Positions 1 to 64,000 of a stretch of 64,000 nucleotides of DNA are shown piece after piece. Under the pieces are notes generated by a model. The model worked only from the letters and a program-made list of their open reading frames with translations. It ran no database searches and was not told where the DNA came from. Positions within the stretch are counted from its first letter, which is position 1. The number at the start of each line of letters is the position of its first letter. The stretch spans positions 1 to 64,000 of the forward strand of contig NZ_JAGKTC010000004.1 in NCBI RefSeq assembly GCF_017939625.1, read 5' to 3'. The position numbers and the translations under genes were made by a program. This DNA is from Pseudoxanthomonas helianthi. Lineage in GTDB: Bacteria > Pseudomonadota > Gammaproteobacteria > Xanthomonadales > Xanthomonadaceae.

Positions 1-726
1 ATTGCTCGCCGGAGTGCTGACCCTGACAGCGCCGTGGCTGATGCACGCCCCCGCCTTGCACGGCGTGCTCGCGGCGCCGTCATTGCGTGGCGCTTCGCGG
101 CGCGCCGGCGGCGCCGGGGAACGCGGCACGTGGTGGCCGCCCGCACCGGCACGCGCGGGACGCGGGGTCTCGTCGTCGCTGTCGGCCGCTGCGGCCGCGG
201 CTTCCTCGCGCAGGCGCTGGGCCTCGGCTTCGGCGCGCGCGGCCTCTTCCTGGCGCTGGCGCTCGCGCTCTTCGGCGCGGCGCTTGTCGATCTCGGCCAG
301 TTGCTGCTGTTCGTCCAGGTTGCGCCGCTTGGATTCCTCCAGCTTGCGCAGGATCTCGGCACGTTCCGGATCCGGCTCGTTGGCCGACGTGGTCGGCGGC
401 GCCTGGTTATCGCCCGGCTTCACGTAGGTGCGCTTCTGCCGCACCTCCACGTTGACCGTGGAAGCGCTGCGGCCGCTCTTGACCGTCACTTCCTGCACCT
501 TGCGGCGGGCCAGGGTGATCTTCTTCGGCGCGGCATCGTCCGCGGCCGCCTCGGCCTTGCCGTGCGAACGCTTCAGGAAGCCCAGCAGCTTCACTTTTTC
601 CATGCTGGTCACGACCTGGTCGGGGCCGCTGAACTTCATGCCGGCCTCGGCCAGCTGTTCCAGCAGTTTTTCGACCGGCGTGTTGACCAGTTCGGCGAGC
701 TTGCGGATGGTGGTTTGTTGCGACAT
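1..726 (-). CDS. infB: Translation initiation factor IF-2, N-terminal part (3' end outside window)
   Basis: The reading frame stays open to the left edge, so only the first 242 codons are present. IF-2 is the GTPase that places fMet-tRNA on the 30S subunit; the GTPase domains lie outside the window. What is visible is the IF2 N-terminal fold, starting [17 protein letters not shown] with a following [11 protein letters not shown] stretch. A long highly charged coiled-coil linker rich in Glu, Arg and Ala follows (about residues 115-180), then an Ala/Pro/Gly-rich stretch. This layout is typical of proteobacterial IF-2. The gene is third in rimP-nusA-infB and begins 132 bp after nusA. The start is the only ATG that keeps the conserved N-terminus. 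Confidence 0.95.
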
Positions 727-858
727 TCGGTTTCCGGTTCCGGGTTTTGCGCCCCCACGGCGCGGACCGGGGAAACGCGGATTCTAAGCCCTGTGCATGT
801 GCAGGGCGGCGTTCATGGCTGGATCACGACTCGCGCTCCGGCTGGGCCTGCGCAGCGC

Positions 859-2370
859 TCATGCGTCGCGCTCCAAACGGGCGATTTCCTCGGCGCGCGC
901 GGCCAGGATCAGCGCGGCGGCGCGCGCTTCGTCCAGTCCGTCGATGCCGAACTCGGCGACTTCGTCGGCGGCCAGGTCGGACAGGTCCTCGCTGGTGCGC
1001 ACGCCGTGGGAGGCCAGTGCGAACGCGGTTTCCTCGTCCATGCCCTCCAGCGCCAGCAGGTCGGCGGCCGGATGGTCTTCCTCCAGGCCCTCCTCCTCGG
1101 CCAGCGCCTCGTTCAGCAGCGCATCGCGGGCGCGCGAACGCAGTTCCTCGACGATGTCCTCGTCGAAGCCCTCGACCGCCAGCAGTTCGCCGACCGGCAC
1201 GTAGGCGATTTCCTCGACCGTGCTGAAGCCCTCGGCGACCAGGATGCCGGCGATTTCCTCGTCGACCTCCAGCTTGTCCATGAACAGCTGGCGCGCGGTG
1301 GCCTGCTCGGCCTCGGACTTGGCCGCGACCTGGTCCTGGGTCATCACGTTGAGCTGCCAGCCGGTCAGGCGGCTGGCCAGGCGCACGTTCTGGCCGCCCT
1401 TGCCGATGGCCTTGGCCAGCAGCTCCTCGGCGACCGCCAGGTCCATCGAATGCTTTTCCTCGTCGACGATGATCGACTGCACCTCGGCCGGCGCCATCGC
1501 GTTGATGACGAAATTGGCCGGGTTGTCGTTCCACAGCACGATGTCGACGCGCTCGCCGTTGAGCTCGTTCGACACCGCCTGCACGCGCGAACCGCGCATG
1601 CCGATGCAGGCGCCGATCGGGTCGGTGCGGTTGTCGTGGGCGAGCACCGCGATCTTGGCGCGGTCGCCGGGATCGCGCGCGCAGGCCTTGATCTCGACCA
1701 GGCCCTGGCCCACTTCCGGCACTTCCAGCTTGAACAGCTCGATCATGAACTCGGGCGCGGCGCGGCTGATGAACAACTGCGGGCCGCGCGGCTCGCTGCG
1801 CACGTCGAACAGGTAACCGCGCACGCGGTCGCCGGCGCGCAACACGTCGCGCGGGATGCCCTTGTCCTTGGCGATGAAGGCCTCGGCGTTGCCGCCCAGG
1901 TCGACGTAGATGTTGCCGCGCTCGGCGCGCTTGACCACGCCGGTGACCAGCTCGCCCACGCGGTCCTTCCACGCATCGACCACCTGCTGGCGCTCGGCTT
2001 CGCGCACGCGCTGCACGATGACCTGCTTGGCGGCCTGCGCCGCGATGCGGCCGAAATCGGGGTTCTCGATCTGCTCTTCGATGTAGTCGCCCACCTCGAC
2101 GCCGTCGGCCTCGTCGACCGCGTCCATCAGGCGGATCTGCCGGTCGGGCGACTCCATCACCACGTCGTCGGCGACCACTTCCCAGCGGCGGAAGGTTTCG
2201 TAGGTGCCGTCCTTGTGGTCGATGCTGACCCGCGTCAGCACGTCCTGGTCGGGGTAGCGCTTCTTCGCCGCCGAAGCCAGCGCGGCCTCGATCGCATCGA
2301 AGATGACCTCGCGCGGCACGCCCTTCTCGTTGGCTACCGCGTCGACCACCAGCAAAAGTTCCTTGCTCAT
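859..2370 (-). CDS. nusA: Transcription termination/antitermination factor NusA
   Basis: The 503-residue protein has the normal proteobacterial length. Domains in order are an N-terminal RNA-polymerase-binding domain (about 1-130), an S1 domain (about 135-200), two KH domains (about 230-345, including IGACIGMRGSRVQ and AKAIGKGGQNVRLA), and two C-terminal acidic helix-hairpin repeats (about 365-500). NusA binds RNA polymerase and nascent RNA and modulates pausing, Rho-independent termination and antitermination. It lies 63 bp downstream of rimP and upstream of infB, the standard operon order. The start MSKELLLVVDAVANEKG matches the family N-terminus. Confidence 0.97.
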   Translation of the reverse strand: MSKELLLVVDAVANEKGVPREVIFDAIEAALASAAKKRYPDQDVLTRVSIDHKDGTYETFRRWEVVADDVVMESPDRQIRLMDAVDEADGVEVGDYIEEQIENPDFGRIAAQAAKQVIVQRVREAERQQVVDAWKDRVGELVTGVVKRAERGNIYVDLGGNAEAFIAKDKGIPRDVLRAGDRVRGYLFDVRSEPRGPQLFISRAAPEFMIELFKLEVPEVGQGLVEIKACARDPGDRAKIAVLAHDNRTDPIGACIGMRGSRVQAVSNELNGERVDIVLWNDNPANFVINAMAPAEVQSIIVDEEKHSMDLAVAEELLAKAIGKGGQNVRLASRLTGWQLNVMTQDQVAAKSEAEQATARQLFMDKLEVDEEIAGILVAEGFSTVEEIAYVPVGELLAVEGFDEDIVEELRSRARDALLNEALAEEEGLEEDHPAADLLALEGMDEETAFALASHGVRTSEDLSDLAADEVAEFGIDGLDEARAAALILAARAEEIARLERDA

Positions 2371-2433
2371 TTCTTCACTCTCTGAAATCGCCGCAATGCC
2401 CTTGGCTGCGGCTGGGTTTCGGTTTGGTCCGGA

Positions 2434-3024
2434 TTACTTCTTCTTGGCCGGCTTCTTCGCCGGCTTTCCGGCAGCGGGCTTGCCCGCGGCCGACTTGTTC
2501 GGTTTCTGCTTCGACGGTTGCTTCTTGGGTTGCGGGGCGATGCCCAGCGCCACCCAGTCCGGCACCAACTTGGCCTTCTCGATGTTGTCGTGGGCTACGT
2601 CGACGTCGATGCCGTCGGCGTCGAACAGGATGCGACCGGCGTTCACCGAGACGATGCGCGCGGTCAGGCGGCGGCGCCCATCCTGCGGCACCTTCAGCAC
2701 CACCTTGGCCTCTTCGCCGATGAAGCGGGCGAACTGTTCGGCCTTGAACAGCGGCCGCTCGATGCCCGGCGACGACACTTCCAGCGTGTAGTTGCCGCTG
2801 ATCGGATCTTCCACGTCGAGCTGCGCCGATACCTCGCGGCTCACCGCCTCGCAGTCGTCGATGTCGACCGTACGCGTTCCGCGCTCGGCCTCGACCACGT
2901 CGATGTACAGACGCAGCATCGCGCTGCCGGGCGCGGGGAGATACTCCACGCCCAGCAGTTCCAGCCCGAGGGCTTGCACCGTCGGGACCAGCAGGTTGGC
3001 GATTTGGCTAGCCTTTTCGCTCAC
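2434..3024 (-). CDS. rimP: Ribosome maturation factor RimP
   Basis: RimP assists 30S subunit maturation. The chosen GTG start gives [20 protein letters not shown], the conserved beginning of the family, and a 196-residue protein. An upstream ATG at 3135 would add 37 residues unlike the family and would run into a terminator-like hairpin, so I rejected it. The core contains the usual [12 protein letters not shown] motif. The C-terminus is a long Lys/Pro/Ala-rich tail (about the last 35 residues), an extension seen in Xanthomonadaceae homologues. It is first in rimP-nusA-infB, downstream of tRNA-fMet. Confidence 0.93.
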
Positions 3025-3075
3025 GCAGCGACCTGATCCGTCCTGAAAACCGGGAAAATCCGGAACACGAAAACA

Positions 3076-3100
3076 ACAAGGGGCCCGATGGGCCCCTTGT
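3076..3100 (-). terminator. Hairpin between tRNA-fMet and rimP
   Basis: A perfect inverted repeat with 11-bp arms and a 3-nt loop (3076-3086 / 3090-3100). On the minus strand it is followed by TTGTTTT. It lies between tRNA-fMet and the rimP start and may terminate or attenuate the tRNA transcript before the ribosome-factor operon. Confidence 0.6.
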
Positions 3101-3163
3101 CCGATGACGCTGGATGCGAAAGCGCGTGAAGCCACGCCTTCGCGAGCCCGAGCCCCGGTCAGT

Positions 3164-3182
3164 AAAAAAGCCTCGAAGAGGC
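3164..3182 (-). terminator. Terminator of tRNA-fMet
   Basis: On the minus strand the stem GCCTC-TTC-GAGGC is followed by six T residues, 24 bp after the CCA end of tRNA-fMet. It is a short but canonical intrinsic terminator for the tRNA. Confidence 0.6.
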
Positions 3183-3205
3183 CCGGCTTTACTGCGCCGA
3201 AAACT

Positions 3206-3282
3206 TGGTAGCGGGGGCAGGATTTGAACCTGCGACCTTCGGGTTATGAGCCCGACGAGCTGCCAGACTGCTCCACCCCGCA
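3206..3282 (-). tRNA. Initiator tRNA-fMet (CAT)
   Basis: 77 nt with encoded CCA. The anticodon arm is CGGGCTCATAACCCG, giving CAT and the three consecutive G-C pairs that mark initiator tRNA. Position 1 (T) does not pair with position 72 (T), the second initiator hallmark. It sits upstream of rimP-nusA-infB, as metY does in enterobacteria. Confidence 0.96.
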
Positions 3283-3487
3283 GCAGAACGCTAATTATGG
3301 GAGCATGGGCCGGCCATTGCAAGCCATACTGCGACATACGGCCTAATAAGCCTGCTCCTGCCTACAGACCGCATTGTCATTGGGCCCCCTAGCCAGCGCC
3401 GTCGTTCGGTGCCCGAAAAACGGACGTTGAGCCTAATTCCATCGAAATCGTGTCGGCGCAATTGCGAGCTGCGCCAACACGCTGCAC

Positions 3488-3934
3488 TCACAATGGAGGG
3501 TAAATCCTGATCAACGTGAGCCCATGCCCGCTCATCAACGTTGGCTCGGTATCGGAACAAGCACCCGAAATATTGCAGGCATGTCCGACGTTATATCCGG
3601 TAGACGTGCCGTAAAAATTCGCCACGAGTGCGTAGTCGTACCCGACGCCTTCGCACGAATAGACGGTCCAGCCCGAGTCGTACCCACAAGACACCACGTA
3701 GTTGCCGCACCCTCCCTCTACAACGAGCATGTTGGGCCCATTGAGATCACCCCCTTCGTACTGATAGTTGTTGCAGTACTCCGCGTGCTGCCCAATGATG
3801 TTCATGTTCGCGTCGAAGACGATCAGGTTGTAGGACTTCTCGCGCTCGGCGTGGGCCGACTCAGGGAAGGCGAACCAGAGAGCCATGATCGAGAAAAGCA
3901 ACGTCGCACCATATTTGGAAAAGACCTTGTGCAT
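3488..3934 (-). CDS. Small secreted protein of unknown function
   Basis: The 148-residue protein starts with a clear Sec signal peptide (MHKVFSKYGATLLFSIMALW, cleavage probably after AHA near residue 29). The mature part is about 120 residues, acidic, rich in Tyr, Gly and Asn, and contains six Cys that could form disulfides in the periplasm or outside the cell. A good ribosome site (AGGAG) lies 7 nt before ATG. I do not recognise the family. It stands alone between tRNA-fMet and the TonB receptor and is less GC-rich than the backbone around it, which hints at recent acquisition. Confidence 0.7.
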   Translation of the reverse strand: MHKVFSKYGATLLFSIMALWFAFPESAHAEREKSYNLIVFDANMNIIGQHAEYCNNYQYEGGDLNGPNMLVVEGGCGNYVVSCGYDSGWTVYSCEGVGYDYALVANFYGTSTGYNVGHACNISGACSDTEPTLMSGHGLTLIRIYPPL

Positions 3935-4133
3935 TTCAATTCTCCTGTATTGATTGGCAATCCCGTCAAATCAAGCAGAACCGAATCTCGAACCGCACCA
4001 TGCTGAACGAACCACTGCCTCTAAAGCGGTGTCAGCTCCAGGGCCAACGAATCAAGAAGTACTTTCCATGACCGTGGCTGGCCATAGATTAGCTTTTCAG
4101 GCCTGCCTCGAGTCACCCATATCGCCTTGAGCC

Positions 4134-4162
4134 AAAAAAAAGCGGCCGGCTAAGCCGGCCGC
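4134..4162 (-). terminator. Terminator of the Oar-like receptor gene
   Basis: A perfect 9-bp stem (GCGGCCGGC / GCCGGCCGC, loop TAA on the + strand) is followed on the minus strand by eight T residues, 30 bp after the receptor stop codon. Confidence 0.85.
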
Positions 4163-4192
4163 CCATCTTTATTGGAAAATGCGACAAACCAC

Positions 4193-7100
4193 TCAGAAAT
4201 CGTAACGCGCCGTGAAACGCACGTAGCGTGGAGCCGAATAGTTCAACTCCTGCCCGTACAACGGGTTGGGTCTATTGCGCGTGGCCGTCTCGAAACGCGG
4301 GTTATAGAAGCCGGCAACCTGACGATTGAACAGGTTGATGACGTCCATCTGCAGTTGCAGCTTACCGTCAGCCCACTTCGGCACATAGGCAACGTTGGCG
4401 TTGAATTGCAACGTCCATGGGGCGATCCCATGCGATCCTCTCGGAGAAATGGCGTAATCAGACGCGGGCGCCACGTACCTGGGGCTACCGTCGGGGTTGG
4501 TTTGCCCCGCCAGATCCGGTCTGCCATTACCTGCGAACCCGCAATACCAGTACGCCGCACCCGAATACAGACCGGCATCGGCCGTCGGATAGTGGCTGGT
4601 GCAATTACGCGGACGACCCGATGCACCGATGAAGGTCAGACCAGTACGCCATTCCTCGTTCCACTGATAGTAGCCATAAGCCTTGATCTGATGCTTCCGA
4701 TGATTCGGTAGCACGCCATTGGAGCCGACCATCAGTTGCGGCAAGTCCCAGTCCTGGGTACGGCCGACGTCGCTTTGGCCACCGGCGCCGGTATCCAGCT
4801 CCGAAGCAAGCTGACCCTCGGTATTACCCCAATTGCGCGAGAAGGTGTACTCGAACTTGCCATACCATTTGTCGCCGAACGGATGCTCGGTAAACAGATC
4901 GATCGCGTAATAGCGGCGCTTCAATTTTGGAATGGTCGGTAGCGGGCGGCCGAATACGTCGACCTGGCCAGGCGACCAGTTGTCGGGGGTGATTGTCACC
5001 GTCGAGTATTCGCCCGTCTGCGGATTGCGCACCACGACGGTATTAGACTCGCCAGGATTAGCATTGACGCACTTATTGAATAGCACCTTGCCGCAAACGT
5101 CGTCGATGGCGTGCTTCAGGTCTCGATAGGTCGCCTTCATGCCCCAGTTGAACGTTTCAGAGTAGGCATGCTCGAAGCCGATGATGTACTCGTCCTGGAA
5201 GTGAGACTTGAGGTTGCGCGCGGTAGTCAAGATCGGATCCGGCGCCACGCCGCACTCCTGGTTCGAACTGACCAGATTGGTACCGGGACAGATGCTGCCG
5301 GTGTTGCGGTTTACCGCAATCGGGCTTAGCCCCGTCGGCGAACCATCCGGATTGACCCCCGTGTAAGTGAAGTACTCGGAAGCATTCAGCGATGCCGCCG
5401 CACCACGGACAGCCGCGTTGTTCGGAGTGGCAAGATGGTAGCGGCCAGCGTTACCGAACAACTTGAAGGTGGAATCGCCACGCATATCCCACGAGAATCC
5501 AACACGAGGGGCCAACTGGTGTCGCTGCGAAATATAGGGGCGACCGATGCCATCGAAGTTGGTGAATTGCTCGTTACGCAGGCCAAGTGACAGCAGGAAT
5601 CTGTCGGTGACTTGCCAACGATCTTCGATGTATTGCGCGCTTTGCTCTAGGCCCGGGTCAGCATCTCGCACGTTGTAGACTTTCTGAACGTAATAACCCG
5701 CAGCCGCGTAGGGACCCGGCGCCGGCGCCGAATTGGGATTCAACGCGCCATTCGAACTATCGATCGCAGTATTGCCGTTGCTGACCTTGTTGTAAGTCCA
5801 GCCAATGCCACCGGCGATGCGGGTATGGATAGAAGCTTCGGCATCGAACCGGTCATAACCCAGGCGAATTTCGTGGTCTCCCAATTGGTATGCGACGTCC
5901 AGACGCCATCCCTTGGTGTGCTCTTCAGGCTGTCTGGTGGGAAGCGCTGTGCTGTTCGAGACCTGGCAGCCGTTGAACGCCGCGACGGGGATCGCAGTAG
6001 GAGTCGAAGTGCGCACGATACGCGGGCAGTCGGGGTTATAGCCGAACGGTAACGAGTCGTTGTGGCTGATGTCCTGCTTTCCATACATGGCCGACAGCGT
6101 CAAGGCATCAGTCAGGTATCCGGTGTACTTGGCAACATACAGCTTCGCATCATCATGACCAGTCGCACCGCCATTTTGCACATTGCCATGGGTATCAGTG
6201 ACGTAGTCATATGCGTAGCGTTTCGACAAGGTCTTGCTCTCGTCGGAAACCCCGGTAAGTTCGAGCAAGTGATTGTCGGTGATGTTCCAATCGAACTTCA
6301 CGGCCCAGCGCGGATACTTGTTCTTGTACTCGTTCCAGCCCGTTTTCTGCGCGGCGCTTCCCGCCGTCGCAGTGCGCGATGACAACACCGAAGTACCTTC
6401 GGTGGTCGTCGTTTCGTAGTCGGCGTAAACGAACAACCTGTCCTTGACGAGGGGACCACTGACCCACGCGCCACTAGTCAGGGACCAAGACAAATTATGG
6501 TCGCCGATGAACTGGACCGTACCATCAGTCCATAACGTCAATTGATTGTTCGGCGTCACGGTCTGGCCGTCGACCACCGGCGCGCCAACCGGGAAATAAC
6601 CGGTGTCTGGGAACATCGTATCCCGTACCGCAGCGCGACTACCTTCCGGAGTCCACACCGCGTAGACGCCGCCCTTCCACTCGTTGGTGCCGCGCTTGGT
6701 TACTACGTTAATCACGCCGCCGGTCGAACGACCGAATTCAGCACCATAACCGCCGGTGAGCACTTGCTGCTCGCCGATAGCGTCGAACGGCAGCGTGCTG
6801 AAACTGATGTTGGTCAGCGGATTGGTGACGTTGTAACCATTGATGAAATACGCATTTTCAGAAGCGGCCGAACCACCGAAGCTCGGCACACCGGAATAGC
6901 TGTTGCTCGCGACCACGCTGGGCGCCAGCATGGCCACGTCTGTAATGGTGCGGCCGATCGAAATCTTCTGCAGTTCCTCGGCGGTGAACACGGAACGCGT
7001 GTCGGTCTGGGAAACGTCGATGGTAGGAACCGAAGCGCCGACGACCGTGACCGCCCCCAGCGTAGTCGTCCCGTCGTTAGGCGTGCCCGAGGCATTGTTG

Positions 7101-7426
7101 AACGATACGTCGGTACCACTGGCGATGCTGACCGTCACGTTCTCGCGGACGGCGACGGGCTGGCCGTCCTTCTGCAGGGTGACTTTGTAGCGTCCGTTCG
7201 GCAGCGAGGTGAGGCGGTAGCGCCCGTCGGCATCGACCGGGATGGTGCGGGTCAGGCCCGAATCCACGTTCTCCACGACTACGGTCGCGCCGGACATGCC
7301 AGGCGCCTGACCGAAGATGCTGCCGGTGATGTTGGACTGCGCCTGGACCGTGCCGGCGACGCAGACACCGAGCGCAAGGGCCAGCGCGGTGCGCTTGAGC
7401 CCACGATGGATCGTTCTATGTTTCAT
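4193..7426 (-). CDS. TonB-dependent receptor of the Oar type with N-terminal carboxypeptidase-regulatory-like domain
   Basis: The 1077-residue protein has a signal peptide (about 1-30, ending VQAQ). It then has a carboxypeptidase-regulatory-like beta-sandwich (about 31-115, with SGATVVVENVDSG). The plug domain follows (about 120-250; FGRSTGGVINVVTKRGTNEW is characteristic). A 22-strand outer-membrane barrel ends in the aromatic C-terminus RYDF used for BAM recognition. Oar-like proteins are large outer-membrane channels; the substrate cannot be told from sequence. It is a single-gene unit with its own terminator and no KdgR-type operator upstream, so it is not part of the pectin regulon. Confidence 0.93.
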   Translation of the reverse strand: MKHRTIHRGLKRTALALALGVCVAGTVQAQSNITGSIFGQAPGMSGATVVVENVDSGLTRTIPVDADGRYRLTSLPNGRYKVTLQKDGQPVAVRENVTVSIASGTDVSFNNASGTPNDGTTTLGAVTVVGASVPTIDVSQTDTRSVFTAEELQKISIGRTITDVAMLAPSVVASNSYSGVPSFGGSAASENAYFINGYNVTNPLTNISFSTLPFDAIGEQQVLTGGYGAEFGRSTGGVINVVTKRGTNEWKGGVYAVWTPEGSRAAVRDTMFPDTGYFPVGAPVVDGQTVTPNNQLTLWTDGTVQFIGDHNLSWSLTSGAWVSGPLVKDRLFVYADYETTTTEGTSVLSSRTATAGSAAQKTGWNEYKNKYPRWAVKFDWNITDNHLLELTGVSDESKTLSKRYAYDYVTDTHGNVQNGGATGHDDAKLYVAKYTGYLTDALTLSAMYGKQDISHNDSLPFGYNPDCPRIVRTSTPTAIPVAAFNGCQVSNSTALPTRQPEEHTKGWRLDVAYQLGDHEIRLGYDRFDAEASIHTRIAGGIGWTYNKVSNGNTAIDSSNGALNPNSAPAPGPYAAAGYYVQKVYNVRDADPGLEQSAQYIEDRWQVTDRFLLSLGLRNEQFTNFDGIGRPYISQRHQLAPRVGFSWDMRGDSTFKLFGNAGRYHLATPNNAAVRGAAASLNASEYFTYTGVNPDGSPTGLSPIAVNRNTGSICPGTNLVSSNQECGVAPDPILTTARNLKSHFQDEYIIGFEHAYSETFNWGMKATYRDLKHAIDDVCGKVLFNKCVNANPGESNTVVVRNPQTGEYSTVTITPDNWSPGQVDVFGRPLPTIPKLKRRYYAIDLFTEHPFGDKWYGKFEYTFSRNWGNTEGQLASELDTGAGGQSDVGRTQDWDLPQLMVGSNGVLPNHRKHQIKAYGYYQWNEEWRTGLTFIGASGRPRNCTSHYPTADAGLYSGAAYWYCGFAGNGRPDLAGQTNPDGSPRYVAPASDYAISPRGSHGIAPWTLQFNANVAYVPKWADGKLQLQMDVINLFNRQVAGFYNPRFETATRNRPNPLYGQELNYSAPRYVRFTARYDF

Positions 7427-7642
7427 TTAGGTGGTACCCCCCGAAAGTTGCGGCGGCCGCGGCCTGGCTGCCGTGCCCGTTGCGAGCGGAGCCAACTTTG
7501 CCGAATACCCAATTCGTTAACAAGGCATTAACGAGCCAAGACGCAAAAAAGGCATAAGAATGTAACTAAATTTACTCAATACTCGGGCGTATGCCTCGAC
7601 ACTAAGGGTAGGCTGAATGCCCCACCTTCGGCCAGCCGATCC

Positions 7643-8212
7643 ATGCCTTTGCTCCTAGCTTCCACCTCCCGTTATCGACGCGAACTGCTGGAAAGACTGC
7701 GCCTGCCATTCCATGTCGCGCGTCCCGAAGTCGACGAGACCCCACGCGATGGTGAAGCGCCAGCCGCACTGGCCCGGCGACTGGCCGACGAAAAGGCCCG
7801 AACGATCGCCGCACAGCGGCCCGGATCATGGGTCATCGGCTCCGACCAATGCGCCGAACTCGCCGGCGAGCCCTTGGGGAAGCCCGGAACCCGCGACGCC
7901 GCCCTCGCCCAGTTGCGCGCCATGTCCGGCCAGGCGGTGCGATTCCACACGGCCGTGTGCCTGCGGCGGGGCGATACCTGCCTGCAGGCGATTGACCTGA
8001 CCACGGTGCGGTTCCGGGCATTGTCCGATGGCGAGATCGAGCGCTACGTGGACGCCGAACAACCGCTGGATTGCGCCGGCAGCTTCAAGAGCGAAGGGTT
8101 GGGCATCACCCTGTTCGATGCCATCGAGAGCAGCGATCCGACCGCGTTGATCGGGCTGCCGCTGATCGCGTTGTCCGGCCTGCTGCGGCAGGCGGGTTTC
8201 GAATTGCCCTGA
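7643..8212 (+). CDS. Maf-family nucleoside triphosphate pyrophosphatase (YceF-like)
   Basis: The 189-residue protein begins LLLASTSRYRRELLERL, the Maf S/TxRR nucleotide-binding signature. It also has VIGSDQ (catalytic Asp), FKSEGLG and the terminal IGLPL segment. Maf proteins hydrolyse non-canonical or modified NTPs to the NMP plus pyrophosphate. The S-x-Y-R-R variant and the GSDQ motif fit the YceF branch (7-methyl-GTP) better than the dTTP/UTP branch, but that is family inference. It is divergent from the Oar-like receptor and convergent with the glycosyltransferase gene. Confidence 0.9.
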   Translation: MPLLLASTSRYRRELLERLRLPFHVARPEVDETPRDGEAPAALARRLADEKARTIAAQRPGSWVIGSDQCAELAGEPLGKPGTRDAALAQLRAMSGQAVRFHTAVCLRRGDTCLQAIDLTTVRFRALSDGEIERYVDAEQPLDCAGSFKSEGLGITLFDAIESSDPTALIGLPLIALSGLLRQAGFELP

Positions 8213-8222
8213 ACCTGCGGCA

Positions 8223-10094
8223 TCAGTCGCCGATGCGCACCGGCTGTTCGGGCCAGTCCTCGACGCTGCCATCGCGGCCGCGCAGGCGCAGGCCCAGCCA
8301 GTGCGTGCCGACTGGAAGGGTGGACGCGTCAACCCGGGCCTCGAAACCGACCGAGGGATGGTTCGGATCGTTGGAAATCTTCCAGTAGGTCGCCACGCCC
8401 GGCGCGGGCAAGCCATAACGCGCCGCGGCCAGCGGTCGGCCGTCGAGCAGGATCTCGACGCGATTCAGCCCCACGCCGTCCTTGAACGCCCAACCTTTGA
8501 TTCCGACCGCCCCCTCGATGCGCGCGCCGGACACCGGCGTGTCGATCCATGCCATCGCCGGCGCCGTGCACGGGCCGGAAACCTTGCCGGCCGGCAACGC
8601 GAACAAAAGGAAACGCTGGCTGCCGTGGTCGACGTTGACCACGCGCGACGGGGCAGGCAGCGGGCCGACCGCATCGCAAAGCCAGTGATAGCGCTGCAGC
8701 AGGTGCTTGTATTGGACATCGCTGGATCCGACCACCAGCAGGGCTGGCGCGCTGCGGCTTCCCCCGCTCTCCAGGCCCCACAAACGCAATTGCGGTGCGC
8801 GGCCGTGCTTGCGGTTCAAAGGATGATCAAGCACGGCGATGTCGGGATCGCCGAGGGCGAAGCCGAGTTCGGCGCCAACCTTGAAGTTGTCGGCCAGCAA
8901 TCGCGTATCCGGGGGCAGTTTTGCCCGCTCTTCGCGCACCGCATCGGCCAGTTCGTTCCAGCCGGCGAAGTTGTACGGATAGAACTTGCTGGCCGCCCAC
9001 TGCGCGCGCCAGGCCGGGACCGACACGGCGACGTAGTAGCCCAGCAGCACCAGCAGGCCCAGCCCGGCGGATAACCACAGCAACCTCCGCCACAACGCCG
9101 GCCAGGCGCACAACAACGCCGGCACGCCGATCAGCAGCGGCAGGTAGCCGGGCAAGGGCCAATGGAAGCTGACCCGTTCCGCATCGGCGAAGAAACCCAG
9201 CAGGAAATAGCCGACGGTAGAAACTCCGCCGAGCAGACCGAAGTAGCGCCATTGCGGCGACACGCCCTCGCCACCACGCAGCGAGCGCCAGAACACCTGC
9301 ATCAGGGCAAGGAACAGCAAAGGCGTGACCAACAGCGCCTGCACCAGCAGGAACCACAGGCCGCCCCACTGGAACGACCACGGGTGCCGGTCGACCAACT
9401 GGAAACGCAATCCGGCGTCGGCGTTTTCCAGGTTCCAGGAGATCAGCGGCGCCCAGGCCGCAATGCCCATCGCCAGGGCGATCCAGATGCGCGGATCGCG
9501 CAGGACGCGGCGGCCTTCCGGTATCAGCAACAAGGCGACGAAACCGATGCCGATCACGCCGATGAAGCGGTAATGGCTCAACGCGCCGATCACCAACCCC
9601 AGCGCCAGCTCCGCTGCCGAGGTGGCGTCGACCCCGCGCAACAGGCGCGCACCGGCGTCCAGGCACAGCACGGTGGCGAACAGCATCGGCACATCGGGCA
9701 ACGCCAACAGGCCCAGCGTGCCCGACAGCGGCATCAGCACGGCCAGGCTGCCCGCACGCCAACCGGCGGTTTCGCCGAACCAGCGCGCCCCGATATGCGC
9801 GACGAGCCACGGCAGCAATGCGGTCAGCATCAGGAACGGCGCACGCAAGGCCAGCACGTGTTCGCCGCCGAGCGACGTGCCGAGCCGCGCCAGCCATGCA
9901 GTGAGACCCGGCAGGTCGGAGTAAGCCGCGGCCAGGTGGCGGCCTTCCTGCCAATAGAAGGCCTCGTCGACGAACAGCGGCAGGCGCGCGGCGACCAGTA
10001 TCTTCGCCACGGTCGCCAGCGCCCACAGCCACACGAAGGTGCGCTGCGCGCGTCGCGCGGACTGCGCATCGCTGCGCATTGTTTCGCCGTGCAT
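8223..10094 (-). CDS. ArnT/PMT-like membrane glycosyltransferase with C-terminal beta-sandwich domain
   Basis: The 623-residue protein has around a dozen hydrophobic helices in the first 400 residues. The first periplasmic loop carries DEAFYW, the acidic motif of GT-C enzymes such as ArnT and protein O-mannosyltransferases, which use polyprenyl-phosphate sugars. A soluble region (about 400-510) and a C-terminal Ig-like domain (about 525-620) follow; the latter may bind the acceptor. Two starts are possible, ATG at 10094 or 10079, neither with a strong ribosome site; the longer is given. A still longer frame overlaps the moxR leader and is unlikely. It is divergent from the MoxR operon. The acceptor is unknown. 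Confidence 0.8.
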   Translation of the reverse strand: MHGETMRSDAQSARRAQRTFVWLWALATVAKILVAARLPLFVDEAFYWQEGRHLAAAYSDLPGLTAWLARLGTSLGGEHVLALRAPFLMLTALLPWLVAHIGARWFGETAGWRAGSLAVLMPLSGTLGLLALPDVPMLFATVLCLDAGARLLRGVDATSAAELALGLVIGALSHYRFIGVIGIGFVALLLIPEGRRVLRDPRIWIALAMGIAAWAPLISWNLENADAGLRFQLVDRHPWSFQWGGLWFLLVQALLVTPLLFLALMQVFWRSLRGGEGVSPQWRYFGLLGGVSTVGYFLLGFFADAERVSFHWPLPGYLPLLIGVPALLCAWPALWRRLLWLSAGLGLLVLLGYYVAVSVPAWRAQWAASKFYPYNFAGWNELADAVREERAKLPPDTRLLADNFKVGAELGFALGDPDIAVLDHPLNRKHGRAPQLRLWGLESGGSRSAPALLVVGSSDVQYKHLLQRYHWLCDAVGPLPAPSRVVNVDHGSQRFLLFALPAGKVSGPCTAPAMAWIDTPVSGARIEGAVGIKGWAFKDGVGLNRVEILLDGRPLAAARYGLPAPGVATYWKISNDPNHPSVGFEARVDASTLPVGTHWLGLRLRGRDGSVEDWPEQPVRIGD

Positions 10095-10133
10095 TGCCGT
10101 TAGACTGCCTTGAAATCCGCAGGGGAAGAAACG

Positions 10134-11084
10134 ATGGCCGTCGCCGGCGCGCCGCAAATGCTAACCGATGCCCAGCAATCCGCCCTGAAAGCCGCCTTGC
10201 GGCAGGTCAATTCGCTGGTGTTGGGCAAGCCGCAGGAAGTGCGCCTGGCCTTCGTCGCCCTGCTCGCCGATGGTCACCTGCTGATCGAGGACCTGCCCGG
10301 GCTGGGCAAGACCACCCTCGCCCATGCCCTGGCCGCGACCCTCGGCCTCGGTTTCCAGCGCGTGCAGTTCACTTCCGACCTGCTGCCCGCGGACGTGCTG
10401 GGCGTATCGGTGTACGACGCGCCGACCCACCAGTTCCAGTTCCATCCCGGCCCGGTGTTCACCCATGTGTTGCTGGCCGACGAGATCAACCGCGCGCCGC
10501 CACGCACGCAGAGCGCATTGCTCGAAGCGATGGCCGAATACCAGGTGACGCTGGATGGCAGCACGCGCGGCTTGCCGAAACCGTTCTTCGTCATCGCCAC
10601 GCAGAATCCGGCCGACCTTTCCGGCACCTATCCGCTGCCGGATTCGCAGCTCGACCGTTTCCTGCTGCGCATGGCATTGGGCTACCCGAACGCCGAATCC
10701 GAACGCGCCCTGCTGACCGGCGCCGACCGCCGCGAACTGATCGCGCAAGTGCAACCGCTGCTGTCCGCCGAAGACGTGCTGGCGCTGCGCCGTGCGGTCG
10801 ACGGCATTCACGCCAGCGAAGCACTGGTCGGCTACGTGCAGGCCCTGCTCGCGCGCAGCCGCATGCATCCGGGCGTGCGCGTCGGCCTTTCGCCCCGCGC
10901 GGGCATTGCGTTGCTGCGTGCTGCGCGTGCCTATGCCTTGTTGCTCGGCCGCACCCACGTGCTGCCGGAAGATGTGCAGGCGCTGTTCGTCGCCGTGGCC
11001 GCCCACCGATTGGTGGCCGAAGCCGAGGCCGCCGACGCGGGCGCGTTGGCCAAGAGCATCCTGCTCGCGGTCGCCGTCGACTGA
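10134..11084 (+). CDS. MoxR-family AAA+ ATPase
   Basis: The 316-residue protein has Walker A GLGKTT near residue 56, Walker B LLADEINRAPPRTQ, sensor 1 (VIATQNP) and the C-terminal AAA lid. MoxR proteins are chaperone-like ATPases that often act with VWA or DUF58 partners; the next gene encodes a DUF58 protein. The start was chosen because AGGGGA lies 7 nt upstream of this ATG. It is first of a three-gene operon (moxR, DUF58, transglutaminase) with gaps of 4 bp and -4 bp. Confidence 0.93.
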   Translation: MAVAGAPQMLTDAQQSALKAALRQVNSLVLGKPQEVRLAFVALLADGHLLIEDLPGLGKTTLAHALAATLGLGFQRVQFTSDLLPADVLGVSVYDAPTHQFQFHPGPVFTHVLLADEINRAPPRTQSALLEAMAEYQVTLDGSTRGLPKPFFVIATQNPADLSGTYPLPDSQLDRFLLRMALGYPNAESERALLTGADRRELIAQVQPLLSAEDVLALRRAVDGIHASEALVGYVQALLARSRMHPGVRVGLSPRAGIALLRAARAYALLLGRTHVLPEDVQALFVAVAAHRLVAEAEAADAGALAKSILLAVAVD

Positions 11085-11088
11085 TTCC

Positions 11089-12054
11089 ATGCGGAAAGGC
11101 CTGCGCGCACGCATCGACGCGCTGATCGCGACATTGGCCCGTCCGCGCGATCCCGAATCCCTGCCGCTGCGACTGGACCGCCGCCGCGTCTACGTGCTGC
11201 CCACGCGCTTCGGCCTGTTCTTCGCGGCGCTGCTGCTGGCGATGCTGCTGGGCGCGCTGAACTACAACAACAACCCCGCCCTGCTGCTGGCCCTGCTGCT
11301 GGCTTCGGCCGGCCTGGCCAGCCTGATCGCCGCGCACCTGCAATTGTCGGGCCTGGGCGTGGAATCGTTGTCCGCCGAGCCGGTCGCCGCCGGCCAAACG
11401 ATACGCCTGCAACTGGCCTTGTCGGCGAACGATCGCCGCCTGCGTCGCGGCCTGCAACTGCGGCTGGACGAAGCGGAATCGCCGGTGACGCCATTCATCG
11501 GCCAGGCCGTGGCGTCATTGTCGATTGCCACCTCGCGGCGCGGCTGGCTGCCGCTCGGGCGCATCCGCATCTCCACCACGCAACCGCTGGGCCTCGCCCT
11601 GGCCTGGGCCTGGGTCTGGCCGGACGCGCCGTTGCTGGTGTACCCCGCACCGGAAATGCAGGGTCCACCGCTGCCGAGCGGCGGAGACCATCGCGTCGCC
11701 CGTGCCGAATCGGTCGGCGATGAAATGCACCACCTGCGTGATTACCGCAGCGGCGACCCGATCCGTTCCATCGCCTGGAAACCGTCCGCGCGCCGCGACA
11801 CCCTGCTGGTGCGCGAATACGAACCGCTGCGTGGGGACCTGGTCGAATTGGATTGGCGTTCGCTGTCCGGCCTCGACCACGAGCGCAAGATCGCTCGTCT
11901 GGCACGCTGGGTGGAACTGGCCGAGCGCGCGCAGCGACCGTACCGCCTGCGCGTTCCCGGGCAGCCACCGTTGGGTCCGGCGATGGGGCCGGCGCATCGG
12001 CATATGTGCCTTCGCGCATTGGCCTTGCTGCCGGAAGCGGGAGCGCGGACATGA
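11089..12054 (+). CDS. DUF58 domain membrane protein
   Basis: The 321-residue protein has two adjacent hydrophobic helices near residues 38-80. An extracytoplasmic beta region follows, then the DUF58 signature (DEMHHLRDYRSGDPIRSIAWK, roughly 205-230) in a VWA-like fold. DUF58 proteins occur with MoxR and transglutaminase-like proteins throughout proteobacteria; their exact role is unsettled. It starts 4 bp after moxR, and its stop overlaps the next start as ATGA, so translation is probably coupled. Confidence 0.9.
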   Translation: MRKGLRARIDALIATLARPRDPESLPLRLDRRRVYVLPTRFGLFFAALLLAMLLGALNYNNNPALLLALLLASAGLASLIAAHLQLSGLGVESLSAEPVAAGQTIRLQLALSANDRRLRRGLQLRLDEAESPVTPFIGQAVASLSIATSRRGWLPLGRIRISTTQPLGLALAWAWVWPDAPLLVYPAPEMQGPPLPSGGDHRVARAESVGDEMHHLRDYRSGDPIRSIAWKPSARRDTLLVREYEPLRGDLVELDWRSLSGLDHERKIARLARWVELAERAQRPYRLRVPGQPPLGPAMGPAHRHMCLRALALLPEAGART

Positions 12055-13979
12055 GCGAAACCCTGCGTCGCCTCGATGCCGCGCCGCGCGCCTATGCCCT
12101 GCTCGCGGCGGCATTGGCCTTGCTCCCGCTGCTGTTGCAGCTGCCCTCCGCGCTGGCGATGGCGACAGGCGCGATCGCGTTGTTCGTGGCCGCCGCTTCC
12201 TGGCGACGACCCTTGCCGGCATGGCTGCGCCTGCTGCTCGCGATCGCGATGCTCGCCGGCGTGTTCTGGGTGATGGGCACGCGCATGGGCCGCGACACCG
12301 GTTGCGCCCTGCTCGCGGCGATGCTGGCGATCAAGCCCGCGGAAACCAACACCCTGCGCGATGCGCGCAGCCTGGTCGGCTTCGCCCTGTTCGCCCCGTT
12401 CGCCGCCTTCCTGCTCGACCAGGGACCGGCAAGCATGGGGCTGGGCCTGCTTGCGGCGTTGGCCGCGCTGTTCTGCCTGCAACAACTGGCCGACGCCGAG
12501 GCCGGCCTGCCGACCCGCGCGCCGACGTTGCGCCAGCTCGGCAGCACCGCGCGGCTGGTCGCGCTGGGTTTGCCGCTGCTGCTGGCGGCGTTCTGGCTGT
12601 TCCCGCGCATCGGCACGCCGTTGTGGGGCGTGCCGGATCGCGCGGTGGCGCGTCCCGGCCTGTCCGACCGGATGACGCCTGGCGACTGGATCGATTTCCT
12701 CGCCGACGACAGTCCCGCGTTGCGCGTGCAGTTCTTCGGCGCGGTGCCGCCGATGCAGGAACTGTATTGGCGCGGGCCGGTGCTGTTGAACTTCGACGGA
12801 CGCACCTGGACGCAGATGCAATGGATGCGCGGCCTGCCGCCGGCGCCCGTGGTTTCCGCCGCACCGCGCTGGGATTACGAAATCGAACTCGAGCCCACCG
12901 ATCGCCGCCAGCTGGTCGCATTGGACCTGCCGCTGGCCGCGCCGGCCGATGCCACGATGAGTTACGACTACGGCCTGTATGCGCCGCGTCCATTGGGCAG
13001 CGTGAGCCGCTGGCGCATGCGTTCGGCGCCGCCTGCGCAGTTCGAATCGCAGATCAAGCAGACCTTGCGCCGCGCGGCGCTGCAACTGCCCGATGGTTTC
13101 AACCCGCGCACCTTGGCGCTGGCCCGGCAATGGCGGCAGGAAGCCGGCGACGACGATGCGGCCATCGTGCAACGCGCGCTGGGATGGATCCGCGCCGAGT
13201 TCGCCTACACCCTGGATTCGCCTCTGACCGGGCGCGACGCGATCGACGAATTCCTGTTCCAGCGCAAGAGCGGCTATTGCGAGAACTTCAGTTCGGCCTT
13301 CGTCGTGCTGATGCGCGGCGCCGGTATCCCGGCGCGGGTGGTCACCGGTTACGTCGGCGGTTATCGCAACGCCTACGGGGGCTATTGGGTGGTACGCCGG
13401 ATGGACGCGCATGCCTGGGCCGAAGTGTGGTTGCCGCAACGCGGCTGGGTGCGGGTCGACCCGACCGCCGCGGTGGCGCCCGAACGCGTCTACGACACGT
13501 TGGAGGACCGCCTTGCCGTTGGTGGCGGCGCGCTGGGCGGCATGAATACGCTCTGGGATTTCGGCGACTGGATGCGGCGCGGCTGGAACGACTGGGTGCT
13601 CGGCTTCGACGCGAAGCGCCAGCAACGCCTGCTGCAGCCGCTGGGCGTGGACGACCTGGACGGGCGCGAACTGGGCCTGCTGTTCGGCCTGTTCGCCCTG
13701 CTCGCATTGGGCGGCATGCTGGCCTGGCTGGCACGCGGGCAGCGCGAACGCGACCCGCTGCTGCGCGCCTGGCATGCGCTGGACCGCCGCTACGCCCGCC
13801 TGGGACTGGGTCGTGAACCGCATGAGCCCGCGCTGGACTGGGCCGAGCGGGTCGTGCGCAGCCGCCCGCAAGCCACGCATACCCTGCTTCCGCTCAGCCG
13901 CCGTTTCGCCAATTCACGCTACGCTGACACTGCTGGGGACAAGGCTTTGGCGCAGGACCTGCGTCGGCACCGTCCCTGA
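12051..13979 (+). CDS. TgpA-like transglutaminase-domain membrane protein
   Basis: The 642-residue protein has about six N-terminal membrane helices (about 15-200), a DUF3488/TgpA periplasmic region, a transglutaminase-like cysteine-protease fold, one C-terminal helix (about 545-565) and a short cytoplasmic DUF4129-like tail. The catalytic triad is complete: Cys410 in SGYCENF, His454 in MDAHAWAEVW and Asp470 in RVDPTAAV. Related TgpA of Pseudomonas is essential and implicated in envelope function. It overlaps the DUF58 gene by 4 bp. A longer frame starting at 11853 lies inside DUF58 and was rejected. Confidence 0.92.
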   Translation: MSETLRRLDAAPRAYALLAAALALLPLLLQLPSALAMATGAIALFVAAASWRRPLPAWLRLLLAIAMLAGVFWVMGTRMGRDTGCALLAAMLAIKPAETNTLRDARSLVGFALFAPFAAFLLDQGPASMGLGLLAALAALFCLQQLADAEAGLPTRAPTLRQLGSTARLVALGLPLLLAAFWLFPRIGTPLWGVPDRAVARPGLSDRMTPGDWIDFLADDSPALRVQFFGAVPPMQELYWRGPVLLNFDGRTWTQMQWMRGLPPAPVVSAAPRWDYEIELEPTDRRQLVALDLPLAAPADATMSYDYGLYAPRPLGSVSRWRMRSAPPAQFESQIKQTLRRAALQLPDGFNPRTLALARQWRQEAGDDDAAIVQRALGWIRAEFAYTLDSPLTGRDAIDEFLFQRKSGYCENFSSAFVVLMRGAGIPARVVTGYVGGYRNAYGGYWVVRRMDAHAWAEVWLPQRGWVRVDPTAAVAPERVYDTLEDRLAVGGGALGGMNTLWDFGDWMRRGWNDWVLGFDAKRQQRLLQPLGVDDLDGRELGLLFGLFALLALGGMLAWLARGQRERDPLLRAWHALDRRYARLGLGREPHEPALDWAERVVRSRPQATHTLLPLSRRFANSRYADTAGDKALAQDLRRHRP

Positions 13980-13997
13980 ACCTTCCGGAGCCGCGTC

Positions 13998-14525
13998 ATG
14001 AACATTCGTTTCAGCATCGCCGCCGTTGCCGCCAGTGTGCTGCTGGCCGCTTGCGCCACCGCGCCCAAGCCGCTGCAGGGCACCTTCCCCCAAGTGTCGC
14101 CGCGCGACGCGGTGGCCGGCGCGCAGGTCGGCGCCTCGGTGCGCTGGGGCGGCGCCATCGTCGAAACCAAGCCGGGCCCCAACAGCACCTGCTTCCAGTT
14201 GGTTTCGCGTCCGCTCAACGCCACCGGCCGGCCGCAGTCCGACCTGCCCGACGCGACCGATGGCCGCTTCATCGCCTGCCGCGCCGGCTTCTACGATCCG
14301 GCGGTGTTCGCTCCGGGCCGCGAAGTGACCTTCATCGGCCGCATCGACGGCTACGAAAACGCGAAGATCGGCGAGTACGACTACAAGCTGCCGCGCGTCG
14401 CCGCGGATGTGGTTTATCTGTGGCCGCAGGTGCGCGAAGTGGAAATCCGCCCGTCGCCCTTCTACGACCCGTTCTGGGGTCCGGGCTGGGGCCCGCGCTG
14501 GGGCTGGGGCGGCTGGTGGTGGTAA
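13998..14525 (+). CDS. Slp-family outer-membrane lipoprotein
   Basis: The 175-residue protein has a lipoprotein signal ending LLAACA (lipidated Cys near residue 20) and an Slp-like body (FPQVSPRDAVAGAQVGASVRWGG, then GREVTFIGRIDG). The C-terminus is an odd Trp/Gly/Pro tail (WGPGWGPRWGWGGWWW), common in xanthomonad Slp proteins. Slp lipoproteins are starvation- or stationary-phase-induced in enterobacteria. It follows the transglutaminase gene by 18 bp and ends the transcription unit with a strong terminator. Confidence 0.88.
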   Translation: MNIRFSIAAVAASVLLAACATAPKPLQGTFPQVSPRDAVAGAQVGASVRWGGAIVETKPGPNSTCFQLVSRPLNATGRPQSDLPDATDGRFIACRAGFYDPAVFAPGREVTFIGRIDGYENAKIGEYDYKLPRVAADVVYLWPQVREVEIRPSPFYDPFWGPGWGPRWGWGGWWW

Positions 14526-14552
14526 GCCATTTCCTTCGCAGCAGATGACGAA

Positions 14553-14578
14553 ACGCCGCTCGATGAGCGGCGTTTTTT
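14553..14578 (+). terminator. Terminator after the Slp gene
   Basis: Nine-bp stem ACGCCGCTC / GAGCGGCGT with a 3-nt loop followed by T6, 28 bp after the Slp stop codon: a canonical intrinsic terminator. Confidence 0.88.
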
Positions 14579-14592
14579 GTTTCCGGCTTTGC

Positions 14593-14673
14593 GGGAGCGG
14601 CCTTGGCCGCGCATGCTTTCCCGCGGTGGGCATCGAGAATGTGCAAAGAGCATTCGCGGCCAAGGCCGCTCCC
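14593..14673. repeat. REP-like inverted pair (GGGAGCGGCCTTGGCCGCG family)
   Basis: Two arms of about 23 bp (14593-14615 and 14650-14673) are inverted copies of GGGAGCGGCCTTGGCCGCG plus ATGC, separated by about 34 bp. They lie in the gap between the convergent Slp and HIT genes. This is the general form of REP/REPIN elements in pseudomonads and xanthomonads. Confidence 0.75.
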
Positions 14674-14687
14674 ACAACAGCCCGCGC

Positions 14688-15047
14688 CTACATCGGTGTG
14701 CCGAAACGCCCCAGCGGCGCACCGGCCAGCAGGTGCAAATGGATGTGGAACACGGTCTGCCCGGCATCGCCGCGGCAGTTCATCACCACGCGATAGCCGT
14801 TCTGTTCGAAGCCTTCGCGCCGCGCGTATTCCGCCGCCGCCAGCACCAGCTTGCCGATCAGTTCCGCATCGCCGGCCTTCGCATCGTCGAGCGTGGCGAT
14901 GTGGGTGTTCTTCGGGATGAACAGCACGTGCACCGGCGCCTGCGGGGCGATGTCCTTGAAGCCGAGCACGTCGTCGTCTTCGTAAACGATGGTGGCGGGG
15001 ATTTCGCGGCGGATGATCTTGCCGAAGATGGTGTCGTTTTCGTTCAT
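14688..15047 (-). CDS. HIT-family (HinT-like) purine nucleoside phosphoramidase
   Basis: The 119-residue protein has the histidine triad HIHLHLL near the C-terminus, preceded by QTVFH. The N-terminal pattern is DTIFGKIIRREIPATIVYEDD. HinT proteins hydrolyse adenosine phosphoramidates and related aminoacyl-adenylates. The start MNENDTIFGK matches the family; a longer frame adds nine residues without support. Confidence 0.92.
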   Translation of the reverse strand: MNENDTIFGKIIRREIPATIVYEDDDVLGFKDIAPQAPVHVLFIPKNTHIATLDDAKAGDAELIGKLVLAAAEYARREGFEQNGYRVVMNCRGDAGQTVFHIHLHLLAGAPLGRFGTPM

Positions 15048-15100
15048 GGGCGATCCGAAGTCTGCTATTTGCACGCACGCGGGAGCTTAGCGCTTTTTGT

Positions 15101-15205
15101 TCGTCATCCCGGCGAAAGCCGGGACCCAGCACTTGTCGTTGTTTCTACGCCCTGACGGTAACAGCGAAGGCAGAAGCTGGGTCCCGGCTTTCGCCGGGAT
15201 GACGA
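15101..15205. repeat. Long inverted repeat (GTCATCCCGGCGAAAGCCGGG family)
   Basis: Two perfect 30-bp inverted arms (15101-15130 and 15176-15205) flank a 45-bp centre. The core GTCATCCCGGCGAAAGCC is a well-known dispersed repeat of proteobacterial intergenic regions. It sits between the HIT gene and the recR stop codon, and could fold into a stable mRNA 3' hairpin for recR. Confidence 0.8.
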
Positions 15206-15239
15206 ATCGAGAATTTCCGAACGGACGTCGCGATTTCAG

Positions 15240-15836
15240 TCATTCCGCCATCTCGCTGCGTGAACCGAACGCATGCGACAAGGTACCCCGGTCGACGTAT
15301 TCGAGTTCGCCGCCCAGCGGCACGCCATGCGCGAGCCGGCTCGGCTTCACCCCGCGCTGGCGAGCCAGTTGCGCCAGGTAATGCGCAGTGGCCTCGCCCT
15401 CGACGGTTGGATTGGTGGCGATGATCATCTCGGTGATCTCGCCCTCGCCCAGCCGCGCCGACAACTGGTCCAGGCCCAGTTCTCGCGGGCCGATGCCGTC
15501 CAGCGGCGACAGCCGGCCCTGCAGCACGAAATACACGCCGCGATAGCCGGTGGCCTGTTCGATCGCGAGCCGGTCGGCCGGCGATTCGACCACGCACAGT
15601 TGCTGGCGGTCGCGGCTGGCGCTGGCGCAGACCGCGCATAGCTCACCTTCGGTGAAGTCGCGGCACTGCCTGCAATGGCCAATGCGATCCAGTGCCTCGG
15701 CCAGCACCCCGGCCAGGTGCTTGCCGCCCTCGCGCTCGCGTTCCAGCAAGTGGTAGGCCATGCGCTGCGCGGTCTTCTGTCCCACGCCGGGCAGCACGCG
15801 CAGGGATTCGATCAGCTGTTCGAGGAGGGAACTCAT
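15240..15836 (-). CDS. recR: Recombination mediator RecR
   Basis: The 198-residue protein has a helix-hairpin-helix near the start ([20 protein letters not shown]). A four-Cys zinc finger follows (CRQC, then CAVC, about residues 55-71), then the Toprim domain ([13 protein letters not shown] and later [14 protein letters not shown]). RecR with RecFO loads RecA at gaps. The start [10 protein letters not shown] matches the family; a longer frame overlaps the preceding gene. Its ATG overlaps the stop of the upstream membrane-protein gene (ATGA). Confidence 0.96.
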
Positions 15837-16207
15837 CGAGCGGATCCTGCTCGGATCAGGCGCAAGGTATTCCAACCGACGTAGGCAAGGGCAAACAACA
15901 AAATTGCCGTCTCCACCAGACCAATTGCAGTTAGTACAAACGCTAGCGGACTATCTGCAAAGAAAATATCCGGACGGTCGCATCGCTTGCATATGATGAG
16001 TTCATCAAGTTTCCCAGATACGAAACCGAATCCAATCAATATCAAAAAAGCAGCACCCATCATCGAACCGAGAGCCGCCAGGAGCTTGGCAAGCCATATA
16101 CGTGAAGTCATGAACCGAATGTTTTCCCATCCATCCCGTCGAGCCTTCTTCCATACGCCCGCGAGAATAAACAGGAATATCGCATTCCAGATGATGGCCC
16201 AAGCCAT
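15833..16207 (-). CDS. Small membrane protein inserted between ybaB and recR, function unknown
   Basis: The 124-residue protein has three strongly hydrophobic segments (about 2-17, 38-60, 85-110) and, between the last two, a CKRC pair ([11 protein letters not shown]) that could bind metal or form a disulfide. It begins 8 bp after ybaB and ends with a 4-bp ATGA overlap with recR, so it is embedded in the dnaX-ybaB-recR operon. Its base composition is clearly more AT-rich than the three neighbours. I do not recognise the family. The long frame that contains it runs antisense-like through dnaX sequence and is not real. Confidence 0.75.
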
Positions 16208-16215
16208 GTTGAATC

Positions 16216-16536
16216 TCAGAACGGCAACTTCATTCCTGGCGGCAACTGCATGCCAGCGGTAGCCGCACCCATCCGGTTCTTCGATTCCAGGTCGACCTTG
16301 TTCGAAGCGTCGTTGAACGCCGCCGCGATCAGGTCTTCCAGCATCTCCGCGTCGGACAGCAGCGACGGATCGACCCGCACCTTGCGGCATTCCTTGGCAC
16401 CGGTAAGGGTCACGCTGACCATGCCGCCGCCGGCGCTGCCGGTGACTTCCAGGTTGGCCAGTTCCTGCTGCGCGCGCTGCAGGTTTTCCTGCATCTTCTG
16501 CGCCTGCTGCATCAGTTGGGCGATGTTTCCACGCAT
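16216..16536 (-). CDS. ybaB: YbaB/EbfC family nucleoid-associated protein
   Basis: The 106-residue protein has the expected N-terminal helix with repeated Gln ([20 protein letters not shown]) and the [22 protein letters not shown] segment. YbaB proteins are dimeric DNA-binding proteins encoded between dnaX and recR in most proteobacteria, as here (9 bp after dnaX). Confidence 0.95.
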
Positions 16537-16545
16537 GTTCTTTTC

Positions 16546-18225
16546 CTAGTCTTCCAAAGGACGGATCGAATCCGGAACGACCTTCGCGCCATGCTGCTGG
16601 ATCAGGCGCTGGACTTCCGGATGGTTCATGAAATCTTCTTCGGCGGCGGCCTGGCGCGCATCGCGCTGGCGGTGGTTGCGTTCCTGCAGGGTCTCGCTTG
16701 CGACCGCGCCGGTTTCGAACACGATCTTCGGTTCGCCACCCAGTACCGGCGCCAGCGCGGCGACGAGGTCGCCGAGCGAACGCTCGGAGCGCAGGTATTC
16801 GAAGCCCGGCGCCAGCGACAGCTTCAACACCGGATGCGCGTAACCGACGAAGGCGGCGTTGTCGGCCAGTTGCCGCGACGGACCCTTCAGCGCGCAGGCG
16901 GCGACCAGCGCCAGCCATTCCTCGGCATCGGCGATGCCACGGACCGGCGATGCCGCGAGCGCCGCGACGGGAGCCGGCGTCGGGGCCGGCACGGGCTTGA
17001 CGATGATCGGCTCGGCGGCGGCAGGCCTGGGCGCCATCGACACGTCGGCCGGCTTGGCGGAAACCGGCGCCGGCTTTTCCGGGGTCGATGTGGCAGTCGA
17101 TGAAGATGCGCCCGCCTTCGGCACGCTGCCGCCCATGTCGCCCGCCTGCGCCGGACGGAACGCCAGCATCCGCAGCACGCTCATCTCGAAGCCGGCGCGC
17201 GCGCTCGGCGCCAGGAACAGATCGCGACGGCCGTTCAGGGCCATCTGGTACCACAGCTGCACCACCTCGGGACGCAGGCGCGCAGCGAACGCATCGGCAT
17301 CGATGCCATCCGTTTCCACCGCAACCCCGGGCACCAGCTGCCGCACCTGGATGCGATGCAGCGCCTCGGCCAAGGCTTCCAGCACTGCGCCCCAGTCTGG
17401 CGAGAAATCCGCCAGCCTGGCCACGATGCCGAGCAGTTTCGCGCCATCGCCCTCGGCCAGCGCATCGAGCATCGCCCCGACCTGGGTACGGTCGACGGTG
17501 CCGAGCATCGCCGCGACGCTGGCGTCGTCTAGCTTGCCGCCGGCATAGGCGATGGCCTGGTCGAGCAGCGACAGGCCGTCGCGCAGGCTGCCGTCGGCCG
17601 CCTTGGCGATCTGGCGGATCGCGCCGTCGTCGGCGGGAATGCCTTCGGCCTTGAGGATCCGCTCGACCTGCCCGGAGATCTGCCCTTCGTCCAGCCGCTT
17701 CAGGTTGAACTGCAGGCAGCGCGACAGCACCGTAACCGGCAGTTTCTGCGGGTCGGTGGTGGCGAGCAGGAACTTTACGTGCTCCGGCGGCTCCTCGAGC
17801 GTCTTCAGCAGCGCATTGAACGCCGCCTTCGACAGCATGTGCACTTCGTCGATCAGGTAGACCTTGTACTTGCCGCGGCTGGGCATGTACTGGGCGTTCT
17901 CGATCACCTCGCGCACGTCGTCGACGCCGGTGTTCGAGGCGGCGTCGATCTCCAGCAGGTCGATGTAGCGGCCCGCGTCGATGGCCAGGCAGGTCTCGCA
18001 CTCGCCGCACGGATCGGCGCCCGTGCCGCGCTCGCAGTTCAGGCTCTTGGCGAAGATACGGGCGATGGTGGTCTTGCCGACGCCGCGGGTGCCGGTGAAC
18101 AGGAAGGCGTGGTGAACGCGGCCGCTGTCCAGGGCGTTGGTCAGGGCGCGGACCACGTGTTCCTGGCCCACCAGTTCGGCGAAACGCTTAGGGCGCCACT
18201 TGCGGGCGAGGACGAGATACGACAT
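16546..18225 (-). CDS. dnaX: DNA polymerase III subunit gamma/tau
   Basis: The 559-residue protein starts MSYLVLARKWRPKRFAELVGQ. Walker A is GTRGVGKT near residue 45, the zinc-binding Cys cluster is CGECETC, Walker B is VYLIDEVHMLS and the sensor is LLATTDPQKLP. DnaX is the clamp-loader ATPase organising the replicative holoenzyme. A Pro/Ala linker (about 365-420) precedes the tau C-terminal part. I did not identify a clear slippery site for gamma formation. It begins the dnaX-ybaB-x-recR operon and is divergent from tRNA-Ser. Confidence 0.96.
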   Translation of the reverse strand: MSYLVLARKWRPKRFAELVGQEHVVRALTNALDSGRVHHAFLFTGTRGVGKTTIARIFAKSLNCERGTGADPCGECETCLAIDAGRYIDLLEIDAASNTGVDDVREVIENAQYMPSRGKYKVYLIDEVHMLSKAAFNALLKTLEEPPEHVKFLLATTDPQKLPVTVLSRCLQFNLKRLDEGQISGQVERILKAEGIPADDGAIRQIAKAADGSLRDGLSLLDQAIAYAGGKLDDASVAAMLGTVDRTQVGAMLDALAEGDGAKLLGIVARLADFSPDWGAVLEALAEALHRIQVRQLVPGVAVETDGIDADAFAARLRPEVVQLWYQMALNGRRDLFLAPSARAGFEMSVLRMLAFRPAQAGDMGGSVPKAGASSSTATSTPEKPAPVSAKPADVSMAPRPAAAEPIIVKPVPAPTPAPVAALAASPVRGIADAEEWLALVAACALKGPSRQLADNAAFVGYAHPVLKLSLAPGFEYLRSERSLGDLVAALAPVLGGEPKIVFETGAVASETLQERNHRQRDARQAAAEEDFMNHPEVQRLIQQHGAKVVPDSIRPLED

Positions 18226-18359
18226 GGCCCAATTGTGCCACGCCTCGATGCCCGCCCCCGGCATGTCGGGGCGGCCGAAACCGGGCGCTCGCATTAAGTC
18301 CGCGCTGCGGCTAGAATTTGCGGCCCTGAAGCGGCTGGCGACGGCCTGGTTCAGGTCCC

Positions 18360-18452
18360 GGAGAGGTGTCCGAGTGGTTGAAGGAGCACGCCTGGAAAGT
18401 GTGTAAGCGTCTAAACCGCGCTTCGGGGGTTCGAATCCCCCTCTCTCCGCCA
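18360..18452 (+). tRNA. tRNA-Ser (GGA)
   Basis: 93 nt with encoded CCA. Acceptor GGAGAGG pairs with TCTCTCC (one G-T), the anticodon loop is CTGGAAA (anticodon GGA), and it has the long class II variable arm. The last 14 bp (CCCTCTCTCCGCCA) recur at 62456-62469 beside an integrase gene, so this gene is the likely attachment site of the island that follows. Confidence 0.96.
18439..18452 (+). other. Putative attL: 3' end of tRNA-Ser
   Basis: CCCTCTCTCCGCCA, identical to 62456-62469 in the same orientation. Identity stops at both ends, so the core is only 14 bp. It marks the left border of the island by inference. Confidence 0.65.
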
Positions 18453-18498
18453 ATTAGCTAATAAAATCAGTTACTTGCAAGGCAAAAACTGATTTTCC

Positions 18499-18534
18499 CA
18501 TCATCCCGCCCAACAGTGGCGGGATGATGCTTTT
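18499..18534 (+). terminator. Terminator downstream of tRNA-Ser
   Basis: Perfect 12-bp stem CATCATCCCGCC / GGCGGGATGATG with a 7-nt loop, followed by CTTTT, 47 bp after the tRNA. Because it lies inside the island side of the att site, the island appears to bring its own stop for tRNA transcription. Confidence 0.8.
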
Positions 18535-18738
18535 AGGGGATCAGAAAACCCCTACATTTCAGGGCATTTGTGTCCTACTGCGCAGACTCCCCTACCCCTG
18601 CACTATGGTCACGCCAGCAACGGGCGCGCCATGAGGCCGTCCACCGTCCGCGCCATGGCGGGGATGCCATGGCTGCTGACAGCGTTTCTTCCGGCGCGCA
18701 TGATTAGAAATAGAACGTGGGGAGCGTTGGGGACTTGA

Positions 18739-19542
18739 ATGACGGATCCAGTCAAAGAAAATCGCATCTGGGACTATCTCGTCAGGGCAGTAGCTCTGCT
18801 CACTTTCGTAAGCCTTATATACGGTGGCATCCAATGGATGACCAAGCCGAGCGCGAAGCTGCAAGCAACAATTGATCGTGGCGCGTTCTATACGCCCCCG
18901 AGTTACACCGATTATTTCGACGCCGTTGATCGAACATTGGCTTCGGAAAATATCGAAAAATTTCTCTTACCCTCCGACAAACCGGAACCAGATACCAATA
19001 AGAAACAGCGCGCGACTAACACGCGCTACGCGTCGTTTGACCTTTCCTCGTCACTCAAGAACGAGCTATGGGAAAAACGTAAGGCAACGCTGTCATCGTA
19101 TTCCGGCTACTGGGAAGCTGAGATAAAAAATACCGGAAGCCTACCGGTCAAAGGTGTAATCCTTCGCCTCCCATATACGCTCGTCGCAACGATAAAGCGC
19201 GAAGGCGGCGAAAGTACCGTCGATTCTAAAGGCCCGGCGGTTGAGCTTGGCGACCTGCAAGCAGGCGAAACGGCTAGGGTCATTGCATGGATGGGGAATT
19301 ACTACTCGTTCATGAGTGACAAACCAAGCCTATATTACGTGGACGGACCCGGGGCCATCACGCTGAAGTACGAACCCTCCATCCTTGAGTGGTTAGAAGT
19401 CAATATATTCAACGTCGGATTCGCAATCCTGCTAGCCACCCTTATTACGAAAATCTACTTCGACGTAAAGCAAATTAGGCGAGAGGCGAAATTAGCGAAG
19501 GCAAAAGCGGAGCATGAAACGAAACGCCAAGGAGAAATGTAG
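18739..19542 (+). CDS. Two-helix membrane protein of unknown function, first gene of an AT-rich pair
   Basis: The 267-residue protein has one membrane helix near the N-terminus (about 14-33, LVRAVALLTFVSLIYGGI) and one near the C-terminus (about 218-240). Between them is a roughly 180-residue domain probably outside the cytoplasm, and after the second helix a basic coiled-coil-like tail (KQIRREAKLAKAKAEHETKRQ). It is much more AT-rich than the backbone. Its TAG stop overlaps the next GTG start by one base. I do not recognise the family. A paired membrane protein and cytoplasmic protein at an island edge could be cargo such as defence, but nothing in the sequence proves that. Confidence 0.75.
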   Translation: MTDPVKENRIWDYLVRAVALLTFVSLIYGGIQWMTKPSAKLQATIDRGAFYTPPSYTDYFDAVDRTLASENIEKFLLPSDKPEPDTNKKQRATNTRYASFDLSSSLKNELWEKRKATLSSYSGYWEAEIKNTGSLPVKGVILRLPYTLVATIKREGGESTVDSKGPAVELGDLQAGETARVIAWMGNYYSFMSDKPSLYYVDGPGAITLKYEPSILEWLEVNIFNVGFAILLATLITKIYFDVKQIRREAKLAKAKAEHETKRQGEM

Positions 19543-20390
19543 TGAACGCAACCACTCTTACTGGCGAAAAATCCGCCGACACTGCCATCTCGCTTAGTGA
19601 GTTTCTTGAATCTGCCCCTCCGGGCGTCAATCGGAAAATTTCAGACTTCAAAACTCAGCAGAATGGAACGGTCTACTACCTAATTCTGCCGAAGATACGT
19701 ATTCATTGCTCAAGCGAGCAATGCGGCGGAATAAGAACATTTTCAAGTAGTTCTCGCATCACAATACACGGAAACACTAGCACTTCTGAATTTATTCATT
19801 ACTCTTGCCAGAACTGCAATCGCACATATAAGACCTACGCGGCTCGGCTCAAGCTTGGGGAAGATGCAGCATTCAAATTCGGCGAGGACCCGAGCTTTGG
19901 CCCGCCGACGCCAGCACGAGCAATGACACTCATCGGCGGTGATCGCGACTTGTTTCTAAAGGGAAGGCGCTGCGAGCTTCAAGGCCTAGGGGTTGGGGCC
20001 TTCACTTACTACAGGCGCGTGATTGAAGATCAGCGCAATCGCATATTCGACGAAATCATCCGAGTATTGGAAGCAACAGATTCAAACAATCCTGTAATTT
20101 TGGAAGTCAAATCCGCGAAGGAGCAACAACAGTTCAGTACTAGCGTTGATGTCATCAAGCATGCGTTGCCCGCAACCTTGCTCATCAATGGAGAGAATCC
20201 ACTTCGGCTACTTCACTCTGCGCTAAGCGAAGGGGTTCATGCAATGTCGGATGAGGACTGCTTGGCACTCGCAACCGCTGTTAGAACTGTTTTGTTTGAA
20301 TTCTCGGAACGACTCGCCCAAACGTTGCGAGACGACGCCCAACTTGCCGAAGCAGTAAAACTACTCTCTAAGCCAAAGCAGACCAATTAG
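19542..20390 (+). CDS. Zinc-ribbon-like protein of unknown function, second gene of the pair
   Basis: The 282-residue protein uses a GTG start with AAGGAG 7-12 nt upstream, overlapping the previous stop (TAGTG). It has a possible zinc ribbon, CSSEQC near residues 56-61 and CQNC about 35 residues later. A helical C-terminal half follows, with NPLRLLHSALSEGVHAMSDEDCLALA, a pattern I associate with widespread DUF4145-like hypothetical proteins. No catalytic motif is visible. Translation is probably coupled to the membrane protein, so they may act together. Confidence 0.75.
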   Translation: MNATTLTGEKSADTAISLSEFLESAPPGVNRKISDFKTQQNGTVYYLILPKIRIHCSSEQCGGIRTFSSSSRITIHGNTSTSEFIHYSCQNCNRTYKTYAARLKLGEDAAFKFGEDPSFGPPTPARAMTLIGGDRDLFLKGRRCELQGLGVGAFTYYRRVIEDQRNRIFDEIIRVLEATDSNNPVILEVKSAKEQQQFSTSVDVIKHALPATLLINGENPLRLLHSALSEGVHAMSDEDCLALATAVRTVLFEFSERLAQTLRDDAQLAEAVKLLSKPKQTN

Positions 20391-20404
20391 CAGGAGAGAC
20401 ACAG

Positions 20405-20596
20405 ATGAACGATAGGCCGTGGAATAGCATCGACGAGGGTAAGTACCCTGCGGAAATATGCACTGTGATCGTAAAAACCGCACACGGGGAAATGCAGGCG
20501 AAATACATCCCAAATCCGGAAGATCCGGTTGAAGGCTTTGTAGTCCCCGCCGACTTAGCACGCGGAGAAATTACACACTGGAAGTATCCCTACTGA
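20405..20596 (+). CDS. Small hypothetical protein
   Basis: 63 residues, acidic and aromatic, with no recognisable domain. A good ribosome site (CAGGAGAGA) lies just upstream and the gene follows the previous one by 14 bp on the same strand, with the same AT-rich composition. It is therefore probably real and cotranscribed. Confidence 0.6.
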   Translation: MNDRPWNSIDEGKYPAEICTVIVKTAHGEMQAKYIPNPEDPVEGFVVPADLARGEITHWKYPY

Positions 20597-21100
20597 GCTA
20601 GAGAAGAGCTGCGCAGTTCCGATAGCTAACGGATCTTTCGTACTGTCTCATCCTGGCTCATAGAGGTATTTCTTTACACGGCTTCGGCTGTGCATATTTT
20701 TTGTGTCCGGCAATTCTGCCAATGTCCGGACACGAGCACACCTCCGCTTCGGGTCGGATGCCACCCTGCCAGCCCCGACAGCCGGCGGCCCCTATTCCAC
20801 TCCGATCATGTCCGCCATCGGCCAGAAGCGGACATCACTGAGCCTGGGAACTTGGCATCTATTGTCGCGCTTGCGCCGGACCCGCCCCAAGGCACCGTCA
20901 CGCCGCAGAGGTGAGGAATGGATTACATCTTCCAGGCGTGAAGAACGCTCCGTCCGCGAGCGCGGGGCGTCTGGGCGAACGTCGCGATCCTGACTTGGGC
21001 CGGCCCTGCGGCATGGCGCAAGGGTCGCTCGGACTCGGCGACGCCGAATTACCCCAATTAGGCATTTCAGACCGTACGACAATGGCGGCTCTAACAATCG
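20597..21100. other. Gene-poor 0.5-kb stretch
   Basis: No convincing coding sequence. It contains one copy of a dispersed 28-bp inverted repeat (20808-20835) and a GTCCGG-rich dyad around 20703-20733. Short frames here have no ribosome sites and no recognisable products. Confidence 0.6.
20808..20835. repeat. Dispersed 28-bp dyad (ATGTCCGC ... GCGGACAT)
   Basis: Arms ATGTCCGC and GCGGACAT separated by 12 bp. Related copies occur at 50896-50922 and 50960-50987, all in gene-poor parts of the island. The element often creates a false frame reading MSAIGQKRT. Confidence 0.6.
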
Positions 21101-22117
21101 TCAACGCCGCACGTCGAACCCGTTGGCTTCGGCGATCGATCGAACCTCGGCGGCGGAGACCAGGTTGAAGTCGCCGGGCAGCGAATGCTTGCAGACGGCG
21201 GCGGCGAGGGCGAAGGTGAGCGCATCCGAGTCCGCCATGTTCTCGATCAATCCATGCAGCAAGCCCGCGGCGAACGCGTCGCCCCCGCCGATCCGATCGA
21301 CGATGCCTGCAACGTCCAGGGATCCGGCATGCACGCTGGCACCGTCTCGGCGGCACAACTGGGCCGACAGCGTGTGGTGGTCGACGCTATGCGGAGTGCG
21401 GTGCGTGCAGGCCATGACCTCAAGCTGCGGGAACGCCTCGAACGCTGCGTGCGCGGCGGCATCGACCCTCGCGAATGGATCGGTTTGGGCGAATTCCCGG
21501 CCAAGCACCACGGTGATGTCACGGTAGTCGGCGAAAACGATCTGCGCCCTCCCCATCAACTCGCGCAGGATCGCAGGCGCATCGCCGCGCCATTGCCGCC
21601 ACAGCTTCGGTCGAAAATTGCCATCGAAAGACACGCGAACACCCATCTGTCGCGCCATGGTCGCCGCCGCTATCGCCGCTTGCGCGGTGCGTTCGCCCAA
21701 GGCCGGCGTCACTCCGGACAGATGCAGCCATTGCGCCCCTGCCAGTAATGTTCCCCAGTCGTAGCCCGCCGGATCGGCGATTGCGAAGGCGGATCCGGCG
21801 CGGTCGTAAGTCACCTCGCTCGGCCGCAGGATCGCGCCCTGCTCGAGGAAGTACAGGCCCATGCGCCCATCACCCGACCGCACGCGAGACACGTCCACGC
21901 CATGGCGTGACAGTTCCGCCCGTGCCGCTGCGCCAAGCGGATTGTCGGGTACGACGCCGACCATGGAGGCCTGGTGCCCGAAGCGTGATAGCGACACGGC
22001 AACATTGGCTTCGGCACCGCCGACATGGACATCCAATGCCAGCGTCTGCAGCAAGCGCTCACGGCCCGGGGCCGTGAGCCGCAGCAGCAATTCACCGAAG
22101 CAGGTGATCGTGGCCAT
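21101..22117 (-). CDS. kdgK: 2-keto-3-deoxygluconate kinase
   Basis: The 338-residue PfkB-family sugar kinase starts MATITCFGELLLRL. It has the substrate-side pattern GGAEANVAVSLSRFG, DGNFRPKLW typical of KDG kinases, and the catalytic PfkB signature DRIGGGDAFAAGLLHG near residue 275. It would phosphorylate 2-keto-3-deoxygluconate from KduD to the 6-phosphate for the Entner-Doudoroff aldolase. An ATGACACCGGT-type operator lies 57 bp upstream, so it is a regulon member although it is transcribed away from the rest of the locus. Confidence 0.9.
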   Translation of the reverse strand: MATITCFGELLLRLTAPGRERLLQTLALDVHVGGAEANVAVSLSRFGHQASMVGVVPDNPLGAAARAELSRHGVDVSRVRSGDGRMGLYFLEQGAILRPSEVTYDRAGSAFAIADPAGYDWGTLLAGAQWLHLSGVTPALGERTAQAAIAAATMARQMGVRVSFDGNFRPKLWRQWRGDAPAILRELMGRAQIVFADYRDITVVLGREFAQTDPFARVDAAAHAAFEAFPQLEVMACTHRTPHSVDHHTLSAQLCRRDGASVHAGSLDVAGIVDRIGGGDAFAAGLLHGLIENMADSDALTFALAAAVCKHSLPGDFNLVSAAEVRSIAEANGFDVRR

Positions 22118-22173
22118 TCCTTCTCTCGCTCCCGGACCCTTCGTGGCCGCATGATAAATCGCCCCCAGGCAAA

Positions 22174-22190
22174 TTTACTACCGGTGTCAT
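22174..22190 (-). promoter_or_regulatory. KdgR-type operator, kdgK
   Basis: On the minus strand ATGACACCGGTAGTAAA, sharing the core ATGACACCGGT with four other sites in the window. It is 57 bp upstream of the kdgK start. The binding protein is inferred to be the LacI-family regulator at 44131-45189. Confidence 0.65.
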
Positions 22191-22361
22191 CGTGTCCACG
22201 GGACAACACCCTTTCCTAGTCGACTCGTGTCGACGTTGTGGCGTCAAAAAAGCCTCAAATGGCCTACGCGGTAGCTGAATCGTAGGGCCTGACGATTGTC
22301 CAAGGGCCAAAAACACTGTGCTGCGCTGCAAGATGTTTGGCCGTCTCGCCGGTGCTAGGTT

Positions 22362-22377
22362 TGACCAGCGGTGTCAT
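22362..22377 (+). promoter_or_regulatory. KdgR-type operator, TonB receptor 1
   Basis: TGACCAGCGGTGTCAT: on the minus strand ATGACACCGCTGGTCA. It matches the regulon core except one base and is a fair palindrome (TGAC ... GTCA). It is 62 bp upstream of the receptor start. A TTGACC -35-like box overlaps it, but no clear -10 follows. Confidence 0.6.
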
Positions 22378-22439
22378 TTCTCGCCGGCGCCGCAAAATCC
22401 GCGAAAGTTGATATGTAGTGCCCTGGAGGAGGGGAACAC

Positions 22440-25277
22440 ATGACAGTTCGGCGCCATGAACGGAAGACACCGGTTACCTTGTTGGCATTGTCGATCGGCC
22501 TGGCGCTGCAGATGAGCGCCGCGCAGGCGCAGGAGGCCACCTCGCCGCCCGCGGCCGGTTCGGTACCTGCCACGCCCGCTCAGGCTGCAAGCGAAACCAC
22601 GCTGGACACGGTCACAGTCACCGGCTTTCGCGCCAGCCTGGAAAAGGCCATGGACATCAAGCGCGCCGAAAAGGGCGTGGTCGATGCGGTCGTCGCGGAG
22701 GATGTCGGCAAATTCCCCGATACCAATCTCGCCGAATCGCTGCAGCGCATCCCTGGCGTGGTCATAACCCGCGATGCCGGCGAAGGCCGCAACATCTCGG
22801 TACGCGGCCTCGGCCCCGACTTCACCCGTGTGCGCTTGAATGGCCTGGAAGCATTGAGCTCGGTCGGCAGCAGTGACGGCCAGGGCGGCACCAATCGCGG
22901 ACGTGGCTTTGATTTCAACGTGTTCGCAGCCGAACTGTTCAGCCAGCTGATCGTGCGCAAGACCCCGAGCGCAGATGTGGACGAAGGCTCGCTGGGCGCC
23001 ACCGTGGACCTACGCACCGCGCGCCCGTTCGACTACGGCGGCTTCACCGCGACCGCCAACCTGCAAGGCAGCTACAACGACGCGTCCGAAAACACCAGCC
23101 CGCGTTTCGCCGGTCTGATCGCCAACACTTGGGCCGACGGCAAGTTCGGGGCGTTACTGTCGGTGGCTTATTCCGAGCGTAAGTCCGTCGACGAAGGCAG
23201 CGGTACCGTGCGATGGGCCGGCGGCACGACGAACGGCGGTTTCAACGCCGCTTCGCCGTTCCAGGCGGCGCGCGCGGCCGACGTGTATGCCCCGCGCTTC
23301 CCGCGCTACACGCTAATGGAGCACGACCAGAAGCGCACCGGCATTACCGGCGCGCTGCAGTTCAAACCGGGCGACAACACCTTGTTCACCCTCGAGGCGC
23401 TGTATTCGAAGATCGACGCGGTACGTGACGAGAAATACATCGAAGCCAACGGTCTGAGCAAAACCGGTAACCAGGGAAAATCGCAGATCCTGGTCAGGGA
23501 CGGCGAAATCAGGAATGGCGCGCTGGTCTACGCGTTGATGGATAACGTCGACATCCGCGCCGAAAACCGCCACGACGAATGGACCACGGAGTTCAAGCAG
23601 TACAGCCTGGACGGCGAGCATCGCTTCAGCGACAACTTCAAGATCAGCGGCAAGATCGGCACCTCCGTCTCCAAGCACGACAATCCGGTGCAGGCGACGA
23701 TCATGATGGACAAGCTCGATGTCGATGGCTACAGCTACGACTACCGCGGCAACATGAACGAGCCGGTGTTCAACTACGGCTTCGACCCGACCAGTCCCGC
23801 TGGCTGGGACCTGTCCGTCATCCGCATGCGCGCCAACCAGGTGGAGAACGGATTCGACAACGGCCAGCTGGATTTCCAGTGGACCGTGGACGAGTACTTC
23901 ACCCTGAAAGGCGGCGTACAGTTCAAGAAGTACGACTTCGAATCGCACGAACAACGCCGCCGCGGCACCGAAACCATCGTGCCGAAGTTCAGTGACGGCA
24001 CCATCCACATGCCGGCGGACATGACCGAGTTGGCCAGCCTTTCCGGCATCAATGGCGCGCCCGGCACCTGGGTGGTCACCAACTTCGACGCATTGGCCAA
24101 TCTGTTCGACATCTATGGCGGCGGCAGCTTCAACGGCATCAACAGCGCCACGGGAGCCGCGGCGAGCGGCAGCTTCGCGATGGACAACTACGCGCCAAGC
24201 GATCGCAGCGTGACCGAGAAGGATCGCAGCATCTACCTGATGGCTGAATTCGGCTTCGACCTCGGTTCGATACCGGTTTCGGGCAATGCCGGCATCCGTC
24301 AGGTCCGCACCAGCCAGAGCTCGTCCGGCATCGCTACCGTCAACGGCACGCTGATACCGGTCACGGTGGACCGCGATTACACCGACACCTTGCCGGCAAT
24401 GAACCTGGTCGCGGAGATCACGCCGGACTTCCTGGTCCGCCTCGGCGCGGCCAAGGTGATGACCCGCCCGGGCCTGGGCAGCCTGACGCCAGGCGTGACC
24501 GTCAACGTCAGCGGCAGCGCGCGCACCATTTCCGCAGGCAACCCGTTTCTCGAACCTACCCGCGCCACCACTGTCGACTTGGGCGCCGAATGGTACTTCA
24601 GCGAAGGCGCGATGCTTGGCGCAGGCCTGTTCTACAAGGATCTGAAGAGCTTCATCCAGAACACGCGCCAGACCTTCGTCTATTCCGAAACAGGTTTGCC
24701 AGCCAGCCTGCTCGACGGCACGGGCGCTTCGACCAGCGACGAATTCGTGCTGAGCGTGCCGCTGAACACGCCGGGCGGCAAGGTGAAGGGTGTGGAGTTG
24801 AACTACGTGCAACCGTTCACCTTCCTGCCGGGCTTCTGGAGCGATTTCGGCGTGCAGTTGAACTACACCTACGTCGAGTCGGAGATCCAGTATCTGTTGG
24901 CCAACGGCACGCCGGCACAGAAGGAAGATTTCACCGGTCTATCGCGCAATTCGTGGAATGCGACGCTGTTCTATGAAGGCAAGCGTTTCTCCGGACGCAT
25001 CTCGGCCACCAACCGCGATGACTACCTGATCCAGGTCCCGGGCACCGAAGCCGGCTTCAACAGCGAAGCCAACGGCGTGCATGGACAAAGCGGCACCACG
25101 TTCGTCGATGCTTCCGTTCGCTGGAAGTTCAACGATCACATCGAAGTCAGCCTGGAAGGCAGCAACCTGACCAACGAGGCGCAGGAATCCTGGGTCGCCA
25201 ACCCCGCGCTGCAGTTGCCGCTGGAATACAGCAAGACCGGCCGCCAGTACCTGCTGGGCCTGCGCTACAAGTTCTGA
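22440..25277 (+). CDS. TonB-dependent receptor 1 of the pectin locus
   Basis: The 945-residue protein has a signal peptide (about 1-30, ending AQAQ), a TonB-box-like LDTVTVTG, a plug domain (about 50-200: VAEDVGKFPDTNLAESLQRIPGV, then RGLGPDFTRVRLNGLEAL) and a barrel ending in LRYKF. The plug motifs are those of the large xanthomonad/Caulobacter carbohydrate receptor family. Ribosome site AGGAGGGG lies 5 nt before ATG. Because of the operator upstream and the following GH43 gene, the likely cargo is a pectin-derived oligosaccharide; the exact ligand is inference. Confidence 0.92.
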   Translation: MTVRRHERKTPVTLLALSIGLALQMSAAQAQEATSPPAAGSVPATPAQAASETTLDTVTVTGFRASLEKAMDIKRAEKGVVDAVVAEDVGKFPDTNLAESLQRIPGVVITRDAGEGRNISVRGLGPDFTRVRLNGLEALSSVGSSDGQGGTNRGRGFDFNVFAAELFSQLIVRKTPSADVDEGSLGATVDLRTARPFDYGGFTATANLQGSYNDASENTSPRFAGLIANTWADGKFGALLSVAYSERKSVDEGSGTVRWAGGTTNGGFNAASPFQAARAADVYAPRFPRYTLMEHDQKRTGITGALQFKPGDNTLFTLEALYSKIDAVRDEKYIEANGLSKTGNQGKSQILVRDGEIRNGALVYALMDNVDIRAENRHDEWTTEFKQYSLDGEHRFSDNFKISGKIGTSVSKHDNPVQATIMMDKLDVDGYSYDYRGNMNEPVFNYGFDPTSPAGWDLSVIRMRANQVENGFDNGQLDFQWTVDEYFTLKGGVQFKKYDFESHEQRRRGTETIVPKFSDGTIHMPADMTELASLSGINGAPGTWVVTNFDALANLFDIYGGGSFNGINSATGAAASGSFAMDNYAPSDRSVTEKDRSIYLMAEFGFDLGSIPVSGNAGIRQVRTSQSSSGIATVNGTLIPVTVDRDYTDTLPAMNLVAEITPDFLVRLGAAKVMTRPGLGSLTPGVTVNVSGSARTISAGNPFLEPTRATTVDLGAEWYFSEGAMLGAGLFYKDLKSFIQNTRQTFVYSETGLPASLLDGTGASTSDEFVLSVPLNTPGGKVKGVELNYVQPFTFLPGFWSDFGVQLNYTYVESEIQYLLANGTPAQKEDFTGLSRNSWNATLFYEGKRFSGRISATNRDDYLIQVPGTEAGFNSEANGVHGQSGTTFVDASVRWKFNDHIEVSLEGSNLTNEAQESWVANPALQLPLEYSKTGRQYLLGLRYKF

Positions 25278-25368
25278 ACCCGCGATGCTTCCGCCACGGT
25301 GCGGTCACGCGCCGTGTGCGGGAAGCCCGCCGGCGCCGGCCCCTTCCCCGAACCGTCGAAGCCCCGCC

Positions 25369-26976
25369 ATGTTCCGCATCGCCCGCTGCCCCCGCTTCCG
25401 TCTGATCGCCTGCCTGTGGCTGCTGTCCGCGTCGCTGCCCTGCCTAGCCGGCACCGACGCCGCGCCTACGTGGAAACGCGGCATCGAAAACCAGCGCATC
25501 GCCGATCTGGGCGACGGCACCTTCCGCAACCCGGTGCTCGCCGGCGATCACCCCGACCCGTCGGTGCTGAAGGACGGCGACGACTATTACCTCACCCTGT
25601 CTTCGTTCGACGCCTACCCAGGGCTGCCGCTTTGGCATTCGCGCGACCTGGTGAACTGGCAACCAATCGGACACGCGATCACCCGCAACGTTGGCTCGAT
25701 CTGGGCGCCGGACATCGTCAAGCACCAAGGGCGCTATTACATCTATTTCCCCGCGCGTCGCGGCGGCACAGAAGGCGCGACGCGCAGCAACTACGTGGTC
25801 TGGGCCGACGACATCCGCGGGCCGTGGAGCGAGCCGGTCGAGCTGGGCCTGGGCAAGTACATCGATCCCGGCCACGCGGTCGGCGAGGATGGCAAGCGCT
25901 ACCTGTTCCTCAGCGGCGGCGACTACGTGCAATTGTCCGACGACGGCCTGAAGGTCGCCGGCGCGCCGAAGCACGTCTACGAAGGCTGGAGATATCCGGA
26001 AAGCTGGGACGTGGAGGGTTACGCCCAGGAAGGCCCGAAGATCCACAAACGCGGCGACTGGTACTACATGACCACCGCGGTCGGCGGCACCGCCGGCCCG
26101 CCCACCGGGCACATGGTGATCACCGCGCGCTCGAAGTCAATCCACGGGCCTTGGCAGAACTCGCCGTTCAACCCGATAGTTCGCACCGCCAGCCGCGACG
26201 AACCGTGGTGGTCACGCGGGCACGCGACCGTGGTCGAAGGCACCGATGGTCGCTGGTGGATGGTCTACCACGGCTACGAAAACGGTTACTGGACACTGGG
26301 CCGGCAGATGCTGCTGGATCCGATCGAATGGACTGAGGACGGCTGGTTCATCGCCAAGGGCGGCGACCTGGGCCGGCCGCTGAAGAAGCCGAGCGGCGAA
26401 GCGGCGCCGCACGGCATGGCGCTGTCGGACGACTTCGGCCGTGGCAGGCTCGGCCCGCAATGGGCGTTCTTCGACCCGGCGCCGGACGAATATGCCCGCC
26501 TCTCTTTCGCCGACGGCGCGATGACCCTGCAGAGCAAGGGCCGCACGCCGCGCGACAGTTCGCCGCTGACCGTGACCGCCGGCGACAAGGCCTACCAGTT
26601 CGAAGTGCAGATGGATATCGCGCCGGGTGCCGTCGGCGGCGCGTTGCTGTTCTACAGCGATCGTCTGTACGTGGGCGTGGGCAGCAACGGCGAACAGTTC
26701 GTCATGCACCGCTACGGACTGGAGCGCCCTACCGGCGGCCTGGCCGCGGGCAGCGGCGGACGCCTGTGGCTACGCGTCACCAACGACCGCCATGTTGTCA
26801 CCTTCCACACCAGCCGTGACGGCAAGACCTGGACCAAATACCCGGTGCAGATGGAAGTGTCCGGTTATCACCATAACGTCGCCGGGGGCTTCCTCGCACT
26901 GAAGCCGGCGATCTATGCCGCCGGCAACGGCAGCGTGCGCTTCCGCGACTTCCGCTACCACGCTCTCGATCGTTGA
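25369..26976 (+). CDS. Glycoside hydrolase family 43 with C-terminal beta-sandwich
   Basis: The 535-residue protein has a signal peptide (about 1-27, ending CLAG). A five-bladed beta-propeller of GH43 type follows (about 45-370). The general base is in DHPDPSVLKDGDDYYL, the supporting Asp in WAPDIV and the acid Glu in YAQEGPKI. A C-terminal DUF1349-like sandwich (about 375-530) fits the GH43 beta-xylosidase/arabinofuranosidase subfamilies. In a pectin locus, removal of arabinose from arabinan side chains is the natural guess, but xylosidase or galactosidase action cannot be excluded. The ATG was chosen to give the signal peptide; the longer frame adds a proline-rich leader. Confidence 0.85.
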   Translation: MFRIARCPRFRLIACLWLLSASLPCLAGTDAAPTWKRGIENQRIADLGDGTFRNPVLAGDHPDPSVLKDGDDYYLTLSSFDAYPGLPLWHSRDLVNWQPIGHAITRNVGSIWAPDIVKHQGRYYIYFPARRGGTEGATRSNYVVWADDIRGPWSEPVELGLGKYIDPGHAVGEDGKRYLFLSGGDYVQLSDDGLKVAGAPKHVYEGWRYPESWDVEGYAQEGPKIHKRGDWYYMTTAVGGTAGPPTGHMVITARSKSIHGPWQNSPFNPIVRTASRDEPWWSRGHATVVEGTDGRWWMVYHGYENGYWTLGRQMLLDPIEWTEDGWFIAKGGDLGRPLKKPSGEAAPHGMALSDDFGRGRLGPQWAFFDPAPDEYARLSFADGAMTLQSKGRTPRDSSPLTVTAGDKAYQFEVQMDIAPGAVGGALLFYSDRLYVGVGSNGEQFVMHRYGLERPTGGLAAGSGGRLWLRVTNDRHVVTFHTSRDGKTWTKYPVQMEVSGYHHNVAGGFLALKPAIYAAGNGSVRFRDFRYHALDR

Positions 26977-27083
26977 ACCGGCCTACGAAGGCTCGACGGA
27001 TTCATCCGACACCGTTCCACCCGACTCTGCGGAATCCGTCTGGAAAGTGATTGTTGCTGCAGCGCACACTCTGCTAACGTCAA

Positions 27084-27100
27084 TTGTCCATCGGTGTCAT
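27084..27100 (+). promoter_or_regulatory. KdgR-type operator, TonB receptor 2 / secreted enzyme operon
   Basis: TTGTCCATCGGTGTCAT; on the minus strand ATGACACCGATGGACAA. It is 88 bp upstream of receptor 2 and the only such site before 27-36 kb, so it may control receptor 2 and the lyase/esterase genes that follow on the same strand. Confidence 0.6.
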
Positions 27101-27187
27101 TTAAGGATCAGCCGCACGTTCAACGCCTCGATTCACCGATCCAGGCAAAAAAATCTGTTCAAGGCGCATTCCTTGGGAGGGGAAGCC

Positions 27188-30100
27188 ATGCAAAACCGCA
27201 GCAAGACCCGCACAACCCGTACGACACCGGTTACCCCGCTCGCCCTGTGCATCGGCTTGGCGTTGCAAGGCGGCATCAGCGTCGCCCAGGCACAGCAGGC
27301 CGACCCTACTCCGACGCCCGCGGCGACCGACCTCGACAAGGTCACCGTGACCGGCTATCGCGAAAGCCTGCGCAAGGCCCTCGACGAGAAGCGTTACAGC
27401 GTCGAGCAGGTCGACGCGATCTATGCCGAGGACATCGGCAAGTTCCCCGACCAGAACCTCGCCGAATCGATGCAGCGCATCGCCGGCGTGTCGATCGACC
27501 GCGAGGGCGGCGAAGGCCAGCGCATCTCGGTGCGCGGCCTGGGCTCGGACTTCACCCGTGTGCGCCTGAACGGTCTGGAAGCACTGTCCACCGCCGGCAG
27601 CGGCACCGCCGGCGTTAACCGCAGTCGTGGCTTCGACTTCAATACCTTCGCCTCCGAACTGTTCAGCCAGGTCAAGGTCAACAAGACCCAATCGGCGCAA
27701 ATGGACGAGGGGTCGTTGGGTTCCACCGTCGACCTGCGCGGTTCGCGCCCGTTCGACTTCAAGGGTTTCCGCGCCTCCGCCAGCGCGCAGTACGGCTACA
27801 ACGAGCAGTCGGGCAAGAAGGATCCGCGCGTGTCCGGGCTGGTCAGCAACACCTGGGCCGACGGCCGCTTCGGCGCGCTGATGTCGGTGTCGTACAGCAA
27901 GCGCAACGTGTTCGAGGAAGGCTACAACCCGGTGCGCTGGGAACACGGCAACTACCGCAATTCGCACCAGTCGACCGCCAGCAACAACGGAACCTACGGC
28001 TTCTGCAGCCCGGTCGGCTACAACCCGCAGACCCCACGCAGTCCGCTGTCCAACGAAACCGGCAGCGCATCCAACCTGGCCCGTAACAACGGCTGGGGCA
28101 CCTACGGCATCGACGCCACGCACTGCGGCACTGGCATCGATCGCCCGGCCAATACGCCGGAGAACATCGCCGCGTACGAGACCGCGACCAACGCATGGCT
28201 GCCGCGCTACCCGCGCTACATCCGCACCGCGCACGAGATCGAGCGCCTGGGCGTGACCGCGGCGCTGCAGTACAAGGTGTCCGACAACACCACGCTGAGC
28301 TTCGACGGCATGTATTCGAAGCTGGACAAGAACCAGCGCGAGGATTCGCTGGGCGCCAACCTGCACCGCGCCGCCAACCTCGGCGGCAAGACCCAGATCG
28401 CGGTGCGCGAGGCCCAGGTCGACGACATGAACCGCCTGGTCTACGGCGTGTTCGACAACGTCGATTTCCGCAGCGAATCCACCAGCATCGAGGAAAGCAC
28501 CGAGTTCAAGCAGTTCAGCCTGCAGTTGGAACATCGCGGCGACGACGTGCGCGTTGACGCGATCGTCGGCCACTCCGCGTCGACTTACGCGCGCCCGGTG
28601 TTCTCACTGGTCAGCTTCGATAACGCCAACCTCGACGGTTTCGCCATCGACCTGCGCGGCGACAACTGGAACTTCCCGCGCATGACCTTCCCCTTCGAGC
28701 TGAAAGACCCGTCCGCGTGGAACTGGCTCGGTTACGGCGCGGTGCCGGTCAACAGCAACGGCACCGCGCGCGGGGCCAACATCAGCGAGGTGCGGCTGAA
28801 TCCGCAGTACGTCGACAACGCCTTCGACACCGCCAAGGTCGACCTGGAATTCGTGATCAACCCGACCTTCACCTTCCGCACCGGCCTGGCGTACAAGGAC
28901 TACGACATGAGCTCGGAGGAATACCGGCACATCAGCTACGGGCGGCTGGCGCAGGCGCTGCCCGCCGGGGTGACGGTGGCAGACCTCGCCACCACGCTGG
29001 ACGGGTTCGGCAGCGGGCTGGACGGCGCACCGAGCGGTTGGGTGGTGCCCGATTTCAACAAGATCTCCGAATTGCTGGGCATCAACTGCAATTGCGACAA
29101 CGGCCTGCAGGGCGGCGATTACCGGCTGGCCGGCATCGGCCATTTCGGCGCCTCGAACAACAACTTCGAGGTCAACGAAAAGAGCATGGGCCTGTACTTC
29201 CAGCTCGACTTCAACACCGAGCTGTTCGACCGCCCGCTGCGCGGCAACGCCGGCGTGCGCCTGGTCGGCACCCAGATCACCGCATCCGGCTGGGCGCCGT
29301 GCGCGGCCAGCAACAGCGCCGACAACTCGCCGAACTGCCAGCAGTTCTTCGGCGTGGCCAGCGCTACCTCCGCGCCGGGCGACCGCTACCTGGTCCCCAG
29401 CGTCGTCAACCATTCCTACACGGACGTGCTGCCGGCGTTGAACCTGACCTGGGAAGTGGCCGACGACTTCGTGCTGCGCTTCGGTGCGGCCAAGACCATG
29501 GCGCGGCCGACCCTGACCGTGCTGTCTCCGGGCGTCAGCGGCGGCCCGACCCAGTACTTCGACGACGACCGTACGTTCTCGATCAACCTGGGCAATCCGA
29601 AACTGGATCCGTACCGCTCGACCAACTATGACCTGAGTGCCGAATGGTACTTCCAGGAAGGCGCCCTGCTCTCCGCGGCGGTGTTCTACAAGGACATCGA
29701 CAGCTACATCCAGCGCACCCGCCTGCTGACCACGTGGGGCGACATGGGCTATTCGCTGGATCTGCTGCCGGCGGGCTTCACCGCCGACACGCTGTTCAAC
29801 GTGCAGAGCTACTACAACACCCCCGGCGGCCCGCTGAAGGGCTACGAGCTGACCTACCAGCAACCGTTCTCGTTCCTACCGGGGTTCTGGAGCCACTTCG
29901 GCGTGCACGTCAACTACACGCACGTGGAATCGAAGATCAAGTACATGTTCAGCACCGCGGCGAACAACAACACCACGGTCGTCACCACGCTGACCGAGAA
30001 CGATCTGGTCAACCTGTCGCCGGACTCGTACAACGCGACTCTGTACTACGACGATGGCAAGTTCGGCGCGCGCATTTCCACCAGTTACCGCAGCGGCTAC

Positions 30101-30364
30101 ATCGGCGAGATCCTCAGCCAGGAGAACGTCTGGGACCTGGACGACAACCAACTGACCACCGCCGACGTGACCGGCAAACACAGCGTGCGCAACGTGGACT
30201 TCAACATGTCCTACCAGGTCAACAAGAAGCTCAGTCTGACCTTCGAGGCGATCAACCTGCTGGACACGCCGGACTACCGTTACGTGGACTCGCAGCTGCA
30301 GCTGCCCGACCGCTACACCGTTACCGGGCGCCAATACTATGTCGGCGCGCGCTACCGGTTCTGA
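27188..30364 (+). CDS. TonB-dependent receptor 2 of the pectin locus
   Basis: The 1058-residue protein has a signal peptide (about 1-38, ending AQAQQ) and a TonB-box-like LDKVTVTGYRES. Its plug is closely related to receptor 1 (AEDIGKFPDQNLAESMQRIAGV, VRGLGSDFTRVRLNGLEAL), and the barrel ends GARYRF. It has four Cys in an extracellular-looking insertion (about 275-330) absent from receptor 1. Ribosome site GGGAGGGG lies just before ATG; a longer in-frame extension back to 26915 was rejected. The two receptors look like diverged paralogues, perhaps for different pectin fragments. Confidence 0.92.
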   Translation: MQNRSKTRTTRTTPVTPLALCIGLALQGGISVAQAQQADPTPTPAATDLDKVTVTGYRESLRKALDEKRYSVEQVDAIYAEDIGKFPDQNLAESMQRIAGVSIDREGGEGQRISVRGLGSDFTRVRLNGLEALSTAGSGTAGVNRSRGFDFNTFASELFSQVKVNKTQSAQMDEGSLGSTVDLRGSRPFDFKGFRASASAQYGYNEQSGKKDPRVSGLVSNTWADGRFGALMSVSYSKRNVFEEGYNPVRWEHGNYRNSHQSTASNNGTYGFCSPVGYNPQTPRSPLSNETGSASNLARNNGWGTYGIDATHCGTGIDRPANTPENIAAYETATNAWLPRYPRYIRTAHEIERLGVTAALQYKVSDNTTLSFDGMYSKLDKNQREDSLGANLHRAANLGGKTQIAVREAQVDDMNRLVYGVFDNVDFRSESTSIEESTEFKQFSLQLEHRGDDVRVDAIVGHSASTYARPVFSLVSFDNANLDGFAIDLRGDNWNFPRMTFPFELKDPSAWNWLGYGAVPVNSNGTARGANISEVRLNPQYVDNAFDTAKVDLEFVINPTFTFRTGLAYKDYDMSSEEYRHISYGRLAQALPAGVTVADLATTLDGFGSGLDGAPSGWVVPDFNKISELLGINCNCDNGLQGGDYRLAGIGHFGASNNNFEVNEKSMGLYFQLDFNTELFDRPLRGNAGVRLVGTQITASGWAPCAASNSADNSPNCQQFFGVASATSAPGDRYLVPSVVNHSYTDVLPALNLTWEVADDFVLRFGAAKTMARPTLTVLSPGVSGGPTQYFDDDRTFSINLGNPKLDPYRSTNYDLSAEWYFQEGALLSAAVFYKDIDSYIQRTRLLTTWGDMGYSLDLLPAGFTADTLFNVQSYYNTPGGPLKGYELTYQQPFSFLPGFWSHFGVHVNYTHVESKIKYMFSTAANNNTTVVTTLTENDLVNLSPDSYNATLYYDDGKFGARISTSYRSGYIGEILSQENVWDLDDNQLTTADVTGKHSVRNVDFNMSYQVNKKLSLTFEAINLLDTPDYRYVDSQLQLPDRYTVTGRQYYVGARYRF

Positions 30365-30521
30365 GTGGCGCATCGGCCGCGTCTTCGCCATCCGGGCGAG
30401 GACGCGGCAAGCGTCCGAGGTCGCGCAATGCGACGCAACCGGCGAAGGCCCCGCGCCGGCGGGCACCCACGAAATGAATCTCGCTGCACTCACGTCCCTT
30501 TCCGATCGGAGGAGCGATTCC

Positions 30522-31868
30522 ATGAGTCTTGTCCCCAACGCTTGCCTGTGCCTGTTGCTGCTGCCGCTGGCCGCCCAGGCTGGCCGCATTTTCGATCTCG
30601 AACGCGATACGCTGGCAACCGGTGACGGCTGGGCTTCCCTGCCTGTCGCCGCACTGCCCGAGGGCACCACCGGCGGCAGTGCCGCCGACGCGGCCCACGT
30701 GTATACCGTGCGCGACCGCAACGCGCTGGTCGCCGCACTGAAATACCCCGACGCGACGCCGAAGATCGTGCGCATCGAAGGCATGATCGATGCCAACGTA
30801 GACGCCGCCGGGCTGCCGCTTACCTGCGACGACTACGCCCGCAACGACCCGCAGACCGGAACGCCGTATTCGCTCGGCGCCTACCTCGCCGCCTACGACC
30901 CCTCGACCTGGGGCAGGGCCGATCCGAGCGGTCCGCTGGAACGCGCACGCGTCGCATCGGCTTCGGCGCAGTCCGCGCGCGTGCGCATCCGCGTGCCGGC
31001 CAACACCACCCTCGTCGGCGCGACCCGCGGCGCTGGCCTGCGTGGCGCCTGGCTGGACATTCGCCCCAGCTCCTCCAGCGGCAACCAGCCGATGAACGTG
31101 ATCGTGCGCAACCTGGTGCTGGAAGACACCTATGACTGCTTCCCGCAATGGTCGCCCACCGACGGCGCGCAAGGCAACTGGAACTCGGCCTACGACAACA
31201 TCTCGGTGCGCAACGCCACCCATGTGTGGATCGACCACAACACCCTGCGCGACCGCACCACCGCCGACGACACCCTTCCCAGCCATTTCGGCCGCCACTT
31301 CCAGATCCACGACGGCCTGCTCGACGTGACCAACGAAGCCGACCTGGTGACGATTTCGTGGAACCGCTTCGAGAACCACGACAAGACCATGCTGTTCGGC
31401 AGTTCCGACGGCGCCAGCGCCGACCGTGGCAAGCTGCGCATCACCCTGCACCACAACTATTTCCTCGACGTCGGCCAGCGCGCGCCGCGCGTGCGCTACG
31501 GCCAGGTACACCTCTACAACAACTTCTACAAGGTCAGCGACGAAGCGGCCGCGGTCCGCTACGGCTACAGCTGGGGCGTTGGCTTCGAATCGCGGATCGT
31601 GGCCCAGAACAACCACTTCCGCACCGGCGGGCTGATCGATCCGGCCGCCTTCGTCTCGGTGTTCAAGGGCACGGGGATCCAGGCGGAAGGCACGCGGGTG
31701 GATGGCGTTTCCGGCAGTAGCGCGGTCGATGTGGTAGCCGCCTATAACGCCGCACACGGCGACGCGCTGTCGCCCACGGTGAGCTGGACGCCGACGCTGC
31801 ACGGCCCGATCGAGGACACCGGCACCGTGCCGGTGTCGGTGACCCGGGACGCAGGCACGCTGCACTGA
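30522..31868 (+). CDS. Secreted pectate lyase, PL1-like
   Basis: The 448-residue protein has a signal peptide (about 1-20, ending AQAG). The right-handed beta-helix carries PL1 motifs: ATHVWIDHNTLRD (Ca-binding/active region) and DVGQRAPRVRYG, where the Arg is the expected catalytic base. PL1 enzymes cleave polygalacturonate by beta-elimination, giving 4,5-unsaturated oligomers that feed the KduI/KduD pathway. GGAGGAG lies 8 nt before ATG. First of four secreted enzyme genes on this strand, spaced 80-160 bp apart. Confidence 0.88.
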   Translation: MSLVPNACLCLLLLPLAAQAGRIFDLERDTLATGDGWASLPVAALPEGTTGGSAADAAHVYTVRDRNALVAALKYPDATPKIVRIEGMIDANVDAAGLPLTCDDYARNDPQTGTPYSLGAYLAAYDPSTWGRADPSGPLERARVASASAQSARVRIRVPANTTLVGATRGAGLRGAWLDIRPSSSSGNQPMNVIVRNLVLEDTYDCFPQWSPTDGAQGNWNSAYDNISVRNATHVWIDHNTLRDRTTADDTLPSHFGRHFQIHDGLLDVTNEADLVTISWNRFENHDKTMLFGSSDGASADRGKLRITLHHNYFLDVGQRAPRVRYGQVHLYNNFYKVSDEAAAVRYGYSWGVGFESRIVAQNNHFRTGGLIDPAAFVSVFKGTGIQAEGTRVDGVSGSSAVDVVAAYNAAHGDALSPTVSWTPTLHGPIEDTGTVPVSVTRDAGTLH

Positions 31869-31953
31869 TCCATCGCGCGAAAACGTCTCGCCGCAACAAC
31901 GCATCGACAAATCTCCGCGCGGACCCGCGCGCCCATTGCCCAGGAGCATCGGA

Positions 31954-33063
31954 ATGAGACTTCACAGCCCTCGCACTTCCCTGCCGTTCGCACTTCTGCC
32001 GTGCCTGCTGGCCATGGCCCCGGCCGCCGCGGCAATGCAGACACAGGACATCGAAGGACAGGTGATCGTGGTCGCCGCCGACGGCAGTGGCGACTACACC
32101 ACCGTGCAGGCCGCGGTGGATGCCGCGCCGGCGTACAGCAGCGAACGCGTGACCGTACTGATCGAGCCGGGCGTGTACCACCAGCCGCTGACGATCCCGC
32201 AAAGCAAGCGCAATCTGACCTTGGCCGGCGCCAGCGGCGACCCGCGCGAAGTGGTCATCTCCTGCGACCGCGCCGCCGGCACGCCACGTCCGGAAGGCGG
32301 CACCTACGGCACCAGCGGTAGCGCCTGCACGGTGATTTCCGGCAACGACGTGCATGCCTACGGCCTAACCTTCGCCAACACCTGGGATCGCCTGGCCCAT
32401 CCGGAAATCGCCGGTACGCAGGCGGTGGCGGTGCGCACCACCGGCGATCGACTGGTGTTCGGCAACGTGCGCTTCCTCGGCCACCAGGACACCCTGTACG
32501 CCAACTCGCCCAACGACGCGACGCCGGCGCGGCAGTACTACTACAACTGCTACATCGAAGGTGACGTGGATTTCATCTTCGGCCGCGGGACCGCGGTGTT
32601 CGACGGTTGCGAGATCCGTTCGCTGGATCGCGGTAGCGACAGCAACAACGGCTTCGTCACCGCGCCCAGCACGCCGGCGGCGTTCGCCTACGGCTTCCTG
32701 ATCACCCGCAGCTGTTTCACCAGCGACGCCCCGCCCGACACGGTGTATCTGGGCCGCCCTTGGGTTCCCAGTTCCAACCCGACCGTGCAGCCGCAGGTGC
32801 TGATCCGCGATTCGTGGCTGGGCCGGCAGTTCAAGGACCAGGGCTGGGTGGCGATGACCGCGGACATCGACTGGCGCAACTATCGCCTGCGCGAATACCG
32901 CAACTTCGGCCCTGGCGCGCATGTCACGGACGACCGCCCGCAGATGGGTGACGAAGAAGCCGCGCTGCACACTCCGGCCGATTTCCTCGCCGGTAACGAC
33001 GGCTGGAACCCGGTGCGACCGGGCCCGCCGGCGCCGCCGGTGTGCCTGGCACGCGGCCAGTAA
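31954..33063 (+). CDS. Pectinesterase (CE8)
   Basis: The 369-residue protein has a signal peptide (about 1-27). The family motifs are all present: GTQAVAV (154-160), GHQDTLY (176-182, catalytic Asp179), DVDFIFG (204-210, catalytic Asp206) and LGRPW (266-270, Arg268). It removes methyl esters from homogalacturonan, making it a substrate for pectate lyases. CAGGAG lies 8 nt upstream of the chosen ATG. It lies between two pectate lyase genes, as expected for sequential de-esterification and cleavage. Confidence 0.94.
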   Translation: MRLHSPRTSLPFALLPCLLAMAPAAAAMQTQDIEGQVIVVAADGSGDYTTVQAAVDAAPAYSSERVTVLIEPGVYHQPLTIPQSKRNLTLAGASGDPREVVISCDRAAGTPRPEGGTYGTSGSACTVISGNDVHAYGLTFANTWDRLAHPEIAGTQAVAVRTTGDRLVFGNVRFLGHQDTLYANSPNDATPARQYYYNCYIEGDVDFIFGRGTAVFDGCEIRSLDRGSDSNNGFVTAPSTPAAFAYGFLITRSCFTSDAPPDTVYLGRPWVPSSNPTVQPQVLIRDSWLGRQFKDQGWVAMTADIDWRNYRLREYRNFGPGAHVTDDRPQMGDEEAALHTPADFLAGNDGWNPVRPGPPAPPVCLARGQ

Positions 33064-33149
33064 TGCGACCGCGCCGCAAGCCCATGCCGCCCCTTGCCAC
33101 CAGTGAAGGGGTGGCACACGACCGCCGAACATCGCTGGAGACCATCCGG

Positions 33150-34199
33150 ATGCCGCTTTCCCTGCTTCGCTGCCTGTTGCTGGTCCTGAGCGCCGCCAGC
33201 GGCTTGGCCCATGCGGCCGATACCGATCCGGTTGCCGACAACATGCTGTTGCTGCAGACGCCTTCGGGCGGCTGGCCCAAACACTACCGCGAGAAGAAGG
33301 TCGACTACGTGCGCGACTACGACGCAGCCGAACGTGCCGCGCTGCGCGCGCCGGACCGCCACGACGACGCGACCATCGACAACAAGGCCACCACCAGCGA
33401 GATCGCCTACCTGGCCCAGGCCCATGCCAGGACCGGTAACCCGGTCTACCTGCAGGCGGCGCGGCGCGGCGTGGACTACCTGCTGCGCGCGCAGTACCCG
33501 AACGGCGGCTGGCCGCAGTACTACCCGGATCGCTCGCTGTACCGCCACCAGATCACCTACAACGACGACGCGATGGCCCGCGTGCTGCAATTACTGCAGG
33601 ACGTGGCCGAAGGCCGCGACGCGCTCGCCGCGCTGACTCCGGAATACGGCGAACGCGCCCGCGCGGCGGTCGCGCGCGGCATCGACTGCATCCTCGCCAC
33701 CCAGGTGAGGATCGGCGGCAAGCCGACTATCTGGGCCGCGCAATACGACGAAACAACCCTCCAGCCGGCCAAAGCCCGCGCCTATGAACTGCCGTCGCTG
33801 GCGGTATCCGAATCGGTCGGTGTGGTGCGCCTGTTGATGCGCCAGCGGCAGCCTTCCCCGGCGCTGGTGCGTGCGGTCGAGGATGCGGTGCAATGGTTCG
33901 ATCGGCACCGTCTGCGCGACACCGCGATGCGCCAGGTCGAGGCGCCCGGCGAGGAAACCGGCAAGGACGTGCTGATCGAAGCGCAGGCCGGCGCCTCGCT
34001 GTGGGCGCGCTTCTACGATCTCCACAAGCAGCAGCCCATGTTCGTCAATCGGCAAGGCGAACAGGTTGCGCGCTTCGCCGACATGCCCAACGAACGCCGC
34101 GTCGGCTACGCCTGGTACGGCACCTGGCCGGAAAAACTGCTTGACCAGGAAGTACCGCGCTGGCGGCAATCCGTCGCCAAACCGACCTCTCCCCGCTGA
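33150..34199 (+). CDS. Pectate lyase, PL10 (PelA type)
   Basis: The 349-residue protein has a signal peptide (about 1-23, ending AHAA). It has the PL10 alpha/alpha-toroid signature: NMLLLQTPSGGWPKHY, TIDNKATTSEI, YPNGGWPQYYP and the C-terminal YAWYGTWPEKLL. PL10 enzymes are Ca-dependent endo-pectate lyases with a fold unrelated to PL1. The start was chosen to give the signal peptide (GGAG 9 nt upstream). Confidence 0.92.
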   Translation: MPLSLLRCLLLVLSAASGLAHAADTDPVADNMLLLQTPSGGWPKHYREKKVDYVRDYDAAERAALRAPDRHDDATIDNKATTSEIAYLAQAHARTGNPVYLQAARRGVDYLLRAQYPNGGWPQYYPDRSLYRHQITYNDDAMARVLQLLQDVAEGRDALAALTPEYGERARAAVARGIDCILATQVRIGGKPTIWAAQYDETTLQPAKARAYELPSLAVSESVGVVRLLMRQRQPSPALVRAVEDAVQWFDRHRLRDTAMRQVEAPGEETGKDVLIEAQAGASLWARFYDLHKQQPMFVNRQGEQVARFADMPNERRVGYAWYGTWPEKLLDQEVPRWRQSVAKPTSPR

Positions 34200-34278
34200 G
34201 CTGTTCCGGCGCAGCGTCTGCAACAGCTCCGCGAAGGCACCTTCCATTCCGTACCTCATCACCGAAGGAGAATCCTGC

Positions 34279-35955
34279 ATGTTGAACAAAGCACTGAGAA
34301 TCTCGCTGGCGGGAAGTTTGCTGGCTATTTCCCCTTCCCTCGTTGCCGGCAGTTTGGCCGGGGCTGCGGTGATTTCCGCAATCCCCAATGCAACCAAGAT
34401 CGAAAGGAGCTTCGACGCCAGCTTCCTGTCCGTTCCCGGCTATGCCTCGTTGGGCGTGAAGGACAGAAGCCACTACGTCGGCACTCCCTACTATCGCGCA
34501 GTGAGTAGTGGACGCGAATTCCTGCAGGCCATCCTGGAGGCGAGCCAAGGCCTGGTCAAAGTCATCGAAGTCAGGAACACGATCAACCTGGGCTGGACGG
34601 AGTTGGGCCTCGATTCGACGGAAAGATCCAGATACAGCTTCATTTCCAATTATCCGCGACCCTCGAACGGCTTCACCAACCCGTTGCTGATCGCTTCCGG
34701 CGTGTCGAAGCTGAACATTTCCAATGTGGACGGGCTAACCATCTTTTCCACATCGGGCCAAGCCATTAAGCACGCGGAAATCAAGCTGCAAGGCTCTTCC
34801 AACGACATCGTCATCCGCAACCTCCGGTTCGACGAGATGTGGCAATGGGACGATTCCGGCCAGCACAAGGAGGTCGGCTGGTCTTTCATCAAGGTCAATG
34901 GCGCCAACAATGTGTGGATCGACCACTGCAGGTTTTCGATCGCTGCGGACGGGATGATCGACCTGGAAAACGGCGCCTCCAACGTCACGTTTTCATGGAA
35001 CGAGTTCGGCCTGGAGGCGAACGAGTACCCGGACGCAAGCAGTTCCATCTACCAGTCGATCGGACTCATGGAGCAGAAATACGCAACCGGCGCCTTGAAC
35101 CCGGCAACGAGCGTCTACTACAAGATGCGCAGCGAAGGCGCCACTCCGAACCAGATCATGGCGTATGCCGCCTATCACTCCAAGGTCCATCTGGTGGGCT
35201 CCGGCGACAAGGACTACACCAACTACGTCAGCCCCACCGGCGTCGAAGTCAAGGATGGCAACCAGAGATTGCGCCTGACTATGGCGTACAACCGCTACAC
35301 GAACGTCGGCCAGCGCCTGCCGATGATCCGCCAGGGAACCGGCCATGTCTTCAACAACTTCTTCGACAACCTGTCGCATCAGGACATCCTGGATTTCGTG
35401 CCCGCCATCGCCAAATACGGTCGCGATACGCTCGCGCGCGGAGCGAACGCCCGGAATGGCGCATCGATAGCGGCGGACACCAATGTGTACGTGGCGATCA
35501 ACGAACCGTTGATCGGCGCGGAACGCCAGGGTGACGACACCGGGAACATGAGCGCACCCTTCGACACGCTGTTCAAGGATGCGATCAACCGCAGCCTGAT
35601 CGTCAACTCCAGGATCATCAATCGCAGCGGGTCCTACACGGGCAGTAGCTGGGACAACTACGGGGACAATCCATTCACCAAGGGAATCACTTGGTACGAC
35701 AAATTGACGGTCGGCAACTGGGCCTGGTCCTCGCACATTGTCGGCGTGGAAAGCATGAGCAAGACGGCGCCGCCCAGCACGCCGTTTACCTTCAGCTATG
35801 CCTACGACGAGCGCTTGCCATATGCCTACCAGACGGTTCCACTGAACAGCGTTGTGCCAACCGTGGCCAAGTACGCCGGAACCGCCAGGAAGATCGGTTT
35901 CGGTGCGGCGGACTGGCTGAAGATCAACTACGCGCGGACCTATCCAATCAAATAA
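34279..35955 (+). CDS. Secreted pectate lyase, large PL1-like
   Basis: The 558-residue protein has a signal peptide (about 1-25). A parallel beta-helix carries ANNVWIDHCRFSIAADG and TNVGQRLPMIRQG (catalytic Arg region), but the protein is much longer than typical PL1 enzymes, with about 200 extra C-terminal residues. AAGGAG lies 8 nt before ATG. The composition is visibly less GC-rich than in the three enzyme genes before it, suggesting separate acquisition. It is convergent with the acetylesterase gene that follows. Confidence 0.86.
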   Translation: MLNKALRISLAGSLLAISPSLVAGSLAGAAVISAIPNATKIERSFDASFLSVPGYASLGVKDRSHYVGTPYYRAVSSGREFLQAILEASQGLVKVIEVRNTINLGWTELGLDSTERSRYSFISNYPRPSNGFTNPLLIASGVSKLNISNVDGLTIFSTSGQAIKHAEIKLQGSSNDIVIRNLRFDEMWQWDDSGQHKEVGWSFIKVNGANNVWIDHCRFSIAADGMIDLENGASNVTFSWNEFGLEANEYPDASSSIYQSIGLMEQKYATGALNPATSVYYKMRSEGATPNQIMAYAAYHSKVHLVGSGDKDYTNYVSPTGVEVKDGNQRLRLTMAYNRYTNVGQRLPMIRQGTGHVFNNFFDNLSHQDILDFVPAIAKYGRDTLARGANARNGASIAADTNVYVAINEPLIGAERQGDDTGNMSAPFDTLFKDAINRSLIVNSRIINRSGSYTGSSWDNYGDNPFTKGITWYDKLTVGNWAWSSHIVGVESMSKTAPPSTPFTFSYAYDERLPYAYQTVPLNSVVPTVAKYAGTARKIGFGAADWLKINYARTYPIK

Positions 35956-36043
35956 CAGACACGGCTTTGGGAACGGACCCGTCGAACGAACCGTGCGATG
36001 GGTCCCAAGCCCAGCAGCCGGCGCTCGCCCCCTGCGAGGGGCT

Positions 36044-36901
36044 CTACGGCACCAATTCCCGACGCAATCCCGGGACCGCGCGCGCCAGTTCGTCGGCAAC
36101 GATCACGGCGAAGAAGTCGGCGCCCGCTGGGCCGAGGTGGGTGTAGTCGAAGGCGAGCTTGGCCTGACCCATCGGTTCGATCGCGGCGTTGCCGGCCGCC
36201 GCGGGGGATGGCGTGGTGGGCGCTGACGTTGCCGGTGCCGAACCCGCCGTGGTGCCGCCCTGCGCCGCGGCGACCAGCTCCGGCGTCGGTGGCTGCTGCG
36301 CGAACTGCATCGCGCCGAGCGGCCCCAGCGCCCGCACCGCGGCCGTGCTGCGCGCGTGCAGGTCGACCAGCGGCGTCTTCGTTTCCAGCGCCACCTTGCG
36401 CATCGCTTCGGCCCACGGCGCGAGGTCGTCGATCAACTGACCGTCCTTGAACTGGCGTCGCGTCAGCGGCGTCACCAGCACCGGATTGGCGCCGGCCTCG
36501 CGGGTCTCTTCGACATAGCGGCGCAGGTTGTCCGGATATTCCGTGGCCAAGTCGGTCGAGCGCCCCGGCTTGCCCGGCTGGTCATTGTGGCCGAACTGCA
36601 CCAGCACGTAGACGTCGCGATAGCCGCCGCTGCGCATTTCGCGCTGCACGATGTCCCACGAGCCTTCGGCGCGGTAGTTGTAGCTGCTGCGCCCACCCCG
36701 CGCCAGGTTCACGCAGGCCAGGAACGAGGTGACGTGATGGTCGCAAAAACTGCCACCCCAGCCGCCGTGCACGGCCACGGTGGAGTCGCCGACGAGGATG
36801 ATCTTGTCGGCTCGGATCTGGGCGACCGGTAGTCGCGGCTCGACGGCACTGGCGTTGGCCATGGACAACGCGAGTACGAAAGGCAACGTGCGATTTTTCA
36901 T
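36044..36901 (-). CDS. Rhamnogalacturonan acetylesterase-like SGNH hydrolase
   Basis: The 285-residue protein has a signal peptide (about 1-19) and the SGNH blocks: ILVGDSTV (nucleophile Ser40), the Gly block (ARGGRSS), FGHND (Asn) and DYTHLG (Asp and His near residue 258). The match is to the CE12 rhamnogalacturonan acetylesterases, which remove acetyl groups from pectin hairy regions. A Thr/Ala/Pro-rich insert (about 215-245) interrupts the last third. It is transcribed toward the lyase genes, downstream of the carboxylesterase. Confidence 0.88.
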   Translation of the reverse strand: MKNRTLPFVLALSMANASAVEPRLPVAQIRADKIILVGDSTVAVHGGWGGSFCDHHVTSFLACVNLARGGRSSYNYRAEGSWDIVQREMRSGGYRDVYVLVQFGHNDQPGKPGRSTDLATEYPDNLRRYVEETREAGANPVLVTPLTRRQFKDGQLIDDLAPWAEAMRKVALETKTPLVDLHARSTAAVRALGPLGAMQFAQQPPTPELVAAAQGGTTAGSAPATSAPTTPSPAAAGNAAIEPMGQAKLAFDYTHLGPAGADFFAVIVADELARAVPGLRRELVP

Positions 36902-37003
36902 GCTGGACCCGGTAGATGGAAAGCGAGTGTTGCGACTGCCGTGAGAAAGAAGATCCCTCGCGCGAATACCGTTCTAGCGAAGGCGGCAAGACGATCGCGG
37001 GTT

Positions 37004-38719
37004 CTACATCGTCCCGCGCTGCACGAACGGCACGCGCGCATACAGTCGCCGCTCGCCGCCGCGCGGGTCGTTCTCGAGCCGGTTGTCGTGGTCGAACACC
37101 ATCGTTTCCCGCTGGCCGAGCGTGTACGGCTTCCATTCCGGCAGGCCGGCATGGTTGGGATTGGCGTTGCGCGCGAAGGCCAGCAGCGCATCGCTCATCG
37201 CCCCGGCCGCGCGGCGCGCGTCGGCGTCGTCGCCGGTGCGCGAACCCGGCTGGGCAACGTTGTCGAACACCAGCGGGATGTCGAGGGTGTGGAAGGCGCG
37301 GAACTTGCGGCCTTCATCGGTGCGCGGGTACCAGTCGAGCTGGTAGGCCCACGTCGGTGCGCTGCCCTGCGATTGTCGCGCGCGTGCTTCGCACTCTTCG
37401 ACCGCACCGCGCCAAGAACGGCCAGCGGTGGTGGCGGCGAAGAATACTTCCGACGGCGCGTAGTCCGGGTACAGGCGACGATATTCGGCGACGACCGTGC
37501 GCGGGTCGATATCGACGAACTGCTGCTTTTCGATCCTCGCCGGCAACTCGTCCCAACCCAGCTCGAAGTTTTTCGGATCGTTGCCGAGGAACGCGCGCGT
37601 CTCGTCGCGGGTATTGCCGATCACCATCGGGATCGCGGCCGCCTGTCGCGGCGCGTCCGGCCAGAACGGATGCACCGGCAGGCTGCCGCCGTCCATTACC
37701 GGGCCGAAGTACAACGCGCTGTCTTCCACCCGCGAGAAGTCGCGCACCTTCGCCGCTTCCAGCAGGCGCTGCGGAGAAAGGCGCAGCAGGCCGTCTATGT
37801 CCCCGGGCGCGAGCCCGGCGGCTTCGATGAAGCGCTCGGCGCGCTGCATCGCCGCGCGGGGACCGGCGGCGGTGACCTGCTGGCCGCTCATCGTCCAGGC
37901 ACGGTGGAACAGGCCATTCGCGGCCGGCATCGCCATCAGGGTGGCGATCTTGGCGCCGCCGCCGGATTGGCCGAACACGGTGACATTGCCGGCATCGCCT
38001 CCGAACTCGTGCGCGTGCTGCTTGACCCACCGTAGCGCTTGTATCAGGTCGAGTTGGCCGACGTTGCCGGAATCGGCGAAGGCCGCACCGCCGAGCTTGC
38101 CAAGGCTGAGATAGCCGAAAGCGTTGAGGCGGTGGTTGACGGTAACGACCACAACGTCGCCCCGCAGGCAAAGGTTGATGCCGTCGTAAAGCGGATCGCT
38201 GCCGGAGCCGTTGTTGAAACCGCCGCCGTGGATATATACGAGCATCGGCCGCTTGCTGCCATCGCGCAATGCCGGCGTCCACACGTTCAGGAACAGGCAG
38301 TCCTCGCTGGTCGCCTCGCTGCTGCCGGATTGCGGTGCCGCCGCGCCGAAAGCGAGCGCATCGCGCACGCCGCGCCACGGGCGTTCCTGCAGCGCCGGGC
38401 GGAACCGGCGCAAGGCGGTGTCGGCACCGTAGGGAATGCCCTTGAACACGCTTACGCCGCGATCACGATACCCGCGGATGCGGCCACTGCGGGTGGTGGC
38501 GACAGGGTGGTCGCTGCCGGCGGCGGCATGCGCCCACGACGGCAGTACAAGTGCGGCGGCGGATGCGAGGCCGGTATGCAACAGATTGCGGCGCTGCGGG
38601 TCGGCGGGGTGACCGGTGGCCTGATCGCCGCGGCGTACTTTCGAGTCGTCGTCCCGGCGACTGTCGACAGCCGAATGGCTGGTCAAGCCGGAATCCGTCT
38701 TGATCTTGCGCTGACTCAT
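37004..38719 (-). CDS. Type B carboxylesterase with Tat-like signal
   Basis: The 571-residue protein has an N-terminal RRNLL motif and hydrophobic stretch (about 44-65) resembling a Tat signal preceded by a long basic leader. Then follow the alpha/beta-hydrolase type B motifs: EDCLFLNVWTP, the oxyanion HGGG, and FGQSGGGAK with the nucleophile Ser, where Gln replaces the usual Glu. The likely His is in AFHTLDIPLVFDN. In a pectin locus a feruloyl or acetyl esterase role is plausible, but specificity is not readable. The upstream ribosome site is poor. Confidence 0.87.
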   Translation of the reverse strand: MSQRKIKTDSGLTSHSAVDSRRDDDSKVRRGDQATGHPADPQRRNLLHTGLASAAALVLPSWAHAAAGSDHPVATTRSGRIRGYRDRGVSVFKGIPYGADTALRRFRPALQERPWRGVRDALAFGAAAPQSGSSEATSEDCLFLNVWTPALRDGSKRPMLVYIHGGGFNNGSGSDPLYDGINLCLRGDVVVVTVNHRLNAFGYLSLGKLGGAAFADSGNVGQLDLIQALRWVKQHAHEFGGDAGNVTVFGQSGGGAKIATLMAMPAANGLFHRAWTMSGQQVTAAGPRAAMQRAERFIEAAGLAPGDIDGLLRLSPQRLLEAAKVRDFSRVEDSALYFGPVMDGGSLPVHPFWPDAPRQAAAIPMVIGNTRDETRAFLGNDPKNFELGWDELPARIEKQQFVDIDPRTVVAEYRRLYPDYAPSEVFFAATTAGRSWRGAVEECEARARQSQGSAPTWAYQLDWYPRTDEGRKFRAFHTLDIPLVFDNVAQPGSRTGDDADARRAAGAMSDALLAFARNANPNHAGLPEWKPYTLGQRETMVFDHDNRLENDPRGGERRLYARVPFVQRGTM

Positions 38720-38881
38720 TGAAGGGGGCCCCAAAGCCAAATGGATTCCGATTCCGGTTCTCGCCGCATGCCGGGGAAAGCGCTCGATGCGCCCGCCGCT
38801 TGGGCGCATTCACGCATCCGCCAACGCGGCCGCGATATCACGCGCCATGCCAGCGATGGGCGTTGCCGCGGGCGCATCGCT

Positions 38882-40234
38882 TCAGCGCAGCGGCTCGCGG
38901 CGCTTCAACGGCTTCAGCGGCTCCATCGTGTCGAGGTTCCAGTCCGCCGGCACGAAGGGCTGACGGGTCTCAGCATACTTCGGGTAGCCGCGGACCTCGT
39001 CCTGGCTGTCGATGATGTGGCCGCGGCCCTCGATGGTGTTCTCGAAGATGCGGCGGTCGATGTCGTCGCGGTCCCACGGGCGCGCACCGGCGTTGGCGAT
39101 GACCGCGTCCTGCACTTCGGTCGCTGGCAGGATCTTCACCCCGAACGGCAACGGCGGCGGCTCCTTCAGCATGCGCGGCCGCACTGCGGCGGTAGTGTAG
39201 CGGCCCAATTGGGGCAGGGGGTTGCCGATCCGGTCCACCGCGATGTTGTCGTGCAGGTATAGGTCCAGGTTGCCGGAGCCGCCGAACATGAAGAAAGCCG
39301 ATTGCTGCGGCGTGTCGGGGCCGGCGCGCATCACGTTGCCGACCACCGCCATGCGCCCGTCCTGATAGGGGTGACCATCCCATTCGGCGGCGATCAGGTT
39401 GTACATCACCGCACGCTGTCCCGGGTTGTAGATCAGGTTGTTGACCACCCAGCCTTGGGTGCCGCCCTTGAAGAACGGGTTGCGCTCGTAATTCTGCGCG
39501 TACAGGTTGCCGACGATCAGGATGTCTCGGGCATTGTCGTGGATCAGCGAGCCCTTCGAGTGCTCGCCCTTGATGTGGTTGGCATGGGCCAGCCCTTCCG
39601 CGATCAAGTTGTTGCTGAAGGTGATCCGGTGCGAGGTGCCTTCGCGCCACTGCTCTGGGGTATCGCCGGCGAAACGCGTGCCGGAGGCGGACAGGTTTTC
39701 GTCGGTGGCCCAGGTCAGCGAACAGTGATCGATGATGACGTCGTGCGCGCCGACCGTGCTGATGGCATCGAAATCGTTGCCACTCATCTTCGGTTGGCCG
39801 GCGTCGCCCGGGCGAACCCGGATGTGCTGGACGATCACGTTGCTTGCGCTGATGTCGAAGCCGCCTCGGATGAAGGTGATGCCGGGGCTAGGCGCGGTCT
39901 GCCCGGCGATGGTGATGTCGTTTTCGCGGATCCTGATCGTCTTCACGCCGAGGTCTATCACGCCGCCCACCTCGAACACGACGATGCGCGGCCCCTTGGT
40001 TTCCACCGCCTCGACGAAGGAGCCGGGGCCCTCGGCTGCCAGGGTGGTGACGCGAATGATCCGGCCGCCGCGTCCGCCGGTCGCGTGCGCGGCCCAGCCC
40101 TGCGCGCCCGGGAAGGCCAGTGCCCGGGTTTCTTGCGCGGCCAGCGGCGGGGAAGGCACCGCCAGCAGCAGGCCGATGGCGGCAAGGGCCGACAACAGGC
40201 GGACAGGGCCGCGGGTCGAACGCGTGAGTCGCAT
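38882..40234 (-). CDS. Secreted pectate lyase-like beta-helix protein
   Basis: The 450-residue protein has a signal peptide (about 1-34, ending LAAQ). It starts ALAFPGAQGWAAHATGGRGG, the standard beginning of a bacterial pectate lyase group assigned to PL1. Beta-helix motifs include DVIIDHCSLTWATDENLS and HANHIKGEHSKGSLIHDN. Ribosome site GGGAGGGAG precedes ATG. It shares the 153-bp divergent promoter region, with its operator, with the hydratase-TRAP operon. Confidence 0.86.
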   Translation of the reverse strand: MRLTRSTRGPVRLLSALAAIGLLLAVPSPPLAAQETRALAFPGAQGWAAHATGGRGGRIIRVTTLAAEGPGSFVEAVETKGPRIVVFEVGGVIDLGVKTIRIRENDITIAGQTAPSPGITFIRGGFDISASNVIVQHIRVRPGDAGQPKMSGNDFDAISTVGAHDVIIDHCSLTWATDENLSASGTRFAGDTPEQWREGTSHRITFSNNLIAEGLAHANHIKGEHSKGSLIHDNARDILIVGNLYAQNYERNPFFKGGTQGWVVNNLIYNPGQRAVMYNLIAAEWDGHPYQDGRMAVVGNVMRAGPDTPQQSAFFMFGGSGNLDLYLHDNIAVDRIGNPLPQLGRYTTAAVRPRMLKEPPPLPFGVKILPATEVQDAVIANAGARPWDRDDIDRRIFENTIEGRGHIIDSQDEVRGYPKYAETRQPFVPADWNLDTMEPLKPLKRREPLR

Positions 40235-40304
40235 TAGTCTCCCTCCCAGGAGCCGAAAACAGGTTGCCCGAACTCGCGTCCCGACGGGTTTGCGGCGACG
40301 CGTC

Positions 40305-40333
40305 TTGTCAATGACACCGGTTTACCATATACA
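40305..40333 (+). promoter_or_regulatory. Sigma-70-like promoter with operator as spacer, hydratase-TRAP operon
   Basis: TTGTCA (40305-40310), exactly 17 bp, then TATACA (40328-40333). The 17-bp spacer is the KdgR-type operator ATGACACCGGTTTACCA (40311-40327). A repressor bound here would occlude RNA polymerase. It lies 55 bp upstream of the hydratase start and 71 bp from the divergent lyase start. Confidence 0.7.
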
Positions 40334-40387
40334 GGTCGCCGGGCCGAGTCCATCGGCACTGCAGCAAACCGGATCAGGAGAAACCGC

Positions 40388-41212
40388 TTGGGTACCCGCG
40401 ACGGAAACGCCAACACAGGCCAGTCCGCAGGCGAGCACGAAGCCATCGCCTCGCGCTTCGTGCAGGCAAGGAAACACGGCCAGTCGCTGCCGGACTTCCC
40501 GGGCACCATCCCGCCGGACCTAGTGTCGGCCTACGCGATCCAGGACCTGGCCATCGCGCAGTGGCCCGACGAGGTGGTCGGCTGGAAGGTCGGCTACATC
40601 GCGGCAGATCGCCGCGACATCTCCGGCGACGACCGCTTGCTCGGCCCGGTGTTCTCCAGGGCGCTGTGGCCGGCGACGCCGGAGTTGCGCTTCCCGGTGT
40701 ACGTCGGCGGGTTCGGCGCGGTCGAGGCCGAATACGTGCTGCGGCTGGAGGCCGATGCCCCGGCCGACAAGCTCGACTGGAGCGCGGACGAGGCCGATGC
40801 GTTTCCGGCCACTCTGCACACCGGCGTGGAGATCGCGAGCAGCCCGCTGGCCACGATCAACGAGCTCGGCCCGCGCGTGGTGGTCTCGGATTTCGGCAAC
40901 CACAACGGCCTGATCCTCGGTACCGAAATCCCGGGCTGGCATGCGATCCCTGAAACGGAATTGACCTGCCGGACCCTGATCGACGGCATCGAAGTCGGCA
41001 GCGGTGGTGCGACCTTCCTGCCTGGCGGATTGCGCGCGGCTTTCGCCTTCGCACTGGCGCGTTCGGCCCGGCGTGGACGTCCGTTGAAGAAGGGCGACCT
41101 GATCGCCAGCGGCAACGCTACCGGCATCCATGACATCCGCGTCGGTCAGACCGCGGCCATTCGCTTTGCCGGCCATGGCGAAATCACCTGTACCGCGATC
41201 GCCGCGTCCTGA
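40388..41212 (+). CDS. 2-keto-4-pentenoate hydratase / fumarylacetoacetase-family protein
   Basis: The 274-residue protein has an FAH-family C-terminal fold. The metal ligand pattern is GAVEAEYVLRL (Glu-x-Glu near residues 114-116), followed by VVSDFGNHNGLILG (Asp). It is closest to MhpD-type hydratases. The start is TTG with AGGAGA 8 nt upstream; no ATG or GTG fits better. It is first of an operon with the TRAP transporter and under the locus operator, so it probably acts on a 2-keto acid from uronate breakdown, but the reaction is not established by sequence. Confidence 0.8.
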   Translation: MGTRDGNANTGQSAGEHEAIASRFVQARKHGQSLPDFPGTIPPDLVSAYAIQDLAIAQWPDEVVGWKVGYIAADRRDISGDDRLLGPVFSRALWPATPELRFPVYVGGFGAVEAEYVLRLEADAPADKLDWSADEADAFPATLHTGVEIASSPLATINELGPRVVVSDFGNHNGLILGTEIPGWHAIPETELTCRTLIDGIEVGSGGATFLPGGLRAAFAFALARSARRGRPLKKGDLIASGNATGIHDIRVGQTAAIRFAGHGEITCTAIAAS

Positions 41213-41245
41213 CGCGGCGATGACGTGAAACGCGCGGGAGGGCGC

Positions 41246-42247
41246 ATGATCACTCGCAGAGAATTCCTGGGCGCTGCCTTCGGCGCCAGCGCAGCGACAA
41301 TGCTGGCCGGTTGCGCGCGCAACGGCCCGTCCGTGAAAGGCGCGCGCCTGCTGACTGCGAGCGACGTGCACGTGAAGGACTACCCCACGGTCGAGGCGGT
41401 GCGCTGGATCGGCGAGCAACTCGAACGCGAGACCGGCGGCGAACTGGGCATCAAGCTCTACCATTCCGGCCAGTTGGGCCGCGAATCCGAGGCCATCGAC
41501 ATGGCCCGCTTCGGGGCCATCGACATCACCCGCGTGTATTCGGGTGCGCTCAACAACGCGTTCCCGCTGACCCAGGCACTGTGCCTGCCGTACGTATTCG
41601 ATTCCTTGCAGCACATGCGCCGGGCGATGGACGAAGGCGTGGGCGATGCGGTGCTGCGCGGCTTCGAGCGGCGCGGACTGGTCGGCCTGGCGATCTACGA
41701 TTCCAGTGCGCGCTGCTTCTACAACAACAAGCACCCGATCGTCCGTCCCCAGGACCTGCACGGCATGAAGATTCGCGTGCCGGTGTCGGACATCTTCATC
41801 CGCATGCTGCGCCAGTTCGATGCGAATCCCACCCCGCTGGCGCTGGGCGAAGTGTTCAGCGGCATGGAGACGCACATGATCGATGGCGCGGAGAACAACC
41901 TGCGCAGCTTCCAGTCCAGCCGCCATTTCGAGGCAGCCCGCTACTGGTCGAAGACCGAGCATTCCTACGCGCCCGACGTGCTGCTGATGTCGCGGCGCAG
42001 CTTCGACGCGCTGTCCGCACGCGAACGCGAACTGGTCGTGGAAACCGCGCGCCAATCGGTGGCGGTGATGCGCAAGGCCTGGGACGAATCCGAGGCCGTC
42101 GCTCGGCAAGCGGTGCTCGCCGCCGGGGTGGAGTTCAACGATGCCGACCTGCCCGCATTCCGCCGTGCCGCGCAGCCACTGCTGGACGCGTACCACCGCA
42201 ACCCCGAGATCGAAACATTGTTCCAGCGCATCCGCGCACTGGCCTGA
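41246..42247 (+). CDS. TRAP transporter solute-binding lipoprotein (DctP family)
   Basis: The 333-residue protein has a twin-arginine motif (TRREFLGAAFG) ending in lipobox LAGC near residue 27, so probably Tat-exported and lipid-anchored. DctP family motifs include YHSGQLGRESEAIDMARFGAIDI, the Arg-containing GMKIRVPVS (binds the substrate carboxylate) and the GMETHMIDGAENN segment. The start was chosen for GGGAGG just upstream; a GTG at 41225 is in frame. With the two following genes it should import a uronate or keto-uronate. Confidence 0.9.
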   Translation: MITRREFLGAAFGASAATMLAGCARNGPSVKGARLLTASDVHVKDYPTVEAVRWIGEQLERETGGELGIKLYHSGQLGRESEAIDMARFGAIDITRVYSGALNNAFPLTQALCLPYVFDSLQHMRRAMDEGVGDAVLRGFERRGLVGLAIYDSSARCFYNNKHPIVRPQDLHGMKIRVPVSDIFIRMLRQFDANPTPLALGEVFSGMETHMIDGAENNLRSFQSSRHFEAARYWSKTEHSYAPDVLLMSRRSFDALSARERELVVETARQSVAVMRKAWDESEAVARQAVLAAGVEFNDADLPAFRRAAQPLLDAYHRNPEIETLFQRIRALA

Positions 42248-42258
42248 GCGAAGACCGC

Positions 42259-42774
42259 ATGAGCACGGACACGAACCTTTCCCGCCTGCAACGCAGCATC
42301 GACCGCATCGCGGGCGTCACCATTGCCGTCGCCGCGGCGGCGCTGATCGGCCTGGTGCTGGTGCAGGGCTGGCAAGTGATCGCCCGCTACGTCCTCAACG
42401 ATTCGCCCAGCTGGACCGAACCGGTCACCCTGCTGTTGCTCAGCACTGCAATGAGTCTGGGCGCCGCTGCCGGTGTGCACACGCGACGCCACTTCAACTT
42501 CTCGTTGCTGGCCGATGCGTTGGCACCGGCCCCGCGCCGTGCGATGCGCGCGTTGACGCCAGCGACCGTCGTGGTCATCGGTGCATTCATCGCGTACTGG
42601 AGCACGGTGCTGTTCTTCGACGGCCTGCACATCCCCGCGGCCGGCGCCCCGTTGCCGCAGAGCATCAACTACCTGCCACTGGCGCTTGGCGGCGCGCTGA
42701 TGGCGCTGTTCGGCCTGGGCCAGTTCGCTCACCTGGACGACGCACCGGCACACGCCGCGGCGGAGGAAACCTGA
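42259..42774 (+). CDS. TRAP transporter small membrane subunit (DctQ family)
   Basis: The 171-residue protein has four predicted membrane helices (about 20-38, 53-72, 93-115, 133-152) and a DctQ-like pattern including VIARYVLNDSPSWTEPVTLLL. It lies 11 bp after dctP and 1 bp before dctM. It stabilises the large subunit in TRAP transporters. Confidence 0.9.
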   Translation: MSTDTNLSRLQRSIDRIAGVTIAVAAAALIGLVLVQGWQVIARYVLNDSPSWTEPVTLLLLSTAMSLGAAAGVHTRRHFNFSLLADALAPAPRRAMRALTPATVVVIGAFIAYWSTVLFFDGLHIPAAGAPLPQSINYLPLALGGALMALFGLGQFAHLDDAPAHAAAEET

Positions 42775-42775
42775 C

Positions 42776-44059
42776 ATGGCCATCACCATCCTCTTCCTGG
42801 TATTCCTGGTGCTGCTGGTCGTCGGCGTGCCGGTCGCGTTCGCGCTGGCGGCCGCTTCACTGGCGACGCTGCTGTACCTCGGCGAACCGAGCATCGTGCT
42901 GGTGCAGCAGTTCTCGGCCGGTACCGGCTCGGCATCGCTGATCGCGATACCGCTGTTCATCTTCGCTGGCGAAATCATGATGCGCGGTGGCATTTCCGAA
43001 CGCCTGATCGCGCTGGCCTCGTCGCTGGTCGGGCGCATGCGTGGCGGCCTCGGCCAGGTCAGCATCGTGTCGTCGCTGTTTTTCGGCGGCGTCTCCGGCT
43101 CGGCGCTGGCCGATGTGTCCGCGGTCGGCGGCACGATGATTCCGCAGATGGTCAAGCGTGGTTACGACCGCGATTTCGCGGTCAATGTCAGCATCACCGC
43201 CGCGCTGGTGGCCTTGCTGGTACCGCCTTCGCACAACCTGATCCTGTATTCGGCCGCGGCCGGTGGCGGCCTCTCGATCGCCGACCTGTTCGCCGCGGGC
43301 ATCCTCCCGGCCCTGCTGATGACCGCGGTGCTGATGCTGACCTGCTATCTGGTCGCGCGCCATCGCGGTTACGGCGTAGAGGCATTCCCCGGGTTTCGCG
43401 CGGTCGCATTGCGTCTGGTCTCCGCGCTACCGGGCCTGGGTCTGGTCGCATTGATTTTCGTCGGCATCCGTGCGGGCATCTTCACCGCAGTGGAAAGCGC
43501 GGCGATCGCCGTGGTCTACGCATTGCTGGTAACCACCCTGCTGTATCGGCAACTGCGCTGGAAGGAATTCCTCGGCACCGTGGTCCACGCCGCGCGCAGC
43601 GCCGGCGCGATCCTGTTGGTGATCGCCGCCGCCGCGGTGTTCGGCTGGCTGCTGGCCTATCTGCAGGTGCCGTCGGCGTCGGTCGAATTCCTGACCAGCC
43701 TGACCAACGACAAGAACCTGATGCTGTTGCTGATGATCCTGGTTCTGCTGGTGCTGGGAACCTTCCTCGATCTGGCGCCGATGATCCTGATCTGCACGCC
43801 GATCTTCCTGCCGCTGGCCAAGGCCATCGGCATCGATCCGATCCACTTTGGCGTGATCCTGGTCCTGAAGGGCGGCCTGAGCCTGATCAGCCCGCCGTTG
43901 GGCTCGGTGCTGTTCGTGGGCACCGCCATCGGCAAGATCAGCATTGCCGAGAGCATGCGGGGAATCTGGCCATTCTGGCTGGCCGGCCTCGGCGTGCTGC
44001 TGGTGGTGGCATTCTTCCCCGACCTGTCCCTGTGGCTGCCGGCGCTGCTGAAGTCGTGA
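42776..44059 (+). CDS. TRAP transporter large permease (DctM family)
   Basis: The 427-residue protein is hydrophobic throughout, with family motifs IPLFIFAGEIMMRGGISERLI, VSGSALADVSAVG and LDLAPMILICTPIFLP. DctM carries the Na+-coupled transport path. Full length, with the normal order P-Q-M. Given the operon's operator and the adjacent kdu genes, the substrate is likely galacturonate or 4-deoxy-5-ketouronate rather than a C4-dicarboxylate. Confidence 0.93.
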   Translation: MAITILFLVFLVLLVVGVPVAFALAAASLATLLYLGEPSIVLVQQFSAGTGSASLIAIPLFIFAGEIMMRGGISERLIALASSLVGRMRGGLGQVSIVSSLFFGGVSGSALADVSAVGGTMIPQMVKRGYDRDFAVNVSITAALVALLVPPSHNLILYSAAAGGGLSIADLFAAGILPALLMTAVLMLTCYLVARHRGYGVEAFPGFRAVALRLVSALPGLGLVALIFVGIRAGIFTAVESAAIAVVYALLVTTLLYRQLRWKEFLGTVVHAARSAGAILLVIAAAAVFGWLLAYLQVPSASVEFLTSLTNDKNLMLLLMILVLLVLGTFLDLAPMILICTPIFLPLAKAIGIDPIHFGVILVLKGGLSLISPPLGSVLFVGTAIGKISIAESMRGIWPFWLAGLGVLLVVAFFPDLSLWLPALLKS

Positions 44060-44130
44060 GTTCCGCGACCGGCTGTCTCCCGGTGGGCCACTGGGCCTAG
44101 AATCCCTACATACCCGCCGTCGCGACGACC

Positions 44131-45189
44131 ATGCCAGGACGCAAGAAGCCCACGATGCCCCCCGCCACGCCGGCGAAGGCCGCGACGATCAACGACATCG
44201 CGCGGCTGTCCGGGGTCTCGAAGAAGACCGTCTCGCGCATCATCAACCAGTCGCCGCTGGTGCGGAAGGACACCCGGGAGCGCGTGGAAGCATTGATGCG
44301 CGAGGTCGGCTATGCGCCGGACCCGATGGCGCGTGGCCTGGCGTTCCGCAAGTCGTTCCTGATCGGCATGGTCTACGACAACCCCACCGCGCAGTACATC
44401 GTGGACATGCAGTACGGGGTGCTGGATGCGCTGCGCGAATCCGCGTTCGAGCTGGTGGTCCATCCCTGCGACACCCGCAGCCCGGGATACATCGATGGCG
44501 TGCGTCGCTTCGTGCAGCAACAGAAGCTGCATGGGGTGATCCTGGTGCCGCGCGCATCGGAAGACCAGGCGCTGGCCGACATGCTGGACGAGATCGGCTG
44601 CCGCTATACCCGCGTCGCTTCAGTGGCGCTGGGCAGCAACAGTTCGCAACAGGTAATCACCCACGATCGCGACGGCGCGGCCGAAGCCGCCGATTACCTG
44701 CTGTCTCTGGGCCATCGCGACATTGCGCTGATCACCGGCCCCTCGGCCTACCGTTCCACCTACGAGCGCACCAACGGTTTCGTCGAGGCCTTGCGCCGGC
44801 GCGGGCTGGAACTTCCGCCGGAACGGATCTGCGAAGCGGGCTACACCTTCGAATCCGGCGTCGCCGCGGCCGAAAAGCTGCTGCTGGGCAGCAAGCAGCG
44901 ACCCACCGCCATATTCACCGGCAACGACGAAATGGCCGCGGGCGTCTATCGCGTCTCGATGCGCGCCGGGATACAGATCCCGCGCGAGCTGTCGGTGGTG
45001 GGCTACGACGACAGCCCGCTGGCATCGCGCCTGTGGCCACCGTTGACCTCGGTGCGCCGGCAGACTCGCGACACCGGCCGCACCGCCGCGGCGATGCTGA
45101 TCCAGCCCGAGGACGCCAAGACCCTGTCGGTGGCCAGCGTCCGCCCGCACCTGATCGTGCGGGATTCCTGCCAGCCGCCCGCGAACTGA
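44131..45189 (+). CDS. LacI-family transcriptional regulator of the pectin locus (KdgR-like)
   Basis: The 352-residue protein has an N-terminal LacI helix-turn-helix (about 18-65: ATINDIARLSGVSKKTVSRI) with hinge-helix region PDPMARGLAF, then a periplasmic-binding-protein-like effector domain (FTGNDEMAAGVYR, VVGYDDSPLASRLWPPLTSV). It sits between the TRAP operon and kduI. Five near-identical operators in the window are of the LacI palindrome type, so it is the obvious candidate repressor; the inducer would be a pathway keto acid by analogy. No copy of the operator precedes its own gene. Confidence 0.9.
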   Translation: MPGRKKPTMPPATPAKAATINDIARLSGVSKKTVSRIINQSPLVRKDTRERVEALMREVGYAPDPMARGLAFRKSFLIGMVYDNPTAQYIVDMQYGVLDALRESAFELVVHPCDTRSPGYIDGVRRFVQQQKLHGVILVPRASEDQALADMLDEIGCRYTRVASVALGSNSSQQVITHDRDGAAEAADYLLSLGHRDIALITGPSAYRSTYERTNGFVEALRRRGLELPPERICEAGYTFESGVAAAEKLLLGSKQRPTAIFTGNDEMAAGVYRVSMRAGIQIPRELSVVGYDDSPLASRLWPPLTSVRRQTRDTGRTAAAMLIQPEDAKTLSVASVRPHLIVRDSCQPPAN

Positions 45190-45230
45190 GCAATGCCGTT
45201 GCGACTTCCACCGTCTTCGTGCAACGCAAA

Positions 45231-46154
<924 letters not shown>

Positions 46155-46196
46155 TGCGCCCCTTGCAATCCGTCCTTCTTCCAGGAAATCGACACC

Positions 46197-46952
46197 ATGG
46201 CTAATGCATTCAGCCTCGAAGGCAAGATCGCGCTGGTGACCGGCGCCAATACCGGTTTGGGCCAGGGCATCGCGCTGGCATTGGCCCAGGCCGGCGCCGA
46301 CATCGCTGCCGCCGGCATCGTCGAAGCGACCGAGACCTGCGAAAAGGTGCAGGCCCTTGGCCGCCGCTTCCTCAACCTGGAAGCGAACCTGGGCACGATC
46401 GAGCCAGTGGAACGGCTGGTCGAACAGACCGTGGCCGGATTGGGCGGGTTGCACGTCCTGGTCAACAACGCCGGCCTGATCCGCCGTGCCGATGCGGTGG
46501 ATTTCAGCGAAAAGGACTGGGACGACGTCATGAACGTCAACATCAAGTCCGCGTTCTTCATGTCGCAGGCCGCCGGTCGTCATTTCATTGCCCAAGGCAG
46601 CGGCAAGATCATCAACATTGCCTCGATGCTGTCGTTCCAGGGCGGCATCCGCGTGCCCTCGTACACCGCCAGCAAGTCCGGTATCGCCGGCATCACCCGC
46701 TTGCTGGCCAACGAATGGGCCATCAAGGGCATCAACGTCAACGCCATCGCCCCGGGCTACATGGCTACCGACAATACCGCGCAGCTGCGCGCGGACGAAG
46801 ATCGCAGCAAGGCGATCCTTGACCGCATCCCGGCCGCACGCTGGGGCACGCCGGCAGATCTGGGCGGCGCGGCGGTGTTCCTTGCCAGCAGCGCTTCGGA
46901 CTATGTCAATGGCGCGATCATCCCTGTCGATGGTGGCTGGCTCGCACGCTAA
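46197..46952 (+). CDS. kduD: 2-dehydro-3-deoxy-D-gluconate 5-dehydrogenase
   Basis: The 251-residue short-chain dehydrogenase has the NAD-binding TGANTGLGQGIA motif, NNAG, and the catalytic Ser of NIASMLSF with YTASKSG (Tyr-x-x-x-Lys). The C-terminal PVDGGWLAR is typical of KduD. It reduces 2,5-diketo-3-deoxygluconate to 2-keto-3-deoxygluconate, the KdgK substrate. It starts 42 bp after kduI and overlaps the next gene. Confidence 0.95.
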   Translation: MANAFSLEGKIALVTGANTGLGQGIALALAQAGADIAAAGIVEATETCEKVQALGRRFLNLEANLGTIEPVERLVEQTVAGLGGLHVLVNNAGLIRRADAVDFSEKDWDDVMNVNIKSAFFMSQAAGRHFIAQGSGKIINIASMLSFQGGIRVPSYTASKSGIAGITRLLANEWAIKGINVNAIAPGYMATDNTAQLRADEDRSKAILDRIPAARWGTPADLGGAAVFLASSASDYVNGAIIPVDGGWLAR

Positions 46953-48090
46953 GCACCGGCTGGCATGGGCAGCGGCGTGCTGCCTAGCCACGCTGCAATG
47001 GCAGGCGCAGGCCGCGGCGCCGCGTCACGTATTCGTGGTTGGAGATTCCACCGCCAGCGAATATGGCCCCGAGCGCGCGCCGCGCCAAGGCTGGGGCATG
47101 CAGTTGCAATCGTTCCTCGATCCCAAGGCCTGGCAGGTACGCAATCACGCCCAGTCCGGGCGAAGCTCGCGCAGCTTCATCGAGGAAGGCTGGCTGGTAC
47201 CGGTCGCCAAAGCGCTATCGCGCGGCGACGTGCTGCTGATCCAATTCGGCCACAACGACGAGAAGGTCGAGGACTCGACCCGTTACGACGAGCCTGCCCG
47301 TGCCTTTCCGCAGTGGCTGATGCGCTATGTCGAGCTGGCGCGCAGCAAGGGCGCCACGCCGATCCTGATCACCCCGCTTGCGCGGCGCAAGTTCGAACGC
47401 GGCAGCAAGACCGACCAGTTGCTCGACACCCATGGCCTATACGCGCAGGCTGTGCGTGATCTTGCGGCACGCGAACGCGTCGGCCTGGTCGACCTGACTG
47501 CATCGAGCATGGATTGGCTGCGCGCACTCGGCGACGAGCCGTCCAAGACTTATTTCATGCATGTGCCGGAACAGAACCTGGCCGACGACACCCATCTGCA
47601 GGAGCGGGGCGCGGTAATGTCGGCCTGCCTGGTCGTGCAGGGATGGAAGCGCATCGATCCAGCCCTTGCGCCGCAGGTTGTTCGCGATACCGATTGCGGC
47701 GCGCCCGGCACTGCGCTGGTGGATCGCCAAGCGCAGCGCCATCCCTCGCGGGTCGTGCACGAGCGGGACATTTCCGTGACCCAGCCAGGGCCGCATGGCG
47801 GCGCTGGCACCACCATCGCGTTCCCGTTCTTCGCCGATGCGCCGGAACTGGGTTTCAGTTTCCGCAAACGCGTGCTGGGCAAGGGCGCCGGCATTGGCCT
47901 GCACCAGCACCACAAGGACGAGATCTACTACGTGGTAAGCGGCAGCGGCATCTACGAACTGGACGGCACTTCGCAACGCGTGCAAGCCGGCGACGCGATG
48001 CTGACCCGGCCCGGCAGTACTCATGCCATCCGTCAGGACGGCGACGAGGACTTGGTGCTGCTGATCGCGTATGCCAATCGCGGACCCTAG
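46930..48090 (+). CDS. Secreted SGNH esterase fused to a C-terminal cupin
   Basis: The 386-residue protein overlaps kduD by 23 bp. It has a signal peptide (about 1-28, ending QAQA). A rhamnogalacturonan-acetylesterase-like SGNH domain follows (about 31-245: VVGDSTASEYG, SGRSSRSF, QFGHNDEK, DDTHL). A cupin domain fills about 270-383, with LHQHHKDEIYYVVSGSG and RPGSTHAI, the two metal-binding cupin motifs. Upstream in-frame ATG at 46909 is an alternative start. The fusion would place a cupin in the periplasm. One possibility is a KdgF-like role (opening unsaturated uronate to the keto form), but this is inference. Confidence 0.85.
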   Translation: MVAGSHAKHRLAWAAACCLATLQWQAQAAAPRHVFVVGDSTASEYGPERAPRQGWGMQLQSFLDPKAWQVRNHAQSGRSSRSFIEEGWLVPVAKALSRGDVLLIQFGHNDEKVEDSTRYDEPARAFPQWLMRYVELARSKGATPILITPLARRKFERGSKTDQLLDTHGLYAQAVRDLAARERVGLVDLTASSMDWLRALGDEPSKTYFMHVPEQNLADDTHLQERGAVMSACLVVQGWKRIDPALAPQVVRDTDCGAPGTALVDRQAQRHPSRVVHERDISVTQPGPHGGAGTTIAFPFFADAPELGFSFRKRVLGKGAGIGLHQHHKDEIYYVVSGSGIYELDGTSQRVQAGDAMLTRPGSTHAIRQDGDEDLVLLIAYANRGP

Positions 48091-48439
48091 CGTTCGGTCG
48101 AGGTGCCCGGATCGCTTCGCTTCAGCAGCTTCGCCTCGTCGGCGGCAGGCCGCCAGCGCCGTGGCCTTTGTGACGCTGGAACCGATCGAAAGCCATTTCC
48201 TCCCTATTGATGGGCGGTCATCCCTCTGGAGGCGACCGTCATGCGGGATGCCGCGAAGTAGCACGGCATTCAGCCACGCAGCTGAAGCGCTGGCACAATG
48301 CGCGTCCGCACCACCGCAACCCGAGTCTGCCTCACGTGTGATCGCCGCATTCCCCTTTGATGCCTGAAAGGCACCGGCTTCGCCCGGCGCCTTCGTCGCT
48401 ATGCACGCGCCCTGCGCCGTGCCAACCAAGGAGGAATCC
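48091..48439. other. 350-bp gap between the pectin locus and the ABC-F gene
   Basis: No convincing gene, operator or terminator. The composition changes here from the pectin locus style to a mixed one. It may be a junction between two blocks of the island. Confidence 0.5.
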
Positions 48440-50065
48440 ATGTCCGACGCACGTATCCGCGTCTCTGGCCTTACGTTTTCGTGGCCCGATGGCACACCCG
48501 TCTTCAATGAACTTTCGTTTGCGCTGGCGCCATCCCGCATCGGGCTGGTGGCCCCCAATGGCGCCGGCAAGAGCACGCTGCTGCAGTTGCTCGCTGGGCA
48601 GCTGACACCGCAGGCCGGCACCGTTTCCATCACCGGCAAGCTCGGCTATCTGCCACAGCGCATTGTGGTCGATGCGCAGCAGAGCGTTGCCGACCTGTTG
48701 GGTGTGACCGACGCCCTATACGCCGTCGATCGCGTCCTGGAAGGCGATGCCGACCCCATCCTGCTGGAACGCGCCGACGGCAACTGGGACCTGCGTGATC
48801 GCGTCAACTCTGCCCTGGCCAGCCTTGGCCTGCATCAGGTAACGCTGCTGCGGCAAGCATCCACGTTCAGCGGTGGCGAAACACTGCTGCTGAGGCTCGC
48901 GGCGCAGTTGCTGCGTAGGCCGACCGTGCTGTTCCTCGACGAACCCAGCAACCATCTCAGCGCCGCAGCGCGAAACAGGCTGTACCGTGTGCTAGCCGAA
49001 TTCCGCGGCTGCCTGTTCGTCGCCAGTCACGATCGCGAACTGTTGGAACGAATGGATCAGATCGGCGAACTGCGCCCTTCGGAGCTTCGCATGTATGGCG
49101 GCGGCTTCAGCCTTTACCGTGCGGCCACCGACGCCGAGCAATCGGCCACGGACCGCCAGTTGCAGAACCTTCGCAAGGAACTGCGCCGCGAGCAGAGGGA
49201 GAAACAGCAGGCACGGGAGCATGCAGAGCAACGCGCTTCGAACGCCTCCCGCAGGCTCGGCAGCTCCGGCCTGCCCCGGATCGTCGCCGGCAATCACGCC
49301 CGGCAAGCACAGGTCGCTGCGGGCAAATCGGCGACCGTGCACCAGGCGCGCGTCCAGGAAGTACGCAGCGAGCTGAAGCAGGCCGAGCAGCAAGCTGCCA
49401 GCCTGGTGCCGATCCGCTTTTCGCTTCCCGGAACGCGCGTCGGTCCCACCCAGTTGGTTCTCGCCTGTGAGTCACTGCAGGCCTGCCATGAGGGGCGCAA
49501 GCTGTGGGGCGACTCAGGCGTCTCCCTGACGATCCGTGGGCCGGAACGCATCGCGGTCCTTGGCGACAACGGCGTGGGAAAAACGACGCTGCTGCAAATG
49601 CTTGCGGACCAGCGCGTGCCTGACGGAGGCACGGTCCGCCGCGGCCCCGGCCATCTTGCCTACCTCGACCAGCGCCTCGACCAGCTCGACCCACTGCTAT
49701 CGATCGCAGAAAACTTCGCCAGGCTCGCCTTGTCGTTGTCGATGCAGGCGCGCTCGGACATCCTGGCCAGGCTGGGCTTCCGCGGCAGGCGTATGGAACT
49801 GCCGGTCGGCGCACTCTCCGGCGGCGAACGACTGAGGGCCACCCTGGCCTGCGTGCTTCACGCCGACGCCGCGCCGCAGCTGCTACTGCTCGACGAACCG
49901 ACCAACAACCTGGATCTGGAGACGCTGCACCCGCTGGAGCAGGCAATCGGCAGTCACGAAGGTGCGCTGGTGGTCACCAGTCATGACCGCAGCTTCCTCG
50001 ACTCCATCGGCGTTACACGAAGGCTGGAGCTGGATTCCGAAGGCTTGCGCGACGCATCTGCCTAG
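48440..50065 (+). CDS. ABC-F family ATPase
   Basis: The 541-residue protein has two ATP-binding cassettes and no membrane segments. Cassette 1 has Walker A APNGAGKST near residue 36 and Walker B LFLDEPSNHL. Cassette 2 has GDNGVGKTT near 377, LSGGERLR and LLLDEPTNNLD. Between them is a basic coiled-coil linker (about 225-300) as in ribosome-acting ABC-F proteins. The sequence after Walker B in cassette 1 (NHLSAAARN) lacks the usual Asp. Ribosome site AAGGAGG. ABC-F members include translation factors and antibiotic-resistance proteins; which applies here is unclear. Confidence 0.88.
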   Translation: MSDARIRVSGLTFSWPDGTPVFNELSFALAPSRIGLVAPNGAGKSTLLQLLAGQLTPQAGTVSITGKLGYLPQRIVVDAQQSVADLLGVTDALYAVDRVLEGDADPILLERADGNWDLRDRVNSALASLGLHQVTLLRQASTFSGGETLLLRLAAQLLRRPTVLFLDEPSNHLSAAARNRLYRVLAEFRGCLFVASHDRELLERMDQIGELRPSELRMYGGGFSLYRAATDAEQSATDRQLQNLRKELRREQREKQQAREHAEQRASNASRRLGSSGLPRIVAGNHARQAQVAAGKSATVHQARVQEVRSELKQAEQQAASLVPIRFSLPGTRVGPTQLVLACESLQACHEGRKLWGDSGVSLTIRGPERIAVLGDNGVGKTTLLQMLADQRVPDGGTVRRGPGHLAYLDQRLDQLDPLLSIAENFARLALSLSMQARSDILARLGFRGRRMELPVGALSGGERLRATLACVLHADAAPQLLLLDEPTNNLDLETLHPLEQAIGSHEGALVVTSHDRSFLDSIGVTRRLELDSEGLRDASA

Positions 50066-50274
50066 CTGCCTCGGCGAACAGTCAAAGCAGCGAGGTAGCG
50101 CAAAGCTCGGCGCCAGCTACCCGGGAGTCCGAGGAAAGGTGCGCCGGTGTGTATCGAAATGTATTTGGCTCGCGATTGATCGATGTTCGATACACAGCCG
50201 CTTGCTGGCGACATCGGCGTGATACGTGCCGGCAGTCGAATGGACCTGTCCCGCCCAACAAATCAGGAGTGCCC

Positions 50275-50673
50275 ATGAAAAACATTCGACTCGTCCCCGC
50301 GCCGCTTGCTCTCGGGGGTCTCACGGCTGCGGGTACTGCATTGGCACAGCAACAGGGCGTCACGCGCACCGAACTCCAGCGGCATGACCTCGCTATCCCG
50401 GGCCGCGAGGCGATCCAGATCCGCGTCGATCTCGATCCTCGAATCTCATTCCCCCTCCACTCGCATCCGGGCGAGGAAATCATCTAAGTGCTCGAGGGAA
50501 CCTGGGAGTATCAGGTCGAAGGCAAAGGCGTCATGACCTTGAAGGCAGGCGATGTCCTGTTCGTCCCTACTGGTACCAGGCATGCTGCCCGGAACGTTGG
50601 CCAAGGCAAGGCAGCGGAGCTTGCGACCTATATCGTCGAGAAGGGCAAGCCGCTGGTAGTTTTGGCCAAATGA
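50275..50673 (+). pseudogene. Secreted cupin-domain protein interrupted by an in-frame stop
   Basis: A good start (AGGAG 5 nt before ATG) gives a signal peptide and cupin motif 1 (FPLHSHPGEEII). TAA then interrupts at 50485-50487. The same frame continues without shift as VLEGTWEYQVEGKGV through motif 2 (VPTGTRHAARN) to a normal stop. In homologous cupins the interrupted position is usually an aromatic residue (IIYVLEG), so a single TAC/TAT-to-TAA change explains it. Intact length would be about 132 residues. Confidence 0.82.
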
Positions 50674-50700
50674 AACGGTATGGACAACGGCGCCATCGAG

Positions 50701-50764
50701 GCGCACGCAATACGCCGATGTGGGCTAAGCCGCGGTGTCCACCGCCGCCCAGCACCAAAAGTCG
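50701..50764 (-). pseudogene. Fragment of a patatin-like phospholipase gene
   Basis: On the minus strand one frame reads LVLGGGGHRGLAHIGVLRA, the oxyanion-hole start of patatin-like phospholipases (usually GGGARGLAHIGVL). The similarity ends after about 20 codons; no Gly-x-Ser-x-Gly nucleophile motif follows. It is an N-terminal scrap. Confidence 0.6.
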
Positions 50765-50782
50765 ACCGGCGAAGACCGGGTG

Positions 50783-50896
50783 ATGGAAAAGATAGGTGTG
50801 TGCGTGGGCTATTCATCGGCGGGCACCATCAGCACTGCGTTCACCCGCTACGCGGTTCAATGCCACGAGCGGCTACAGCCGGAAGAGATGGCCTGA
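50783..50896 (+). pseudogene. Fragment resembling the end of an AraC-family regulator
   Basis: A 37-codon frame reads VGYSSAGTISTAFTRY and stops at 50894-50896. This resembles the second helix-turn-helix of AraC regulators (VGYxSxxxFSxAFxR). No upstream part is present. Confidence 0.5.
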
Positions 50897-50987
50897 TGTC
50901 CGCTATGGGTCGAAAACGGACCTAACCTGTTCCCGATAGGTCTTAGCCTCTACTGCGCGATGTTCGCTGCCGGCCAGAAGCGGACAT
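50896..50987. repeat. Two copies of the dispersed 28-bp dyad
   Basis: Copies at 50896-50922 and 50960-50987, related to 20808-20835 (ATGTCCGC/GCGGACAT arms with a few changes). They lie in the gene-fragment zone just before the defence operon. Confidence 0.55.
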
Positions 50988-51048
50988 CTCGCTCCGGCAT
51001 GCCCGTGCTAGATCTACACAATCTGCGGGAACGCGGCTTGACCGATCA

Positions 51049-51900
51049 TTACAGCCCAGCCTGAGCCCGAACTACCTCGAAGCCGCCATCACAAAAATCA
51101 TCGTTGCCCGCCAATGCGCGATAGAGCTTGGCAAGCCAGTAGTTCGGCCCTGACAATTCCTCGAAGTCGACTGCCCCCTCGATCAGCTTCTCCGCGACGC
51201 GCTCCGCATTTTCACCCGAACCATAAGCGCGACGAAGCGCGGGATACTGCCCGCCCAAATGCTCGAGGCCCATCCGCCTGTAACGATCGGCGAGGTCGAG
51301 CTCGTTGAAGTGCGATCGCAGATGCCTGAAGGTTCGGAGTGCCATCTCGGCCGGTCGCGTCAGCCTGTAGGAGAGGATCAGGGCATCCGCCTCCATGCGC
51401 GCGCGCACCGTCAGAAACTCCGTATCTGGGATCACGTCGTAACAAGGGTGCAGAAACATCCGCACATTCGTCCCCTCATCCAGGATGCGGTCCCGTTTGC
51501 GCGTGTTGCAGACCGCACAGCTCGGCACGAGATTCTTCGGGAACACCGAGAACTCGGGGTATTGCTCCTTCGGCAGATAGTGGTCGAGCGTCGAGGTTTC
51601 GCTGATCCCGCAGAACGGGCACCGCGCGACGCTGATCCGCTTCAGGAGATCGCCGCGGAGTGCCGTCATTGGCTCGGTCTCCACGATGAATGCATGTCGC
51701 ATTGCCTCTTTCTGCGGGCCGGTTAACGCGGCTTCGTCTAGCCCGCCAACCTCAGGCACGGCATCCTCGTAGCCCTGATAGGCGGCAAGCACCTCCGCGC
51801 GCGCCGCCTGCATCCGCCCCCGTCGCGGTTGGCGCTTGGCCGCAGCGATCTCATCGAACACATCCGTCGCATCGACGGCGAGCAGCGGGATCGAGCGCAT
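51049..51900 (-). CDS. HNH endonuclease domain protein, PtuB-like
   Basis: The 283-residue protein has a zinc-associated HNH centre. CPFC is at 94-97, DH in TLDHYLPK at 106-107 (catalytic His), NLVPSC with Asn123, and CAVCN at 128-132. The flanking helical parts are less conserved. It starts 3 bp after the stop of the ATPase gene, so the two are translationally coupled. An ATPase directly followed by an HNH nuclease is the arrangement of Septu (PtuA-PtuB) and of retron effector modules; no reverse transcriptase is nearby. Nuclease activity on DNA or RNA is inferred. Confidence 0.82.
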   Translation of the reverse strand: MRSIPLLAVDATDVFDEIAAAKRQPRRGRMQAARAEVLAAYQGYEDAVPEVGGLDEAALTGPQKEAMRHAFIVETEPMTALRGDLLKRISVARCPFCGISETSTLDHYLPKEQYPEFSVFPKNLVPSCAVCNTRKRDRILDEGTNVRMFLHPCYDVIPDTEFLTVRARMEADALILSYRLTRPAEMALRTFRHLRSHFNELDLADRYRRMGLEHLGGQYPALRRAYGSGENAERVAEKLIEGAVDFEELSGPNYWLAKLYRALAGNDDFCDGGFEVVRAQAGL

Positions 51901-51903
51901 CCG

Positions 51904-53466
51904 CTATTCCTCGATTTCATCGCGAATGCTCAGAACGTAGGAACGCGCTGCGAAGCCGAGCTTCCGACCGAATGCCTCTTCGATTTCCTCAAGCGTGCTC
52001 CGACGCGCCAGTGCGCTCAGCGTCTCGTGCCAATCGGTTGAGCCGTCGCCAAGATTGAAGACCTCGTGTGTGATGACACCGATATTTTCCGCGAACGTCT
52101 CCACACTTGGCGCCACGACGCGGCTCTGATCAGCCGCTCGGCGCAGCACCTGGACGTATTTCGCGGGAGTCTCCTGCAGGACTACCGGCGAGTGAGTGGC
52201 GATGATCGCGTAGCCGTCAAACGCCTCCAGGCACGCTCGAACGCTCTTGAGAAATGCAGCGAGCAGCGGCGGATGGAGGTGCGTTTCGGGTTCATCGATG
52301 AGAACTAGGGTCGGCTCTGATCCCGAGATGTGTGCTGTGAGTTCGGTGACAATCTTGAGGACAACCTTGTGACCGCTGCTCAGTCCGCGGAAAAGCTCGC
52401 CCAGTTCGTCGTCATCGCGATTGGCGTAAAGTTGGGTCAATCCGATGCGCTGGAACGATGGGTCGCGCAGGAGCGGCCTCAAGATTTCCAGCAGGTTCTC
52501 CAGGCGGTCGGCTTGGCGGACGCGCTCCAGCGCCGACAAAAACTCTGCCTCGATCTCCGCCGGCGTGCGCAGCCGATAGGCCTGCTCACCGTTCGGCGCG
52601 TCATCGTCCGATCGTTCTCGAAGGCCGCAATAGACGTATCCGAAGATTTCTCCGCGCTCTTGGAGCCTCTCCTTCTCCTCCTCGGTGCGCCCAGGAATGA
52701 CGAAGGTGTCGAACGCACTGTAGGACACCACGACCACGGTCTTGAACGGTGGCGCGGTGCCGACGAACCGACCAGCCGCATCGCCCAACACGTCCTCTTT
52801 GCTGCCATAGCCGTATCCGCTCGCCACGATCGCGAGGTTCGAAAGTAGCCGAGTCTTGCCAGTGCCGTTGTATCCGATCAGGGCGTTGATACGGTTCGGC
52901 AGCCGACCGCGGCGCCGAAAATCGAAATCGATTGTGAAGGCGTTCGACCGTTGCGCCACCCGCGTCTTGAACTTGACTCTGAACCCCGCGCTTCGCCGTT
53001 TCGTCGGGAGAGTAGGCGCACGCAGCAATCGCGCGGCGTCACCGATCGTCCGCTCGGCGCCGCCAAAACGCAACAGCGAAACCCGATAGGCCTCGCTATC
53101 TTCAACGCTGGCCTTGATCTCGTCGTCGAACGCGACATCTCGAAGACCTCTGAAGTACGATTCGAAGACGTCTCGCCCGAGTTTATAGATTGTCTCATAA
53201 TAATCGAGATCGGCACCTAGCGAGGCATAGCCGGCGGGCAATTCCTCAAAAGGCCGCTTGGGCATTTCGGTGTAGCCACTCGTTCGACCCACCTCGATGA
53301 TCTTGATGCTGCCGAGATCATAGCTCTCATCGGCCGACACATGCAGGGTGACGTGGAAGGTAGTCTTATAGCCATAGTCATCCCAGTTGTCCTGGACGAG
53401 CACAGCATGGGGGTAACGATTGGTCGTGGGCGAGTCACCTGACCTGAACTTGACGACAAACCTCAT
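51904..53466 (-). CDS. OLD/PtuA-like AAA ATPase
   Basis: The 520-residue protein has an N-terminal region of about 170 residues without clear homology. Then follow Walker A NALIGYNGTGKTRLL (194-208), a signature-like LSSGHK segment, Walker B LVLIDEPETHLHPPLL (about 395) and the ATHSPVVLQE switch. It has no visible Toprim nuclease, so it needs a partner nuclease, supplied by the next gene. GGGAGA lies 5 nt before ATG. It begins 49 bp after the trlF-like gene on the same strand. Confidence 0.85.
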   Translation of the reverse strand: MRFVVKFRSGDSPTTNRYPHAVLVQDNWDDYGYKTTFHVTLHVSADESYDLGSIKIIEVGRTSGYTEMPKRPFEELPAGYASLGADLDYYETIYKLGRDVFESYFRGLRDVAFDDEIKASVEDSEAYRVSLLRFGGAERTIGDAARLLRAPTLPTKRRSAGFRVKFKTRVAQRSNAFTIDFDFRRRGRLPNRINALIGYNGTGKTRLLSNLAIVASGYGYGSKEDVLGDAAGRFVGTAPPFKTVVVVSYSAFDTFVIPGRTEEEKERLQERGEIFGYVYCGLRERSDDDAPNGEQAYRLRTPAEIEAEFLSALERVRQADRLENLLEILRPLLRDPSFQRIGLTQLYANRDDDELGELFRGLSSGHKVVLKIVTELTAHISGSEPTLVLIDEPETHLHPPLLAAFLKSVRACLEAFDGYAIIATHSPVVLQETPAKYVQVLRRAADQSRVVAPSVETFAENIGVITHEVFNLGDGSTDWHETLSALARRSTLEEIEEAFGRKLGFAARSYVLSIRDEIEE

Positions 53467-53515
53467 TCCAATCTCCCCCTCGCGGCGAGCGCATCCATTG
53501 GTACGACGCGCAAGG

Positions 53516-56494
53516 TCATCGCTCCAGCCTCACTCGTAGGCGTCTCGCCCGCTCGCGAAATGCCGCCTCGCCACCTTCCAGGATGTCGCAGACGGACTTG
53601 CGAATGTCGGCGCTCTCCAAGCCGCCCGCCACGTAGGTGATCGGCGGCAGGCCTCCCGAGGGGTGTGGGCCCGCGGACGCAACGATGATCTGATCTGCGT
53701 CAGTGTTGATGACGAGATTGGCGTTGTGTGTAACCATTATCACCTGGCGCTTGGTCTTCGCGGCGACGAACAACGCCACCAGTTCATCGAACACGGATTT
53801 GGGATCGAGGTTCTCCTCTGGCTGGTCAATGATCAGCGGCCGATCGTCTGAATCGTCCAGCGCCAGATACAACAGCAGCAGCACGATGCCCCGCGTCCCG
53901 GGTGACAGCTTTCGGATGTCGACACCGTCGTAGGAGATCTCGTAGCGAACGGTGATGTGGTCAGTACCAAAGAGCCAGTGCGCAAACTGTTTCGACCAGG
54001 TCCGGAATTCCGCCTGCTGCGTCGGCGCGTAAGGAGCATGCGACAACAGGTCTTTCAGATATTTCGCCATGAAGGCCGTCATGGCGGCCTGAACCTCGGT
54101 GGCCGATCCCGTCTCCCAGGCTGGTTTGAGCGCTTCCGCGGCGGCCGCGATCAGAGAGCCTCGACCATAAAAGGGCCCGGTCTTACGCCGATCGAGGAGC
54201 TCTTCCTCCGCCACCGAGCCCCAGGTTTGAACGTCTGCGATCCTGCGGACCGAGAAACTGAGCTTCTTGAGCGTGCCCGACGATGCTGCAAGCCGGGCCA
54301 TCAGCGGGGCATAGAGCCCGGCCAGCGCGTTCTGTTCGTTGATGATCGCCTCGAACACCCGGCCGTAGGTGTCGTCGCGTTCGGTCTGCAGATCCTTCCG
54401 GCGCGCCGCTGCGCCCTGCGCATCCGTGAGCCGGGCTTCGAGGGTCTGGATCGCGGAGTTCTCTTGCGCGATCCGGCCAGTCAGCGCCGTGTATTGATCG
54501 CGGACCAGCTTGTCGGCGCTGAATAGCGCCTCGAGGCGCGACATTTCGGCGACGATGGGTGCGAGCGGCAGCGTTGAGAGATCGACGGCATCGGGAACCA
54601 GCGCTACATTCGGATCGCCAGGCGGCGGTGGAACACCATTGAGCTTGCGGACCTCACCATCGGCCCACGCGATGTAAGCCGTGAGACTCTTATCGACGTC
54701 ACCCTTGTAGATTAGCAGGAACTCGTCCCACTGCTTGGCGTCGAGACCGCTATTACCGTGCCGCGCCTGAGCCTGGCGGAGCATTTCCGGCGCCCCGGTG
54801 GCGCGCATACTGCGGACCTCATCCTGCAGGGCGACGAAGGTGCGGCGCTGGTTGCCGAAGGCCTGGATCCTGTTACGCAGCGCCTGGGCAGCCTCGCTGA
54901 GCCGTGTGTGACGGGCAACTTGCGCCTCGGTTCCCTTCACAACGAGCTTTGCGCGATCGGCTGTATAGTCGGCGACTAGCTTTTTCTTCTGTCCGAGCTG
55001 GGTAGCCAGCGTCGCGACGAGGCTCTCTTTCTCAAACTCAGTAGCAATGCGATCCGAGATATCGCCGATTGCCTCGACTTCGCGCTCACGCGCCTGCCGA
55101 AACCGGGCAGTTTGCTGCTCGCGCAACTCGGCGAAATCGAGCGCCCACTCGCGATCATCTTGGGAATGGGAGTCGAAGATAACGCGCTCGATCTCGTCCA
55201 CGAGCCCGTCGGCGACCCCTTTCGCAGAGCAGAGTTCCTCGACGAACTGCTGGGAAAGATAGCGGGCGCGCGGAAATGACAAGTGGCCGTTGGCGTCGCT
55301 ACCATCGAGCGCACGTGTAGCAGTCGCGCCACCAGCCCAGGTCAACGTCGCAGTGGCCGTGCCAACAAGCTTGCGCGCCCGAGCCAGGAACGAGGGGCTG
55401 ATGTTCTCGTCCGCTTTCCAACCGTCCGGTGTGATCGCATCGCAGCCCGCTGCGATCACATCTGCCAAGGCCGTCTTTCCTGATCCCCGTGCGCCGATTA
55501 TGGCGACAAGGCCGGGATTCAAGGGGATGTCGGGTGTAGTCGCCCACCCGGCGTCGTCAATTCGGAGGTGTGAGATAACCTGCGACGGCATGGCCGAGCG
55601 AGGCGGCTGTTCACCGACATAGGCGCGCCCGTCGGGATCGATGCACGCCTGCCGAAGCGCATCGAATTCCAGCCCGCCCTTGATCCATGAGAAGCGATTG
55701 CCGAATGGCGAGGCCACGTCGTCGAGCTTGTGCGCGTCACTCCCATGCAGACAGGGTTTCAAGCCGCCATACCGGGAGCGGATTTCATCGGGTCCGAGAT
55801 CCTTCCGACCCAACCAGAACTCTCGCTGCGCCGGGCTGCCCGCGAAGATCACATGGGCAAAGCCCTCAATCTCGCGCCGGATCGTTTGATCCGCTGCCTC
55901 GCGCACGCCCGACGTGCCGTCCGTAGCGCCGCCGGCCACCGCTATCAGAATGTTCTTCTTCGCCCATCCGCTTTCGGAGAACACCTCGCGAAGCTGCTGG
56001 AAATTGACCTTGAACTGGCTGGCCCCGTAGGCCAGCGCGGCTCGATCGTCGGCGATCGTAGCGTCGGCCTTCTTACCGAGCCGGATGAGATCAGCACGCG
56101 TGCAATCGAAACGATCCTGCATAACGTTGAACTGCAGGCGCGACAGCAGACGTCTTAGCTCTTCGAGATGCTGCGGATCCTCAGGGCTGACAAACAAGTG
56201 GGCATTGACGAAACCACCTCTAGCGGTTGCCACGTCAAGTCGCAACTCCACGTTGGGGAAAATGAGCTTGGCGTGTGGCAGACGACCAGTTGACTTGTGG
56301 AACAACACTTGTTCATAGGTATCGGTGACGTAGTAGTCCGTGACCGCGATCGCCTCGATAAGCGGCGTCGCATTCTCGAGAGCAGTCAAATACTGGTCCC
56401 AAGCATTCGGACCTTGAAACTGGTTGTTCATGGCCGTGCCCGGAGCATGGATATGTGGTTCCCACCTCCGCCACTCCGATCCTCGACTAAACAC
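53516..56494 (-). CDS. trlF: TrlF-family PHP/SMC-like ATPase
   Basis: The 992-residue protein's GTG start is set by AGGAGGGGG 5-10 nt upstream and by the family opening SRGSEWRRWEPHIHAPGT; a frame extending to 56797 adds unrelated sequence. The N-terminal PHP-like phosphoesterase part (about 1-300) has HIH at 14-16, AIAVTDYY and CLHGSDAHKLD. An ABC/SMC-type ATPase follows: Walker A IIGARGSGKTALAD (about 330), long coiled-coil arms (about 430-700), and LSPGTRG then PLIIDQPEENLD as signature and Walker B (about 870-895). It is likely a nucleic-acid-sensing or processing enzyme in a defence operon; the reaction is unknown. Confidence 0.85.
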   Translation of the reverse strand: MFSRGSEWRRWEPHIHAPGTAMNNQFQGPNAWDQYLTALENATPLIEAIAVTDYYVTDTYEQVLFHKSTGRLPHAKLIFPNVELRLDVATARGGFVNAHLFVSPEDPQHLEELRRLLSRLQFNVMQDRFDCTRADLIRLGKKADATIADDRAALAYGASQFKVNFQQLREVFSESGWAKKNILIAVAGGATDGTSGVREAADQTIRREIEGFAHVIFAGSPAQREFWLGRKDLGPDEIRSRYGGLKPCLHGSDAHKLDDVASPFGNRFSWIKGGLEFDALRQACIDPDGRAYVGEQPPRSAMPSQVISHLRIDDAGWATTPDIPLNPGLVAIIGARGSGKTALADVIAAGCDAITPDGWKADENISPSFLARARKLVGTATATLTWAGGATATRALDGSDANGHLSFPRARYLSQQFVEELCSAKGVADGLVDEIERVIFDSHSQDDREWALDFAELREQQTARFRQAREREVEAIGDISDRIATEFEKESLVATLATQLGQKKKLVADYTADRAKLVVKGTEAQVARHTRLSEAAQALRNRIQAFGNQRRTFVALQDEVRSMRATGAPEMLRQAQARHGNSGLDAKQWDEFLLIYKGDVDKSLTAYIAWADGEVRKLNGVPPPPGDPNVALVPDAVDLSTLPLAPIVAEMSRLEALFSADKLVRDQYTALTGRIAQENSAIQTLEARLTDAQGAAARRKDLQTERDDTYGRVFEAIINEQNALAGLYAPLMARLAASSGTLKKLSFSVRRIADVQTWGSVAEEELLDRRKTGPFYGRGSLIAAAAEALKPAWETGSATEVQAAMTAFMAKYLKDLLSHAPYAPTQQAEFRTWSKQFAHWLFGTDHITVRYEISYDGVDIRKLSPGTRGIVLLLLYLALDDSDDRPLIIDQPEENLDPKSVFDELVALFVAAKTKRQVIMVTHNANLVINTDADQIIVASAGPHPSGGLPPITYVAGGLESADIRKSVCDILEGGEAAFRERARRLRVRLER

Positions 56495-56674
56495 TTTCCC
56501 CCTCCTGGCTCGCCCAAAATTCCAAAAGCGCCAAAGTCTGTGTCGGAGTTTATCTTCACCTAGATTGGCCAACAACCAGGCAGGGAAGCGGCAAGGGCGT
56601 CCGCTTCGGGTCGCACCACGCCTAGTTTCTAAGTGCAGGAGAAGCCTGATAAACCCTCTCAACAAGAGTTGGTC

Positions 56675-56965
56675 ATGGCAATTCTTCACACATCTCAGCG
56701 CCACGATCCCTGGAACAAGGGAAAGCTGATCGGCCAGAAGGCCTCGCTCAAGCTGAAAGACATCTGGGCTATCCGAATCAGGCTGCAGTTGAGTCAAAAG
56801 GTCCGAGACCTTGCCTTGTTCAATCTGGCGATCGATTCTAAGCGCGGTACTTCGACCGGCAGACGGTCGTGGAGATCCACGACTAGGGACGTCTTGCAGC
56901 GCGCCGTCGTGGGCAGACCGCCGGCGAGCGGCCGATTCTCAACCATAATGGATCAGTACCCCTAA
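56675..56965 (+). pseudogene. Truncated tyrosine recombinase, N-terminal part
   Basis: The first ~57 residues (HDPWNKGKLIGQKASLKLKD then IWAIRIRLQLSQKVRDLALF and NLAIDSK) match the SAM-like N-terminal region of a common group of short plasmid/island integrases. After that the sequence diverges to unrelated Arg-rich residues and stops; no catalytic Arg-His-Arg-Tyr part is present. It is on the strand opposite to its neighbours and is a relic of an earlier mobile element. Confidence 0.7.
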
Positions 56966-57115
56966 GTCAGCTTTAGGTCGAAAGGAGCCGTAACCGGCTA
57001 GGATCACAGGCCCACTTTGGGACTTTCGTCATACAGCGGCATCATCGAGTTCAGCACGAAAGCCTGCACCGACAAAATCGGTCACGGCGATCGATACGGT
57101 CTGTCTAGAACCCGC

Positions 57116-57490
57116 CTAGCCTCCCATCTTCCTATGCTGGTATGGCAGCAAGGCCGCTGCAAAGCGAATACGCAGGGAAACGGGGAGGTCCTCGCAGTTC
57201 ATTGCGTCGACCAAGAACTCAATGGCGCTGCTATAAACCCTCTTAGGCATAGCGGGAGACGCCGCTTCCCAGCGTCCTGCCGATCGCCTGAACATAACCG
57301 CTACCGCGCGCTGAGATATCTCCAGGTCGAATCCGCCTTTGAGCAGCTCCGCGCGAATACCCGGGTGCTTCATCAGGTTAGTCCCCTGCTGTTTCGCGCC
57401 GGCCAAGCTATACCCTGCCGCAATCACCGCCTGACGATTCGACAGGCCATCCAGCTTACCTCTGACGAATGCCATCTGCCTTGGTGTCAT
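57116..57490 (-). CDS. Terminase small subunit-like protein
   Basis: The 124-residue protein starts MTPRQMAFVRGKLDGLSNRQAVIAAGYS, the helix-turn-helix pattern of phage terminase small subunits (TPKQxxFVxxYL...AAxxAGYS). It ends SLRIRFAAALLPYQHRKMGG, as in the Terminase_2-like group. AGAGGT lies 7 nt before this ATG; a 12-residue longer form lacks a ribosome site. No large terminase, portal or capsid gene follows, which fits a phage satellite redirecting packaging, or a remnant. Confidence 0.72.
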   Translation of the reverse strand: MTPRQMAFVRGKLDGLSNRQAVIAAGYSLAGAKQQGTNLMKHPGIRAELLKGGFDLEISQRAVAVMFRRSAGRWEAASPAMPKRVYSSAIEFLVDAMNCEDLPVSLRIRFAAALLPYQHRKMGG

Positions 57491-57607
57491 TTTATTTACC
57501 TCTGAGCGGATAAAAAATATGCGCATGAGGGAACGGGCGGTCTAGGTGTCAAATCGCTCTGAACTTTCGACCCGCCCTCCCCCGTCGTCTATTTGAGGAC
57601 TGTGTGC

Positions 57608-59656
57608 TCATTTCTGCGTCGGCAGCGGCGGCGGAAGCGGCAAGAGACCCGACAGCTTTGGTTGGGCATCTTGATCACCTTGAGCACCTTGATTGCCGAC
57701 CAATGGCATCGGCTTGGGTGGGGGCAACAACGGCAGTCTCCACACCCAAGTACCGCCGCCGAGCTTCTGGGCTTTGACGTTGGTGTCGTCCTTAGCCCTG
57801 CGCAGCGTCGCCCAAGAATGCCCTTCGATCGCCCCCTCGCTCCTGATTTGCTTCGGGGGCACTGGTCCGGTGGCCAAGCGATCGAGTAGCCATGCTCGGG
57901 CATCACCACGCGCACTATTCGGTGCTTCCATACTCTCCATTTGCGTGAGAAGCGAACGAGCACTTCCTTCTATGGCAGATCCCCAAACCACTTTTGATCC
58001 CGTGACTCCCGGGAAGCCCGCCAACTCAGGAAACTCGAGGCTGTATTCAAATCCACCCGTGTTGGGTCCGAGGTTGGACTTGGATCGAATGAAGATTCGA
58101 CGCTGTGACCCATCCTCCTTGGATTCGGACACGGCCGACATAAACACCAGCCTGGCCAGTGCCACGAAAGCCAGCGATCCGGCGACGCGCTCATTGGCAT
58201 CTCGCCCCTGCGTACCCTTACTCAAATGGGTGATGCCCAATACGGCGCAGTTGAACTTTGAAGCCAAATCTACCAGCGGTTGCAGGGCGCGACGAGTTTC
58301 GGTGTTCTTGTGTGAGTCTCCTCCGACGACCGAGACGATGGGATCGATGATGATCAGCGCAACGCCTGGATGCTTAAGTAGATGATCCTCAAGTAGCGGC
58401 AGATCTTTGCTCGGATCAAATGAATACTCTTTACCTCGCTCGGAAATCCCCGTAATAAATTCCACTTTCGACATATCCGCATTGCATGCCATGAAACGTG
58501 GAACGAGAACATTCTTGACATCATCCTCGCCGGACCACATGAGCACGTCGCCCCGTCTGGCTTGGGAGCCGTCCGGCCAACGACCGCCTCGTGTGATCGT
58601 GGCGCCCAAGTCACATGCCGTGGTCGTCTTTCCGCTGCCTGCGGCCCCCGCAGAGATGTGCATCTTTCCTCGTGCAATCCATCCGTGCCATAGCCAGTCG
58701 ACTGCCTCCGGAACCACTTGATCACCGCGCTGGATGACCACTTCGGACTGGCCCAAGGCGCTCAAGGTGCTCAAGGGAGTCAACATGGGCAATGCCTGAG
58801 TACCCACGTCGTCCCTACTCGTGCCCAGGGCTTGCGGAGTGTCCCGGCACAATGGCTCTTTTGCGCCAGATCTCATCGCACTTTTAATGGTACTGAGCGT
58901 CTTTCTCGGGTTAGACCAGCCCTTGGTCGCTTCAACCAATAATCTCTGCGTATCTCCCTCCTCCAATCTGCCAGCACCTACCAAGCGACCCAGGACAAAG
59001 GCACCTTTGTTCAACACGTCATTCCGCGAACCTGGAGGCGTTGCGGCGATTTCCTCGATTTTCCGGTTTCTCAGATCAATGGCGAGAAGATCGGTCGAGG
59101 GTAAGAACTCCCACGGATACAGCGCGCTTCCCTCAAACATCCAGTAACGGCTTCCGGTGATGGGCAAGTACAACGGCTGCTCCGCGCGGTCACATGCCTC
59201 GTCCCACTTGATATCACTGCTCAACGCAGCACGTACCGTGGCAGAGACGCGCTTGAGTTCATCACGGCCCAACGCATACGCCAGTTCGATCAGGATTCGA
59301 AACCGAGGCGCGCTTTCCGTGTGGCTTGCCGTGGTGTACATCAGCGCCTTGTATGCCTGCAGCTTTTGATGGAGAAGCACAAACCCTTGCGGCGTACAGC
59401 CATCTGCATCCAGCCCCAACCAATTCCGGGGCTGCGCACTTTCACGTGAGCGGTGCGGTTTGCCTAGAACCGCGTTCTCGTATGTTGCGCAGTGTTGCTC
59501 ATTGGCGACCGCGAAAGGCGTGGCAATCCACTGCTCACCCTTCTTCTGACCAAAGTCGGAAAGTACGGCCTCACGGAAGGCATCGAATGAATCTACCTCC
59601 CGGATCTCGGGCAGCGCATCGTAGCGGTTCTTTCCGCGGCTATAGCGAGTTTTCAT
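57608..59656 (-). CDS. Island replication protein: primase-like N-terminus with RepA-type helicase
   Basis: The 682-residue protein has an N-terminal third with AEP-like elements NWLGLDADG (Asp-x-Asp near residue 80) and TASHTESAPRFRIL (Ser-x-His-like). A RecA-fold RepA/AAA_25 domain follows (about 330-560: Walker A AGAAGSGKTTT, Walker B LIIIDPIVSVVGGD, GITHLSKG). A Pro-rich tail ends the protein. Such primase-helicases replicate phage satellites and integrative elements. The start was chosen because AGGTGG lies 6 nt upstream of this ATG; an 18-residue longer form is less supported. Confidence 0.85.
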   Translation of the reverse strand: MKTRYSRGKNRYDALPEIREVDSFDAFREAVLSDFGQKKGEQWIATPFAVANEQHCATYENAVLGKPHRSRESAQPRNWLGLDADGCTPQGFVLLHQKLQAYKALMYTTASHTESAPRFRILIELAYALGRDELKRVSATVRAALSSDIKWDEACDRAEQPLYLPITGSRYWMFEGSALYPWEFLPSTDLLAIDLRNRKIEEIAATPPGSRNDVLNKGAFVLGRLVGAGRLEEGDTQRLLVEATKGWSNPRKTLSTIKSAMRSGAKEPLCRDTPQALGTSRDDVGTQALPMLTPLSTLSALGQSEVVIQRGDQVVPEAVDWLWHGWIARGKMHISAGAAGSGKTTTACDLGATITRGGRWPDGSQARRGDVLMWSGEDDVKNVLVPRFMACNADMSKVEFITGISERGKEYSFDPSKDLPLLEDHLLKHPGVALIIIDPIVSVVGGDSHKNTETRRALQPLVDLASKFNCAVLGITHLSKGTQGRDANERVAGSLAFVALARLVFMSAVSESKEDGSQRRIFIRSKSNLGPNTGGFEYSLEFPELAGFPGVTGSKVVWGSAIEGSARSLLTQMESMEAPNSARGDARAWLLDRLATGPVPPKQIRSEGAIEGHSWATLRRAKDDTNVKAQKLGGGTWVWRLPLLPPPKPMPLVGNQGAQGDQDAQPKLSGLLPLPPPLPTQK

Positions 59657-59770
59657 CTGGCGCCACCTACCAGCGAGATCTGAGCAGGTGTCCGCAGCAC
59701 TGGCCAGCATTTATGAATACTCATGCCACCTAGACAGCAGTGCGCGCGACCTACCGGAATATCTGGCTCC

Positions 59771-60064
59771 CTACTCATGGTTCACCGTCCAACCCTCCTC
59801 ACGCAGGCACTCCAACAACTCGTTGGCCACGAACCAGCGATGCCCGTTGGACCACCTGAACACCTTCTTGGTCCGCGTGCTCGCCAATAACAGCAGCGGT
59901 ACGGATAACCGCGAGTCGAGGGCGTCCAGGTCGGTCGACTGCAGCGGGCGCCCAAGGACGCTTTCAGCGCGCGTGACGGCCCACTGACAGGCGCGTAACG
60001 GAATGTCACTGCCGGCGGGCTGCATATCGAACAGGCGGCGACCCAGCAAAGCTTGCGTGCTCAT
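59771..60064 (-). CDS. Small island protein of unknown function
   Basis: 97 residues with no recognised domain. Its ATG overlaps the alpA stop (ATGA), so it is translated with AlpA. It lies between alpA and the replication gene, a common position for small satellite accessory proteins. Confidence 0.65.
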   Translation of the reverse strand: MSTQALLGRRLFDMQPAGSDIPLRACQWAVTRAESVLGRPLQSTDLDALDSRLSVPLLLLASTRTKKVFRWSNGHRWFVANELLECLREEGWTVNHE

Positions 60065-60282
60065 TTGGCCTCCTTACTGATACCTTGGGCATCCAGCCAC
60101 TGGAGGACCTCGGAGACGCGCCAAGCGGAGATGTGCCCAGGCAATCGGATCGGACGGGGAAAGTCGCCCGTACGAATGCGGCGCCACAACGTGGCGGCAG
60201 CGAACGGCAAGACGGGCAACAAGTCGCGCTGACGGATCAGCGCATTGGGCGGCAACTGCGCCCAGTTGATGGGGTAATTCAA
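60061..60282 (-). CDS. AlpA-family excision/regulatory protein
   Basis: The 73-residue protein is a MerR-like winged helix: LIRQRDLLPVLPFAAATLWRRIRTGDFPRPIRLPG, then AWRVSEVLQWLDAQG. AlpA proteins act as excisionase and transcription activator of integrase or replication genes in P4-like and other satellites. It sits between the integrase side and the replication gene. Confidence 0.9.
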   Translation of the reverse strand: MNYPINWAQLPPNALIRQRDLLPVLPFAAATLWRRIRTGDFPRPIRLPGHISAWRVSEVLQWLDAQGISKEAK

Positions 60283-60349
60283 AGTTCTGACTCCATCTGG
60301 GGTGGGATGAGTCAGCCTGAAGATTCCGGGAAATGCCTCTCGCCGATAT

Positions 60350-61108
60350 CTAGCCCGAAACTCCTTTCACCTCGAACTTGACCCCCAGAATGGCCATTAC
60401 CGCCTTGGCAAACTGATCAGTGCTCCTGGGCGGTGGCGGATTATTCGGGTCACGGTTGGTCTCCCGCCAGTCCGCTTCGCGCCGAGGATGAAGATGCTTG
60501 AGGTACAGCGCGCCCAGTTCTCGCTCGAACATGTCTCGCGCTGCACGAAACCGTTTGGTGAAGGCCTTAGGAGGCTGCACTCGTTCGCAGACATCAATCA
60601 CCACTTCCAGAGCGTGAGCAAACTCTTCTCTATGTGGCTCCCAAAGTCGCACACGCACGATGTGTAGCCGCAGCAGCTGCCTGGCTTCCAAGAAAGCGCT
60701 CCGCTCTTCCATCGCCGAGATCTGCGCATCGGTCAAGCCGGGGAAAGCATGCAGCGATTGGCTCAGGGCCTGCGCTGCCTTAAAGCAGCCCTGATCATCT
60801 TTCAGCTCGGCGTGCTGATTCACCAACCTCTGCACGAGCTTGGCCCGCTGAAGCAGTGTTTCTATGTCGCGCTTCTCATCGCCAACGGAAGCCTGCTTGA
60901 CCAGCGCGTGTTCCGTGGCGCAGTAGGAACCATGGGCAAGCCAGAGTGCCTCCAGATAAGCATCGCAGTCGGCGACTTCATCGCGATCCAGTCCGTACTG
61001 CTCACCGATTTCCAGCAGTTGCTTTTTTTCCGGCGCACTAAATGGTCGGCCACCGACACCCGAGATCGGCTTGGACCTGACCTTACGCGGGCGCCCGCTT
61101 TTGTTCAC
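60350..61108 (-). CDS. Island protein of unknown function coupled to the integrase
   Basis: The 252-residue protein begins with a basic GRPRKVRSKP stretch (AT-hook-like) and is otherwise helical, charged and without a recognised fold. Its ATG overlaps the integrase stop codon (ATGA), so it is translated from the integrase mRNA. Similar uncharacterised proteins follow integrases in many islands. Confidence 0.75.
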   Translation of the reverse strand: MNKSGRPRKVRSKPISGVGGRPFSAPEKKQLLEIGEQYGLDRDEVADCDAYLEALWLAHGSYCATEHALVKQASVGDEKRDIETLLQRAKLVQRLVNQHAELKDDQGCFKAAQALSQSLHAFPGLTDAQISAMEERSAFLEARQLLRLHIVRVRLWEPHREEFAHALEVVIDVCERVQPPKAFTKRFRAARDMFERELGALYLKHLHPRREADWRETNRDPNNPPPPRSTDQFAKAVMAILGVKFEVKGVSG

Positions 61109-62289
61109 TTCTTGCCACCAGCCGCAAATTTCGCCCAGTCCGCCATCATTGCCGTGCGCTTGGAGAACAGATCCCCGCGCCGATAGGCCGCTTCAACCTT
61201 GTCCCCGATCGTATGGGCCAAGGCCATCTCGGCCACGTCCCGCGGGTACTCCGTGTGCTCGGCCGCCCAGTCGCGGAAAGTGGAGCGAAAACCGTGGGGC
61301 ACGGCATCCACGTCCATGCGGCGCATCAGTGCCGTCAGAGCCATGTCCGAGAGCATGCCGCCACGCTCAGCCGGAAACAGGAGCGGCGTGTGCGCAAATC
61401 GAGGCAGCTTCTTCAGCAAAGCTACCGTGCGCGCCGTCAGCGGCACCCGATGTTCCTTGCCTGCCTTCATGCGGCTGGCCGGAATGGTCCAGACATTTTC
61501 CTTCAGGTCGATCTCTTCCCACGTGGCCCCGCGTACCTCCCCGCTGCGCGTAGCCGTGAGGATCAGGAACTCCAGCGCGCGCGCACTGGCGCCTTCACGT
61601 TTGCGCAGTTGGGCAACAAAGGCCGACAGTTGGCTCAAGGGCAGCGCACGGTGGTGCTCGACCTTGGCCACCTTGCCGGGCTTGGCCAACACCGCATCCA
61701 GGTTGCCGCGCCAGCGCGCGGGGTTCTCACCCTTGCGAAAACCCGAGGCTCCGGCCCAGGCTAACACCGCTTCCAGTCGCGCCCGCAGGCGGGTGGCTGT
61801 CTCGGTCTTCTCGATCCAGATCGGGCTCAGTATCTCGACGACGTGGCGCAGCTCCACCTGGTCCACCGGCATGTTGCCCACCACCGGCTTGGCATAGGTA
61901 TCCAGCGTGCTCTTCCATTGCTCGGCGTGCTTGGCGCTCTTCCACTCCGGCCGCTTGGCCTCGATGGTGCGTCGGGCACATTCGGAGAAGGAAGGGGTTT
62001 CGCGCAGAACCGTCTTGGCTGCCCTACGGGCTTCGATGGGATCGATCCCCTCCTCGATCTTGCGTCGGGCCTGACGCGCTCGATCGCGGGCCTCAGCCAA
62101 GGGAACATCGGGCCATCCTCCCAGCCCCATATCGCGCCGCCGGTTGCCCACGGTGACGCGCAGAATCCAGTTCCTGGCCCCGGAGGGCGCCACACGCAGG
62201 TACAATCCCGTCGCTCCGCCAGCGGCATGCATGCCAACCGGCAGGCGCGGTAGCTGGGCCGCGGCGATCTCCTTGGTTTTCTTGGGCAT
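61105..62289 (-). CDS. Tyrosine integrase of the tRNA-Ser island
   Basis: The 394-residue protein has an N-terminal DUF4102-type arm-binding domain (about 1-90: GLYLRVAPSGARNWILRV, MGLGGWPDVPLAEARDRARQ), a SAM-like core (about 100-190) and the catalytic domain (about 215-375). The catalytic residues are Arg in TATRSGEVRG, His and Arg in PHGFRSTFRDW, His in ALAHTIGDKVE and Tyr in AAYRRGD. This P4-type family commonly uses tRNA genes as target. It lies about 165 bp from the right att copy and reads into the island. Confidence 0.94.
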   Translation of the reverse strand: MPKKTKEIAAAQLPRLPVGMHAAGGATGLYLRVAPSGARNWILRVTVGNRRRDMGLGGWPDVPLAEARDRARQARRKIEEGIDPIEARRAAKTVLRETPSFSECARRTIEAKRPEWKSAKHAEQWKSTLDTYAKPVVGNMPVDQVELRHVVEILSPIWIEKTETATRLRARLEAVLAWAGASGFRKGENPARWRGNLDAVLAKPGKVAKVEHHRALPLSQLSAFVAQLRKREGASARALEFLILTATRSGEVRGATWEEIDLKENVWTIPASRMKAGKEHRVPLTARTVALLKKLPRFAHTPLLFPAERGGMLSDMALTALMRRMDVDAVPHGFRSTFRDWAAEHTEYPRDVAEMALAHTIGDKVEAAYRRGDLFSKRTAMMADWAKFAAGGKK

Positions 62290-62455
62290 CGCACGTCTCC
62301 GCCGAACTCTGCTTTCCCAACATCCCGACCTACAGGCCGAGATGCGATTGGAGGGTACGGTATGCGACTGCGTGAGACAAGCAAGCCCTTGGTATCAAAG
62401 GCGTTTCGAGTTTTCTGAGACGGCGTGATACCATCTGAATCGCGGCGGAGAGTGT

Positions 62456-62469
62456 CCCTCTCTCCGCCA
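62456..62469 (+). other. Putative attR: copy of the tRNA-Ser 3' end
   Basis: CCCTCTCTCCGCCA, identical to 18439-18452 and in the same orientation. It lies between the integrase gene and the ffs gene and is not part of a complete tRNA. It also forms the right arm of a local dyad (GGCGGAGAG ... CTCTCCGCC). Confidence 0.65.
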
Positions 62470-62508
62470 GATTTTTAAGATCGCGTCGTGGACGCATCTC
62501 GTTTCTAT

Positions 62509-62620
62509 GGTGACCCCGTCGGTCCCTCGCGACGCTAGATCGAAAATCCCGCCAGGGCCGGAAGGCAGCAACGGTATCGGTCGATGCGGGCGCCGAGGAT
62601 AGCCGGCGGGGTCATCGCCT
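62509..62620 (+). ncRNA. ffs: 4.5S signal recognition particle RNA
   Basis: It contains the Ffh-binding core CAGGGCCGGAAGGCAGCAAC, very close to the E. coli 4.5S loop. The ends pair: GGTGACCCC at the 5' side with GGGGTCATC at the 3' side, giving a long hairpin of about 110 nt. Exact ends are estimated from the pairing. SRP RNA with Ffh targets membrane proteins. In the uninterrupted chromosome it would lie just downstream of tRNA-Ser. Confidence 0.88.
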
Positions 62621-62924
62621 TTTCGGGTTTGGTCGATACAGCCAGCCACTCACTGCCCCCGGCCGTTGCGACGGCATCATTGACATTGAACGGGACGCCT
62701 CTCGCGGCGCGGCAGCAACGGTATCGACTGACACGGGCGCCGAGGATCGTCGGCGGGGCCGCCGCCTTTTTGGGCCGGTCGATGCATTCAGCCACTCACT
62801 GCCCTTGGCCGTTGCGACGGCATCATTGACATTGAACGGGACACCTCTCGCGGCGCGGCAGCGACGGTATCGACCGACGCGGGCGCCGAGGATCGTCGGC
62901 GGGGCCGCCGCCTTTTCGGGCCCA
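62564..62924 (+). repeat. Tandem repeat of about 146 bp derived from the 3' half of ffs
   Basis: Units begin at 62564 (inside the real ffs), 62711 and 62857. Periods are 147 and 146 bp; the last unit is partial. Each repeats GGCAGC(A/G)ACGGTATCG and the 3' stem (GGGCGCCGAGGAT ... GGCGGGG). A shared linker holds CATCATTGACATTGAACGGG. The two extra units lack the GGGCCGGAAGG segment needed for Ffh binding. Confidence 0.85.
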
Positions 62925-62926
62925 AG

Positions 62927-62960
62927 AAAAAACCGGAGCCAGGCTCCGGTTTTTTTATTT
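62927..62960. terminator. Bidirectional terminator between ffs repeats and nuoN
   Basis: Stem ACCGGAGCC / GGCTCCGGT with a 1-nt centre, flanked by A-run on the left and T-run on the right. It can terminate both the ffs transcript (+) and the nuo operon (-), which converge here. Confidence 0.9.
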
Positions 62961-62980
62961 TCGCGGTTGCGGCGAGACGC

Positions 62981-64000
62981 TTATGCGAACGCCGCCTGGC
63001 ACCAGGCCATGATCGGGTTCCAGAAGATGCCCAGCACCAGCAAGCCCAGCGCGTTCGCCCCGAACACCAGCGGCAAGGCCCGACCCTCGCGCGGCGCGCG
63101 CGCTTCGCCGACCGGCTCGTCGAAATACATCACCTTGATCACGCGCAGGTAGTAGAAAGCGCCGATCACCGCGCAGACGACCGCGAGGATCGCCAGCCAC
63201 AGGTAGCTGCCGTTCAGCGCCGCGCGCAGCACCGCCAGCTTGGACCAGAAGCCGAGGAACGGCGGCACGCCGGCCAGCGAAGCCATCACGCACAGCACCA
63301 GGCCGGCCTGCCACGGGTTGCGCGCGTTCAGGCCCTTGAAGTCGTCGATCTTGTCGGCTTCGAAACCCTGCCGCGACAGCACCACGATGGCGCCGAACGC
63401 CGCCGCCGACATCAACGCGTAACTGATCGCGTAGAACAGCGCCGCCGCATAGCCTTCCTTGCCGCCGCCGGCCAGGCCGAGGAACAGGAAGCCGACGTGC
63501 GAGATGGTCGAGTACGCCAGCATGCGCTTCAGGTTGCTCTGGGCGATGGCGATCAGGTTGCCGAGCACCAACGACACCGCGGCCAGACCGGCCAGCAGCG
63601 GTTCCCACTGCGCCGACAGCGGGCCGACGCCATCCTCGAACAGGCGGAAGGCCATGCCGAACGCGGCCAGCTTCGGTGCCGAGCTGATGAACAGGGTGAT
63701 CGGGGTCGGGGCGCCCTGGTAGACGTCGGGCAGCCACATGTGGAACGGCGCCGCGCCGAACTTGAAGGCGACGCCGGCGACCATGAACACCACGCCGGTC
63801 AGCAGCAGCACGCGGTTGTCGCCGCCTCCGGCGGTGATCGCCTCGGCCAGCGTGCGGATGCCGCCGAGGTTCAGCGTACCGGTCGCGCCGTAGACCAGCG
63901 ACATGCCGTACAGCAGCAGGCCCGAGGCGATCGAGCCGAGCACGATGTACTTCATCGCCGCTTCGGTCGACAGGCCGTCGTCGCGGTTCAGCGCGACCAG
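62981..64000 (-). CDS. nuoN: NADH-quinone oxidoreductase subunit N, C-terminal part (5' end outside window)
   Basis: The frame is open to the right edge; 339 residues are present. NuoN is an antiporter-like proton-pumping membrane subunit of complex I. Visible motifs include TEAAMKYIVLGSIASG, FKFGAAPFHMWLPDVYQGAP (conserved Lys region), and the helix containing NLKRMLAYSTISHVGF with its buried Lys. About nine helices remain. As last gene of the nuo operon it ends at the bidirectional terminator. Confidence 0.96.
   Translation of the reverse strand: MVALNRDDGLSTEAAMKYIVLGSIASGLLLYGMSLVYGATGTLNLGGIRTLAEAITAGGGDNRVLLLTGVVFMVAGVAFKFGAAPFHMWLPDVYQGAPTPITLFISSAPKLAAFGMAFRLFEDGVGPLSAQWEPLLAGLAAVSLVLGNLIAIAQSNLKRMLAYSTISHVGFLFLGLAGGGKEGYAAALFYAISYALMSAAAFGAIVVLSRQGFEADKIDDFKGLNARNPWQAGLVLCVMASLAGVPPFLGFWSKLAVLRAALNGSYLWLAILAVVCAVIGAFYYLRVIKVMYFDEPVGEARAPREGRALPLVFGANALGLLVLGIFWNPIMAWCQAAFA

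Follow-up and report, generated by a model that had tools for sequence, protein, structure and literature searches.

A probable phage satellite with a phage-type cos-like site and a truncated terS at tRNA-Ser(GGA) in Pseudoxanthomonas helianthi

Introduction

Six genes on one strand of a Pseudoxanthomonas helianthi contig include an integrase, an AlpA regulator, a primase-helicase and a gene resembling a terminase small subunit (terS). A sequence-only reading of this block took it for a satellite or its relic. Does the block derive from a phage satellite, from a decayed prophage or from an island that does not move, and could it still be mobilized? We analyzed these genes within the window, the whole 64-kb stretch of DNA (positions 1 to 64,000 of the contig), and compared them with sister genomes, other family genomes and viral contigs.

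Results

The six-gene core

All six genes named in the sequence-only reading are present where it placed them, on the minus strand:

61105-62289, minus: tyrosine integrase (int; Pfam Arm-DNA-bind_3, Phage_int_M, Phage_integrase)
60350-61108, minus: 252-aa gene, no family match in Pfam, PHROG, PADLOC and other profile searches
60061-60282, minus: AlpA regulator/excisionase (PF05930, 6.4e-8)
59771-60064, minus: 97-aa gene, an open reading frame without assigned family, at the position of up1 in PICMI
57608-59710, minus: primase-helicase (AAA_25, 9e-35; PHROG DNA polymerase/primase, 9e-22)
57116-57526, minus: terS-like frame as listed (PF03592, 2e-6; phrog_641 terminase small subunit, 1e-15)

The int frame is intact and keeps the R248, HGFR and AHTI motifs. 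The primase-helicase is also intact, with the primase motif LDADG and the Walker A motif GAAGSGKT. Two ATGA overlaps had been described. The one between AlpA and the 97-aa gene is indeed ATGA, whereas int and the 252-aa gene overlap by the 4 nt GTGA, with a GTG start. The 252-aa gene occupies the same position as the PICMI excision gene iolg. No homologues of it were found in viral contigs, and its single-sequence fold prediction was uninformative (mean pLDDT 45). Searches of the 64-kb window by tblastn with the proteins of relatives found nothing above noise for capsid, protease, portal or large terminase (TerL), which bears out the earlier statement that capsid, portal and large terminase are absent. 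No lysis families were found among the core genes with Pfam and PHROG profiles.

Integration at the 3' end of tRNA-Ser(GGA)

The core is flanked on its int side by one copy of a perfect 14-base repeat:

18439-18452, plus: attL core, CCCTCTCTCCGCCA, the last 14 bases of tRNA-Ser(GGA) (18360-18452)
62456-62469, plus: attR core, a perfect copy of the attL 14-mer, with the ancestral tRNA-ffs spacer next to it

The 14-mer has no further copy at up to one mismatch within the 64-kb window, and attR is located 167 bp from the int start. In sister genomes from this genus, DNA matching 7.8-18.455 kb of the window, ending in tRNA-Ser(GGA), directly joins DNA matching 62.5 kb onward, where ffs (4.5S RNA) is located. 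This direct junction shows that the segment 18453-62469 was inserted at the 3' end of tRNA-Ser(GGA). The unoccupied, joined attB would consist of the tRNA-Ser 3' end followed by GATTTTTAAG. Integration into ffs, which is located beside int, was considered and excluded, because in the sister genomes the break falls at the tRNA-Ser 3' end, and because ffs is present as one undamaged copy. Several sister genomes carry different insertions at the tRNA-Ser/ffs site, which identifies it as a hot spot. None of the sister genomes carries any copy of the satellite core.

The two att copies are 44,017 bp apart; the distance is about 11.4 kb when just the part from the defence gene PDC-M01B to attR is counted. 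The interval contains a pectin-utilisation locus (21101-48073) with a chromosomal G+C content of 0.65. Copies that match this locus at least partly are found in 26-29 of 38 genus genomes. Most sister genomes keep it elsewhere, and in the complete genome G014 it is about 0.9 Mb from ffs. The G+C content is 0.60 in the core, 0.61 in the defence genes and 0.51 in the first 2.3 kb of the interval. Since the att sites also enclose a locus typical of the genus, the 44-kb interval is composite, and its excision as one unit may have ceased. A tRNA-Glu call at 23206, inside a TonB-receptor frame, was taken as a false positive.

The surroundings of the insertion show two additional features. In the region 3325-62985, tRNA-Met and nuoN are about 59 kb apart, compared to about 90 bp in sister genomes, and the chromosomal segment that separates them carries tRNA-Ser and the island as well as the sole ffs gene. 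The separation points to a translocation, or perhaps to a fault in the assembly. The ffs gene (62516-62612) is followed by two 146-bp tandem units (62564-62922) in which the 3' half of the SRP RNA gene recurs, giving three copies of a 64-nt segment that are 83-86% identical to the first. Similar extra SRP RNA copies adjoin ffs in several sister genomes.

A terS gene without its conserved tail

Comparison with homologues indicated a shorter terS than the frame listed above:

57116-57490, minus: terS (PF03592/phrog_641), without the conserved C-terminal ~35 residues (G[ED]xGKKE...)

The coding start is most likely located at 57490 rather than at 57526, judging from the homology and from a ribosome-binding-like AGAGG upstream, and the 5' stretch of the listed frame would then be non-coding. 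At the other end, homology stops at about 57118. The window TerS covers positions 2-115 of the 150-position family model and retains the HTH part. Complete relatives are essentially full-length, and each of the eight further sequences in the alignment, from satellites and phages, keeps the tail.

Removal of the tail from P22 TerS abolishes DNA binding and the association with TerL, and in lambda the C-terminal region of the small terminase binds TerL (PMC9611059). In HK97, the C-terminal helix of TerS reads cos DNA (PMC11331095). We conclude that the window TerS is probably inactive. With the conserved tail missing, packaging, if any, would probably be performed by a helper terminase. Helper enzymes are used for packaging by EcCICFT073 (PMC6092414). 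In a TerS tree the window protein groups with satellite TerS with a support of 100/100, apart from most phage TerS, with the caveats that phage L098 is also on the satellite side and that the window branch is long.

A cos-like site common to phages and satellites

A conserved site was found between the primase and terS:

57510-57583, minus: cos-like packaging site, GGGGGAGGGCGGGTCGAAAGTTCAGAG - N - TAGACCGCCCGTTCCCTCA (57526-57544) - TGCGCATATTTTTT, a layout common to phages and satellites

Its core is TAGACCGCCCGTTCCC, and between the two genes it reads TTTGACACCTAGACCGCCCGTTCCCTCATGCGCA. In capsid-bearing satellites the portal-terS junction carries (T)TGACRYCTAGACCGCCCGTTCCCTCAT with small variations. 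We scanned 2.9 million viral contigs with the pattern TAGACCGNNCGTYCCCTCA and obtained 23 stretches. Most of these are phages of 35-48 kb, with the motif 5' of TerS-TerL-portal and often an HNH gene directly before it. The phage version of the motif is preceded by a G-rich stretch, for example GGGGAGGGGGCGTCAAAAGTCTGA, and followed by CGCGCAGAAAATTT; the G-rich half is also retained in the window. Bordetella phage vB_BbrS_PHB09 likewise has the arrangement HNH - G-rich/A-tract - TerS - TerL. In HK97, cleavage is stimulated by an HNH nuclease next to cos, and an A-tract immediately downstream of the cut serves as a binding site for TerS (PMC11331095; PMC9410871).

Among 375 family genomes, the exact site is found in two, that of the window and that of the L121 satellite, and adjoins terS in each. 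Sites with one mismatch are found in the L122 satellite and in an integrase island of G386, and a control with the reversed pattern gave two matches at up to one mismatch in the same 375 genomes. We found no prophage that carries this cos in the element's own genome, and the same cos was not found in the other capsid-less int-AlpA-primase elements (L077, L078, L080 and L083). The position and conservation of the site strongly suggest that it is a cos. Its left half is phage-like, unlike the left half in capsid-bearing satellites. Simple deletion from an ancestor like the L120 satellite is therefore not the only conceivable route to the present element.

Two further loci contain such motifs. 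The island in G386 (L195, 7268-10229) is located at a tRNA-Lys and has a frameshifted integrase and the cos-like site, after which an IS-like sequence interrupts the island at the contig end. The viral contig L188 has two cos-like motifs, at 1908 and 9492. Behind one of them lie terS and a cut terL, and behind the other a terS-like gene. L188 is possibly a prophage with a neighbouring satellite or a second phage.

Relatives of the core, including capsid-bearing satellites without TerL

The window int and AlpA are 72% and 55% identical, respectively, to those of L100, a cfPICI-like viral contig of 13 kb with capsid, protease, portal and TerL (Pfam). Relatives of the primase are 44-52% identical and are found in two settings. 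In the first, which has the cfPICI layout (L063, L073, L137-L139, L141), int-X-AlpA-X-primase precedes genes for capsid, protease, portal, HNH, TerS and TerL. In the second (the capsid-less L077, L078, L080 and L083), the same front is present without structural genes. A terS (phrog_641) next to the primase was not found in the other primase relatives, and the plasmid and phage collections contained distant primase matches alone. In the primase tree, the window protein groups with that of satellite L120 (support 98/96) and is nested among satellite primases.

A search with TerS revealed a third setting, in which capsid-protease-portal-TerS occurs in the absence of both TerL and tail genes. It is found in L120 and L121 from the same family, in L122 from the same genus, and in viral contigs L132-L136 and L184. 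A number of the contigs are fragmentary, but three elements, each 10.6-10.9 kb long and located at tRNA-Val(CAC), are complete and carry genes for capsid, protease and portal as well as cos and TerS:

L120, 1530-12161: att repeats of tRNA-Val, 52 bp, perfect
L121, 6984-17686: att repeats of tRNA-Val, 48 bp, perfect
L122, 800-11714: att repeats of tRNA-Val, 45 bp, perfect

Their gene order is tRNA - cargo - terS - portal - protease - capsid - primase - HTH - int, which places terS and cargo near the tRNA and int farthest from it. The window shares this polarity. The capsid-protease-portal block, located between the primase and cos-terS in the relatives, is absent from it. The sequence-only reading had proposed that relatives with complete phage structural genes would make the block a decayed prophage. 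Relatives do contain capsid, protease and portal genes, but the complete ones contain neither TerL nor tail genes, and are therefore capsid-forming satellites rather than prophages. Within a limited coverage of the literature, we found no published description of capsid-protease-portal-TerS satellites that have no large terminase. A lone terS remnant, likely the scar of a satellite, is located near tRNA-Pro(CGG) in the same-genus genome G008 (L124, 9959-10315; same TerS family).

Putative defence genes in the cargo slot

Downstream of terS the window contains a putative defence operon and a gene fragment:

56669-56842, plus: tyrosine-recombinase scrap, 58 of 209 aa, 90% identical to a gene in sister genomes
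53516-56485, minus: TrlF-family AAA-like ATPase, putative defence cargo (NF045780, 696 bits, 1.6e-208)
51904-53466, minus: PDC-M01A/PtuA-like ATPase, putative defence cargo (PADLOC, 6.5e-143; PtuA model over its full length, 1.3e-101)
51049-51900, minus: PDC-M01B HNH endonuclease, putative defence cargo (PADLOC, 1.8e-57)

The last two genes had been labelled PtuAB. In a comparison with Septu, their best PADLOC labels are PDC-M01A and PDC-M01B, and the A protein also matches one PtuA model over its full length. TrlF and PDC-M01AB are located between terS and the tRNA, which is the cargo slot of the relatives; in L120, this slot contains the PADLOC candidate PDC-S59. This position partly supports the proposal, made for TrlF-PtuAB, that they are anti-phage cargo. 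However, the junction between terS and TrlF is broken. The terS tail is gone, and the recombinase scrap of 58 codons lies in between. The defence genes may have arrived by a later rearrangement. Between an ABC-F gene and the defence operon there is a cupin-like frame (50287-50673) with a stop codon at 50485, a probable pseudogene.

Discussion

Origin and present state of the element

Our analysis indicates that the element is probably a phage satellite of the PICI/cfPICI kind and that its own tyrosine integrase inserted it into the 3' end of tRNA-Ser(GGA). The att repeat in tRNA-Ser, the satellite gene order, the relationships of the primase and TerS to those of satellites and the phage-type cos-like site all point to this origin, and the same evidence upholds the designation as a satellite or its relic. 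A decayed prophage, meaning the remnant int, primase, cos and terS of a once full HK97-like phage whose TerL, head, tail and lysis genes are gone, is improbable. TerS is derived from phages, as is the cos-like site, whose left half is of the phage type, and terS is damaged, as expected under such decay. However, int-X-AlpA-X-primase is a satellite order, the primase is nested among satellite primases, and the complete relatives with head genes are elements of 10.6-10.9 kb that have perfect att repeats and neither TerL nor tails.

Whether the element still functions is a separate matter, and our assessments are not mutually exclusive: a satellite-derived element could be an inert scar at present. 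It is possible, at a clearly lower likelihood than a satellite origin, that int-AlpA-primase is such a scar in a non-mobile integrase island, and that the tRNA-Ser/ffs hot spot independently acquired TrlF/PDC-M01AB, the pectin locus and the ABC-F gene. The broken terS, the recombinase scrap, the composite 44-kb interval and the varied insertions at this site in several sister genomes are consistent with this, whereas the intact frames and motifs of int, AlpA and the primase, the perfect att repeat and the exact cos-like site argue against it. The opposite case, a fully active cos-type satellite whose short TerS is functional or blocks the helper by occupying its cos, is unlikely. The HTH part of TerS and cos are kept, and truncated competitors are plausible in satellite interference, but every other satellite and phage TerS compared conserves the tail, the loss of which in P22 ends DNA binding and TerL association (PMC9611059), and the C-terminal helix of HK97 TerS reads cos (PMC11331095). 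Within the satellite reading, excision capacity is plausible, since int, AlpA and att are intact, and productive transfer of the 44-kb unit is doubtful. It is very unlikely that a helper of about 44-48 kb genome size excises and packs the whole att-to-att interval as one unit through the shared cos. If it did, a satellite would move an entire chromosomal pectin-utilisation locus and two defence systems between bacteria.

Comparison with known systems

Gram-negative PICIs employ terS or cos (PMC6092414). The window resembles EcCICFT073 and PmCI172 (PMC6092414) in having int, AlpA, a primase-replication module and att repeats, as well as accessory or defence genes at the end, terS or a helper-like cos, and no structural genes. 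It differs from them in the 44-kb att interval and the truncated terS. Compared to the features that define PICIs (Fillol-Salom et al. 2018), the window has int at one end, an AlpA-type regulator and a primase/replication module, in this order, and the core contains no phage structural or lysis genes. For terS or a helper cos/pac it has the cos-like site, with terS truncated. Its 44,017 bp between att sites exceed the size of about 15 kb, which is worded as typical and given for Gram-positive PICIs.

The front half, int-X-AlpA-X-primase, is the same as in cfPICI relatives, where capsid, protease and portal directly follow the primase. A cfPICI has its own capsid, protease, portal, TerS and TerL, as do L063, L073, L138 and others. 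Unlike these, the window contains no capsid, protease, portal, HNH, TerL or adaptor, and its TerS (PF03592) is of another type than in the cfPICI-like loci compared. Its closest relatives are unusual compared to cfPICIs, as they have capsid genes and TerS but no TerL.

The window also resembles the experimentally proven PICMIs, which have the gene order int-iolg-alpA-up1-prim (PMC10803314). Both have int, an int-overlapping gene, alpA, one further gene and the primase in the same order, a minimal content and no capsid-remodelling genes. Unlike PICMIs, the window element is at tRNA-Ser rather than fis, is not from Vibrionaceae, has an AAA_25 rather than a DUF3987/DUF5906 primase, and carries terS and an HK97-type cos. 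Siphophages with the order HNH-cos-TerS-TerL (for example Bordetella phage vB_BbrS_PHB09; IMG/VR L170-L189) have the cos-like site and the TerS family in common with the window; unlike it, they have TerL, portal and further late genes. On this sequence evidence, they are candidate helpers and not relatives of the whole element.

Proposed mechanism and implications

We propose that infection or induction by a helper phage would induce AlpA. AlpA, the integrase and the 252-aa protein encoded by the int-overlapping gene would then bring about excision, by analogy to PICMI115, in which AlpA triggers excision, a step that requires iolg (PMC10803314). The primase-helicase would replicate the element, and TerS, TerL and the HNH nuclease of the helper would cut at cos and pack it into helper heads. 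In this proposal, the element would originate from a capsid-bearing satellite that lost its head block, and would be partly decayed today.

The element links capsid-less PICI-like elements, capsid-forming satellites and a class of helper phages defined by a common cos. Two results are most useful: this common cos, which names the candidate helper class and offers a direct route to finding the helper of the element, and the recurrent satellites of about 10.7 kb that encode capsid, protease, portal and TerS without a large terminase, which need a specialist check. The capsid-less element suggests how satellites shift between their own heads and borrowed heads.

Follow-up and report, generated by a model that had tools for sequence, protein, structure and literature searches.

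The insertion sequences IS1549 and IS1634 are reported to have long, variable direct repeats of 8-514 bp, for which, according to a 2008 paper, no mechanistic model existed at that time (PMC2266710). The YPAL/RU-2 repeats of Yersinia are 168 bp long, carry internal inverted repeats, are not A+T-rich and make variable target duplications of 3-26 bp; the same paper places the Rickettsia palindromic elements (RPE) in frame within protein genes and in RNA genes, gives them a length of 105-146 bp and terminal inverted repeats, and marks their target duplication as unknown (PMC2229807). REP sequences and REPINs are short hairpin-bearing repeats, sometimes found in tandem clusters that include their flanks (PMC3116915); REPs have a GT(A/G)G head and usually more than 100 copies per genome (PMC2817692), and elements of the IS200/IS605 type are described there as making no larger target duplications.

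In the window, the whole 64,000-nt stretch of DNA that was analysed, the SRP RNA gene ffs is followed by an array in which pieces of the gene's 3' end alternate with a 67-nt sequence, which we call element E. The kinds nearest to E are IS1634/IS1549, YPAL, the REPINs and the Rickettsia palindromic elements, and it can be placed as a member of none of them. E shares with IS1549/IS1634 long and variable direct repeats, which beside E measure 24 to at least 70 nt and are lacking at 48 of 99 copies, but these insertion sequences are 1.5-2 kb long and encode a transposase, whereas E has 67 nt. Held against the features of a MITE of that family, E has no terminal inverted repeats (the consensus of alignment A2, read by eye, ends GCNATTCATTG...GGCGCG), and the cognate IS1634-type transposase exceeds the cut-off in 0 of 38 genomes of the genus, Pseudoxanthomonas, with sub-cut-off matches in G010 and G013. 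YPAL and E are both small and of mobile type, with variable duplications, but YPAL is enterobacterial and 168 bp long while E is shorter with longer duplications; the two are set apart by description. E resembles the REPs and REPINs in its hairpin and its tandem clusters, yet it lacks the GT(A/G)G head (the A2 consensus before the hairpin reads GCNATTCATTGNCNCCT by eye) and reaches 2-17 matches per genome in the eight genomes searched more deeply (expectation value at most 0.05, with 150 candidates scored in each), counts in which degenerate copies are under-represented. The RPEs and E both lie in open frames of protein genes, in the case of E in pseudopilin leaders, and the RPEs are the longer.

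Downstream of tyrT in E. coli, the rtT repeats carry the tRNA-Tyr 3' end in tandem with a spacer, in a 178-bp unit. They are like the array in the window in that the 3' end of a stable RNA gene stands in tandem with a spacer; we know of no dispersed spacer element at rtT. E shows two attributes of a small non-autonomous mobile repeat, a discrete extent with target duplication and presence at loci that are unrelated to one another, and we file it as a new variant among such bacterial repeats. It is unusual in combining a very small footprint-maker with very long, variable target duplications. Among the matches listed in a literature search limited to open-licence texts, none dealt with E or with tandem copies of ffs, which is weak evidence that it is unpublished. 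The array and its surroundings are composed as follows.

62516 to 62612, plus strand: ffs, an intact gene for the small bacterial SRP RNA (Rfam RF00169, 64.5 bits, expectation value 3.6e-13, full model 1-97).
62564 to 62644, plus strand: stretch read as the original target and first duplication copy, made up of the ffs 3' part, the terminator T run (62620-62623) and a short leader to the first E copy (repeat family D2; anchored alignment across that copy).
62645 to 62711, plus strand: element E, copy 1, 67 nt, hairpin GCCGT-TGCG-ACGGC (model R1 57.7 bits, model R2 71.1 bits).
62712 to 62790, plus strand: target stretch, second copy, with the ffs 3' part from GCAGC, a terminator-like stem and a T run (repeat family, anchored alignment).
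62791 to 62857, plus strand: element E, copy 2 (R1 53.0 bits, R2 68.2 bits).
62858 to 62922, plus strand: target stretch, third copy; similarity stops at GGGCC (62918-62922), after which flanking DNA follows (sequence reading, repeat family, anchored alignment).
62923 to 62960, no strand assigned: likely pre-insertion downstream flank, with the terminator-like inverted repeat AAAAAACCGGAGCC/GGCTCCGGTTTTTT (by eye).

The matches of the two E copies to R1, a sequence-only model, and R2, a hairpin model, hold by construction, since both copies are in the training alignments. A repeat-family search divides the DNA 3' of ffs into two 146-nt units (62631-62776 and 62777-62922; mutual identity 93%) and finds a 64-nt stretch of the ffs 3' part and terminator in triplicate, at 62564, 62711 and 62857 (spacing 147 and 146), its two downstream copies being 83% and 86% identical to the gene; TRF reports a single array at 62564-62922 with period 146 and score 569. 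A search of the rest of the window's own genome with the 146-nt unit gave no match (expectation value up to 0.001). These results bear out an earlier sequence-only reading, in which the 3' part of ffs was said to recur twice at 146-147 bp with an altered 3' stem (the copies have GGGGCCGCC where ffs has GGGGTCATC) and with the Ffh-binding loop missing from both copies, where homology begins at GGCAGC, downstream of the loop. The same reading supposed that about 30 nt had been lost inside each copy, and here it has to be corrected: the copies lack the entire 5' half of ffs and resemble the gene from GGCAGC onward, and the CTCGCG-like bases in front of GGCAGC form the 3' end of a separate 67-nt element that is found at unrelated loci. 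The place of the "missing 30 nt" is a junction at which E ends and the duplicated target begins. The copies are duplications, as had been proposed, although target-site duplications beside a small mobile element describe them better than decayed copies of a gene. The right-hand ffs copies score 0.82 and 0.84 against the present ffs and 0.93 and 0.91 against the ffs of genome G006 (first 56 nt); being closer to the latter, they may retain an older allele of the gene.

An alignment of 23 copies (A1) defines E as a nearly gapless 67-nt sequence between the ffs pieces. Its 3' end, GGCGCG, is fixed; its 5' end reads GCNATTCAYT and is less sharply set, because at several ffs loci the duplication is separated from GCNATT by additional bases that vary in number. 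The alignments A1 and A2 omit the ffs-side copies that have no recognisable 3' end (G014, G023 and the last of G034), a false hit in coding DNA (G015) and the 5'-truncated copies of G027, G013 and G035. The centre of E is a hairpin, GCCGT-NGCG-ACGGC, for which an alternative stem, GCGCGT-NGCG-ACGCGC, is found at other loci. The proportion of paired cells (93.3%) and the covariation score were each matched by 0 of 500 shuffles, and the double changes, counted as pairs, cells and types, were reached by 2, 2 and 11 of 500, all counts that related sequences inflate and in which the outermost pair of the hairpin fails in 14 of 40. A larger RNA structure finds no support: the consensus fold of the first 23 copies has 9 pairs, none of them with a double change, so that the short hairpin is the one structure with support. 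The 3' part of E also occurs by itself in tandem with the same right end, for example as three 30-nt copies at locus L168.

Searches with R1 and R2 place E after the stop codon of parE, at the beginning of a putative sbcB and behind, near or within other genes; sbcB, psd and the cytochrome gene are putative names given by reading of the sequence. Across genera, E lies at ffs in three, at parE in six and at sbcB in two, and another genus has four tandem E units behind parE. The end of the parE query matches TIGR01055, and parE is present in 38 of 38 genus genomes; 32 of these were inspected by eye at the parE end, where some have E with a copy of the parE end, some have E alone and several have neither, as is the case in the window's own genome. 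At parE of G018 an E-like stretch can be seen by eye that the R2 search did not report. Several genera have E at parE, ffs and sbcB, which may reflect an ancient presence there and not repeated insertion. With R2, matches occur in 29 of 38 genus genomes (expectation value up to 0.05) and, at 1e-4, in 35 of 345 genomes of the family, belonging to 10 of 54 genera (about 15 candidates scored per genome); within the class, one of 369 genomes matched, the window's own, in a sample that drew few family members (14 candidates scored per genome). With R1 (expectation value up to 0.001), five genomes of other families in the order match (G044, G057, G119, G129, G273) and count against a strict family limit for E; the match in G044 (L125), the one of the five that was read, is in apparent coding DNA and is probably due to chance. 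Twenty loci held no tRNA gene adjoining an E copy, and one 68-nt E copy (from L168) had no match among the plasmids of PLSDB. A scan of named genomes for an exact 21-nt pattern from E returned two records, one from Pseudoxanthomonas wuyuanensis and one from a Bacteroidales MAG (L054; DBYD01000024.1, 1313-1333, minus strand), the latter of which could reflect chance, contamination or transfer.

Directly 3' of E's last base there is often a partial copy of whatever sequence precedes E, 24 to at least 70 nt long in a comparison window of 70 nt that cuts longer ones. The duplication at L177 has 41 nt with 4 mismatches and abuts E on both sides; that at L111 repeats 45 nt of the parE end, that at L183 36 nt of another gene's end, with four E copies, and those at L186, L197 and L176 have 31, 69 and 24 nt. 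Behind the putative psd of L185 (G026:C6:1082910 and 1083110), a stretch of about 130 nt that lies between two E copies seems to be duplicated; no longer one was seen. In a test anchored by design at the E 3' end, a duplication scoring 18 or more was found at 51 of 99 E copies, in eight locus classes. Of the controls, flanks shifted by 160-340 nt reached this score in 20 of 386 cases and left flanks taken from E copies drawn at random in 32 of 396; array units and orthologues raise both figures, and neither the copies in one array nor orthologous loci count as independent. By class, duplications are present at 12 of 17 ffs loci (16 genomes), 12 of 18 parE loci, 4 of 6 sbcB loci, 1 of 2 psd-like loci, the single cytochrome-like locus, one gene of G032, one locus of G034, 1 of 10 pseudopilin loci and 0 of 14 scattered loci. 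In many rows no more than 5 nt separate the end of the left copy from E, which the test does not impose. A hand count of the printed duplications in which no E precedes the left copy, over rows that are not independent, gives a G immediately before the left copy in 34 of 36 cases; E likewise ends in G. The 48 copies at which a clear duplication is missing include 15 of 16 pseudopilin copies and those at all 14 scattered loci, and some of them may be eroded or chance matches to the model. The set of 99 omits three of the 20 loci (L123, L124 and L125, of which two, L123 and L125, seem to be chance matches within coding DNA) and many weaker matches, such as most of those in G505 and those of G328, G019, G001, G008 and G033.

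Among genomes compared at one per species, ffs was detected in 59 of 61, including 36 of 37 of the genus (its own counted), with readable downstream DNA in 35 genus genomes. A strong 5'-truncated copy of ffs follows the gene in 10 of these 35 (scores of 31-66, when the maximum of 30 shuffles is at most 17), and the array is thus no peculiarity of one species. Weaker copies occur in G011 (23, shuffles 15) and in G002 (18, shuffles 16), whose ffs is the most like that of the window (97%), and 23 of the 35 have no downstream copy above the shuffles. The E hairpin stands between the gene and its copy in all ten genomes with a strong copy and lies within 50 nt of the ffs terminator region in 15 of the 35, a screen that undercounts degenerate copies because it used a regular expression for the hairpin. 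The point at which the ffs piece starts varies by species and by unit; read by eye, it is GGCAGC, GGTCAGCC, GGCCAGCC, GGCGCCGAGG, GATGCGG or GGCTGCC. Several draft contigs (G032:C29:14, G013:C318, C146 and G034:C169) end in or near ffs arrays, and the arrays are therefore probably undercounted in draft assemblies.

We propose that E is a non-autonomous mobile element of about 67 nt in the Lysobacteraceae/Xanthomonadaceae, whose insertion leaves a long, variable 3' target duplication; from the sequences compared, this is probably the correct account. At the locus in the window, E would have landed just behind ffs, with a duplicated stretch that starts inside the gene at GCAGC (or the preceding G), past the loop, and runs beyond the terminator. 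A duplication with these limits would leave the intact ffs to the left and, to the right, an ffs end that lacks the 5' part, and its start downstream of the loop would account for copies that lack the Ffh-binding loop. In a second round, unequal exchange or slippage between the direct repeats could then have produced the order ffs-E-ffs3'-E-ffs3'; doubling of an E-ffs3' unit is simpler than a second landing, because the two units share both boundaries as well as 93% identity. An enzyme supplied in trans would act on the hairpin and the ends of E. None of the candidates for this role, looked for by presence in the 38 genus genomes, stood out: the IS1634-type transposase, below its cut-off throughout, was rejected, and so were the reverse transcriptases, being uncorrelated (13 of 38 genus genomes) and missing from the array-bearing genomes G000, G035, G013, G034 and G036; the Y1 transposase domain, absent from the E-carrying G006 and G031, is near-ubiquitous (35 of 38 genus genomes), and its presence is for that reason uninformative.

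Insertion behind essential genes such as ffs and parE need not do harm, because the duplication can span the gene's end. Mobility of this kind suggests a route by which selfish DNA may enter essential loci without breaking them, and it would account for a puzzle of annotation, the broken ends of essential genes that lie behind the intact gene. A 67-nt element at alignable loci also offers a comparative system for the chemistry of long, variable target duplications. A more specific version of the proposal, to which we give little weight, is that E is propagated as free RNA or ssDNA, a single strand that has a fixed 3' end and primes or is joined at a target G, with its second end joined tens of bases away. 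The fixed 3' end, the less sharp or truncated 5' ends, the long variable duplications and the one shared junction base would then be SINE-like traits, and E, if this were true, the bacterial counterpart of a SINE.

The duplications could also have arisen locally, by replication slippage or microhomology-mediated template switching, with the right breakpoint pinned at the 3' end of E; E would then be long established and fixed in place, as a barrier or structured site, and not mobile. Such an origin is consistent with the G that so often precedes the left copy and matches E's last base (34 of 36 duplications), with the tandem copies of the E 3' part alone that share a right end at L168, and with the shared boundaries of the two units in the window. 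It predicts that E should come last, yet many arrays of the form (gene)(E-gene3')n end in gene3' (those of G000, G022, G028 and G036 and the single parE insertions), while in others, those of G027, G029, G035 and, at L183, G032, E does stand at or near the end. Local duplication also leaves E itself at unrelated loci unexplained, and we consider it an unlikely account.

That selection maintains the copies as functional small RNAs or as additional terminators seems to us very improbable. Every copy retains a terminator-like stem and a T run, and strong copies are present in 10 of 35 genus genomes; on the other side, the ffs piece does not begin at the same point in every species and unit, and 23 of 35 genomes have no copy above shuffles. 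The covariance models of Rfam match RF00169 only at 62516-62612 and find nothing at 62630-62930 up to an expectation value of 1; over 60000-64000 their matches are ffs and, upstream of the gene, two weak stretches below threshold (62438-62498). The folding z-score against shuffles is -2.28 for ffs, while three stretches over the copies give +1.45, +0.49 and +2.57, no better than shuffled sequence. A small RNA or SRP variant was rejected on these grounds, and the suggestion made at first reading that the copies are small RNAs of their own finds no support; a passive role as terminators is something the retained stems may allow. The copies are best seen as footprints, not genes. Least probable of all is an origin of the ffs pieces as scars of attachment sites, left by integrative elements for which the 3' end of ffs serves as attB. 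A tyrosine integrase gene does lie next door (61105-62289, minus strand), with 14 nt of a tRNA-Ser end beside it, but this repeated 14 nt comes from tRNA-Ser and not from ffs, and there is no common core, because the duplicated sequence differs at every locus.

Under the preferred reading of E as a mobile element, the leader of a pseudopilin, which is cut off by prepilin peptidase, would be another likely harmless place for it. Two genera (g29 and g87) have E upstream of pseudopilin genes, within an open frame, and ten loci have E modules in long open leaders of type II secretion pseudopilins (L164, L165, L167, L168, L169, L170, L171, L172, L175 and L200); the leaders of L171 and L200 are open with no ATG. 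A GFTLIE-like motif follows E in 15 of 16 copies, in constant frame relative to E (...RFxxVSRGDGII...QR|GFTLIE), with the module ending in QR or similar before the motif, and was not found for the remaining copy. The mature parts encoded at L172, L168 (two) and L169 pass the curated cut-offs as GspG, GspI, GspJ and XpsI, and that of L170 is T2SSI by Pfam; L164 falls below the NCBIfam cut-off, and neither L164 nor L171 has a Pfam match. In the sole pseudopilin copy above the duplication threshold, the duplicated sequence is the 3' part of E itself.

The DNA around ffs has further repeats of its own. The last 14 nt of tRNA-Ser(GGA) (CCCTCTCTCCGCCA) stand at 18439-18452 and again at 62456-62469, just before ffs, where they adjoin the tyrosine integrase gene (PF00589, PF13356, PF22022). 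An element of about 44 kb seems to have integrated between tRNA-Ser and ffs, since in several relatives tRNA-Ser is directly followed by ffs. At L030, L023, L033 and L031 (G010, G013, G028 and G012) a second, longer element of about 145 nt, with GGCGAAGCCGCCCGCAGGGCGA, lies between these two genes; it adjoins copies of the tRNA-Ser 3' end and is in tandem in G010 (by eye), and it looks like a similar arrangement to that of E, made by a different element. Downstream of ffs at L031 (G012), CTGTAGCACCGAGCTTGCTCGGCGG repeats resemble the GTAG-headed REPs of Stenotrophomonas, by eye against the table in PMC2817692.
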